NCBI GenBank assembly: GCA_037576195.1
Contig: CM075101.1
Span: 23,746,001-23,810,000, forward strand
DNA: 64,000 bases
From: Phytoseiulus persimilis
Taxonomy: Eukaryota > Arthropoda > Arachnida > Mesostigmata > Phytoseiidae
Direction of reading: 5' to 3'
How positions within the stretch are numbered: the first letter of the stretch is position 1; every line of letters begins with the position of its first letter. This document shows positions 1-64,000 of this stretch, piece by piece. A program made the position numbers and the translations under genes. Under the pieces are notes generated by a model, which was not told where the DNA came from, did not search any database, and saw only the letters and a list, made by a program, of their open reading frames with translations.

Positions 1-251
1 AAGGGTGGATTATACGAGGATTGTTCAGGCTGATTTTCGATTGGAGAGAAAGTGCTTTTCCGATGCTATACCGACTCCTCCCATGAGTACGGCCCCAAAG
101 ATCTCTCTGAAGAACGGGCGGAAGAGGCAGAGCTAGCCGTACTTATTCTTATATGCTTCCGCTCCTTAAGTCACACTGCAGACATGATGAGGAGCACTTT
201 GAATTTATGGATTTGCTCATGCAATGAATCCACCGGAGAGAAATTTATTAC

Positions 252-3200
252 CTTCAGTCAGAGGTTTGCCGTCCTTCAGCCATTCGACGTCCGGAATGGA
301 ACCATCTTCGTTCGGATTGAGCTTGGCTTCCAGACGACCTGGTTCTCCCTCACCGAACTTCGCGGGTTTTAGGCCTTGTGCGAATGACGGTTTCTTCATC
401 GCTTTGGCTGCGGACAACAGTTTCGTTGGTCGGGTCCGACTCCAGAGAATTAGTTCAAAATACTTCTCGAGCAGCTTTTTGTTGCGTTAGCACCTGACAA
501 CATTGAGGGAAAAAGCAGGTTCCCTGATGAAGAGCTTGTCTGAGCGTTAGGTATCTAAGCGTGTTGAAACTAAGCTTGGCCGCCATGTTGTTACTGGAGG
601 ACTTGCGTTCCCTCAGGTGGTCTCACCAGAGCACTCAAAGCGTCGATTCAGCCCGTCGCGGGGAAAAAAAGCCAGCAGACGCCTCAAGTGCGAATTTCGA
701 GAACTTACGAGACACGTGGACCGGAGCAGAGCTCTGGCCCTCCTCGTCTGTGCCGGGGTTTCTCAGCACGGCGGTATAGTTCGCAGCATCTGACGGCTTT
801 GCGTCGGAGAACTGCAAGCCTATGGTCCCATCAGGAAGCGCGAACAGCTTCGCTTCGTCGACAGCGTCCAACGGTCTTCCATCCCTCAACCAGCTGACTG
901 TAGGCAAGGAGCCATCCTCGTTTGGTCGAACTTTTCCACTGATTTTTCCCGATCCGCCCTCATCGACTTCGAGGGGCTGTAGCGCTTGCTCGAACCTGGG
1001 AGCCTTGCTCTTCGCTGCCGAACGGAAGCACAAAGAGTTGACAAACGCAGTTGATGGTCGTTCTGTAGCTGTCACCTAGCGTGACGTGAAATTTGGTACG
1101 CTCGAGCTACCGCAGCGTTCGGTTCGGACGCTGTATCTGTCCTCCCCGATCTTATAAAGGTACATGTAGAAAGCGGTACTGCAGGGCGCAACTGGCATCG
1201 CGAGATTGTCCAGAGAAAGCTCGTGCACAGAAACAGATGGCAGTCATCCGTTTTGCACAGGTTAATTCAGCCGGGCGTGGAAATCGAAGCCATGGTGTCA
1301 TCCGCAAGCTACGCGGGAAAGTTAACTCACGCGCAACTTCGACCGGAGCCGACGATTCCGTTCTGTTCCCATCAGGATTCGTCAGCACTGCAGTGTACTG
1401 TGCAACATCTGGCAGCTCGGCGGTGGAAAACTTCAGCCCGATGCAGCCATCGGGCAGTTTGAAAGGCACGATATGGTCGTCAATTTTCAGTGGTTGGCCG
1501 TTTTTGAGCCAACTGACGTCCGGCAAAGATCCGTCTTCGTTCGGAGAAACTTTGGCCTCAATCTTTCCGTCGTCACCTTCGTGGAAGACCTTTGCCGAAA
1601 GCGGTTGAGCAAACTCCGGTAGTCGCAAAGCGGCTGGAATCGAATCTTGATTACACGGAGTTCTCGCTGGCCCCAGTTTGTTCAATTCAGAGTAGCTCCT
1701 CGCTAATAGTCGGTTCAGCTGAAGCAGGCAAGCGGGAAGAGAGGAAGCTATTGCCGAAAGCTAGGAGAGTCCGAAAGTTCTCGTTGAAGTCTATGACGGA
1801 AGTTGGGTGAATGGCAGTCCACCGCTCCCTTCGGTCTTGCGCAGCACTCGAACGCGTTCTCTGGATTTGACTCCTTGTTTTTGCGAACGAATCGAACGAA
1901 GGCAACGACGCTTCGAACGGTTTGAACTCCGTCCTCCGGGCTCGAATTCCAAGCTGTCGCGGGAATTCCGATCTGCCAAGAAGTCCATAACTGGCGCGCT
2001 TCGATTGGAATCTCCCAGGCATGCGATGGCGATCGAGGTCTCAGCCCTCGCGATACAGAAGCCATAGAGACAAAGCAGAAGCAGAAAGTCGCGAAGTTTG
2101 CGACGCCAACACTGAAGCCAACGGGCACGTACAGACTACTGTCGCGGGGGCGCTGGTCTCAGCTTCGCCGTCGGCGTTGCTCGCACGAACAAGGTAGGAA
2201 CCGGCATCTTGCGGTTCGCTCAGATCGACGCTCAGGGTTAGAACTCCGTTTGCGAGGACCCTCCGATGACAGCGATCCGAGTCGACGCGCTGGCCGTCCT
2301 TGAACCATTCGATCAAGGGTAGGTGACCTTCTTCGTCCAGAGTGACCCTGGTTGACATTAACAGGGGCGAGCCTTCGCTAACTCGGACGGCCGATAGTTC
2401 TTCCAAGAATAAGGGCGCTCCGGTCGGCCTGGCTGTTGTCCGAACGGATGGAAATCGAAAAGCTATTTATTAACAGAACACGGGCATTGACTGCGACCCC
2501 GCGTCACTTCTGCGGCTGTGCCGTACAGTCAGAATGATGAAGTAAAATGTACAGATGCTGTTTGTGGTAAGCGAAAAAATACGCTAGCTTCGCGAAGTTT
2601 TTTTCCCTGCTTCCGCGTAGATCGGGCACGAGGAAAACAGGAGCGTCTTAGTGTGTCAGTGAAGCTGTAGTGATGCGCGACGAGCGGGACGATATCGCGC
2701 ATCGGTTAGATATTACTCGAATAAAGAATAGAGTTTCGGAAAATATGCGAGGGACCCACGTTTCACACTCAGGCTGGCCGTATCTCTCACAACAGCGGTG
2801 GCGTAGTTCGCTCGGACAGTGTATAATCCCTGGTCGTCCATGGTTACGGGAGAGAATACGAGTTCGAAAAGACCCTCCATATTCTGTCGGGCCCTGACCC
2901 GGCCTCCCGTGGGGACCTCATCGTCATGATCACCCCTATACCACGAGACCTCCGGAGCAAACCACATGAACTCCTTGCCGTGGAGTCTAGTCTTCGCTAC
3001 GAGCTTCCCGTCGGAGCCTTCAGTGAACTCGGCGTCCTTCAGCTCGATAACGAAGTTGTCCCAGGGCATCGTGGCTTGAGAAGAACATGGCCTTAACAGG
3101 ATGCGCACAACAATGTTGGAGGGAGAATCCTGGCTACAACCCAAGTCCTGCATCTCTTCCGTGGGCCCATCCACCAAGCACACAACAATCAATACAAAAC

Positions 3201-3682
3201 CATTGGCGCCCGGGTGGAAAAACGCTCTGTCCAGGCGCATCACGAGGAAGCGTTAGCGATGGTTAGAGAGTACAGCCATCCAAGTGAGTGAAAACGGACA
3301 GCGGACAGAAACAGAAAATGAGGCGAAAAGATGAGATTTCGGAAGCACAACACGCCAGTCTCGGAACTAGACGTCGGCTACCTACATAGGAGGGTAACTG
3401 AGGACGATGTTTCGGCTTGTCCACACTCATTGCGGGCGGAAACCCTGTACACGCCAGAGTCTTGAAGTCGAGCTTTCGGAACTCGCAATTCGAGGCAACC
3501 ATCGACAGAAGCGGTGGTCTTAGACAGCTGCGGCAAGGCTGCGCCATCTTTTCGCCAATCGATCTCCGGCAGAGAACCATCGTCGTTGAGAGTGACTTTG
3601 GTTTGGAGCTTTATGCATTCTCCAACCGGGAGCTCCAAAGGTTCGAGTTTCCACAGGAAAATCGGTTTCTTCGAGGTTGACG
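252..3682 (-). CDS. Unc-89: Unc-89 Ig domains 16-21, cysteine-poor tandem subarray
   Basis: Six Ig exons: 3386-3682, 2760-3074, 2133-2432, 1331-1645, 709-1014 and 252-407 (the last is a half domain cut at a gtaata donor). All single-exon domains are phase 1-1. Most share an insertion before the core Trp: NDDGSLPEIDW, DEEGHLPLIEW, NEDGSLPDVSW, NEDGSLPTVSW and NEDGSIPDVEW. They mostly lack both canonical Ig cysteines; the F strand reads YTAVL or YRVSA where YxC would be expected. The last three are the most alike, which points to recent tandem duplication. The second half of Ig21 is not found in positions 1-251, so the next exon lies outside the window or was missed. Confidence 0.85.
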
Positions 3683-6600
3683 CTGTCGATAAATGGCGGA
3701 GTTACCTCTAAATTTTAAGTGAGTCTTCGTGGCAGAAGCTGCGAGGCGGCGATGCGTCACACGCGGAGAGATCCGAGAAATTGACGACACGAGAAGCTTG
3801 AGACAGGAAATAGCAGAAGCAGTGTAGCGTCAACAGAGTTTCGGAACCTACTGCCGGTGAGTCGCAGAGGTGCTTCGCTGTCCGCGTCCTCGGAGGCATC
3901 GCTTGGTTTTCTCACACATTCGCTGGGATCCTCGGAGCGAGCAGCGAGAGCATCGAATTTGATTGCGCTTTCTGGTTTCTGAACGACGCCACCAGCACTC
4001 CTCAAATGAGTGAGAGCTCCATGCTCCGCAGATTTGACCTCGGTCGACTCCGCCTCCTTGCAGGGAGATCGCGGAGGTCCCGGAGAAACAGACTCATTCT
4101 CCTTCTTATCGCTGATCAGGGCCGGAGATAGTCGTGGCGACGTCGAAGGCTCTCTCGCTTCTGGAGCTGCATTGATTGACGGAACGTATGACCCCGTCGC
4201 TCATTGGGAATACGGACGCCATGAAGTTCGAGATTGTTCAGGACAATGAATAAAAAGCACGATGAAACCTACTCAACATAACCAGCGGAGCAGAATCTTC
4301 TGTTCCGTCTCCGGTGGAGGACAGGGAGCTCGGCTTCTGCTGGACAGAGCCGGCCGGAAAAGATGGAGACCGAGCTCCATCCTCGATACCCTTCTCAGCT
4401 TCCTCTTGAGCCGCTTGCTGTTGAAGAGGCGCTCGTGCTTCTGTGGGTTGTTCCTCGTTACCAACGCAACTCGAGGCCGATGCTTGATTCGGGGATTCCG
4501 TTGGCACAGATCTCACATCCGCTGTGGAGTATGGTTCTTTCATGAGGACTCAGTTAGCGACCTGAAGACTTGAGCGCAAGGAGCTGTCGAGAGGAGGATC
4601 CGAGCACATCATCCGTTGTTCTGTCAGACGTCTCCTCAGGAAACTGCTCCTTCCACAGAAAGCTTCGAGAGAACATGTGTCAAGGACGAACATACAAACA
4701 ACATGAATCGGAGCGGAGCTTGAAGCCGGTTGAACATTCTCAATCTCCGCGGTGACAGCGTAGACGCCGCTGTCGACGGGCGAAACGTTATCGATGTAAA
4801 GTGCCATGGAGCCATCGATAGGATTGAAAGATTTCTTGTGACGACTTCCAATTGGCAAACCGTCCTTGAACCACGTGATCTCTGGCAAGTCTTGTGGGCC
4901 GTCGGGATTGACATTTAGTTTTGCTTCGAGCTTCGCCGGCTTCCCCAGAGGCAACTCGACACTTTTCAGTGGCAACTCGAAAGCCAACGGGGAGACCGTA
5001 GCTGTAAGAAACTCATCGTTCAAAGGAATCCAAAAGTCCTCACAGCATTCAGCAATTCCTGGAAGCCGAACTTGTGAAAGGCACGAACGCAATGCCCAGT
5101 GAGTCATATCTCAGTTATTCACCGTATGGATCTTTCTCGAAGATCTGTCGAATGAGAAGCAAAATAGTTCAAGACTCGGGACGCAACCAAAATCGAGAAC
5201 GGAACAAACGCTCAAACTCAAAACGCACACATCAGTGGAAACGCACGTATAACTCCGAGCTCGCATCTGGAGCTTGATTTTCCGAGAGGATTTTCGGCCA
5301 TGACACAATAGCTTCCCGCGTCGGCTAAGATCGGAGAGTCGAGTTTCAGCGCTGAAGCGCCATCCGGAGAGGTACAAATGCTCAAGTTCTCTCGGGGACC
5401 TAACTCGTCTCCGTTTTTGAGCCATATTATCGTCGGGTTCGGCACACCGGAAAACTTCACTTCGAGAAGCACCGGTTCGCCTTGCTTCACCGTCGTTTTG
5501 CTTGGCAGGGGCAGTTCAACTCGGGGGCGTCTTGCTGTCGATGGTTTAAACATAATCGGAATCGATGTTAGATCGATAGACCGACGTTAATATTCCGTTC
5601 GACCCGAGCCTGACATTCATGATGCGGCTCATAATGAAGACACAGCAACAAAAAGTTCTTTTATTCGGTACGACTCTGAACGGAAGCAGCACACGTCAGA
5701 CGTACCCTTCTCCGTTAGATACGCAGTTGCCTCCGCCTCGCCCGCCAAGTTAGCGGCGCGAAGGGAGTAGGTTGCGAAGTCTAGGATCGTCACCTCCTTG
5801 ACCGTCAAGGAATGTGAGTCGTCCATCGACGAAAGCGACACGTTTGAGGTTTCTTCCACGGTCGAACCGTTCCGCAACCTGGAAAATATTCAAGTTCACC
5901 ATTCGAACCATGCGAACGAATCGACTTCTCGGAACGAGCGCCATGGAGGACTCACCAGGTGACTGACGGCGTCGGAGTTCCCTTTACGATCACCGAGAAC
6001 TTGATTCGTTCACCGACAGAGGATTGCTGGTCCTCGAAATATTCGATTGTTGGAGCTTGAGGTACTGAAACGTCGAAATTTCCCAACATTATAGAGGGGG
6101 TCAGTTCAGGCACACACGGAATTCATAACGGACAGGATGTTTCACAGACTCACTTTTGATAGTGAGAGAAGCGCTTTCTTGCACACTCCCGAGAGGATTC
6201 GAAGCGATGCAAGTATACGAGGCCTCATCGTCTTGTTTGACTTTGTTCAGAACGAGACTGAACACGTTGCCTTCCTGTACGCACTTTGTTTCTTCGACTT
6301 CACGGATGCCGTTTTTGAGCCATCTCACTTGAGGTTGAGGGTTGCCGACAATATGAGCCTCGATGCAGATATCTTCGCCTTCAATGGTGATCACATCCTG
6401 AGGCTTTCGGAGGAAACTGGGAGCTGATTGTTCATCTTGGGCCACTGCAATCATCAAGATAACCTTCGAATAAGTTCTCGTTCCAACCCAGGGGAACGAC
6501 ACAGGCGCTCCTGAATATGCTTCGGCAATGCCCCGCTGTCCATGTTGAGCATCTAGGGTCCTGGATGGCAACTTTCCCATTCAGGGATACAATGCTCTTC

Positions 6601-9600
6601 AGTTTCCGGAATTCCATGACCGAAAAGGGTTTGAGGACCCTCTCCGGCTAAGTTGATTCCACTTTCATGAGCGCGAATTCGGGTGAGAGAGGTGACTCTC
6701 AGCATAAATTATTCAGACGGCATAGACGTTGGCAACTTACGGGTGATTTTGAGTTCGAAAGGTTCGGCTACTTCACCGATTTCATTTTTAGCCACGCAAG
6801 TATAGGTGGCTGCGTCATCGTCACCACAGTTTTTTATCAGCAGACTGTGAACATCGTTCTCAGTCTGGATGGCGACATTCCCGTTTGACTGAATCGACAC
6901 TCCATCCTTCAGCCTGAAAGGAGAAACCTGATGACTGAAAACGCTGCACTGATACGTTATCGGCTCACGCAGCGATCGGATCCAACATGAGCGTCGTCAG
7001 AGGCCCTTCTGTTGCAAAAAAAAACTCCCTCGCACCGGGCGCCGCCATGTTGCATGTGAAACGAGAGCAACCTATCACATCACCCAGCGCTCGTCAAAAC
7101 TCTCACTTCCAATAACCCGCCCACGAGGTTCGAATTTCAGTCTTCAACCCTCCTCAACAAAGTCGTGGTAAAACCAAACCTACCAAGTCACGTTGGGCTC
7201 GGGATCGCCCGAGACTTTGGCGCGGAAAATGGCCTGCTCTCTGCGCCTGATGAGAACACTGGTGGGTTTCAGGATGAAACGAGGCTTGGCTGTGAAGCGA
7301 GCGCATAGTCAGGATAAGCTTCTGAAGGAAATTCTCTTGCTACGAGGGGCAGAAATGAACAACAAAACTCACTGTGGAGGTTGAGCTCGGCCTTGCTCGA
7401 GACTTCGCCGTACGGGTTCTTAGCTATGCACTCGTAAATGCCCTGATGATCTCGTGAAGCACCATCGATTATGAGAATTTTGACTTCACCGTCGGCCCGC
7501 CCCTGTATAACGGAGTCGATTTGGACCGTTTCGCTGTTGCGTTTCCTGGGAAAACAGGAAAATGTCATTCACAGCCCGGGGGAGCATCAGTACGGGCGCC
7601 CTGTTCGAGCTCCGTAGATGGCGGCATCAAGTTTTTTGGCTCCAATGACCCTAGTGTCTGAGCTGGAGTCGCATCGTGAAATGTTTGACTCGATACACCT
7701 GATCAGAGAACGCTCCGAACAGGGTGAAGCGAGTCAGCTAGTTTAGGGATCCTCAGCAGGAAGCTTCTGATAGGGAGAAACTTCCGTCAGAGTCCCCAAA
7801 CAGAAACTCTAGCGCTAGAGTCAAGCGCTAGACATGAGCTTCAGAGCCGATAGAACTACGGGACACTCACCATGTGATTTCCGGTTCGGGAATTCCGCTC
7901 ACGACGGCTATGAAGGACACGCTTTCTCCGTGAGTTGCTTCAATGTCTTTGAGACCCTCGATGAACTCGGGTGGAGCTGTGAAGGAACGGAAGGCTTGGA
8001 GAGTTTGACTCATGTTGGGCATGGTTCCCGGTATTCATGAAACCAAGGGTCCATGCCATGCGGAGAGTTCCAGAGCTACATGAGGGTAGTACTCGGGGCG
8101 AGACCAAGGTTCGATTCCAAATCTTCCCACCAACTTCAGGGAGACGGTGCCTTCGCGTCCTTTTATCTCTCGATCACAGGTCTTCAATGTCACAGGAGGC
8201 AGCTTCAATGCGCCAACTTCGTGGAACCTCGAGCTCGAGAGAATTTCGATTTGCAATTTTAATAGATGAACATCGATCTTCTGTCGTCACTACCTCTCGG
8301 TGGGAACATGTGCTCTACTCGACGGTCGGAACAGAGGCCTCTTCCTTTGTCGATTTCTCTCAGAATGCGATCGCTGTGGTGGCCGTTTCCACCCTCGGAG
8401 CATTCCAGTTTTCGAGTACATTCTAGCTCGATCAGCGACGACGCCAGACTCTTCGAAGTCAGCGCGAGCTATCTCTTCACGAGATACATCCGCCTCTCGG
8501 AAAAACTCACCATAAACAGAAACTTCGGCCGATGACACAGCACAACCGATGGCGTTCGCAACTTCGAGTGTGTAGTTGCCAACATTTGACTTGTTGGATT
8601 CTTTGATGATCAGTTTGTGAACTCCATTGCTCGAAGAGATTTCGTATTCAGCACTGTCGACGATTTCGACATGATTTCGAGTCCATCGCGGAGTGGCCTC
8701 AGGGTTGCTCTCCGTCTCAGCAACGAGCACGACTCGCTCCGATATTTTGCAGCAAACGTTCTCAAGTTCTCGGATGAAGATTGGTGCAGTGAAAGACGAT
8801 TCCGAAACTGTAATGTGATTGATATCAGCGATCTTCCAGTGACCTGAGGAGCGTTAGAGTGGTTTCGAAGTCAATACACATGGGTGGGTGGGGCTCGGAA
8901 CTTCGACCTGAGTTCTTGTGTGCTCGAGTGAACGATATGCGCTCACTGAGACCGAACCAGAAGAACATGGAACGGAAAGGGAAACATCCAATCAAGCACG
9001 TCTGAATGAGGTCACCATCACGCAATCACCGTTAGTTGACTCAACGTTGAGGGCTCTGACGGAGAACGAGGAAGGCTCTAGATGGCTACCGCGTGCGGGG
9101 TTCCATCCCACACAGAATGGAAGCTTACCCGATAAGCAATGAAGAACAGCAGCAGTGAAAAAAAGTCGGAAAAAAATGACGAAATTCTCAGAACAGAGGA
9201 AGACGTCACTTCCGCAGCTGAGTTCGGATTAGGAGAAAAAGATCGGCGCGACAAGTGGAGCTCAGCGAAGCTAGAAGCATTTTATTGTGGTCGAGAGTAC
9301 AGCGTCTCGTAGAACTACTTAGTTTAGCGACTATGAGCTATTGCAATTGACGGAGCTAGAATGATCGATGATGGGCAACATTGAGCGTTAGTAAAGCGTT
9401 TCTCCACCACTTCGGAGATGCGTCCGATCAGCACAAAAGCACGAAGCCACCCAGAGTACTCACCGAGAACCTTCAGCTCCGCGGAAGATTCGTCTTTCCC
9501 GAACTTGTTCTCCACGACACATTTGTAGCGACCTTTGTCATCATCCTTACACTCCTTGATCACAAGAGTAAACTGAGCCTCGGCTTCCGATACCCGATAG

Positions 9601-12600
9601 TGTTTCCCATCGATCTGGATCTCGGCGTCGTCCTTCAGCCATCTGGCTTCGGGCTTGGGACTGCCGGCGTACTTGACCGTGAAGGTGGCGTCGGCGCCGT
9701 TCACCACGGACTGATCCTTCAGACCCTCGGTAATTTTTGGTTTGGCTGGAATATCCAACGAGGAGTAAGGGGTCGTGCTGTCAACAGATGGATGAATATC
9801 CTGAGAAGCATCGTTCTGTAACGGTGCAGGTGATGTAACCTCGCTCGAACGCACCGTTGACTGTGACTTTGGCTTCGGTTTCAGCCTTCCCGTGTTTGTT
9901 TTCTGCCTTGCACTGGAATTTACCGCCCGCCTCCGCCACGGCTTCCTTGATAACCAGAGTGTACTCTCCCTTGTCTGTCACCTCCTTCGTGGCATAAAGT
10001 TTTGTATCTTTGATTTGGATGCCATCATGGAACCAGCTGATTGTCGGCTCGGGTTTCCCCTCAACAACTACGTTGAGTAGGATTTCGACTTCGCCTTCTA
10101 CGAGTTGTCTGTCTTCCAAGCCTTTCGCGAACTTGGGTTTGACTGCAACATAGCCGAAGAATACGAGGTTTCATTTTCCGGCTCCCCAGGAACGTGTATT
10201 CCCATTCTACGCCACAGCATCGAAATTTGTATCAACCTACTCTTAATGGTTAGCTCGGCGCTGTCCTCAGCTTTGCCGAATTCGTTCTTGACAACCACCG
10301 TGTAGGCTCCAACATCATCGGGCCCGCAGCAATCGACCTACGACGAGGACAGGAAGTCATTCCCCCGTGGAGGCGTTGAAATTCTTGTTGTTGCCTCTAT
10401 TGATGCCTGATATTCACCGTTAAACTGTAGACGGTTGCCTCCTCCTCTGCGGCGATGTATTTCTTGCCATCGATGACTACTGCTTTCCCGTCTTTCAGCC
10501 ATTCAACCGTTGGTTTCGGTGAACCACTGACCTTCGTGGTGAAAGTCACCGTTTCCGTCAGAGTAGCCTCATAAGATTCCAATTTCTTGATAATTTTCGG
10601 TGCAGCTGATCGGGGCCGGATCATGGGGAAGGATTGTGCTCTTTAGGTGTAAGGGATGCCTCATCGCGTCGATAACTGCTTTCTGCTCCCATGTTGATTC
10701 GGGGCTCGCCACTATATTGTTGGAAGAAATGAAATTCGTCGGGAACTCACAGTTGACGGTGACGGCTGCATGACCGCTCTGGCTTCCGAGGTTGTTCGAA
10801 ATGACACATGTGTAACTTCCAGCATCCTCGGTTTTGGCTTTATCGACGAGGAGAGCGTAGCTTGCGGAGTCGACTTCGTGCACGAGTTTGACGCGTTCGG
10901 TGCTCGTCACCTGCTGACCGTCCTTGTACCACTTGACGTCAGGCGCGGGAACACCGTCGACCTCCACGTCGAGCTTCAGTGGGGTTTCAGTCATCACCGA
11001 GGCATCCTTGAGCTCTTTTCTGAATTTCGGGGGACCTGAGTCGAATACGGTTAGTTTCCATCGTCGGAAAAATTGGATCGATGTATCATCTGAAGTATGA
11101 GAGTTCCCAGAGTGATTCTCCCAAGTTAGGTACACAGCTTTCGAGTACACAGACTGTCGAGCTGGACTAGCTGATGAGAGATACTGAGGTTCCACTGCGT
11201 TGTGGAGTGTGGTGATCCCTGGCACGGACTGTTTCAGAAAATTTGTTTGCGTGTTTTGAGGTGCAGTGTGATGAAGCGCAAGGTGCAAGAAAGTATGCAT
11301 GGGGATCTGTCTAAGGTGGAACATAAGCGAAGCTCATCTCTCGATGTACGTCCCAAAGCGAGCCACAGAACATACATTTCACATGGAGATTGCAGTGCGC
11401 TTTAGCCGAACCGAGTTCGTTTTCAGCAACCACGTCATATCGCCCGCCATCTTCTTTCGTGACGCTTCGTATGACCAGCGTCATGCTTTCATCATCCTCG
11501 AAAAGGAATTTGTATTTCCCTCCGTGACCGCTTTCGATAAGCTTTTCTCCTTTCGTCCTGTCCGATTGGGGAATACGTTACCAGCGTTGTCGAAGAGGAC
11601 ATCCGAATGAAATATAACCCGAGAAGGTCGATTCACTTCACCCACCATACGATTCTTGGTTTCGGCCATCCGGTGATCTTCAGTTCCAGCATGGCGGATG
11701 CACCTTCGTTGACCTCCACATCTTCCATGTTCGCCTCGATCGTTGGGGCTGCCGGTTCGCGGTAGTTCACTGTGCCTGCAATGATGACTGTGCTTTCACT
11801 CCCGGAATCTGAAGTAACTCGCTCGATAGTTCCAATGAAGCGATCCTAGCAAAAATGGCGGCTCTGCCAAGATGCGGGCTGGGTGATGGTTGAAATATCT
11901 CAAGCCGGAGAGACGACACGAAAGAGACATTAACAAGAGTTTTGTGCAGTTGACGCGCAGAGAGTATGTTGAGAGTATGCAGTTCTACGAAGCATATTTC
12001 TATTTCTCGAAAGTCGTGAGGTTTGTTTCTATTCGCTTGGAGGGTTTCCTGTCAAGTGCATGCGCTCGTCTTCAAAGCAAATCGTGCAACAATGAGCCAA
12101 CGGAGACTTGTTTCCGCTGCTCACGGAACCGGAGGTTCAACGTGCACTCCACAACCCAAGACGAGACACTCATCGAACCTCAATGATCGACTCTACTCAT
12201 ATCTCAACGCCATGCAGTTAGCATTCGTGAGATTGCCATGCGCCCTCGGAGGAATATCCTTGAGTCTGCCCGCGCTCGGACTGAGTGCCGTCTGGGTATG
12301 AAACCGACAGAACGAGGTCACACCGACCTTGTACGGTGAGTTCCGCGGAACAGGAGATTTTCCCGCTGAATGTGGAGGCAACACAAGTGTAGATGCCCGC
12401 ATCTTCGGGCTTCACATGCTGGAACACAAGAGCCAGCGTGTCTTCGTCATCATTGAACGCCACCTGGAATCTCTCCGACGCTTCGAATTCTCTTCCGTCT
12501 TTGAACCTGTAACGAGAGACGGTTCCATCAATAGTCAGTCATCGACGACTCTTTCCAAAAATCTTGCAGAAACCGCCGCAAGTATCGCTCGGCTCACCAT

Positions 12601-15600
12601 GTAAATGCAGGAGACGCCGTCGGCTGGGGTGTCGTAGACTTATCTCCAGCGTTCCCGTCCTCAGGGAGGCCTTGGAATAGCACCTTGTTCTCTGTTCATG
12701 AGCAGGACACACGGAGACGAACAGAGAGACGATGTTCGGAGAGAAGATGGAGAAATTCACAGTGGAGAAGAGGACGAGGAGCAGAAGTTAGTTCGCATTT
12801 CTTGTTAGTAGCCAACCAGTCAATGATCCATTTCTTGATGGCTAAAGTAGTGGCGCGGTTAGCGTTTTTCATGTGGCGTGAGCAGGTTCTTCGCTTGCAA
12901 CCGCTCGGCTGACTGCTTGCCCGACCGTGCTAGCGAAGCTTCTCAAGCCACCTGCGCTGCGATGGGTTTTAAGTGTTTTGGCGAACAACAAGAATCATTG
13001 CTCAATTCTGCACATCTCGCTCAACGGAGCAGAAATACAGCGAGACGCTCGTTTGAAGAGCTCTCCACCGTCGTTAGTTACTACATCGGATGTTACCAGA
13101 ACCAGTTTCGCGCAGATCGAGACTTCTCTCCTCTGGGGCACTCCGGACAACGGGTGACCGCTCCTCCCCGAAACGTTTGGGGAGGAGCTTCGTGGCGTGA
13201 GATTCGTCCCGTGGTTGTTCGACAGAATGAAAACGCATCGCTGCTGTTAGAAGCCAGGACAACGTGCAAATTATTCATCTACTAATTCAATTCGTGGATA
13301 AACCATGTGCAAGCTCGTGTGTGATGCGTAGATTTGCGTACTTCTCTGCTTTCTAAAGCGGATGCAATGCGCGTGTGTAGTGTGCGTGTCGTTGTTCGAC
13401 TATGTGGTGATGTCAGGAAATCGCAAAATTAAAACCCTTCATCGCTCGTCAGATAACCGAAATCACTTCCGTACGTCTCCGCCAACTAGCCCACGTCTTT
13501 GCCAGCCAGGAAACGGTCAAGGAGGTCGGTACCAAAAATCAGCTCGAGAATGGAACATTAGTTGGAGGGATAAGCGGCACCCACTTGTAACAGTGATGCA
13601 GCCGGCGGTTGAGTCGCAGCCCTCTGAATTCATAGCGACGCATGAATACACCGCAGAGTCTGCTTCCGTCACGTGATCGATGATAAGCTCAAAGACCTCT
13701 TTATTTTCATAATGCACCCGGATCCGCTCATCCATCAGAAGTGGTTCGCCATCTTTATAGCTGCGAAAAGGATACCATTCAGAGGATTCCGCAAACTTTC
13801 GGAGTTCAGTCAGCCTCGATGATGATCATTACGACACTTCAAATGCATGCAGAACACTCACAAAGTGACTTCTGGATGGGGACAACCATGTACCACCAGC
13901 TCGAAACGCACGGAAGTGCCCTCAAGGAGCTCAGTGTCCTTCAACTTGACTTTGAAGACAGGTGCGAATGGGAGCTCAGTCCCACCGGGGCTGGTGGGTC
14001 GCGAATCCGGTCTCCCGGAAGCTGGTGGAATTGATATGCGTTCAAAATTCGACTCGAGCATCGAAATATCTGAGCGCAAGGATAGGGAAGACTCCGTGAA
14101 CTCGACACCGGATCTCTAGGAAGAAGCGAGAGGACTTCGCTTGCGCGATGAGATAGAGCACTCACCACTACGAACGTTGAAAGGAGCTGAGCAGGAAGTG
14201 GTCCCTGAGGGGTTCGACGCTACGATGGTATACATCGCAGCATCCTCAGGCTGAGCATTGGTGACGGTCAAAGAATGACGGCCGGTTTTTTCGTCACTGA
14301 ATTGGGTGATGCGAGGGCCTCTGCGAACGGGAACGTTGTTCTTAAGCCATTTGAGAGCCGGAGCTGGCTCCGACTCGATGACGCACTCCAAAGTAGCACT
14401 CTCGTTTTCTGTGGATTTGAAGCTGGTCGTAGGAGCCGTCATTCATCACCCTCCTTCGGGAATAGGGAGACCTCGAACGATTGGACAAGTGGAAATCACT
14501 CACGGTGGATTGACACTCCTCTGAGCGTCTGAATGAATTTGGGCTTTTCGCCCTTTACCGGACTTGTACCTCGGGGCTCGAGGTCCGACACTGCGGTAGA
14601 AACAACATTGTCAACTTCAAGATCGAAGTTCGAGGCCACAGAGAGCAACTCCTCTGCAAGCAGAATCGCCACAGGCAGCCGGTTAGTAGAGATATGCTTG
14701 GATGAGATCTTCGCATCTTCTTCGCACTTGGATATGTTCGGGGTGGTGAAAACATAACGACAGAATGGGCCGTTTCAGCGGGTTCGACGGATTCAAATTA
14801 AGAGCCTCGCACCGGGAGCAAGATAAGGTTCTTAAAGACAACGATCACTTGTTGCATTCACTGAGCACCGGGTTGACACAAAGACCATCGAAACGACAGA
14901 GTGGTACTTATCACCGTCGACCTACGGCATCGTCATCATGTGACCCCACCAAAACAAGTGAGGTCTACCAACCGTCGACAGAGGTGATAGAACCCGAACG
15001 AAGCGACTCCGTACCTCCGGTGGTCGTTCGGTTAGCCTCGTCTTCTTGCATAGCTTCTGTACGTGTGAAGTCTTCTTCTTCTCTCACACGTAGCTCTTCT
15101 TCAGCGGACATTTTCTCCGCCACTGGAATACACACAAGAAAATTCAGTCGGACTCACTCTGAACACATCAATGTCTGCCCGTCGAACTGTTTTGGTGCTT
15201 CCGCTCTCGGGATAATGCAGCTGAATCACGCGCGATGAATGAATGCCTACTGACCTTCTGACTTTATGGTCGAAGCTTGCAGCTGTTTGCTCCATTCTTC
15301 CTTGTTGTCGATCTTCATGACAATCTGCCCCTCTGTCTTGGAGTCGAGTCTAAGACTTCCGGCCTCCTCGGTAACGTTTGTCTCGCTGGTCTGTTGGAGA
15401 TAGGTTGTCTATTATGGCATCTACCCAGAACACGTCGATGAAGGTCATCGAGGGGGACGATCCGGTGAGGGGAGGAACGCTCAACTTGTCAAAACGTTAA
15501 GGAAAGCAAAGCGGTTCTGAAGCGGTCGAGTGTTGGGGAACTACCTTGATGATGGTCTTCATGACGTACACCTTCTTGTTGTTGTAGCGATACTGAACTT

Positions 15601-18600
15601 CAGTGAGGCATAAACGACCTCCCCGAAAAAGGAACGCATGTCTCTCCTGGATTCTGCCTTTCGAATCCGTAATCAACACTTTGCCCTGAAGCCAAGCCAG
15701 TCATGGTAGAGCTTCCCATCGGGTTACCATGAAAGCTTCTATTTCTTTTTTAATTCGGTTAAGATTTTCAAACTCCGGAAACCGTCAGCTTTGGTTAATC
15801 ATTTCTGTTATAGCGTTCTAAGACCTTGACTCGGCAAGGGTGAGAAAATCTCATAGAAAAGATCAGTCAAGACGCTGAAGGCCTGAGGGATAACCTCCGA
15901 CTGAAGTGAGAAAAAAGTCTCCCGTCTGATTACCTCTTTGAGAATCCTTCCGAATTTCTGAATGTTGCCCGAGTACCCTTCCATTTTGTTGATGAACTCC
16001 AAATCCGTGGATCTCTGAGGAATCGCTTGCATGAAATCAAGCGCCCTCTGCAGATCGGTATAATCCTCACCAGCTTTTGCGTTACACTTGATCAACTCCT
16101 AGAATCGGAAATGCCTTCTCGTAAGGCCGAGCTCGCGATACCCCCAAAGACTACCCAAGCTGAGTGTCTCTTTCTTGCAGGGTGTCGGGACCGTTGATAG
16201 ACCCGTTTTTTCACCTTGAGGATGAGTTGGTAATCGTTGATTCTTTGGAGGGGTAGTTTCAGGTGCTCTTCAATGGTTTTCTCATCCCCGATCTTCCGTG
16301 AATACGCATCCAAGTACTCCTTGAGTTCTGGTACATCCTTCAGCAGCTGCTGGGCTTTGCTTTCATGCTCGGCGTATTTCACGTGCTTATCGAAGTCTCG
16401 TTCCATCCGAAGCAATGTCGTCCCAAGTTTCGAAGGTTCCCGAGCATTGTACTTTATGCCAGTAATCAGTTGCCTGTTGGGGGGTTCGCTGCCTCAGAAT
16501 TGAAGCTCTCTACGGTATGTTATTCCTCGTTTCATGACCAATTTTCAGAGAGATCATTATCTTGGATCAGCCGGAACGTTCATCAGGCCCAACTCGAACA
16601 ATGCATGAACATCTGAAAATCTCTCCGGAGCCTTACTCGTTATGGAAGTTGCAAATCTCCTTGAAATTGTAGAACAGTTGCTCCTTGTATTCTCGCAGAC
16701 GCTTCGGCATGGACGGGGTGTCCATCTCCCTCATGTAATTCTCAACGACGAAAGTCATGTCGCGAGCGAAGTCTTCTTCTGTGTCAACGAGTTCTTTCAC
16801 CAGGGTCCTGCCAATACGACACCTCGCTGCTAGTTGCTGTTCGCCAGACTTGAGTGAGCCCATTCACAAGGTCAACCCATGGACAGCTTAGACATGGGCA
16901 AACGTTTCCCGCAGGTCGATGACTAAGGCTGATTCTTCCCAGCGTTTTCAAATGAACTCATGCTACGCTACGAAGCAGCAGAATGCGTCGTGCTCCACCG
17001 ATGAGGACGCGAGAAAGTAGAGATGATAAATCTCTTCGACTTGGAAAAGGATCCAGGAAGGCTCATGATTTTCCCTCATGTTTTATCGAGTATGCACTGC
17101 GAGAAACGTTAAGAACCGCTGTCCTAGGTGCATCGGTTTATTCTGCATGCGACCAGGAAAGACGCATATCATCCGCGACTATGCGTGTTTTGAACGAAAC
17201 ATGTTATTTCCCAATCATGTTTTGGTTCACTTGAAGCGGGGACTTTTGCGACCAAACCAACGGTCGATATGGGACACGGATTTCGCTCTAAAAGCAGCGG
17301 ATGCATCTGGTGGCAGTAGCATCCCCAAAACATCACTCAATACATGTTTTCTCACGCCCAGGACCGACGAAAGCAAGTGCTCGGAACTCTCCAATCAGCG
17401 CAATTTACAGACAGGGGCCAAATCAGTTGCTCTTCTCCCGTTCAATCGAAGCACTCACTTCGAGAAACGGTCGTCGTGGAAGCCGCGCATCCCTAAGAGC
17501 CGTTTCTTTAGCGACAGCGCGTTATTCTCATCTTCTCCTGCGTCCCCAACTTCGGTGATCTGGATCGACCTGTGACCCCCGAATCGGAATTCGTAGAACT
17601 CATCAATAACTCCAACTAGAAAATTTCAGGGACGCTCTCGTCTGCGCAGCTCGAGTGGCACTTTTAGGGACGCGGTGTCGAAGTGAGGTCCGTACTACGC
17701 TGTATTTCATTGGCACAAATCCAGATCTCACAGAAATGGAAACTAATAAGAGGTGCGATCGTCAGGCTTGATCCTTATCTTGGGCAGCGCTGTGCTTCTT
17801 CATGAACTTCTCAATGAGCCCGTCTTGTATAAGAAGAATCTCTTTGGCTGCTGTTTGGTGACCTTTCGGTCGGAACTCATCGGGCAACTCCAACGCAGCC
17901 TTAAGAAGCTGTTCTTCGGAAGAACATATCGTTAACCAGTCGCTCGGTGAAGTGGTCGTATTGCGCGTAGTTGTGCCTCATTTAGAGTGGAATGGTCAAC
18001 AGCCTAAAAAAAGATCGAGCACTCGAAGCTGCCAGGAACGGCGCCGCTGTATAATGATCAACTCATGTCAACAAGCACGTCTTCTTGCTCTGCTCCGCCT
18101 CCAAGTATTATTTGAGTACGCAGGCCGAGCGATGAGTGATGATGATACCTACTTTTTTGCTATGTTTGGTTGCACAAAATGGAATGAGTTTGCATGTGCA
18201 GCGTACCCTGTTCTGCCGGCCAGATATCGGTCTCTTCTGCCAAACATGGAGACACAAATACGTGGTAGGGATTCAAGAAGCAAAACAACTGGGGAAAGCT
18301 AGCTTGACGCAACACCGCGAAATACTCCGTCGGGGCTGGCCTTGAGTCAAGTTGGTAAACTCACTCCTTCTTTGAAAGCGATAGCTCCATTGGCTTCTCC
18401 TGTGTGGGGGTGGCGGGCTCCTGAGTAGTGACGGCGCCGGCAGCTTTCTCCAAACAGTAAGAACCCACCCAGCCAGATTCGCCTGATTCCAGCTTGACGA
18501 CTCTCCATTTGCGAGGTTTACTGGTGTCCAGGACTTTCACCTGCTCGCCCTCTTTCAAGAGGAGTCCGTCTTCGTCGCTACTCAGGGGCTTGTAGTCCAA

Positions 18601-18820
18601 AATCGCCACGTAAATCGATCCGATTGGCTGCAAAAATTGAAACATCTATGAGGCGGCTGTACACCGAGCTCCTTCCGCAACCCGAATCACCCAGACGGTC
18701 TCCTGTCTCTGAGGATGCGGCGCGAACTTTCTGTAAGCAGGGTCATCAAACCCCACGGCCCTCGTTTGAGCCGATGTCGATGCTTCCCGAGTTCCGGAAT
18801 CCCCAGGCCGAAATCCTGCG
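252..18820 (-). CDS. Unc-89: Unc-89/obscurin giant muscle protein, 3' end missing
   Basis: Obscurin/Unc-89 proteins sit at the sarcomere M-line, tie myosin filaments together and signal through a Rho GEF module. Reading the minus strand from 18.8 kb down, exons encode SH3, then DH, then PH, then a linker rich in acidic and Ser/Thr residues, then at least 21 Ig domains. This order is diagnostic for Unc-89/obscurin; titin, twitchin and kettin lack an N-terminal SH3-DH-PH block. About 35 exons can be joined with matching phases, mostly phase 1 at Ig borders. The gene leaves the window at its left edge inside an Ig domain, so the remaining Ig, FN3 and kinase domains known from the family are not visible. 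The first exon is uncertain: an exon ending at 18691 joins the SH3 exon in phase 0, and anything upstream is unresolved. The junction between the second and third Ig domains (12691-13581) is also unresolved. Confidence 0.93.
3852..4548 (-). CDS. Unc-89: Unc-89 Ser/Pro/Glu-rich interdomain exons
   Basis: Two phase 1-1 exons (4273-4548 and 3852-4166) lie between Ig15 and Ig16 and encode no Ig fold. The first reads Ser/Gln/Glu-rich sequence (APLQQQAAQEEAEKG), the second SPRLSPALISDKKENESVSP and then acidic and Ser-rich sequence. Low composition complexity suggests a disordered spring or spacer, comparable to the KSP-rich spacer in nematode UNC-89 but not obviously homologous. Their 1-1 phases mean they could be skipped without frame change, so they are candidate alternatively spliced cassettes. 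Confidence 0.65.
4696..7976 (-). CDS. Unc-89: Unc-89 Ig domains 10-15
   Basis: Ig10 spans 7871-7976 and 7373-7545. Ig11 spans 7184-7289 and 6741-6913. Ig12 is 6154-6444. Ig13 spans 5956-6064 and 5706-5878. Ig14 is 5247-5534 and Ig15 is 4696-5001. Split domains are all cut at the same codon, the conserved Trp, with TG on one exon and G on the next, so the split predates duplication of this block. Ig10-Ig12 keep the F-strand Cys (YECIA, YTCVA, YTCIA). Ig15 does not (VYAVTAEIEN) and has an insertion NVNPDGPQDLP before its Trp, like the domains that follow. Confidence 0.88.
8511..11769 (-). CDS. Unc-89: Unc-89 Ig domains 4-9
   Basis: Ig4 spans 11646-11769 and 11376-11557. Ig5 is 10751-11035. Ig6 spans 10418-10606 and 10241-10337. 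Ig7 is 9855-10142, Ig8 is 9464-9745 and Ig9 is 8511-8807. Each has the I-set pattern: a Trp-Lys/Phe-Asp-Gly segment and a D-x-G-x-Y motif near the end (for example AGSYTCVISNNLG in Ig5 and KGRYKCVVENKFG in Ig8). Single-exon domains start and end in phase 1, so each is a cassette that could be duplicated or skipped without breaking frame. Ig6 is split at an unusual place, after YSLT, shortly before the D-x-G-x-Y motif. Introns are 60-650 bp; the longest, 8808-9463, has no recognisable content. Confidence 0.88.
12328..14408 (-). CDS. Unc-89: Unc-89 Ig domains 1-3
   Basis: Ig1 is one exon (14166-14408; ATLECVIESEPAPALKWLKN to AMYTIVASNPSG). Ig2 is split between 13862-14069 and 13581-13760, joined in phase 2 at the conserved FYKDGEPL segment, and ends AVYSCVAMNSEG. 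Ig3 is split between 12598-12691 and 12328-12506, joined at TW-FKDGRE, and ends GIYTCVASTFSG. The first half of Ig3 is unusual: where other domains have a Gly-x-Pro-x-Pro motif before the core Trp, it reads TTPQPTASPAFTW, and the early strands are poorly conserved. The donor after Ig2 (near 13580, gtgccg) does not match the phase of the Ig3 acceptor, so an exon may be missing between 12692 and 13580. Confidence 0.75.
14504..15122 (-). CDS. Unc-89: Unc-89 acidic and Ser/Thr-rich linker exons
   Basis: Two 150-nt exons (14973-15122 and 14504-14653) join the PH domain to the Ig array. The first is charged and mostly acidic (AEEELRVREEEDFTRTEAMQ) and then Ser/Thr/Gly-rich. The second ends with KPKFIQTLRGVSIH, which is the A strand of the first Ig domain. 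Both have phase 1 ends that match their neighbours. C. elegans UNC-89 has a comparable low-complexity linker at the same place, so this is probably a flexible spacer. Confidence 0.7.
15255..15685 (-). CDS. Unc-89: Unc-89 PH domain exons
   Basis: Two exons (15545-15685 and 15255-15390) encode the pleckstrin-homology domain that follows DH in all Dbl-family exchange factors and tunes GEF activity or membrane contact. Readable landmarks are GKVLITDSKG, then RHAFLFRGGRLCLTEV, then KVYVMKTIIK, and at the C-terminal helix the invariant Trp in KEEWSKQLQA. Phases are 0 in, 0 between, and 1 out. The internal intron is 154 bp. Confidence 0.85.
15934..16807 (-). CDS. Unc-89: Unc-89 DH (RhoGEF) domain exons
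   Basis: Three exons (16637-16807, 16215-16473, 15934-16098) encode a complete Dbl-homology domain, which promotes GDP release from Rho-family GTPases. The first carries the CR1 helix (LVKELVDTEEDFARDM), the second the central helices and the signature CR3 helix (LKLPLQRINDYQLILK), and the third continues with ELIKCNAKAGEDYTDLQRAL. Phases agree at each junction: GA plus G makes Glu at the first, and the second is phase 0. The start at 16807 follows a tattggcag acceptor in the phase that the SH3 exon requires. The intron before it (16808-18364, about 1.56 kb) is long for this gene and holds nothing I recognise. Confidence 0.9.
18365..18820 (-). CDS. Unc-89: Unc-89 N-terminal exon and SH3-domain exon
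   Basis: The SH3 domain is encoded by the exon 18365-18627. It shows the usual landmarks: AILDY in place of ALYDY, an acidic RT loop (SSDEDG), a Trp in KWRVVK, and GWVGSYCLE at the end. SH3 domains bind proline-rich ligands; in UNC-89 this one sits next to the RhoGEF. The exon ends in a gtgagt donor in phase 2. Upstream, a 63-bp intron (18628-18690, gtgatt...tgcag) separates it from a short exon whose frame reads FDDPAYRKFAPHPQRQETVW into the SH3 in phase 0. That exon may begin at an ATG near 18828 or after a cag near 18818; I cannot decide which. The peptide before the SH3 is not conserved in any family I know. Confidence 0.75.
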
Positions 18821-19492
18821 TCCCACATGGATCACACAAACCTGATTCTGAGTCGAGTTTATTCAATTGTTTCCTCAGTCTACATTTCTCGATTAGTTTC
18901 CATGCCTCTGAGAATGATTTCCTTGTTGCATTTCCGGTCGGTACTCTACTGTGTTTCATCCGCGAGATGGATCATTCTCATCGGGGAGGGCTTTTGTCAG
19001 AGACTGGTAAACACGGTCCCAGAGACTTTATGTGTATCTGTGACAGTGTTCCTACCGCGTATGCAGACCTCGTGTCGCCAGTTTGTGTCTGAGGGTTCTC
19101 GAAGAACCCTTCCGAAGACGGTTCAAGGTTTTTTAACCGCGCCGACCGGACGCTCGCGCCGAATCGATGAGAGTGGCCGCCGAATTCCCCATAGACCCTT
19201 GTCTACAAGGTACCATTCCAAAAGCAAAAGATCGTTTCTCAATGTTTGAGCCGCTTGAAACAACCTTGCTCTCGATGCTGCTCTGAGCAGAGTGAAGAGA
19301 GTCGCCCGACTCGAGACAAACGCTCATTGGCCATAAACTAGCCAATCTAGGAGCTCGCTGCGTGTTCGCTGAGTAACAAATGATACGGTCGTTAGTCCGC
19401 CCCTGCTTCAGTTTTCATTTACACTCGTATGTTACAATTGTTGAATACGCTCATAGTGTTGAAGAAAGACGTCCGATCCGTTCCGTTCTCGA

Positions 19493-20611
19493 TCAGTTCA
19501 CTAGGGGGGACGGTGATTTGCTCTTGGAGCTGGGAGAAGCTGACGGAGATTCAAGGCCGAGACCGGAGTCGCACGACGGAGCAGTTCTATATCCCTCAGA
19601 TTTGAGTGCATACGGCTCGATGTCAATCTCTGATTCGAAGCTCGTATCCGACTGCTTCTCAGACTCGAAGCTGGTGTCGGATGGCTTCTCGGATTCGAAG
19701 CTTGTGTCCGCAGGCTTTTCGCGTTCGATGGATCTCCCGGCCCATTGATCCGCGCCATATTCCCTCTGGTCGTTCATGAGCGTGCGATAGTCGAGACCGA
19801 AATCACTGACGCGGCTTTTGTTGTTGACGAAATCCTTGAAGTAGAGCTCATCGTCGATTTTATCTTCGTACTTTTCCAAAAGTCCTCTTTCCCGAAGCTT
19901 CGAGAGAATCTCCTCCGCTCCCTCGGAGAAGCCGAAAACATTCTTGAGACGACGGACATTGGGCACTTCCATTCCCGCAATAAAATGCTCGATGACCGAG
20001 TCCGCTGAGATGTCGCCGGTGTTCGTTGGCACACAGAACTGGCTCCCGGAGGCCATCGCTTCCTGTTTGCCTTGGAATTCCTTCATTTCCTTGCAGGTGA
20101 CCGTCTTGATTCTCAGGACGAAAGCCAGCTCATCGACGTTGGCGAAGACGAAGAGGCTGTCTTTAGAATCCTTCTTGATGGTTCGAATGCCACCCGGAAT
20201 CATCACTTCCACTTCATGCGGGATGAACAATTCCAGGAGAGCTCTGTCGTCCTTGGAGACGTCGAACAGCTCAGTTTCAGCCAACTTCACCTCACCGTCC
20301 ATAACCGGGTACACGTACTTGTCTCCCAGCAGAGCTTTGTACTTCTTCTGCATTTTGACGTGGAAGTCGAACTCGCTGACCATCATTTTGGTTCCGTCCT
20401 CTTTGATGTAGGGATAGATGTGCTTGCAATCCTTGAACACATCGGAAGTTCCTGCGACACGGTCTCGAATGGCTTTGGATTCCCTCGGCGGGATGAACGG
20501 CACGTAGCTGTGTGCTCGAGACAGACTGTCGCGCTTCTGGAGCCTGGACTTCTGGAAGTCGCCGAGCTCACCCACAGACTCGTAGGAGACGCTGTTCTGT
20601 CTACTTGCCAT
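19493..20611 (-). CDS. Unrecognised single-exon protein of 372 residues with C-terminal repeats
   Basis: An uninterrupted frame runs from ATG at 20609-20611 (context ACGGAGATGG) to a stop at 19493. The frame is open for a further 26 codons upstream, which include a possible acceptor (ccctccccag), so an upstream exon is possible. The first 270 residues look like a folded, charged domain: Lys/Asp-rich, with segments such as FVFANVDELAFVLRIKTVTC and VRRLKNVFGFSEGAEEIL. I do not recognise it. Then comes a tandem repeat (unit about SFESEKPSDT) and a Ser/Pro/Lys-rich tail ending in a stop. It lies on the same strand as and directly upstream of Unc-89, so it is either an intronless neighbour or, if spliced before the stop, an alternative Unc-89 5' exon. 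Confidence 0.6.
   Translation of the reverse strand: MASRQNSVSYESVGELGDFQKSRLQKRDSLSRAHSYVPFIPPRESKAIRDRVAGTSDVFKDCKHIYPYIKEDGTKMMVSEFDFHVKMQKKYKALLGDKYVYPVMDGEVKLAETELFDVSKDDRALLELFIPHEVEVMIPGGIRTIKKDSKDSLFVFANVDELAFVLRIKTVTCKEMKEFQGKQEAMASGSQFCVPTNTGDISADSVIEHFIAGMEVPNVRRLKNVFGFSEGAEEILSKLRERGLLEKYEDKIDDELYFKDFVNNKSRVSDFGLDYRTLMNDQREYGADQWAGRSIEREKPADTSFESEKPSDTSFESEKQSDTSFESEIDIEPYALKSEGYRTAPSCDSGLGLESPSASPSSKSKSPSPLVN
19627..19735. repeat. 30-bp tandem repeat inside the 19.5-20.6 kb ORF
   Basis: Three to four copies of a 30-bp unit built around ggattcgaagctngtgtcc lie head to tail and keep the reading frame, giving a 10-residue protein repeat (about SFESEKPSDT). Copies differ at several bases, so it is not freshly expanded. 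Confidence 0.8.
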
Positions 20612-22219
20612 CTCCGTTGGAAACACTTGTTCGTTGTGTGCCTCGGCGACTCGCTTCTCGAGCTTATGTAACAACACTGGGGAGGGCAAGGGTTGCAGCC
20701 AACAAGAGCTACCCTTTCTTGTTCAACAACTAATTGATGCACTCGGCTTCTGTCACGAGTGCAGTCGGTAAGCAGACAAGGTTCGCCCATCTGTCGATGG
20801 CAAGCGCATCCTAGTCGCCCTTGACGCCTGTTGATCATCTTCTCCTCGAACCGAAGAGGTGACGAGGCGTCGGGCTCGCCTGCGTCAAGATCGCCTCCCG
20901 AAATTCAAAGGCTTTGCTTCGCGATAGACGGAACTCGGCAATGAGAGGGAATGAGCGAGTGAGGCATTCAACGAGAAAGTTAGCATCAGCCACTCGTATT
21001 TAATGACCCGTTGTAGATGCTGGCATTTCTGAGGTATGACACAGGCCGAGATCACGCTGCCCCGGGATGGCTGCAGATATTTGTGGCCATGTTAGCGTTC
21101 GGTAACGAGACTGCTGGTGTCGATCCATGGTCGCGATAGCCGGCGGCCTTCCTAGCGCTGATGGAGGTCTTGGTTCGCTGACTTCTACAGCATTCGATTG
21201 TCTCGACGATTACGTCATACCCTACTGTTCCCTCCCATTGGAGACTTAGCTCTGTGCTCATAGATCTCCGGAATGAGCTCGGTGCCTGGAATATCCTTGG
21301 CCCGAGAACTCGGGAAGTCTAGGGGTCGAGTTCTCTTAGCCGCTCATTGAGTGTGCAGTTTTGAATGCTTCGATCCATCGTGGTCGAGTTCGAACTTCAG
21401 AAGACGAGAGGATCCTCAAGGGAAACTCCCACTACAATAACCGATTCCGGGACGGGACCGTGCCGGTTCGTCTTCCGAATCGAATCTCTCCCGGGGAACC
21501 ATGAGAGGTCGAAGAATAAACTATCGGCATCACATTTCGACCGAGACGATGACTCCGAAATTTGATATCGTTCCCATCAGGCTCTGTGGTCTGCGCGATG
21601 TCCGTCTCCGAGCTCAGCAGAGCATACACGAAGCTGATACTCAAGTATGAATCAATCCACACGGTAATCTTGAGGCAGACTGATCCGACTCAATCAGTCT
21701 CAATCGGTCTTCAGCCTGACCTCGCCCAAAACGCTGAGGTGACAAAACACCTCGTTCTGTTTTAACCGAGCAGGTATTTTAAACTCGACTCCCAACTCTT
21801 GCTGTCGCGTGTGTCTCCCAGATGCCGGAGTTCACCCAATGCGAGGATTGTACGAGTTTGTACAAATCGCAAGAAGCGACTTCTCTACTTCCAGTTGTCT
21901 CGCTCTCTCCCATCGTTGAGAAAGCAAGGTCTTCACGGCGGTAGTTGGTTTGCCAGACTCGTTGCTTCAATGGCCATGAGTGGGTTCATTCTAATTGCAG
22001 CGAATGCCTCGGGTTCCAACCAAAAATGTCATCAAGACTCTCGTGTGAATCACTGACCAGCAGAACTCACTGAAACAGTCTAGTCTTCGGGAGAGAACTC
22101 AACGGCCTCCAGTAATTCGAAGCCATTGTTCTCAAATCCGTTCCGTCATTTTCATCTCATTGAGAGCAGGAATGTTTAGCAGAACCCGCGAACATGAAAC
22201 AAGTCTAGGCACCTGCAGG

Positions 22220-22444
22220 CTAGATGTGCGTCGCGGAAATCCTTGGAACGCGCACCCTGTTAGCACCCGGGATAAGCTTGCTCACCGAAGAATCTTCTAG
22301 CATCTGAGTGTCACCGCCACCAAACGAAGCGTTGTAGACCTGCTTTGACGAGCTTTCGAAAGATTTCATTTCCCCGGAGGAGTCGATAGTGGTAACTTTG
22401 GTGGATCGCATCGAAAATCCGGACATTCCTCCTTCGACTTCCAC
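22220..22444 (-). CDS. Probable terminal exon of an unidentified minus-strand gene
   Basis: A 74-codon frame follows a good acceptor (ctcgtttgcag at 22445) in phase 0 and ends at TAG 22220-22222. The peptide is Ser/Gly-rich and mixed in charge (FESSSKQVYNASFGGGDTQM, ending ANRVRVPRISATHI). I recognise no domain. It could be the last exon of the minus-strand gene whose exons appear at 28.9-35.6 kb, but I could not connect them. Unknown function. Confidence 0.4.
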   Translation of the reverse strand: MEVEGGMSGFSMRSTKVTTIDSSGEMKSFESSSKQVYNASFGGGDTQMLEDSSVSKLIPGANRVRVPRISATHI

Positions 22445-25050
22445 CTGCAAACGAGCGAAAAATTATCTGGGGCTCGGGAAAACTTCGGATAAAAACTGCG
22501 CGGCCGACCGAGGTGGGCACTCTCGGATTCCTGAGTCGGGAATTTGAGTCTGCCCTGTTCCGGAATCAAGATCGGGAGCACTGGAATCCATTCAGTGACT
22601 CATGAAGGCAGGAAAATCCGTGCTGATTCGGTTCTCCCGCGCCAACCGCGTCCGGGTGGTGGCCCGGTCACTGTATCGGGGCATTCTCATATTGTTGACT
22701 GGAGAAGGAATGCAGCAGCTTGCAACTCGACGGAAGGCTGCTCTCACGGCGTGAAAATTTGGACCCCGAATTTGCCGCGAAAACTTTGGGCGTCCCACGT
22801 TGACTGTATGCAATGCGTCTTCGAACAGCTTTGAGAAAGTGAGAGACTCCGACCGGGGAGCTCACTTTCCTCCTGCACCAAGGTTGTGGAGGAAACACTA
22901 CTTGAATTTTAAGAAAATGATTCTTTCCTGGCTCGAACATCCAAATTCAGGACTGACTTCAAGAACATCTTCGTCCTTTTTTTCCTCGATATTATTGTTC
23001 CTGTCACCTACGACTCGGTATTATCGCGTGAACATGCCGGTGGTTTCGGCATACTGCTGCTCCAGAGTTGAATCTTTCTTGAAGAAATTCGGACATATAC
23101 AACTCTACACTGATCTCCGAGTGAGGTGCGCGTAGAAGAGCTCGTTGCGGGAAGGATGTCAGGAGTCACTCGGCACTCGTTTGGGGAGAGATATCGAAAT
23201 CGAATCGACCAGAGGGACCAATCGAATTCGTCTGAGATCGTGGAGAGAGCCGATTCGGCCCCAGAAAAATAGCATACACCCGTCGGGTGTGTGTTCCCTC
23301 TTCCCAAGGATATGCTCCACGATCTCAAGTCAACCCCACGTTTTAGGCGCTACCGTGTCCGCTGGGAATACCATGTGGTTCAAAGCTATTATCCGGATCA
23401 CGATGGAATCACACGAATCTTGGGAGCACTCCGCGGGATTCCATCGTAGGAGAGTGCCTGGATATGCTACCCTCCGGAGCTGTCGTCTCCCGAGTCCGCC
23501 CTCCTATCTCTTGGCAATAAGAGGTTGGTCCTAGTGCTTCTTTGCGATCGATGTTCACGAGCCTTGCGTCCACGAATTTTGTGATCATTTGGTCGTGTCA
23601 GATTCATATTCTCGAGTTCTCAGCGCAAGAACGTCGAAGCTTCGTCGCATTGCATCAGGGCACGCAGTTATTTTTCCGATTTCCAACAGTTTTGATGAGA
23701 TTTGATTAATCAGATGGAAGACCCATAGACTGTCGAATACTGGTCCCTTCTCAGAAAGTTCCCGCCGCGAGCACGCTGGAGCTGCCGGATCACATACCGG
23801 AAGCCAACTTTTCTTAAATCGTGCAGAACCTACTCAGCTGCATGCTCCCAGCCGGTTGCAGGTGATTTTAGCACGGATCAATTGAACCGGAAGACGAATT
23901 CGAGCGCGCCTTCGATTTGAGCGCATCACAAATCGAAGCTTCACTGATCACGGCACAACTGATTCGAGCGCACTCCATTTTTAAGCATTCTACAAGAGCT
24001 AAACGTGCTCTGAGATCCGGGAGACGAGGAAAGAGTTTTTTCGTGATGATCGTCAATCCCAACTTGTGCAGAGGTTGTTCGCGCATCGATTCCGGAGTCC
24101 GAGGGCCGTAGGATACCAGCTTCGCCCCTAAGTTCTCAAAACCTCTGGACGTCAAAGATTCGCGGAGCCGATGGCTTCAATCAACGAGGAGCCGCCCGGC
24201 TCTACGGCGCCCATGTCCGCAGTACTCGGACACTGTTTCTCCTTGACGGCTGACTCGTTTTCAGACTTGCATTCCCGTGCGAGCGAAAACGAAAATTCAT
24301 AGTCTTGAAGCGATTGAGGTTGGACCCGTTACGTCCCATGAGTGAAAATGTCCACCGAAACGAGCTCCAATGTATGTTTACGTCATCGCTTTCTCCGTCA
24401 TGGTGCTAGATACGAGGAAACTATGTATATCACTCCCGCCGACCTCACTATGATGACCGATTTAGGTCGTTACACTCTTTCCTCTATGTCTGAAGATTGC
24501 TCGATAAACTCGTTGCGTCTCTGAGAAGCTCCAAGTACAGCTTTGAGCCACGGATTCCGAGTGCAGAAATTGGGTTAGAACGTCTCCAGGAGGTTTCCAA
24601 GTTTGAACCGAAACGGTGGAACAGGGCAGAGAAAGTCTCATGACCAAATTTGAGCAACACAATGAAATGAATAGAGAGTGTCTTCATCATTTTCTTCTAC
24701 TAAGCAACGCAAAGAAGGAATAGGAAAAGCCGAGAAGTGAGCGACCTTAGCAAGCTTATGGTGGCGAACAAATTCGCTCAGGGACTTCATCTACTGACTT
24801 GAGTGATCTCAAGACCATGAATTTCCGTTATCGAAAACGCGGGTCTATTCGTGACCAAAGGTGAAACTGGATCCCCTACTGCCGGTGCCCACCCATGTCC
24901 CCGAGAATCATTGCGCGCCTAGTGGAAACGTGTTTCATTTCCGATGGTATCTGCAAAGGCCGTCTCATTGTGTCAGGGTGACGTGAGGTTCTGCGGCGCG
25001 ATCGAGGTATCTAATGTGGAGTGCCGCACTCGCACGCATCAATTCACGCC
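22445..25050. other. No gene recognised
   Basis: Frames here are short, mostly start at non-ATG codons and lack convincing splice sites. I see no RNA gene and no mobile-element protein. It may be intron of a gene ending at 22220. Confidence 0.4.
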
Positions 25051-25058
25051 ATCTGAAC

Positions 25059-25786
25059 CAGCAGCGTAGCGACCCCCGGTGAACGCTTGGGGCGGAACCT
25101 CAATCTATTGCCCCTCATGGCGAAAATTTCCCGGGAGCGCGGGACAGGGATAGATAACTTTTCGGATCAATTTGGCGAGCGACAAAATGAAAACATGTCG
25201 CGTGAGTACAGTCCCAATACCTGAGGAGTGTCCTCGCACTAACAAAAACCTACGGTACCGAACATCATTTCTCGAAAGGATCACGATATGAACTGTTTTC
25301 TCGATATGGGCCACTGATGTTCCGCAAAATCATCGGCGTGATAATTCGTCAAGGTCTGAGCGATTTGCATGAGCCATCGAAAATATGTTGGGCCGATAAC
25401 CTGCCCCAGTGTTCTCGAACATTCGCTGACGCTCCAGCGGGTGGCCCTTGCTAGGGCACGACTCAACTAGCGGAGTTCGTCAAATTACGAGTGCGTAAAC
25501 GCGCTCTGATTCCACAGCGATTCCGCTGCCCGATGGACACCTCTGAGTTTTGAAGGCTTGAGGTTCATCTATCGCCTCTGCGAGTCACTTCAACTCAGAC
25601 GGTACCAAGTCCGCTAGGGGGAGATCCCGCCAATTTCAGGGCCTACGGAAGTTTCGAGACGCGAGGGAGGATTTGGCGAATGCCGTCGCCGGATTCCAGA
25701 GGGACGTGGAGATGCCCTGGGCTGGGCGGAACGCTGCCCCGGGTCCAAGGCCTTGTTGCCCCCTCCACCCCCTCGCTGCGCTACTA
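25059..25786. mobile_element. Non-autonomous hAT element (MITE), 728 bp, with 8-bp target duplication
   Basis: The left end reads CAGCAGCGTAGCGACCCCC; the reverse complement of the right end reads TAGTAGCGCAGCGAGGGGG. Both resemble the hAT-type terminus CAGTGGCGTAGCGA. The 8 bases outside are ATCTGAAC on the left (25051-25058) and ATCTGACC on the right (25787-25794), a 7/8 match, which is the 8-bp target duplication expected of hAT transposition. The inside has no transposase frame. The right end is about 260 bp upstream of the RING-H4 start codon. Confidence 0.75.
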
Positions 25787-26048
25787 ATCTGACCTTTCAG
25801 AGGCGTTCGCTCCGGGGAATTCTAAAAATCTCGAGACTCGTTGGAGGTCGCTCTCAGAGTACTCGCTCCGCGCGACTCATCAGAGATATTCTCATGACTC
25901 TTCCCGGCGATCTGGCGCGCAGGAAGTCTGACTTAAGAATGTCAACATCGGCCTTGTGAACGGAACCCGAGCAGACTTCTCTATCCTTTCGAAGTGGAAG
26001 AAGTTGTTGACCGTTCTGCGTTGCGGAAGAGCTCCACATTGGTTCAGG

Positions 26049-26816
26049 ATGCCGAGAAGGGTTTCGACCCGGAGCGAGGATCGTTCCAAAGGACCCATTC
26101 CTACGACGAGAGGAGATGAGCTTCCCGGAACTTCCGGAGGAAGTTCACCTGACGGCGGCTCGGGGAGGAGCCAGCGAGGAGCCATCATTTTACGAGGCCT
26201 CCCACGGAAATGGGATCTCGGTGAGCAGTCCGTGGTCTTGCTCACGCATCGCGACCAGTTCTTGAAGTGTTGTGGATGCAGTGCTGTCTCTTTGAAGTAC
26301 TTCAAGTTTCCGAAATGTGCGCATGTCATCTGTAGCGACTGCGTCAACTCGTCTTCAGCGAGGCCCCCGCGTGTATGCTCCTCGTGCCGAACTCGTTCGG
26401 AGGCTCAGGAACATGATCTGGCCGAAGATTTTCTTGAAGTACAGAGGATGAGGTGTGGCACGTGTGCGATCACCGGCTCGCTGGACGTCCTCAAAGGCCA
26501 CCTCCCATGTCAAGGCTCTCTGCTGGAGGGAAAGAAGCGGTCGAGCGAGCGCCACCAAAAGGCTAAAGCCCGTGCTGTCGGTATGTCTAAAGGAGCCATA
26601 CGTAGGCTGGCGAGACGCGGAGGCGTGAAGCGTATATCTGGCCTGCTCTACGACGAAGCTCGAGCTGTACTGAGAGTTTTCCTGCAGAACGTTATTCGCA
26701 ACGCGATAACTTACGCCGATTACGCGAACAGAAATACCATCCGAGGACTGGATGTCGTCCGGAGCCTGAATCTGCTCGGGAAAACATTGTATGGCTTCAA
26801 CGGCTTCCGGAAATGA
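26049..26816 (+). CDS. RING finger - histone H4 fold fusion protein, 255 residues
   Basis: An intronless frame runs from ATG 26049 to TGA 26814-26816, with open frame 93 bp further upstream. Residues 74-113 fit a C3HC4 RING exactly: C74-x2-C77-x12-C90-x-H92-x2-C95-x2-C98-x11-C110-x2-C113. Residues 136-154 form a second metal-binding motif (C-x2-C-x11-H-x2-C) like the zinc finger that follows RING in TRAF/SIAH-type ligases. From residue 168 to 252 the protein is a histone H4 fold: RHQK matches the H4 R17-H18-R19-K20 segment, [16 protein letters not shown] is identical to H4 33-48, and it ends TLYGFNG. By eye 48 of 75 positions match canonical H4 from G28 to G102. The H4 N-terminal tail (residues 1-15) is absent and K16 is Glu. 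RING domains recruit E2 enzymes, so an E3 ligase tethered through a histone fold is the natural inference. A cag just before the ATG could instead mark an upstream exon. Expression is unproven. Confidence 0.85.
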
Positions 26817-28946
26817 GCCCTCGCTAGATCAAGCTTTTCGGAATGACTTCACGCATCGATGCGTCTGGGAGCACCGTCAATAATGTTCTATCCGCTGTTT
26901 CAAGAGTTGCACGAACCTCTCCAGCGTATCTAGGATCCGCATTCTCAAATATCAGTAAAACATGGCATCTCTTGCACCGCCTGGAGCCAATACAGTCGCA
27001 TGGTTATGCGACAGGAGTGCAATGAATCCGCACCAGATGTATCTACATACTGAGAGGGGAAACCAATAAGTTGTTGGATACGATTCGCGTGGTCAGACGA
27101 GCTAATGCGAATGGTGTTCGATGGAGGATCTTCATTCTTCAATCCATGTTATTCCAATGTGTATTCAGTCTATGTTTCACAGCCGTAGCCGTCATTCAGT
27201 GATCAACGTGAATAAATCTTGGCTCCCGCTGAACTGTTCGTGTCGACTTGCATGAGGCCTCGAGCCGACGGCATGGAGCTGACTGTGATCCTATCTCTTT
27301 CTCCGAGAGTCCATCGAATGATGTCATCCGGATGTTAGTGTGTACGTAAACGAGGTATTTCACCAGACTGGCAGATATTCACGGGGGACCTTTGGACCGT
27401 AAGTGTCCCTGAGCTGATCACCTCCCGATGGAATCAGATTGTTACACTCAGCTGTCCTCGGAACTTCCCGGACACCTCTCTGTGGCTGGGGTTGCTCCGT
27501 TCCCCGAATTTTGGTCACCTCGTCTGCGGCCCGATAGTTGAACTAGTTCTTAGGTTATTCAAGCTCAGGCTGTTCGAGGGTCAGCCCATTCGGAGCATTT
27601 CAGAATCTCTTACGGGATTCCGAATACGTGATACGGTGACACCAAACCTGGACTAATAATTAGAGCTTCGAAGCTCAGGCATTCATCATTTCATACCTCT
27701 CATCTATGCACGAAGAGAAATGAGTCTCTGATGGCTGAGTTGATCAGTTTTCGTGGGAAAAAGACACAATTCATCAATCTTCACATTCATCCATCCATGC
27801 ATCCATGGATTGATGGCTGATGATTGATGGATAATGCCTGAACTTCCAAGCTCTGCGAACAATCTACTTTTGGAGCCGAATTTTCATTGAATGTGGATAG
27901 GGTGCCCTAGACGAGCTCGTGGCATTTCGAGAGGCCCAATAGCTCATCCACTCAAACTTCGTGGTCAATCACCAGCTCCTCTCAAGCCTGTCAACGACTA
28001 CCCACTCGTATCCTTGATTTCATACACGCACGAGAGTTCGCCCCGACCCGATTCTCACCGTCGCACGCGCACAGGGCTACCTCAGACAGAAGAAGACTAA
28101 CGTACGTATGGGGACAGAGATGACAACATCACGGGTTCAAGCTGCCCCAAGGTCCTGTACTTGTGAACATTTCTCTCCCTTTGCGATGGAACAGGCATTC
28201 CGCGTTTCAATCAAGTCTCACAGGGAATATTTTGCCAGCCATGATGAAAAGGGCAGTGAGTTCAACGCCTCAACAATTGCTTTCTCGAGCATGCCTCAAC
28301 CGAAGGAGCTTGTTTAGAATGAGTTTTTCTCCGCCATTGGGGGCAGGCCTTGAGGCAGAGTCCTGTCGAGATATGAACAATGACCCACTCACTCGGAATG
28401 AATCGCAACCACGAAAGACCGGTGGTCGAGTGAGACCTGGCGCGTGAAGGTTCAAGAAAGGGGTTTTTAGTTGGCCCACCAGCGGCTCGCCTCTGTTCAT
28501 GGCCTTTTTGTGCATTTTATGGGTATTTTATGGGTGCCTGTATTGTTCTATCGGGTGCTTCCCTCACAGAAGACTGCCGATCCCGCTCGCCGTGGTTGGT
28601 ATCATTTCATGTCTGACAGCTTCTCGGTACGCGTCGAGTCCTCTCGGGTAAGTCTCTGGCTGCTATGTCGGACGGAGCCTTGACCCCTCGACCGAATATC
28701 CTCCACGGGACTCGCATTTTCCAGCTTTGAGACCATGATTCACACGTTCATGATGGAAGCCACCTTAGCATCTTATATGTGATGAATCTCGATCTAGCCC
28801 CGGGGGCGAGCGAAGATGGAATGTCTCATGGCTGTCGGCCCTCCAAGGTCGTAAGGTCCCGCGTTCCCGAGCGCATCCCATATGCGATCGGCGCAATCGT
28901 GATCGTTGGTGCCACGAGCTATTTCAAAGGAATAATATCTACGCAC
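26817..28946. other. No gene recognised; short simple repeat
   Basis: Downstream of the RING-H4 gene I find neither a histone-type 3' stem-loop nor a close AATAAA (the nearest is near 27208). A short run of CATC/TGAT-rich simple sequence lies at about 27780-27835. ORFs are short and lack splice support. Confidence 0.4.
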
Positions 28947-29085
28947 CTTGGTCCGCTTAGAGGAGAAGGCGTCGTCGTCTTCCAGGAGGCGACGGGAGAG
29001 CCGAGATGTCGAGTCATCATCTAGGGCCCTGGCACCATGAAAACGCGGGAGAAGATTAGAGCCTGAATGCGCTTCGGCGACCATT
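28947..29085 (-). CDS. Probable internal exon, Asp/Ser/Arg-rich, gene unidentified
   Basis: A 139-nt frame lies between an acceptor (aacccctcag) and a strong donor (AAG|gtgcgt at 28946), phase 2 in and 0 out. The peptide holds runs such as ARALDDDSTSRLSRRLLEDD and ends SSKRTK. No domain is recognised. It resembles in composition the exons at 29321-29609 and 34.1-35.0 kb, so it may belong to the same minus-strand gene. Confidence 0.4.
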
Positions 29086-29320
29086 CTGAGGGGTTGTTGA
29101 CGAGTTTGTTAGAGTTAACGTTCCTCTCACCTTCTGGCGGCTCCGAAGGAATCATCCTCGGAAGACAGACGAGTCGAGTGCCTTGTCGTTGAAAAAGCTT
29201 TTCCGAGAACGGTCAGATGTTAGAAACCAGTAGAATTGGATATGAGCTTCGAGGATAAAGCTTCCTCGAAACTTCCATGATTCCGAATCTCTCATAACTG
29301 CTAATGAGCTCAATACGTAC

Positions 29321-29609
29321 TGCTAATTTCGGGTTCATTGTCGCCCATAGTCGTTCGAGAGGTTATTCGTGTGGAGCGTGACACCGATGAAGACGAAATC
29401 TCCGAGTCGTCCAAACCGCTTCGGAATGTCGAGCGTCTAGTCGACGAGTTCGAATCATCTATAAATTGAAGTTCGTTGTACGCGACCGTATGCTCGTCTG
29501 TCATGGCAGAGTGGGGGAAATATCCGACCGATCCGTTTACCTTCTCCAGTGCTGCTGTATCTGAACGAACTTGAAGTATACCGGTGTCCCGACATCTGGA
29601 TGGTATATC
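29321..29609 (-). CDS. Two probable exons, Ser/Thr/Asp-rich, gene unidentified
   Basis: Exons 29541-29609 (69 nt) and 29321-29497 (177 nt) are both phase 1-1 and join cleanly as GE-D-EHTVAYNELQF. The first follows a gtcgttccag acceptor and ends at gtaaac; the second follows catgacag and ends at gtacgt. The second encodes FIDDSNSSTRRSTFRSGLDD and then a Ser/Thr-rich stretch. I recognise no fold. The donor phase does not fit the exon at 28947-29085 directly, so another exon may lie between. Confidence 0.4.
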
Positions 29610-32523
29610 CTGGAACGACCTGCCCCGGAGACGGAGGCACTGCTTCCTGCAATCACGAATTTCAAGATAGGTTCAGTGTCGATTCAGGAGCAGTCAAGCC
29701 AGGTTCGGTTGCGTCGCTCGGATGTCGCCGGCGATTTTCTCGATCGGATCATCAGTGATTTTGCAGCGATTGCGAGCAGCACTTGAATCAGCTAAGCGCG
29801 GGATCATTGACATTCACCGGACCCTTGGGGCCTTGACCTTTTGATCCGCATTTCTGTTCAAAAAACCAGCGAGTAACTCAAGAAGTTCCTGTCATAGCTC
29901 TCAATTTCTCGTACGGCTGTCCTGTAGTTCGAAGAGTTGAAAGACACGACTCAGATCGCGGAAATCGTTTGCTTGAACTCCCGATTTCTTCCCCGAAGGA
30001 GAGGTTACAAATGTCGTGTAGGAAACACGAAAATGTCAGAAGTACATGAGGGGGGGGGGCAACACCGAACCCGTATCGCGCCCCTGTCCCCTTGACTCAC
30101 TTTCGGTGTCGGTGTCGCTTAATATGTCGCGCGGATGTGGCGGTGAAGCTCGCCTACGAAATCATGACGTAAACATCCAAGAATAGCACCTATCTCCCGC
30201 CCTCGGCCGCGAAAGCAGCGAGAGTTTTCATTAACGTTCCGATGATGCTCCTCTCCGTGATTTTGAGGTCCACGAAGCCCTTAATAGTCAGAGATACCTA
30301 GACGGCGGATTCCGCAATGCCCGATGCGGTCCGAGCAGGAAAGATACCATGGTGCTAGCGATCCCTGCCCCAACGCCTAACCCGAAACCTGGATTTTCTC
30401 CCTGGGAATGTTAGACCCAGATAACGTTCCGATCATCGCGCACGATCTCGAGCAGAGGTTTATGTCGCGATCGTTCTCTAGCCTTTTTCACATGCTCGTT
30501 TCCCCACAGACTCTCAACGCCTCTATGCGACGATGTTCACGAAGGTGATTCGGGAAACCGTATAGGGCCATAGGCCAAGGACGGTTATGTAGCGTGCACC
30601 CAAGAGGGCATCTCACATACGCTGTCTTATAAGAGCGGGCAGAAACCTGAGCGTCTGCGAGCCGGGAAACACAATGCTTTCGTAGTTTTTCAGAGTCCTC
30701 CGAATCAGCAGATCACAGCACATCGTTTGTAACGGCACTTTGATAAAGCTCGTCTCTCCCCATCTGCCAGAGTTGGATGGTCGTCCCTGCTCTGAACAAC
30801 CTTCGAAGTCGCGCTTCCAATTCCAAGCGACCCTATAAGCGCGGTATTAGATGGCACAATAAGTCCCCGAACCAGAGCATCAGTCACTCGTGTTCTCGAA
30901 AACAGCGTTCTGCGACGAAGAGCTGACGATTGCAACCGCTGAAGCTCATCCTGCCGGTGGGCTACATCGAAGGGTTCCACTCTGATCACTGGGTCTAAAT
31001 GCCGAGAACGTGACAAGAGGAAGATTTCAGCTAGAAACCAAACCAGGAATACAATGAAACTACGAACAGGTCACCATATAGCTGTGCTGAATGTTTATGA
31101 AGTTGTAAAGGACACGATGATGCAAAGAGTCAGCGCGGTGAAGAATAAACATAGGAGACGGCGTTCTTGGCGAAGCCAGATTAGAAGCCAAAACTCAGCG
31201 GCCCCTTCATACCTAACGTGTAGGATGTACCTCACCGAGCATTCGAAGGCTGCTCTGGAGTGATGCGAAAGAATTCCCGCCGCTAACCAAGTTTCGGAGC
31301 ATCACCAAAATTCGGGAACAAAGTATCATGGACTTCAGGCTTCACGCCATGCTTGAGGGACCATGAGGATTGGAATGAAACAGCTATGCGTCAGATCGGA
31401 GCTTACAATCAGCTCGCTACGGTGGAAACAATTCGAGATATCTTTTTCGATGCACCGACGGCGATTTGGTGCGTGGAATCCGACACTTGGGCTAGTTGTG
31501 GCCGATAGAACAGAAGAAGGTTTTGATACCAATTTACTGTTGTGAAAAGTAATTAGAAACCTGGGTGAGGTACTGGACGAAGCACTGTCATCCTTCGGAA
31601 GGCACAATATCCAATCCTGACGCAGGAGTACCGCACACCCGCGCACAGTTACACAAGATCACAACCACCTGCATAGTTGACCTCCAAATATCATTTCAGC
31701 ACAGCGTTCAGATGAGTCCTACCTCCTTTGGACACTTGGATGGTCGGCGGGTGGAAGCTCCTTAGCGCCCCCTGAGAACCACTTGGTGAATAGACCGGCG
31801 CACACGCCAGGAAATCCTTCCGATCAACCGATAAATGGATGGATGGTCGCTCGCTTGGTTGAATAGTCCTAGCTGTACCGGACTAGACCTAGCTAGTTCT
31901 CTGCGCTCTGCGGGGACAAGCCTGGCCCGGATGCCAACCGAACACCAGGACTGAGCTACGACCAAAACACAGAGAGTACCGCCACCTTGCGGACCCGGAA
32001 TATAGGCCAGAGCCCGTGGGTCTGCGGCAGGAATCAGCAGCAGCAGCAGCCCTAAGACTGCAGAGATGCTACTACGGCTGTTAGATGGTTGCCCGCAGAA
32101 AGACCAGTTCTCTATTTTCGGAGGTTCCTCCGGAGAAGTCTGTCTGTCGGCGGTAGGCCGGCCGGCCGGCCGCGCGCTTGGTCGGTCTGTCGTCTAGCGT
32201 GCAAAAAAGACCAGAGGTCCGACCGGCAGGGCGACCAATGGTCCGCGTGATCTCTGCCACACCTCTCGTCCATATTGTTCGTGCGTTCTTTTTTTCAAGT
32301 TTGCGCGCAATGATGTCTCCTTGTAAATATATATATGTCCTACAAAGCCAACCAAACCCAACAAAATTAGTACTACAAGCGAACGTTATTGTGTCATCGG
32401 GTGTGAACGATTGTGAAACGCCAGTTGAGTCATCTTTCGCGGTGACTTTCACAAAAGACGAGTTTTCGCTTACGATCGACTCAGCAGTTCCTTGATCACA
32501 CACGGAGAAAGAACTCCACTCAG
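29610..32523. other. No gene recognised; short low-complexity tracts
   Basis: There is a G-tract of about 10 bases near 30050, a short CAG repeat near 32036-32050, and a GGCC repeat near 32158-32172. Frames on both strands at 32081-32503 overlap each other and neither has convincing support. No RNA gene or element is seen. Confidence 0.4.
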
Positions 32524-32911
32524 GGTGCTGGTGAATCTCCTCGTGGACATCGCTTTATGGAAAAAGCATCAGACAGAACTAAGCTGGATATACAAAGTCG
32601 CTCGCTCAACAATACCAATCAAGGACGGGATTGCGGAACAACTCGTTCCGCAGTTCTCGATGTTCAGCTTCTTCCATCCGCAGGGCCCGAGCAGGAAATA
32701 TTTAGACAAAGCTACATGGATATTCCGCTTCGGTTCCCTTGCTGAAGCAAAACTCTCCGTTTACTATCTGGGTGTTTTTCCAGAAGATGCTCAGCCCGAC
32801 GGAGTGGTGACTAAGCCGAGGAGACTCCTACGCGTATGTAGCGACTCGGAGAGGGCCTTTTTCAGCGGCTCGAATTCCTCCGACTATCTGAAGTACCCTG
32901 AAATACTGCAG
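32524..32911 (+). CDS. Possible exon of an unidentified plus-strand gene
   Basis: An open frame of about 129 codons lies between an acceptor-like ctccactcag and a weak donor CTGCAG|gttgcg. The peptide (VNLLVDIALWKKHQTELSWI, then FSFFHPQGPSRKYLDKATWI) has globular composition with hydrophobic clusters, but I know no family for it. No partner exon was found, so it could be chance or transposon-derived. Confidence 0.25.
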
Positions 32912-34121
32912 GTTGCGATCCTTTTTTTCTCATTTTAACGGTATCTGACAAGCTCATTCCTCTGATAACCATCTGAGAAGATTGTTATGTGATCCGATTT
33001 TTCGAAGAACAAAAAGGAAAAAAAAAGGTTCGTTATCTGCGGAATTTCGAGGCACCAATATGAGCCAGGCAGCACAAATGTCGGGGTCTATCTCTGGGTC
33101 CGGACGAGAGCTACGAGTTCCCGAAGATTCTCTGACCGTGAAATAGCTCGATGAGGTCGCCTAGGTCGGTCATTGCGATGATTTCGGAATGATTTCGAGG
33201 ATTTCATTGCGATGCCGGAATCAGAGTTGAATGAAGGTTCCGCGATGGAGATTCGGCTGCGAGCTGAAGAATCTCGACACAGCAGAACCTGAGGGTCCGG
33301 AAGGAATGGTACTATCCGGGTGTGCCCCGGATCATCAGGCCACGACAAAGCATTCCAACACCAGCGTGTGAAGTTGGGAAGCTTGATGGGCCTCGGTTTG
33401 GCACGGGCTGAATAGAGGATGTTTTTCCTGAGTTCCAGTGCCCCCGGGGTCCGCCGTGGCGGCGTGCATTCACGCTGCCGAGTTGATTTTCGGTGATTAG
33501 GTACACCAAAACCAGAGCGTTCCGATAAGAATCAATGAATCACGGATATCAGGCTCATCATTATCGACCTCCCGTCGTCCAAAGAGACTCCTGTTCGGTC
33601 GTGACGGGAGTGAGCTTGGATGTTGCAGCTAACCGCTGTGGAGCGGCCGCTAAGCCCGCTCCTGTCGGACCCTATTATAGTCGTTCTGAAGATCCTCATG
33701 GACAGAACTCACGAAAGCAACAGAAAACGCGATCTTTCGTGACACTGCTTGATGTTCCAGAACATCTTTGTTCGGGAATGAATTTGTGATCGGTTTACAC
33801 TGTTCACATCCAGCTATGTTTCTGATATCGTCGAACCCAAATGCCGAAGGAAACATGAGCCTGAATCTGAAGCCTGGGACGCAATACCAACAACTCCACT
33901 TCATGTCCAGATTGGGTTCCGAATCGGCTCCCAAGATAATCCCCGACGAAAGTGGGTATCGACAGAGGCTTCCCAGGGGATCATGTATGGATGACACGAC
34001 AAGGGGCGCCCTGGTCGATTTTGCTTCACAGTGTTTGGCTTTCCCAGGTGCGTCTTTGCACGAGAGTTTTCCATGATAAGTGAGTTTTGCCTGGATTCCG
34101 ACAGCTCTCAATTCGACTCAC

Positions 34122-35558
34122 CTTTGATGATAGATCTGCTAATGTAGAGAGCGAAGCAAGCATTGAGCTGGAATGTTCTGCAGTCGGAATGTCTGGAACC
34201 AATGAGTCGTCGTCGTCGATGGCCTCCTCTGGAAGAAAGATCGAGCTCACTTTCCGTCACCCGTCCACCCAATCGAGCAAATCCCCCCAGGGTTTTCATT
34301 TATATCGGAGAACGAGGAGAATCCCGATTCACACACCCATCGTGTCCAAGAGTGGCGAAGCTTCACGAGGTCTCGGCGTCAATCCTTCATCGACGAGTGT
34401 CCCCGTGGATGATTGCACCGAGGAGATTGAAGATGTCTGGAAAAGGAGGAGGAGAATCCACCGGTCGACCTTTCGAAGTTGTTGACATCGATGGATAGCA
34501 GTATTCAGGAAACGGGTAACTCACAAATGATGAGTAGTTGGTTCGAATGGGAGCCTCGAGGTCTGAGAACGCATCGCAGATATTCGGATGATGCGTGGAA
34601 GATCCTTGAGAAGTAGAGCTGACTTGGGTGCAATACTGTGGCCTCGCAGGACGACCTCCCACAGCTTGCCTCTCTTCAAGTTCGTCTTCCTCGAGGGTGA
34701 AGCGCTCCTGGTCATCGTTGTCGTCATCCCCCTCATCCTCGCCTTTACGGGATATCTCGTCCAAGAACCCCTTCGAGTTTAATGAAACTGAGAAACCTCG
34801 CTCATAGATTGGATCGTGGGTTCAGCTTTTCAGGAATGGGTGTGGACTTTCCCGAAAATGTTGTACCTGGAACTGTTCGCTGGCAGTGAGAGTTCTCTTT
34901 CGGCTTCCAATAGATTCGGCTTCGTCTCCTGTCGGTTCGTCCTCATCGGAGCCATCGTCGATGAGAATGAGCAGACCGGACTCCCTGCCTGTGGAGGCGT
35001 CATGTCGATGATTCGAGGGCTCTGTACATATCTAAATCTTCACAAATTGTATCCTGGAGAACCATGTAGGGTGGACTTCATCGCGTCAGAGTAAATACTC
35101 AATACCTCGGACGTTTGCCTCCGCAGGACTGCTTCCCTCTGACCGGTCTCGAGATTCTGGAAAAAGTCGCCGCAAACATTGAACTTCATGTTCTTCTATG
35201 ATGGAAATGATGCCAAATGTGTTTCCAGCTGGACTTCAGCCTACCGTGATCATCCTGCACGAAGTAAACATCCGTGAAGCAGGAGGCGCTCTGACCATCT
35301 GGAGCCTCGACTCTGCACTCGTATTCACCCTCATCTTCTTCGCTGGCATTGCCTATTACGAGTTCGTGCCTGGAATACACAGTCCAGCATTGAATTGGAC
35401 CATCGATGTTCCAGTGCGGTGTTTGCACGATTTGTGCGAGCGCTTGGGGGAACTCACCATCCATTCGGGTGTGCTGCGACGTGCTTCCTTGCTGAATTCT
35501 GGATGAGTTCTCCGCAGTGGAGCCAGCTCACTCGATGTGGCTCGCAGTCGACTTGAAC
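34122..35558 (-). CDS. Gene with one C2-type Ig domain and a long acidic region, partial
   Basis: Five exons with good splice sites join in frame. Exons 35458-35558 and 35245-35369 make one Ig domain: VDCEPHRVSWLHCGELI, then HELVIGNASEEDEGEYECRV, with both canonical Cys, the core Trp and the D-x-G-x-Y-x-C motif, split at Trp as in the Unc-89 domains. Exons 34867-35021, 34525-34770 and 34122-34226 follow and are strongly acidic (LILIDDGSDEDEPTGDEAES; EDEGDDDNDDQERFTLEEDE; AIDDDDSLVPDIPTAEHSSS). Phases are 2, 1, 0, 0, 0. No transmembrane helix is seen. The start and end were not found; a 50-nt exon-like stretch near 36416-36465 and the exons at 28.9-29.6 kb may belong to it. I cannot name the gene. 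Confidence 0.6.
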
Positions 35559-36469
35559 CTAGGGAAGTCAAGTACACAAATTAGAGACTGCCCGCCCATT
35601 GCATTTCGAATAAATTGCAGTCTTGTCATCGCATGCAGTTCACGCTTCCGATGGAAATCACAATCTATTTTCCTGAAGTTCCATATTTACCTGAAATGTG
35701 AGAATATCGCCTGGTGCAATTTCTGTGATGACTGGCAACGAGTGCAGGAATCGCGGTGGTCCAGAAGAGGCCATATCGACCCTCTACTCAACGTCAGTGA
35801 AGCATCACGTGGGCCAAGTGTCAATCTGCAATAAAATAGCGTTCGACTTCTGTTTGTGTCTAACTAGGCGCTATTGAATCTCACTAATTGAGCCCGATTT
35901 GGAGCCTGTGGCGCTGGTCTCACATGAAAAGGTGAAATAACGCCACGGAGATGGTAATGGTCACAGAATGCCAACCGGTTTTGAGGGGCATGCAAGCTGC
36001 CTGCAGAGAAGCTGATCTCGCGCGACCGGATAGGAACGAAAGATTCACATGGACGGACTAAGCGGATATGGGTCTTGGTTACGGAATATTCTTCCTTCAG
36101 TGGAAACGACCATACTCCCACGAAGCTAACTGTTGCCAAGCTGCTACTCCGGAAAGATGGAGAATTTCTGAGCGAATTTTCGAGTGAATGAGATGAGTTC
36201 ATCTTGGAGCACTCGCAGCTTCCAGTCTGGTGCCCAGGATTTGATTTCTGATTGCCTTCGATGAGTCACTCGGTTGAAAATTCAGCCGTTCGGCAACGGC
36301 GCTTGGAATGATACGCTGCCGAGATCGCAAGCTCTTCCCTGACGGTCATCACCCTCAGCGGTCTCCCGGCCGATCGTGCTCTTCAGAGACTCGATTTCCA
36401 GCATGCTGTACTCACCGCAAATTGGCGTCGGGGAGCAGGGCATGGATGAAGTTTCACTCAAAGCTCTGT

Positions 36470-38198
36470 TTACCAGTGAGAGAAAGCGGCACACACATTT
36501 CGAGACGAGCGTCCTTACTATTTACAATCAACAATGGCCTGAGGGGAAAACTCTTAGGGTTACTTGAATCGGAGTTCGCCCGGGAGTCTGCGCCGCGAGC
36601 TCGCGCGCTAGATCTGGCAAGAGAAGACGACCATGCTAGCAACCGACGAACCATACAGCCAGTCCGCCAACCGCTAGCTAGTCAGCCAGCATCACCGCCA
36701 GCATCATTCGCTCGTGTGCCTATCTCGGAAAACCTGTCTCAAGCTACAAAACTCTTAGAGTCCACACCTGGCCGCGACAGCATCATTTGATATGACTGCG
36801 CCCGTGGGCTTTCATCTCCGTTCCCTCGATCTGTTACGTCGGCCCACGGCTGGAGTACGCCCCGACCTCGGCCCGAGATCTGTGATGAGCAGAGGCCGAT
36901 TCCGATTTTTTTCCAGATTTCACCGGTGAGATTTGCAGTATGTTACGAGTTCGATGAGTGTTGACAGGGCGGCATGGAGGACACTCAGCTCTATATTTAT
37001 CAGTGTGCGTCCTTGCGTGCACAGGTGTGTTTGTGCGCCACCAATTGTTCCCGACTCGGAGGCACTGTGAGATATTAGCGATCTATTGCGATGGCAGGTT
37101 TGCCTCTTTGGGCAGAGGGTCGTCGATCGCCGCTTGGTTGGATTTATTCCGACCGATTTTAGCACTGTCACATGTACGAGTTTGGCACTGTGACCCTCAC
37201 AGGTGTGAGCAATCACAATCATGAGCTAGGTAGTTTACAGCATCATGGAGTTACCCGAACAGAGGGCACTGTCGAGAAATAAAGGTTGGGATCAGGTCAG
37301 GATCGGAAATGGAGTAACTCCAGTGCAATTAAGGTAATGACCACTTCCCGTCCCTCGGTAATATTCGAGCGAAGGGTCTTGAGCGGATCGCATCGAGAGC
37401 CTGTAGAAATCTTCGGAAACGATTCAATCTGCGTTGAGTGACGTCATTTGGCTCAACCCAGTGGAGTTTTCCAAAAAGACAATTTCATTCGACCATTGGT
37501 GGCTCATAAGTGGTCATCAATTGGGGTCTGCTTGGACCGAACGGAACTTGACAAATGGAAGGAGGCCACCATACTGCTGTTGCCAGTGGCAGCGCCAGCA
37601 TGGGGCTGTGACGACTGAAGCCCCAAATCCCCTAGGATTCATGAAACAAGCCTCATGGAATTCGGTTTTGGTTTTTCTCCCGATGGTTCCAGAAGTTTTC
37701 AGTAGCTGCTTCCAGTCTCTCAACCACCCGATATGTGCTCACTCGCCTTCACCCGTTCTTCGCATTCATCACCCTCCTCGAGACACAGCTGACGCCCAGC
37801 TTGGAACTGGCTGATTCTCGCGTCAAAGGCGACTCGAAGCGTCAGAAATCACGGCACTGACGACGGCATAAACAACAACGCCGTTCAGCCTCATAAGAAA
37901 AAAAAGCTGGCGCCACCACTGGCTGTTGCCGAATCGTGAAATAATCCCTCACGAGTGCAAGATGGACCCCGCGTTTCAGTTTATGTTCAATACTATCGCC
38001 CAGAAGGAGAGTTGAAATTGAGAAGACTGTTACATCCAGAAGCGTGACCAGCCCTTTCTTTTATCGAGGCTCGCCGGTGTCGTTGGTGCCAGGGGCAAGT
38101 GAAGAGGAGAGAAAGATATGAAGGAGAGAGGCGTGGTGTGTAAGAGTTTTTCCAAATACCATCGACTCCCGCGTTCAGGGAACGTTGTCTGCGAGACT
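36470..38198. other. No gene recognised
   Basis: Open frames are short and mostly begin at non-ATG codons. None has a recognisable domain or clear splice sites. Confidence 0.35.
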
Positions 38199-38655
38199 TC
38201 AGGGGGGTTGGTCATCTGACCTTTGGGAACCCTTCTTTGTCAGACTTCCTAGCGAATGGGACAGACGTGAATATAAGCGCCCCTTTGCGGTCCCAGAGAT
38301 CACTGAAGCCCCATCATAGCATTTTACGCCGCAATTCTGGCATTCGAAATTACCACGCCGCAAGGTCGCAATGCCGCGCTTGACGGCTTCTGCGTTGAAT
38401 TTTCCCAATGAATGGAACTTGATGGAGCGTTCCACTACTGCTTGGTGTTTCATCTGCGATAAGCGAAAAACAAGAGGACCCTCCTCTCGAAGTTCGCGCG
38501 TAGCGAGATTTCTTGGTGGCTAACGTGTTAGGGTGCGACGTGCGTTCTATTGTGATCAGACCAATCTGGCAAACCGTTTGGATAGAACACCGGAAGACAT
38601 GCGACTCGAAGCTGTGCTCAGATCGTACGTTCTTGCTCATTGCGCCGGGTATCAA
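38199..38655 (-). pseudogene. Decayed hAT/DUF4371-type transposase fragment
   Basis: Two overlapping minus-strand frames carry pieces of one transposase. One reads CFSLIADETPSSSGTLHQVP, like the FS-x-I-x-DET-x-D/S-x-S-G motif near the catalytic core of hAT-like (ZMYM/DUF4371) transposases. The other reads FECQNCGVKCYDGASVISG, like the following C-R-G-Q-x-Y-D-G-A-x-N-M-S-G motif. That they are in different frames shows at least one frameshift. No terminal repeats were found around it. It is a relic and cannot be active. Confidence 0.6.
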
Positions 38656-39601
38656 ATCGGAAGTCGAGGTGATATTGTACGAGCCAAGCTATACACGAAA
38701 AGTCCGTTCAATTCTCTTAGTCATCGGGTTGAAGACATTTACTGATCCGTGGAAGACATCTCGAGGTGCTTCGTGCTTCCTCCGTTGTTATAGACTGCTC
38801 GAATGCTCCATGCAAGGCACATCTCCCAACGGCAACGCAGGAAGGCGGCATTTTCTGGCCCACTCATTCTCGGAATGGAACACCTCAGGGTAACGTAGCT
38901 TTTCTCGAACGGTACTTCTCATGATTACGACCGATGAAGTGGGGCCCGAGAATCGATGTACAATAGAAGTCGTGAGGACAGGGTTTGGCCGTATCACGGC
39001 TCTCCGAGGAGGTCTTTGATTCTCGAGACCAACTGGATCGTGTTCCGGGATGTGAGATAACATTTCGCCGCGGTCTCCGGCGTCTCGGTCGGCACCGAGG
39101 ACCAGGACTTGGATATGGAAAGCCTCGGAGCCTTCACCGAGGGCCGTTCGAGCAACAGAGTCGATCCGCAATTTTAAGGGAGCTTTCGCCAGAGGCTTCA
39201 GCCGAATCGCGCTGTCTCATCCTCCATTCTTCGAGTTTTTGCCGGTACCCACAGCGCTGCCGCCGGAATTACTCCTTGATGCTCAAGAAGTTTCGCCGAA
39301 ATCGGAGGTACATCCCGCTCAAACTTCGCTGAGGCTCCCTGAATTCGAGACTCCCCAGATTTCATCGTATACGATTCCCAGGAGCTTAGAGTGCCCGCGA
39401 TACTGAAATACGGAGAGCGATGTTCGGTCTTCCTGTCGAGGAGCGGAAATAAAGGGAAAGACAGAAAATAACATGACCGCTGTTGGCATAGTGAGGAGGC
39501 CCCGGCCGAGACCTTTCTGGGCAATGGTCGATCCATTTTGTAGCTCGAGTGCTTTTCGAGTGATGGTGCTCCGAATTCAAAGCTACTTTTGATACTTCTT
39601 G

Positions 39602-39699
39602 CAATCGCAGAGCCCAGATTCAAAACGTCGCAACCCCAAATTTGACTCGACTTGGTGAAATTTGGAGTTGCGACGTTCTGAATCTAGGCTCTTCGATTG
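39602..39699. repeat. 98-nt near-perfect hairpin (42-nt arms, 14-nt loop)
   Basis: The left arm 39602-39643 is complementary to the right arm 39658-39699 at 38 of 42 positions; the loop is gactcgacttggtg. Three of the four mismatches are C-A on the plus strand, which become G-U wobbles in a minus-strand transcript, so a minus-strand RNA would fold almost without interruption. It could be a miRNA-like precursor or the remains of a fold-back element. No target duplication is visible outside the arms. Confidence 0.75.
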
Positions 39700-40319
39700 G
39701 AGATCGATGAATTACATGTTTCTCACTCTCTCGAGCGTTGTCCAGTTGGCCTCAAACAGATGCCTGTCGAGGGGCCGTGAAGCGCTGCTTACCCGGAGGG
39801 AGCCTTCTAGTAGGGCTCTACTTATCGGTGTCAATAATTATAGCCCAGCCACACCCAAAAGTCCAGTCGGGATCACCGACAGCGGAATAGCGGGAGGGGG
39901 GGAATCCTCTGTTGAGTGCGAATTTTAATTGGAGGGACTTCGTGCAGTCCACGTTGTCGAACCGGGAGCTCAGTCTCCTCTGGCGAGGTCATCAAACTGC
40001 GTGGACAAGCTCGTCCTCGAGCGTCTACCAAGACTATCGAGTTCTCGACTTGCGCCTTTGTTTCCCAAACTATTTCAACCAGTGGGAGCAGAGACTCTCC
40101 AAATAAAGACCCTCTTTCCGGGGCCAACGCTTGGATCAGGGAAGGAAAGCGAAATGGAGTCTACAGCGATGTAGCGAGAAACTGATAGCGGTGAGTCCGA
40201 GACAAGGCTCAAATCGAGGCCGCTTTTTCCCGCGCGACTCTCGAAGTCTTCTCTGACAAGCTTCGGGCCTCCACGCCATCCTCCCAGCCATGGAATGTTC
40301 CGTGTGACGATTCGCAGAG

Positions 40320-41460
40320 CTGCAATGATAGCGGACTCCGACGAGGTTGTCCACTATCTCCAATCTTATTCAGCCTCCACATTGTGAACCTTGAACGGGA
40401 ACTCCTGGCAACAGGGCGAGGATTCAGATTCGCACGGAAAGGCAACTTCTGGGATGTGAGAGAACAAAAAGTTCTTCACAATTCCCGGATTGGTGTTTGC
40501 AGATGATCTAGTTCTGATGACAAGCAACATGGGAGCTTCAACCGATTTGAAGTCCCTGAAATACTCTGGGAAGCTACAGCAGTCCCGCAGCTCAGATACT
40601 GCAATGCAGTGACTACCATGTCAAATAGACTGAGAAACCACACAAAAGTCAGGCGGAGAGACGCGGCAAGATGGGCTCATGGGATACCGCGCTCCACTAT
40701 AGCGAGGGAGCTCATCGAGGGAGAGCTCGGATGGATCTCTTCCGATGCCAGAGAGACCATAAGCAAAGTGATGCCCTTCGAGAGACTAAAACAAATGGAG
40801 CTACATAGATGGCCAAAACTTGTCCTCGGGGCCACCGAACTAGCAAGAACTAAAATCAAAGAATGCTGAAGACTCATAAAACTGAGCATGCAATTTGAAG
40901 TTCGGGGCATTCGACTGGCGAAAAGCACATCCGGCAAGCCGATGTGGGAGACGTTTCGCAGAGAGTCCGAACTGAGGGTGCGGAATGAATTGGACTCCAC
41001 CTGGAGAGACGGGATGGAGTCCAAATCCACACTGAGTACATATCGACGATACAAATAGACTAGAGGAATCAACTCCGGAGTGTGCAATAACTCCAGCGGA
41101 AGCTAACTCACAACGTTAACCAGGGCAGGAATGCTAAACACCAAGACCCGGCAACACAACCGCGATTCCTCCATCGACATCAACTGTTCAAGATGTGGAG
41201 CACCCGAAACAGAAAGACACGTGGTCTTGGGGTGCGAGGAACGAACTTTACCCCCAGAGGAGTTCCCCTTCCGAATTGCACTCTCACCCAATAGCAAACA
41301 TGGAGTTCTGCGGAAGACGAAGGCGACCCTAACTAAGTGGGAGCGACAAGAGCTGTGAACGCAAAACGACTCACCCCTGGAATGAAAGGGACCACATGTG
41401 CATTTGGAAGTTCGAAATAAATCCAATCCGATCCTATTTCAGATTCAAGTTCTCTCCAGA
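40320..41460 (+). pseudogene. Decayed, internally deleted LINE of the same family as at 61-64 kb
   Basis: The relic begins in the reverse transcriptase at RRGCPLSPILFSLHI and continues with RFARKGNFWDVRE; both match the intact copy. A frameshift follows before the FADD box (VFADDLVLM). It then jumps to FEVPEILWEATAVPQL, omitting roughly 90 codons. The C-terminal part, with RRRDAARWAHGIPRSTIA and the Cys/His motif CSRCGAPETERHVVLGC, is clear, but in-frame stops occur at about 40867, 41056 and 41103. After the final stop the 3' UTR (cacccctggaatgaaaggga... to cgaaataaat) also matches the copy at 61.1 kb. It cannot encode an active protein. Confidence 0.9.
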
Positions 41461-42397
41461 GACCATTGGAATGACTTGACCTTGAAAAATCCAACACTGA
41501 AGTTCGTAGACTTGCAATCTGTATGTTTTTCGACCGGTTGTGTGGGAGAGAGCCACCCTAATGTCGTGCGGACGTTTTATGGACAGTGAAACCGGTCTCG
41601 AACTCCGGCTTGGAGCAGAACAGAAACTCGCGGTGGACTTCCATATCGGGATGAGCCGTTCTACGCTTCGCTGATGCGTGCATATTCTCGAGGAGCGACC
41701 CGTGAACATTGAGCCTCCGGAACTGTTCGCGTCCGAGCAACTCGCTAACAGAGCGACTTTTGGCCTCAGATTCGACTAGGAGTAATATTCGCACGCTCAG
41801 CATCACCAACGTGAAGCTGTAGTTCCCCTCGGGTTACTCTTCATGAATCGTTCGAACGGAATCCGGAAATATAGCCTGGTTGTTGGGAATAAGGATTCGA
41901 ACGTGAGCCAATTTCGCTTCAGAGTCATGAGATCCGAGACAGCTCAACGGACTAAATCACAGAATTTCGACTCGGCTCGCACGCAAGCACTCATTGTGGC
42001 ACCAAACAATGACATCCGGCGCATCCTTGAATCCACTCAGAACCGTATGTTCCGTCTTAAAGAACGTTCGCATGGGAGCGACTGCCGGCGAAACAAGGCT
42101 GGAGCACCATCCGAATCGGCGAGGCGAACGGTGCTCCACGAATCTCACCAGAATCGCTCCGAGGTACATGCGTTGAGCGTTCCCCGAACGTTTCTCCCCG
42201 TTCGAGCAACCATTGACACAACTAATAGATCTGCTTAGCTAAGTTGGTGGAGAGACAGACGAGCAATTCGTTCAATTGTATTTTCTTCCCTCACCTACAG
42301 GGACACCGCTTGAACTGTGAACGGGCACCTAGTTGGAGCGGTTGAGCAATGGGACTTGATCGTGCTTCAGCCGGAACAGCGCAGCACGGTTTCCACC

Positions 42398-45300
42398 ATG
42401 GCTTCCATTTCAAAACGCGGATATCAATATTTAAAGAGTGTTGTGCTCAAGCCATACAAACAGAATCATCGTAACTTCTTCATATGTGAGTTACCCCGTT
42501 TTTGTCACGGTGTCAGGGGTTTTTCGGACGATGGGAACCCACGGGAGAAACCGGGGAGCCTAGAATCAGACTCGAGTTGAGGAAAGGACCTGAGCATGTT
42601 GAACATGGAACCAATAACTGTGAACGATGGAAATCGGGCCTGAAAGTAGAGACTTCCCAGGGTGTGGCTCTGAGAAGTCGCTGGAACCAACGGAACAAGT
42701 TCGGTGGATCTCTCTCATGCTCGAATCCGAACATTGCAGTTTTCGCCGTGGTGATCTTCACGACTCTTGCATATCTCTCGTGGAATTTCGAATGTTATTA
42801 CCGTGATTACAAGCAGTTTTACCGAGCCATCCGACGAGAAGCATATTGTGAGCCGGCGCTGTTTGAGTACGGTGTCGGGCAACATGATGTCAGGTGAGAT
42901 TTATGCTGCAGATTGATCGTCCGCGACAGCGGCTCGGATCGCGGAATGGCTCACCCAAAGTTCCTGTCACTGACTCATTATTAGTGTTTGCGCCGCGCCT
43001 TATCGAGGATAACTCAGGTGCCGACCCGGCTATTCTGCGAAAAAAGAGGTCATACTCACTCCCGAGTGTCATCTTGTCGTATTTGATGCTGCCAACCAGT
43101 TGTATGTACAAGAGGGGCGGATCCGCGGAATAAAACGTGATTTCCAACTCCGAATCGAGATCCAATGAGTCAATCTCCTCATAAATCATCAGCTTCGGCT
43201 TTAGTGAACTCGTGTGTTTTTGAAAAGCATTCTCGACATTTATGTAGGAAACGCTCGTGTCGCCAATTCTTCAGACGACGATAACGCTTTCCTGGCCTGC
43301 ACGTATCGAAGTTCTTTTCCTATCACGATCGAGACCCCATGCAGGAGAGAATGACGCAAGAGACGAAGTTCGGCTGCTCGTTTACGCTCTGAGCTTTCCT
43401 TTTGATGGTAGTCATTCTCCCATTCAGGAAATCGTTCAGCAGGTTCGCCGCCAAACAACGGGTCAAACCACTGCGGGACGGTAAGCAATTTTGATCTCCA
43501 CGTTGAAAGCAGAGTTGCAACCTCGGATCGTATTGGGCTCCCGAGCCGTTGTACGATCCAGGAATCGTTTCAGGGCCCTCGATGCCCCTGTACTGGCGGA
43601 GTATACAGACCATAAGAGATTTCAAGAATTTCCTTCGAATGGCTTTGCGGGAGAAATTCGATCCTGCATCCACCCTGGCGATGTCACGCCGTTACCTCCG
43701 CACAATGGAACACAATCTGAATCGAATGCTTCCTGCTCAGGTTCTCCGAACGTCCTCGGTGACTCTGGAAAATCTGAGGCGGAGAATTCTCTCAACTCTC
43801 CATGATCTCCAGGTATTGATCTCAACTCTAATGCGGTGTCGTGAAGCCAGTGGCGGATTAAGGGCAGACGATCGGGCCCCTCGATTTTTTTCCCAAGGAC
43901 TCGAAGGGTGGCTCCTCTGTCTAGAGACTCTTTTTTATTCGGATTCGGAAACCCTGACTCGGCCGAAATTGATTCAATCCTAGAAAATAAAGACCTTTTA
44001 GCACGCATATCCAGCTCGAATCCGAAGAACTCGAAAATAACCACTCTTCGCTCGCCCCTCAGTTTGGTCCCTCCGAAAAGCCGCTCGTGGCTCACTCAGG
44101 AGACTGATTCCGACCAAAGATCCTCACGGCATAGTGAAGCCTGATATTCGAGCAAACTATCTTGAGTTTTCATCCATCTCATCGAGAGTGGATCATTGAT
44201 GGAGTGCGCTGTTATCATGACCGATGATGTGTGAACATTGGAGGGGAATGGAAGACGAATCGAGCCCATTTCGAAAATCACGTTTCCAACGAGAGTTGAC
44301 TATTTACGAGCCTGTTGAAGTAGGGAGTCGGAAAAAAAGCGATTACACAGAATGAAATGCGGTCAAATAACCAAATCTCAACCGGATTTTGGAAACGAGA
44401 TGCGTCTTTTAGAGAGCAATCGAACAAAGAGAAAAACAGATCTTGAAAATGTTAACTGGCGACTGAGAAATTCCCAAAAGGAGGTCGACCATGATCGTCG
44501 CTCACGTTATAGCGAACACCCTGTAGGGTAACTCCTAGATCTCCCATTGTCTGCATGCTTTCAAGTGAACCTCAGATGAAAGCACAAGAAATTACTCCTC
44601 ATGAGCCTTCCTAGAACCCGTCCAACTGCCGGGATGTAATCAACTGTAAAATAACAACGGAAAGCGGCATCTCGAGCGGACTACATGAGGTGCTCTATTG
44701 CTTGGTACTCGGACTTCAGAGGAATAAGACGGTCGCGCTCAGCACAAGTGAATGGCATAATTTTGCCAAAACTCCGTGGCACACCTTTTTCCTCAACCTT
44801 GGCTCATGTCCGACGGCTCCGGATAACGAGGATGTCAACCTCAGCGACGAATGTGAGCAAATTCAACGACCGTATGAAAACAGGATCGAAATTTATTTCG
44901 TGTACGACGATTCGAGCGAGATTCAGAACTGAAAGAGAACTTGGTGCCTGCAGATAGGGTGAACATGAAATTCCTGCCAGCAAGTTTTGGAGAATACATC
45001 ATAAACAACCACGGCGATCCGTATGCCTGGTGGTATGGAGTTCTGATGGCGTATATACTCCGACCGAGTGAATCTATGGAATCATTGCTCGATGCATATC
45101 TGAGGAAGGAAACTGGTGGACGCCCATATGTTGCGTGAGCAGAATGCTTCTTATTTCGATGAGCAACATAGATCTGTAGACTCATTTAGACTCGCTTGGA
45201 TCAACCAATTCGTTCGACCTATTCGTTAACAGCGGCTCCATTCAAACAGGATTCACATTCGTCGGACGGACAAGAGAGGCGAGGCATTGTACCGACCCCT

Positions 45301-48300
45301 TGAGAGCTACTTGGCGGAAGCTGAAGAGTATTTCGCGCGTCTCTCTCTCACCGAAGACTTAGCTGAAAAATTAGTTTATGTAGCCACCGACGATCCGAGC
45401 ATTCTTGATGATCTCGACACGAAGTGAGGCGGTCATGTCACGATTGAAATCACCATAACGATAGTCCGGTGATTATGGAATCGTTTGCAATCTGAGGCAT
45501 CGAGTAGCTAATGAGCTATCTCCGTTTCAGATTCAAGTCCTACAAATTCATCTCAAACAAGGAAGTTGCCTCTGAAGCTCACAGCTATTCCGAGCGACGC
45601 AAGGCATCAGCCGTGCTGGGCATCATGAAAGACTATCACATGCTTTCTCATGCGAATCATCTCGTGTGTACATTGTCATCAGGCGTAAGTCTGTGTTGCT
45701 GCTATGACCCGACAGTGGCCGCTTGGGCCGATCAAGAGCTATCGATCACAGAATCGGCAGCGGCATTGTAGGGCTAGCTGTGTGAGTCGGCCAGGAGGGC
45801 ACAAGAATCACTCGCGCACTTATCTTCCCTACAATCAGAGGTGACTCGTAACAGCATTGAAGCCCGGTGTGTGGAACGAATCTATCTGCGGGAGGGCTCA
45901 ACGAGTCCGCACCTCTGATTTATTCCGCGCTTCTCCTCAGTCTGGGCCTGCGGACTAGTCCATAAGCAACAATCATCAATGTAGCGAATCAAAACTGGTT
46001 TGGAAGCATTTGCCCGACGGAGACGGGAACATAGGCGGGGAGTTCTGGAAAGTTTCGCTTTTTCGGAAGGACATCCAGAACCATAGCTACCCCAGAGTTA
46101 TTCTCCGAACACGAACTTGCGAACCGTGAAACGGAATGCCGCTCTGGTTTACGTTCCGGAGTGGTGAACTTTCTCATGGTGGTCTGATCATTGATGAGAA
46201 CATAGAACTTATAATTCCTCCGTTTGTTTTGGAATCCCTACCTCGATGCGTGATCCGCAACAAACCCTTATTCGAGGCTCTATCGTTTTCCATGCGGATG
46301 GAGTCCTTTTTTGCACTGTCACGTTCGGCTACTGATTAGAGACGCAATATGACCGGACATTCTTTCCGAGAAAACCGGACATTGCTCGAACATCAGTGCC
46401 GAAACCAGACATAGAACCGGGCACTTCAAGATCCACCAATTCATATGACTGGGGTAGGCTCAAGCCTCGATATGTTTTCCTCAATTCATGCAGCATTGAT
46501 GAGTCTCAAGCACTCTCTCTTCCATTATATCCAACATCTGCTCATTTGAGCACCGGATTTTCGGATCGAGATCTCCTCCAGGTTCGAGTATCCCGAGGAC
46601 CTCCGTCGGCGATCTGTTCAATGCCTGGGCCTTGATTCGCTTCTATGCAGTTTGCGGGCTCTGGAATCTTTTCTTGACACAAGTTAAGAGGAGCGTTGAC
46701 GGAATGCTTCCCTTCGAGTTCTCTCCAAGCATCTGCCTTACGAAAATCGATCGCATGGTCAGTCTTCGCCGTCATACAGGAGAAATGAGTTGCATTGGAT
46801 GGAGAGGAATCTCGCGATATTCAGCTGGAAGGGATTGTTTCGTCGATCTGAGAGTATGTTCTTAAGCAGTGCGAATGAGCGCTCGACCATCACGTCACGG
46901 AGCACGGTGTCTTCAGCCATCATTGAAGCTATGAGTTCATTCCCACCGAGACTCGACCTCAAGGTTTCCTCGGTGGACGATTGTTCATCCATCGAGATTG
47001 TCGGAGATTCCAGAGTTGTGATCAGTCCAAGTTGCTGCTCGAATACGGGAATAGCTCTGAACCGCACCTCCGTATCAGCTATATCGGGGTCTCCTCCTAA
47101 CGAGCGTGAAGCGGAAGACGTGACCTCTCGACATTTTCGGAGTGTTGGAACGCTGCGGTGGGTAGTATTCCCACTGCGTTCTCACGGGCTGAGGGGAAGC
47201 GGTTCATCGCCGAGCATCGCTCCCTAGAGTTCTGGTCTGCTCGTCGGATAATGAATCACACTCTTCATATCGGATACAAACTCGTTAACCTTGTTCATTC
47301 TTCCTCTCACGGCGTCGAACACAAGATGAATAGCGTGAGCTGAACAGATTCTGTGCAGGACATTCGTGTAGAACACCCTAAGATCCCGCCGATAAGGCCT
47401 CGCAGGGAGAGGAAAAAATTCGAATCCAGTGTGTTCTTCCCTCAGCAAGCACCGAACAATGCGTAAGCGATTGGCGAGAATCTTGTCGTAGAAAGTCTAC
47501 CGAAAACCGCTGGTCACTTCCGTTAACGCATTTGATGATTCTATCTTTTGTGAAGGCTCTCTCGACCGTCTCCATAAGCCTCAACGGTTCACCGGTTCGC
47601 CGGTTTTTATGTATTCCTCCGATCCCGTTTCGCTCGGAGAATTCCCCGGCATGTTGTCATCCGTACATGGAGCACCTAGTATTCCAGTTTTGTCCGCTGG
47701 AAATACGTCTTTGCTTGGAAAACTCGCGTCCTGAGTCCGCCACGAGGGGGCGCTCGCTATGCTCGCGCGTGGCGTCGCCCCGGCAGCTTTCTCATCAACG
47801 TGAGCCCGCCAGCCGACGTAACAGCGGTCTGCGAAAACGGCGTTCAACCTTTCGAGGGCTTGATGCGCTCTCATACGGTAGATGCTCTCCGAAGCCAGAC
47901 ATTTGCTCCCGGAAAGGCTTGAAATCGAACTGGGTTTCCTTCAATTCCTCAACAATAGGAAATTGTATTCTCAAATCCCGAAGTCTCGGCACAGTGGCGT
48001 AGCGAGCCTTCATGATGCCCGGGGCGGATTTGACCTCCCCCCCCCTCTTTTTTTTGGGTCTGAGAAGATGAATGCGTTCGATGCGCACTGATTGTATTTT
48101 TGGATGTCCTCGAACATCTAATATGATCATCTGAAATGGAGATCTTCAGAGAAATGGAGACAACTTGCGCGAGCTGACCCAAATGTTAGCAAGAAGAATA
48201 TTATACGAGCAACTGAAATACCTTTTCTTGGAGGGTTATTTGCTTCGCTTCTGGAGCTGCGAATCTTCTATCGACTCACCGAAGTTAGACTCACCCGTGA

Positions 48301-49490
48301 TGGACATCTCGATAGATAGGTCAGCGAAGTTTGTCAACTTGTTGGCTCGATCTCTGGTCCGCGGCAGAAACAAAATGAACTGAAACGTTGCCTCTCGATC
48401 AGGAAGGAGGACGAAAATTATATGGTGGTTCGTCAATTGGGTGAAGAATCAGATGCAACGATCGGACTTCGCCCCCACTCTGTGGACTTCGGGAGAAATC
48501 TACCTGGAAGAGCTTAGAAACCTTTATGTGAGAGGCATTCTGATGCCCCTCGCGACCTGATGCCGCCCCCCCCCCCTTCGTCTCGCTACGCTACTGTCTC
48601 GGCATTTTCCCGAAAAAAACTGGGCAAAATCCCAGAAAGCGGACATTTTACCCTGAAATCCCGGACAAGGACATGTCCGGTCATGTTTCGTCTCTACTAA
48701 TGATACAAGATCGTAGAGCAGGGAGTCTTCTTGAAGCCACATTCTTGAAGATGCGGATGAAAAATCACACGTTGAAATGTATGGAAAAACAACAGATAGC
48801 CGGTTCGAAGTGATGCAAGTCGAGTCCAGAGTACAGAGATTGAGAAGATTCCGATTTGCTGATGATTCAGTCTTGAAGATAATCGTATGGGAGGATGCTG
48901 GAAGTAATGAGCATAGATTCTGAGTTCACGCGGAGGAATTTTCTTCAGATATTCTCCAAGCAACTATTATAGCTTCGCTCTCGGTCTTCCCTGAAATGAA
49001 CTTGTCGTTGGTCTACCAACGCGTTGGAAGCAGTCCCTAACCTCCGTTTTGTTTCCAGTTTTGTCGCCTGGCCTACGAACTCATGAGCGGCATTCGAAAC
49101 GATGCCTGGTCAAGAATAAGTAGCTTGGATAACGACTTCTACTACGCTTACGTTCTCCAGCAAGAACGAGAGGTTGCAGAACCATACGAGGATGGCGTCT
49201 TCGTCGCAGAGATTCGAAATGCCTACACGTGAGTGGAGCTCGCCTCCCATAGTTCCCTCCGATCAATCGCCTCCAAACGATGCTGCCACGGACCTAATTT
49301 TCACAGCTCTGCCGTGCCCGAAAGCCTGCAGCAGATGATAAAGCTTACGCTGGCTAAATCCTACTCGCCGTTTGGGGCGAATGGCTTCGTATATACCAAC
49401 GATGTCCGGAGGTCAATGGCGATGTTCAAGACCCTTCCTTCTTTCCCCATGATGTCCTACAATTCAAGCATCTCAAGAATAAATGCTTGA
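42398..49490 (+). CDS. FUT8: FUT8-type alpha-1,6-fucosyltransferase, complete, 559 residues
   Basis: FUT8 transfers fucose from GDP-fucose to the innermost GlcNAc of N-glycans in the Golgi. Ten exons join with every phase matching and give 1,680 nt including the stop: 42398-42485, 42740-42893, 43428-43480, 43574-43812, 44615-44901, 44958-45134, 45250-45423, 45531-45684, 49059-49228, 49307-49490. The ATG is in CCACCATGG. Residues 1-26 are a basic cytosolic tail and about 27-44 a signal anchor (FFIFFAVVIFTTLA), followed by a basic helical stem. The NPSNC segment, the GDP-fucose motif HIRRTDK (residues 335-341), VYVATDDPS, and LVCTLSSGFCR all match FUT8. Of the disulfides known in human FUT8, the C218-C222 pair is missing (ESGISSG replaces GCGFGC) while the other three pairs are kept. 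The C-terminal SH3-like domain is strongly diverged. The 56-bp fifth intron is my least certain junction. The 3.4-kb eighth-exon-to-ninth-exon gap holds nested hAT elements. Confidence 0.92.
43848..43890 (+). mobile_element. Orphan hAT-like terminus in FUT8 intron 4
   Basis: The sequence cagtggcggattaagggc followed by a GGGCCCC-containing stretch matches the general hAT end CAGTGGCGGATT. I could not find an inverted partner or target duplication, so it may be one end of a broken copy. Confidence 0.35.
46759..48130 (-). pseudogene. Broken hAT transposase inside the 46.3-48.7 kb element
   Basis: Frames read in the order expected for a minus-strand transposase but not in one frame: RDLRIQFPIVEELKETQFDF (near 47.9 kb), then VERAFTKDRIIKCVNGSDQR, then VLHRICSAHAIHLVFDAVRG with NEFVSDMKSVIHY (47.2-47.3 kb), and last the hAT dimerisation region RDVMVERSFALLKNILSDRR (46.8-46.9 kb). 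The last is the best supported piece. The frame changes and the nested MITE make it non-functional. Confidence 0.6.
47992..48597. mobile_element. hAT MITE, 606 bp, with perfect 8-bp target duplication
   Basis: The left end reads CAGTGGCGTAGCGAG; the reverse complement of the right end reads CAGTAGCGTAGCGAG (14/15). The target duplication TCTCGGCA is exact on both sides (47984-47991 and 48598-48605). No transposase is encoded; long C and T tracts lie just inside the ends. The termini are of the same type as those of the element at 25059-25786, so both were probably mobilised by one hAT transposase. The perfect duplication and its position inside an older, decayed hAT show it arrived later. Confidence 0.92.
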
Positions 49491-52400
49491 CCCGTCCCTC
49501 GGGCTCGAGTCTGCGAGAGAACTCGCCATTGTATGAATGGAGATGAAAATTTTGGTCGGTAGGTTGGCTGGAAGGAAATCGATCGGTAGGTTGGGTGATA
49601 CTGAGAACTTTCGAAGGAAATGCATGCGAAATCATTCCAAAAGCGCTCCCGAAGGATCGAGGCGGATTTTCCTCAATAGCTAATAGTCACCGCATGAGAC
49701 CCGGACACTCACGTTCGACGAGACATCTCCACGAAAATACTCAAGACCGAATCGTTGCCGTGCGAAGCCTGGTAACCCGATACGATATCTTGAAAGTTAT
49801 CAGAAGAATCTACAATCACTCTATCAAGATTCGACGATTCACTCGTCGAAGGCGGCGCGGCGCACCACAGAGAAGAGGAGACGCTCCGAAATTCAGCCCC
49901 GTGGAAGGTAACGGTTGGGCTCGAAGATGACTGCGAGCCACAACCCATCACGTATTTAACTCTCGTGTTCATTACGGTTGAAGCGAGAAACGGCGAGAAC
50001 GCTGAAAGCGTGCGGGCGGGCGAGCGTGTGGCGCTGTCTCGTTGTCCTTGGCGGTTCGTCAGCCCCGCGAGGTGTCGGGTTGCCGACAGAGTGGGTCGTT
50101 GCGCTGCCGGTGTTCTCGTTCTTCGCTCCATGCACTTCATTTATGGTAGTTTGCTTGTTCGACATCATGAACCGCTCTGGGCGATGAACTCAAATTGCGC
50201 TAATTTTCATCCTGTTCCGAAGTTAATTCTGAACATCCATTGCGACTGACGCGTTCGTTCCGGGAGTCTACCCGGAATCTCGCCGAATCGGAGGTTTCTG
50301 AACGGAGCTCGTCGTTCTCATTCGGTGCACAATGAGATTGTACTCTTATCAGGCACCTTGAATGAGATATGCGCATGAACTGACCTTTGGATCGAATGCT
50401 CCAAATGCACGGAATGCCCTCTATCCCATTGCGAAACGGTGATATTCATCCAGTACTTGGGTTTTGATGCCTTTTTTCGTGCACTTCGCGTCACGACTAC
50501 TCGTGCCATCCCGGTTTGAATGGAGGACCTCGGGCAGAACATACCCGGATGATGCCGTTGTGGATCCGCGCTTACATTCTTTATTTCAACTTCTGACTAT
50601 ACAGGAGCGGACTGCAGAGGAATCCGAAGTTTACAACAGGCTGCATCTATTCAGTTTGAAGAGAAGTTCCAAGATACAGCTCACCGTCCGCCACAATGAC
50701 TGACACACTTCCGTATTTTATAACGAGACATCTTCGAGACCGTAGTAATGTCGTTGGCCGTGACGTCGGCCGACCGTGGCCTTGCGCCGAACCCGTGAGC
50801 GATGACGGCTCTCGTTCGCCGAGCCAAGCTGCTAGCCAGTGCGCTACACCGAGTCTTTGATGACGTTCAGCACCCATTCTCGACGATCCCTCTCCGGTTG
50901 TTGAAACACAACGCTTGTCTTATGTAATGAAAACCTGGCTCGTCGAGAGGATTGACCCGATTTAGCCATTCCAACTCGATGGATCCCGGAGAGCTTATAT
51001 ACAACGTATCGCGATGCTCTTGACCGATTTCTCGACTTAATCGATCGACCCTTCCTGGATCGAAGGATCACGTCGCCCACCGAACTTTCCTTGAGCCGTC
51101 GCTCGGGCATGGCGATCAACTCGAGGCAGAATTTTCAGCGTGAACGCAAGTTCTCCGAATCTGTTTTATTGGTGACAGAATACGATGTCGTATCAGCTCG
51201 CTTTCCCCAGGAGATGGAGCCGGAGAGGAAAGCCAGCGACGACGCTTGCTAGCATACCCGAGACCTGCGTTGTGTTGGAAGACGGGCGTTTATTGCTTCG
51301 CACACCCAGAGCTGGTACAATTTGTCTCGTGGGGGAGCAGATTCGACAAGAATTGTTTCTCGCTGCCCCTTATTCTTCGTGATTCCTAATCATTCAGATC
51401 GTCGTTCTCCAACAGACAGAGAAAACTCCTTGGGCTCGTATGGGTAGGGTGAATACGGCGACGGAAAGGAGCGGGATCCCATTGAGATGTTCGGTGTCGG
51501 TCTTTTATCTGACCTCGAGATTGCGTTTTCTCTGTCTTTCGTTCTAAGGCTTCGCAGCTCCTTGCAGTCCGCTGGACGTCCAATGAGGAAATATATCCGT
51601 GTTCCAGCTCCAATATACGTGACTCGTGCTCGAGAGAGATGGTTCCGCTAGCAGAACTTCTGCCTCTCCATATCGAGAACTACCTTAACGGAACAGAGCC
51701 TCCGTCAGAGAGTTTTCGCTGGAGCGGGGCATCCCGTCGTACCCCAGTCTCCTCCCAAATCTCTTTATTCCTCTACCTACAAGTTAGGTTTACAAAATTT
51801 TCCCAACGCATGATGGAGGACCGTCGGGAGCCACTGTCAAGGAATTCTAGGATCCCCATCCACTGGTAGATCTTGTCAACGCTCGAATGAAATATTTGTT
51901 CCTTTGTTTCAGCCTCTAAATGTCCAAAACGAAACATAGTATCCAAGAAAGCCAAAAAAACTGCTGTTGTCCTTGAGTACCGCACAATCTCGACCGCCGT
52001 GGCGGACGCTTCGCGGTGGAGAAGTGACCGCAGAGGACACGAATGAAAAATTCCCGATTTTTCTTGCTTCAGTATCAACGAATAGAAATTTGTCTCTCAG
52101 AAACCCATCTGGGCAGCAATCGGCCTCCAAAAAACAATACAGCATGACATTTCAATCCCGCAATTCTCCTCTCCACGAGGAATCGTTTGGATTCAATGCA
52201 CGCGACGGTCGGGTGATGAAGCGTGGGATGTAATCAGAGTTCGTTTCTCAAATGGACGGTTCGTGGCGAATTTCGGGACGGGAACAACGTGACACTGACC
52301 GATATTTATTTTTGAGTGGGGCTATTCCCATTTTCACAATGATCCTCGACATGACTGAGATACGGAACGGCGGCGAAAATTCACTCACTCTTCAGCGACG

Positions 52401-53675
52401 TTCTCCACCCATCACAGAAGTTTTGATTCATGAGCGGCAGCACAGCTGAAGGAAGCGTCTTTCCTGAACTCGCTTGCGATCTCTCGAAGACATCCTCGTG
52501 AACAACTTCCCATCTCGCGCGACTCTGATGTTTTGCGGTTAGTGCTGAATGCCACTCATTCCCCCCTAAAAATAGCGCATCAAAGTGGTTAACAGGAGGT
52601 ATCAGATTGTCGCACGCAAATAGTAGCTGCGGCCGCTGCCGAAAGGTAAGACCATGTCACGCGAGCATCTGCAGACTCAAGCCTTGCTGGGATCCCTATC
52701 AATCGCTCCGATCCGTGTCTGCGCATCGATAAACCGATCTGAAGTTGGAATGATACACGTGGATGATCGATGATGTAGAATATGTAGATCGACCCCGTGG
52801 ACCCGAGACCTCGCCTTCACGATGAAGTGTTCGAACAATAGAGCGGAGCAAAACGTGATCCCGAGGTGCAGTCGAAAATTCTTCTACGGAACGGATGTAT
52901 GGGGGAATGCGGATTCTACCTGTCTTGGAGCTTGCGGGTCAGCTGAACGACGCTATGCAGCGGAAAACATGACGTTTTCAAGTTCGTCCGATGTTCTGGC
53001 CGAGCGGGTCGAGTGAGGTGGAAAAGGGTTAGGGGGAGATCGCTCTCAAGCTGGCCTAGAAGGAGCTATCGAGACGCGAGATCATTCTGCCCAGGAAAGC
53101 CTCAACAGCTGATCTCCACTTTGGCCTGCTGGGACGATTTTCTTGCAGGATACCGTTGCCTTCCTGTCTCTCGAAAACAGTCGCACGTTTGGAGCAACGC
53201 TCTCCCCTAGACGGAGCCACGATCGGTGAATCAGGCGACGCGCGACATCTCTGGACTATAAAAAGCTCCGTGGATGAAAAAATTCTCTACGGTTGGTTGG
53301 AAGTTAGGTTGTCAGTATACTTCGTGAGTTTTTCTCGAACTGTCGTGGGAGAGTGCAACTGGTTTTGGCTACATAATCAAAATTCAAGGTAGAGTGTTAA
53401 GTGGTCATGGCTTCGCATGTATTCTTTGCGATTTTTCTCAACTCCTGAAATCGTGCTCCTCTTTTGTCGAAGTATTCGAAAATTTCCTACCCAATCTTGA
53501 GTGATTGGAATGAGTCTATCAAACGCGGAGAGAGCCCTCGCTCCTTGGAAGGATACCGGCCGCCGCTCCAAGCATGGCTTTTCTCGAGTCAAATATCGAA
53601 TCCGCGCATTCTGTGACGACATGCAGCCATTGGAGAGCACACGCGTCCCGGTAACGATTGCAATCTGGATTCCAG
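49491..53675. other. Intergenic stretch between FUT8 and FAS
   Basis: Apart from a tRNA-like/SINE-like stretch near 50.8 kb I find no supported gene in these 4.2 kb. The 5' end of this interval must hold the FUT8 polyadenylation region and the 3' end the FAS promoter and 5' UTR; a tccag directly before the FAS ATG suggests a 5' UTR intron. Confidence 0.4.
50777..50856 (-). repeat. tRNA-like sequence, possibly a tRNA-derived SINE head
   Basis: On the minus strand a box A-like TAGCGCACTGGCTAGC is followed about 40 bases later by a box B-like GGGTTCGGCGC. Spacing and order resemble a tRNA internal promoter, but the acceptor and T stems do not pair well, so a functional tRNA is unlikely. A degenerate SINE head is the better guess. 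Confidence 0.3.

Positions 53676-64000
<10,325 letters not shown>

Follow-up and report, generated by a model that had tools for sequence, protein, structure and literature searches.

The window, by which we mean the whole stretch of 64,000 nucleotides analysed here from the mite Phytoseiulus persimilis, contains a stop-free frame of 255 codons plus a stop codon (26049-26816, +) in which a RING finger, a second zinc finger and a histone H4 fold follow one another. We call its product RING-H4 (P0001). A sequence-only reading of this DNA had proposed a single uninterrupted frame of 255 codons, and translation at these positions confirms it. An in-frame stop lies upstream at 25929, with no in-frame ATG from there to 26049, and inside the frame ATGs occur only at codons 1, 134 and 179. 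A full-length match is found at one place in the genome, on a contig of 54.7 Mb. The features of the locus are these:

26049-26816, + strand: RING-H4 open reading frame, based on its translation, on a full-length relative (P0003) and on a single full-length place in the genome.
26049-26186, + strand: residues 1-46, a fast-changing N-terminal arm, 14/46 identical to P0003, with an MPRR start in both proteins.
26187-26267, + strand: residues 47-73, a leader with an LRGLP motif, similar to how several frames at other places of this genome begin.
26268-26387, + strand: residues 74-113, a C3HC4 RING, with eight ligands invariant in P0003 and RING structures matched by a profile of the N-terminal part.
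26454-26510, + strand: residues 136-154, a C-x2-C-x11-H-x2-C finger, with ligands invariant in P0003, aligning with the finger of six related frames.
26511-26582, + strand: residues 155-178, a linker in the position of the H4 tail, 7/20 identical to P0003 at residues 159-178.
26550-26804, + strand: H4 histone fold, approximately residues 168-252, based on sequence matches to H4.
26595-26645, + strand: A183-L199, 17 residues equal to canonical H4 in the alignment (helix 1 and loop 1).
27211-27216, + strand: AATAAA, a candidate poly(A) signal by motif only, starting 395 bases past the stop codon.

Several other coding regions share the window. Fatty acid synthase domains occupy 55300-61051 (+) in overlapping open frames at 55300-56535 and 56192-61051. 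A long reverse transcriptase frame with a partial endonuclease domain (61139-63961, -) looks like a non-LTR element, and immunoglobulin I-set domains are encoded by three open frames (8293-11333, -), probably exons of one or more genes.

The 3' side of RING-H4 differs from that of the canonical H4 genes. A scan of the locus found no histone 3' stem-loop (RF00032); at E <= 0.5 the stem-loop was found in four of the five scanned canonical H4 loci (L002, L004, L006 and L016, not L003), within about 80 bases past the stop. At the curated cut-off, L002 is the only one that passes among the four canonical H4 loci scanned. Without a stem-loop and with an AATAAA, RING-H4 would fit a gene whose transcripts are polyadenylated and which is not part of the S-phase histone programme.

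As judged from its sequence, RING-H4 is very likely a real gene. We searched a set of 5.8 billion proteins, in which 4774 candidates were scored; among the best 120 of 3618 matches, P0003 (259 residues, source label 'lgn') is the sole full-length relative. Most of these 120 are predictions with more than one H4, and more distant RING-H4 proteins could lie beyond them. P0003 is identical to RING-H4 at 149/259 positions (58%), collinear over 100% of the query with both ends included, and keeps all 12 proposed zinc ligands; since the identity runs from end to end and the ligands are invariant, chance or assembly error is unlikely. Given 58% identity and the single copy in the P. persimilis genome, P0003 presumably comes from another species. 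Identity is spread unevenly, with 14/46 in the N-terminal arm, 66/112 at residues 47-158, 7/20 in the linker and 60/74 at residues 179-252, which reads as two domains under constraint with looser sequence around them. Used alone as a query, residues 1-162 gave no matches, but this search missed P0003 as well and is therefore uninformative on absence; a two-sequence profile of the N-terminal part found only P0003 among 537 candidates of limited length. The fusion recognised in the first reading is thus confirmed at the level of sequence, with a relative of full length, and the function then ascribed to it is supported in part.

That reading had placed an H4 fold at about residues 168-252. The best match to a solved H4 spans residues 150-252 (E 6.5e-28), and most other solved-H4 matches begin at residues 163-168. 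By sequence this is a histone fold of H4 type, with no indels from helix 1 to the C-tail. For the whole of P0001, no histone model of Pfam came up at E <= 1, and for the last 93 residues the sole match was a weak one to the CENP-T fold (E 0.12). H4 tolerates very little change in animals; RING-H4 departs from this extreme conservation, being 58% identical to canonical H4 over query positions 13-103. The genome holds 24 matches to canonical H4, 20 of them full and encoding one identical protein through 20 different DNA sequences. Four matches remain: RING-H4 itself, two partial stretches on contig C4, one of which contains a stop, and a match on C2 that is full-length but also has a stop. The H4-like stretches at G000:C4:20242775-20243622 (-) and C2:16910175-16910483 (+), partial or stop-bearing, are possibly H4 pseudogenes. 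In a further frame of the genome (L087, G000:C91:5300-6700, -), repeats of the KLTKETPA type precede a histone fold (PF00125, E 1.1e-24). By eye this fold is H3-like, and the product is perhaps a long-tailed centromeric H3.

How has this H4 fold changed? Over H4 positions 30-92 (63 positions), canonical residues are kept at 40 in P0001 and 39 in P0003; the two proteins agree at 52 positions and have 17 changes in common. With the bounds that we assume for the H4 elements, canonical identity in P0001 and P0003 is 10 and 10 of 12 in helix 1, 7 and 7 of 7 in loop 1, 17 and 13 of 28 in helix 2, 2 and 5 of 6 in loop 2, 4 and 4 of 11 in helix 3, and 7 and 8 of 9 in the C-tail, where the LYGF motif of H4 is present in RING-H4. 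Helix 1 and loop 1, which face DNA, are together canonical at 17/19 positions in RING-H4. Compared directly, the two proteins agree at 19/19 positions in helix 1-loop 1, 21/28 in helix 2 and 9/11 in helix 3, and their common changes include D68N, H75Y, Y88R and K91N. So one face of H4 is frozen, and a second one had been rewritten by the time P0001 and P0003 split and has largely been kept since. The block A183-G198, first described as 16 residues identical to canonical H4, is indeed identical, but it extends to 17 residues (A183-L199). Its codons tell more: from A183 to G198, 9 to 13 of 16 differ synonymously from each of the 20 canonical H4 genes, and the block is preserved as protein, not as DNA. 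Over 70 codons, RING-H4 and canonical H4 differ with a mean pS of 0.70 and pN of 0.22. Because synonymous differences are near saturation, recent origin does not explain the frozen block.

The H4 N-terminal tail with its modifiable lysines is absent from the frame, in agreement with the original proposal that the RING part takes its place. Aligned without gaps, positions 16-29 keep 1/14 canonical residues in P0001 and 2/14 in P0003; a gapped alignment keeps a few more, and the earlier tail is absent. We reject the idea of a separate H4 gene that has a start and a tail of its own, given that no tail lies inside and the frame is continuous.

Which partners could such a fold still hold? According to a figure legend in PMC2572730, the H4 residues that interact with RbAp46 are Gln27, Lys31, Ile34, Arg35, Arg36, Leu37, Arg39 and Arg40; seven of these eight are kept in both P0001 and P0003, and Gln27 is changed. 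The H4 C-tail contacts Asf1 and, in nucleosomes, H2A, as stated in the available part of PMC3439350, and this Asf1-contacting tail keeps 7/9 residues in P0001 and 8/9 in P0003. For H2B, the accessible portion of a preprint (PMC12458469) gives K91, T96, Y98, Y72 and R92 as H4 contacts. Y72, T96 and Y98 are kept in RING-H4 and K91 and R92 are lost, a mixed picture (three of five contacts kept) from which a loss of H2B docking is not clear. The idea that the H4 fold may bind histone chaperones fits this pattern of conservation. Entry into ordinary nucleosomes, which had been proposed alongside, we consider less likely, given the missing tail and the rewriting of helix 3.

In the N-terminal half, the RING ligands (C74, C77, C90, H92, C95, C98, C110 and C113) and the C2HC motif (C136, C139, H151 and C154) sit where they had been placed, and all are invariant in P0003. 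Thus, the C3HC4 ligand pattern of a RING E3 ligase is complete, eight of eight, in both proteins. Neither P0001 (best 17.1 bits against a cut-off of 25.2) nor P0003 reaches the curated cut-off of a Pfam RING model. A profile of the N-terminal part searched against solved structures puts the RING proteins CBL, BARD1, PML and BRE1 on top (best E 0.0017). In CBL, residues touching the E2 include Ile383, Trp408 and Pro417; at the corresponding positions RING-H4 has Gly, Ser and Ser (0/3) and P0003 has Lys, Ser and Pro (1/3). An own ligase activity of RING-H4 is therefore doubtful, since the usual E2-contact residues are mostly not kept, and the E3 ligase suggested earlier is a weaker claim than supposed, its ligands being present and these contacts mostly lost. 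BARD1, among the top structural matches, is a RING that works through a partner. Structure prediction of the whole protein gave unusable confidence (mean pLDDT 36.4 with 2 sequences and 36.2 with 15).

This RING-finger half has relatives in the same genome. A search with residues 1-170 (E <= 10) found L041 (3.0e-4), L042 (0.010), L043 (0.077), L044 (0.13) and L045 (0.16), the last with no credible frame found. Starting from L041, L042 and L043, three more were found (L084, L085 and L086), and these six are what we call the related frames. They are single open frames of 250-420 amino acids with a similar leader, a RING and a finger, and without H4; most continue, by eye, into helical, coiled-coil-like and further sequence, and L085 is short. 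L042, L084 and L085 lie within about 5.5 kb of each other (G000:C3:18474294-18479792). RING-H4 has the same succession of LRGLP-like leader, RING and following zinc finger as the six. A profile of their N-terminal parts scores RING-H4 at 55.0 bits and P0003 at 50.0, against a best of 20.6 for 500 shuffles of residues 1-162 of RING-H4 in which every Cys and His was fixed in place, and a profile-to-profile comparison gives E 1.2e-14 (one comparison). Reverse searches with single sequences are weaker: L042 as a query reaches RING-H4 at E 0.041, and L043 does not list it.

TRAF proteins consist of a RING, zinc fingers, a coiled coil and a MATH domain, and in layout the six frames look similar to them. 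No TRAF or MATH Pfam model (E <= 1) and no TRAF solved structure was listed for them; the MATH model PF21355 marks four stretches elsewhere in the genome and none within the six. RING-H4 itself does not qualify as a TRAF, its finger being followed by no more than a short linker and the H4 fold.

One frame of the same genome joins a RING to another host fold. In L044 (G000:C2:33069302-33070342, +), a C3HC4 RING and a finger like that of RING-H4 are joined to a cyclophilin domain (PF00160, E 5e-24), a layout resembling TRIMCyp. It matches solved cyclophilins down to E 7.7e-30, TRIMCyp chains among them, and the alignment to these structures shows changes at several active-site positions of cyclophilin. 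Scored with the six-frame profile, the RING and finger of L044 reach 36.7 bits, and 500 shuffles reach 27.1 at most. As a query, L044 lists neither RING-H4 nor the six frames, and it is not listed from L042 or L043 either. In a tree of nine sequences, L044 groups with RING-H4 and P0003 (support 0.88; 0.80 for the RING-H4/P0003 pair) and has the longest branch. From these sequence comparisons a single origin of L044 and RING-H4 cannot be claimed, and L044 is a loose, possible cousin.

To explain these results we tentatively propose, at a little less than an even chance, that RING-H4 is a selected gene for an adaptor, whose H4 fold would dock H3 and/or H4 chaperones and whose RING half would bring a ubiquitin machine. 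It would be a RING-finger protein of the local set with H4 in place of their C-terminal half. Presumably transcribed and translated, its H4 part would pair with H3 and/or be held by H4 chaperones (RbAp46/48, Asf1), and the RING-finger half would bring the ubiquitin machine to H3-H4, whether soluble or chromatin-bound, more likely via a partner RING or a scaffold than by E2 binding of its own. A bolder version, possible and rather doubtful, is that the RING scaffold took up host recognition domains more than once (H4 and cyclophilin), in which case RING-H4 might be a degrader or adaptor that gets to H3-H4 in the guise of H4 and is the equivalent, in an invertebrate, of TRIMCyp, with chromatin or H4 binders as its targets.

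Could RING-H4 not be a protein of this kind at all? A chance fusion, a decaying pseudogene or an artefact of assembly or annotation would explain the one copy and the weak Pfam RING scores, and the eukaryotic histone fusions examined in PMC9145170 appeared mis-annotated to its authors, in the part of the text available. That objection does not apply here because the frame is unspliced, is read directly from the DNA of a contig 54.7 Mb long, and has an independent relative. P0003, intact and collinear at 58% identity and constrained domain by domain, leads us to reject an artefact or pseudogene, to which we leave a negligible chance. Very improbable, in our estimate, is a non-catalytic zinc-binding protein that uses its H4 fold merely as a dimerisation module and does not target histones. 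The loss of most E2-contact positions would suit it, and D68N, H75Y, Y88R and K91N in both proteins suggest a new partner surface; however, the RbAp46-binding stretch of H4, as defined in the legend cited above, is nearly complete.

The remaining alternatives keep a role for the H4 likeness. TRIMCyp displays cyclophilin A, and RING-H4 might likewise be a bait or decoy against viruses or mobile elements, its RING-finger scaffold presenting a host protein on whose binding an invader depends. We think this unlikely. The RING, similar finger and cyclophilin of L044 in the same genome, its 36.7 bits with the six-frame profile and its grouping with RING-H4 and P0003 (0.88) would fit a bait, and a viral H4 aimed at host chromatin is known (PMC9145170, available part). 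In our judgement, however, an H4 core that changes slowly between P0001 and P0003 is unexpected for a conflict gene, and L044 is a loose relative, not listed in reciprocal searches and on the longest branch of a poor tree. RING-H4 might instead act on chromatin in the germline or the embryo, entering nucleosomes or tetrasomes as an H4 whose tail is a RING and perhaps marking one parental genome for silencing or loss. The frozen, DNA-facing helix 1-loop 1 would agree with such a factor, whereas the rewritten helix 3, the absent tail and the changes of K91 and R92 argue against it, and we regard it as improbable. On its side are also macroH2A, which shows that a large extra domain can sit on a core histone (PMC9145170), and the loss of the paternal genome from male embryos of some phytoseiid mites (PMC6902594).

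If the adaptor reading is right, RING-H4 may serve as a natural model for steering the ubiquitin machinery to histones. Kept in two sources, it also offers a natural experiment on the importance of H4 surfaces other than the tail. The sequence-only reading knew of no described RING-H4 protein, and we found none in the accessible parts of the open-access literature on H4 fusions, RING with H4, TRIMCyp-like proteins and TRAF expansions.

How does RING-H4 compare with known systems? With canonical H4 it shares a fold free of indels from helix 1 to the C-tail, the identical block of 17 residues and the LYGF C-tail; it differs in having no N-terminal tail, an identity of 58%, no 3' stem-loop found and a fused RING and zinc finger. 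The RINGs of CBL, BARD1, BRE1 and TRAF2 are among the solved-structure matches of its N-terminal profile, with E-values of only 0.0017 to 0.1, and to our knowledge none of these proteins carries a histone fold. In macroH2A, H2A is joined to a macro domain that is C-terminal, whereas RING-H4 is an H4 with an N-terminal RING for a tail. Both unite a core histone fold with a large extra domain, macroH2A being described as a histone with a fused domain in the portion of PMC9145170 available. From the same portion, the bracovirus protein CvBV-H4 is likewise an H4 with a new N-terminal extension, but its fold shares about 87% identity with that of insect H4, and it keeps the tail lysines and has 38 extra residues, with no zinc finger mentioned there, in contrast to RING-H4. 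TRIMCyp (TRIM5-cyclophilin A; PMC4936896), like RING-H4, combines a RING with an unrelated host fold that forms the C-terminal recognition part; RING-H4 shows no B-box and has H4, not cyclophilin, so that the likeness is one of layout, not of antiviral function. In that layout RING-H4 keeps its family scaffold and has a different host fold as its C-terminal half, and this suggests that lineages other than primates, too, may give rise to RING proteins with swapped domains like TRIMCyp.
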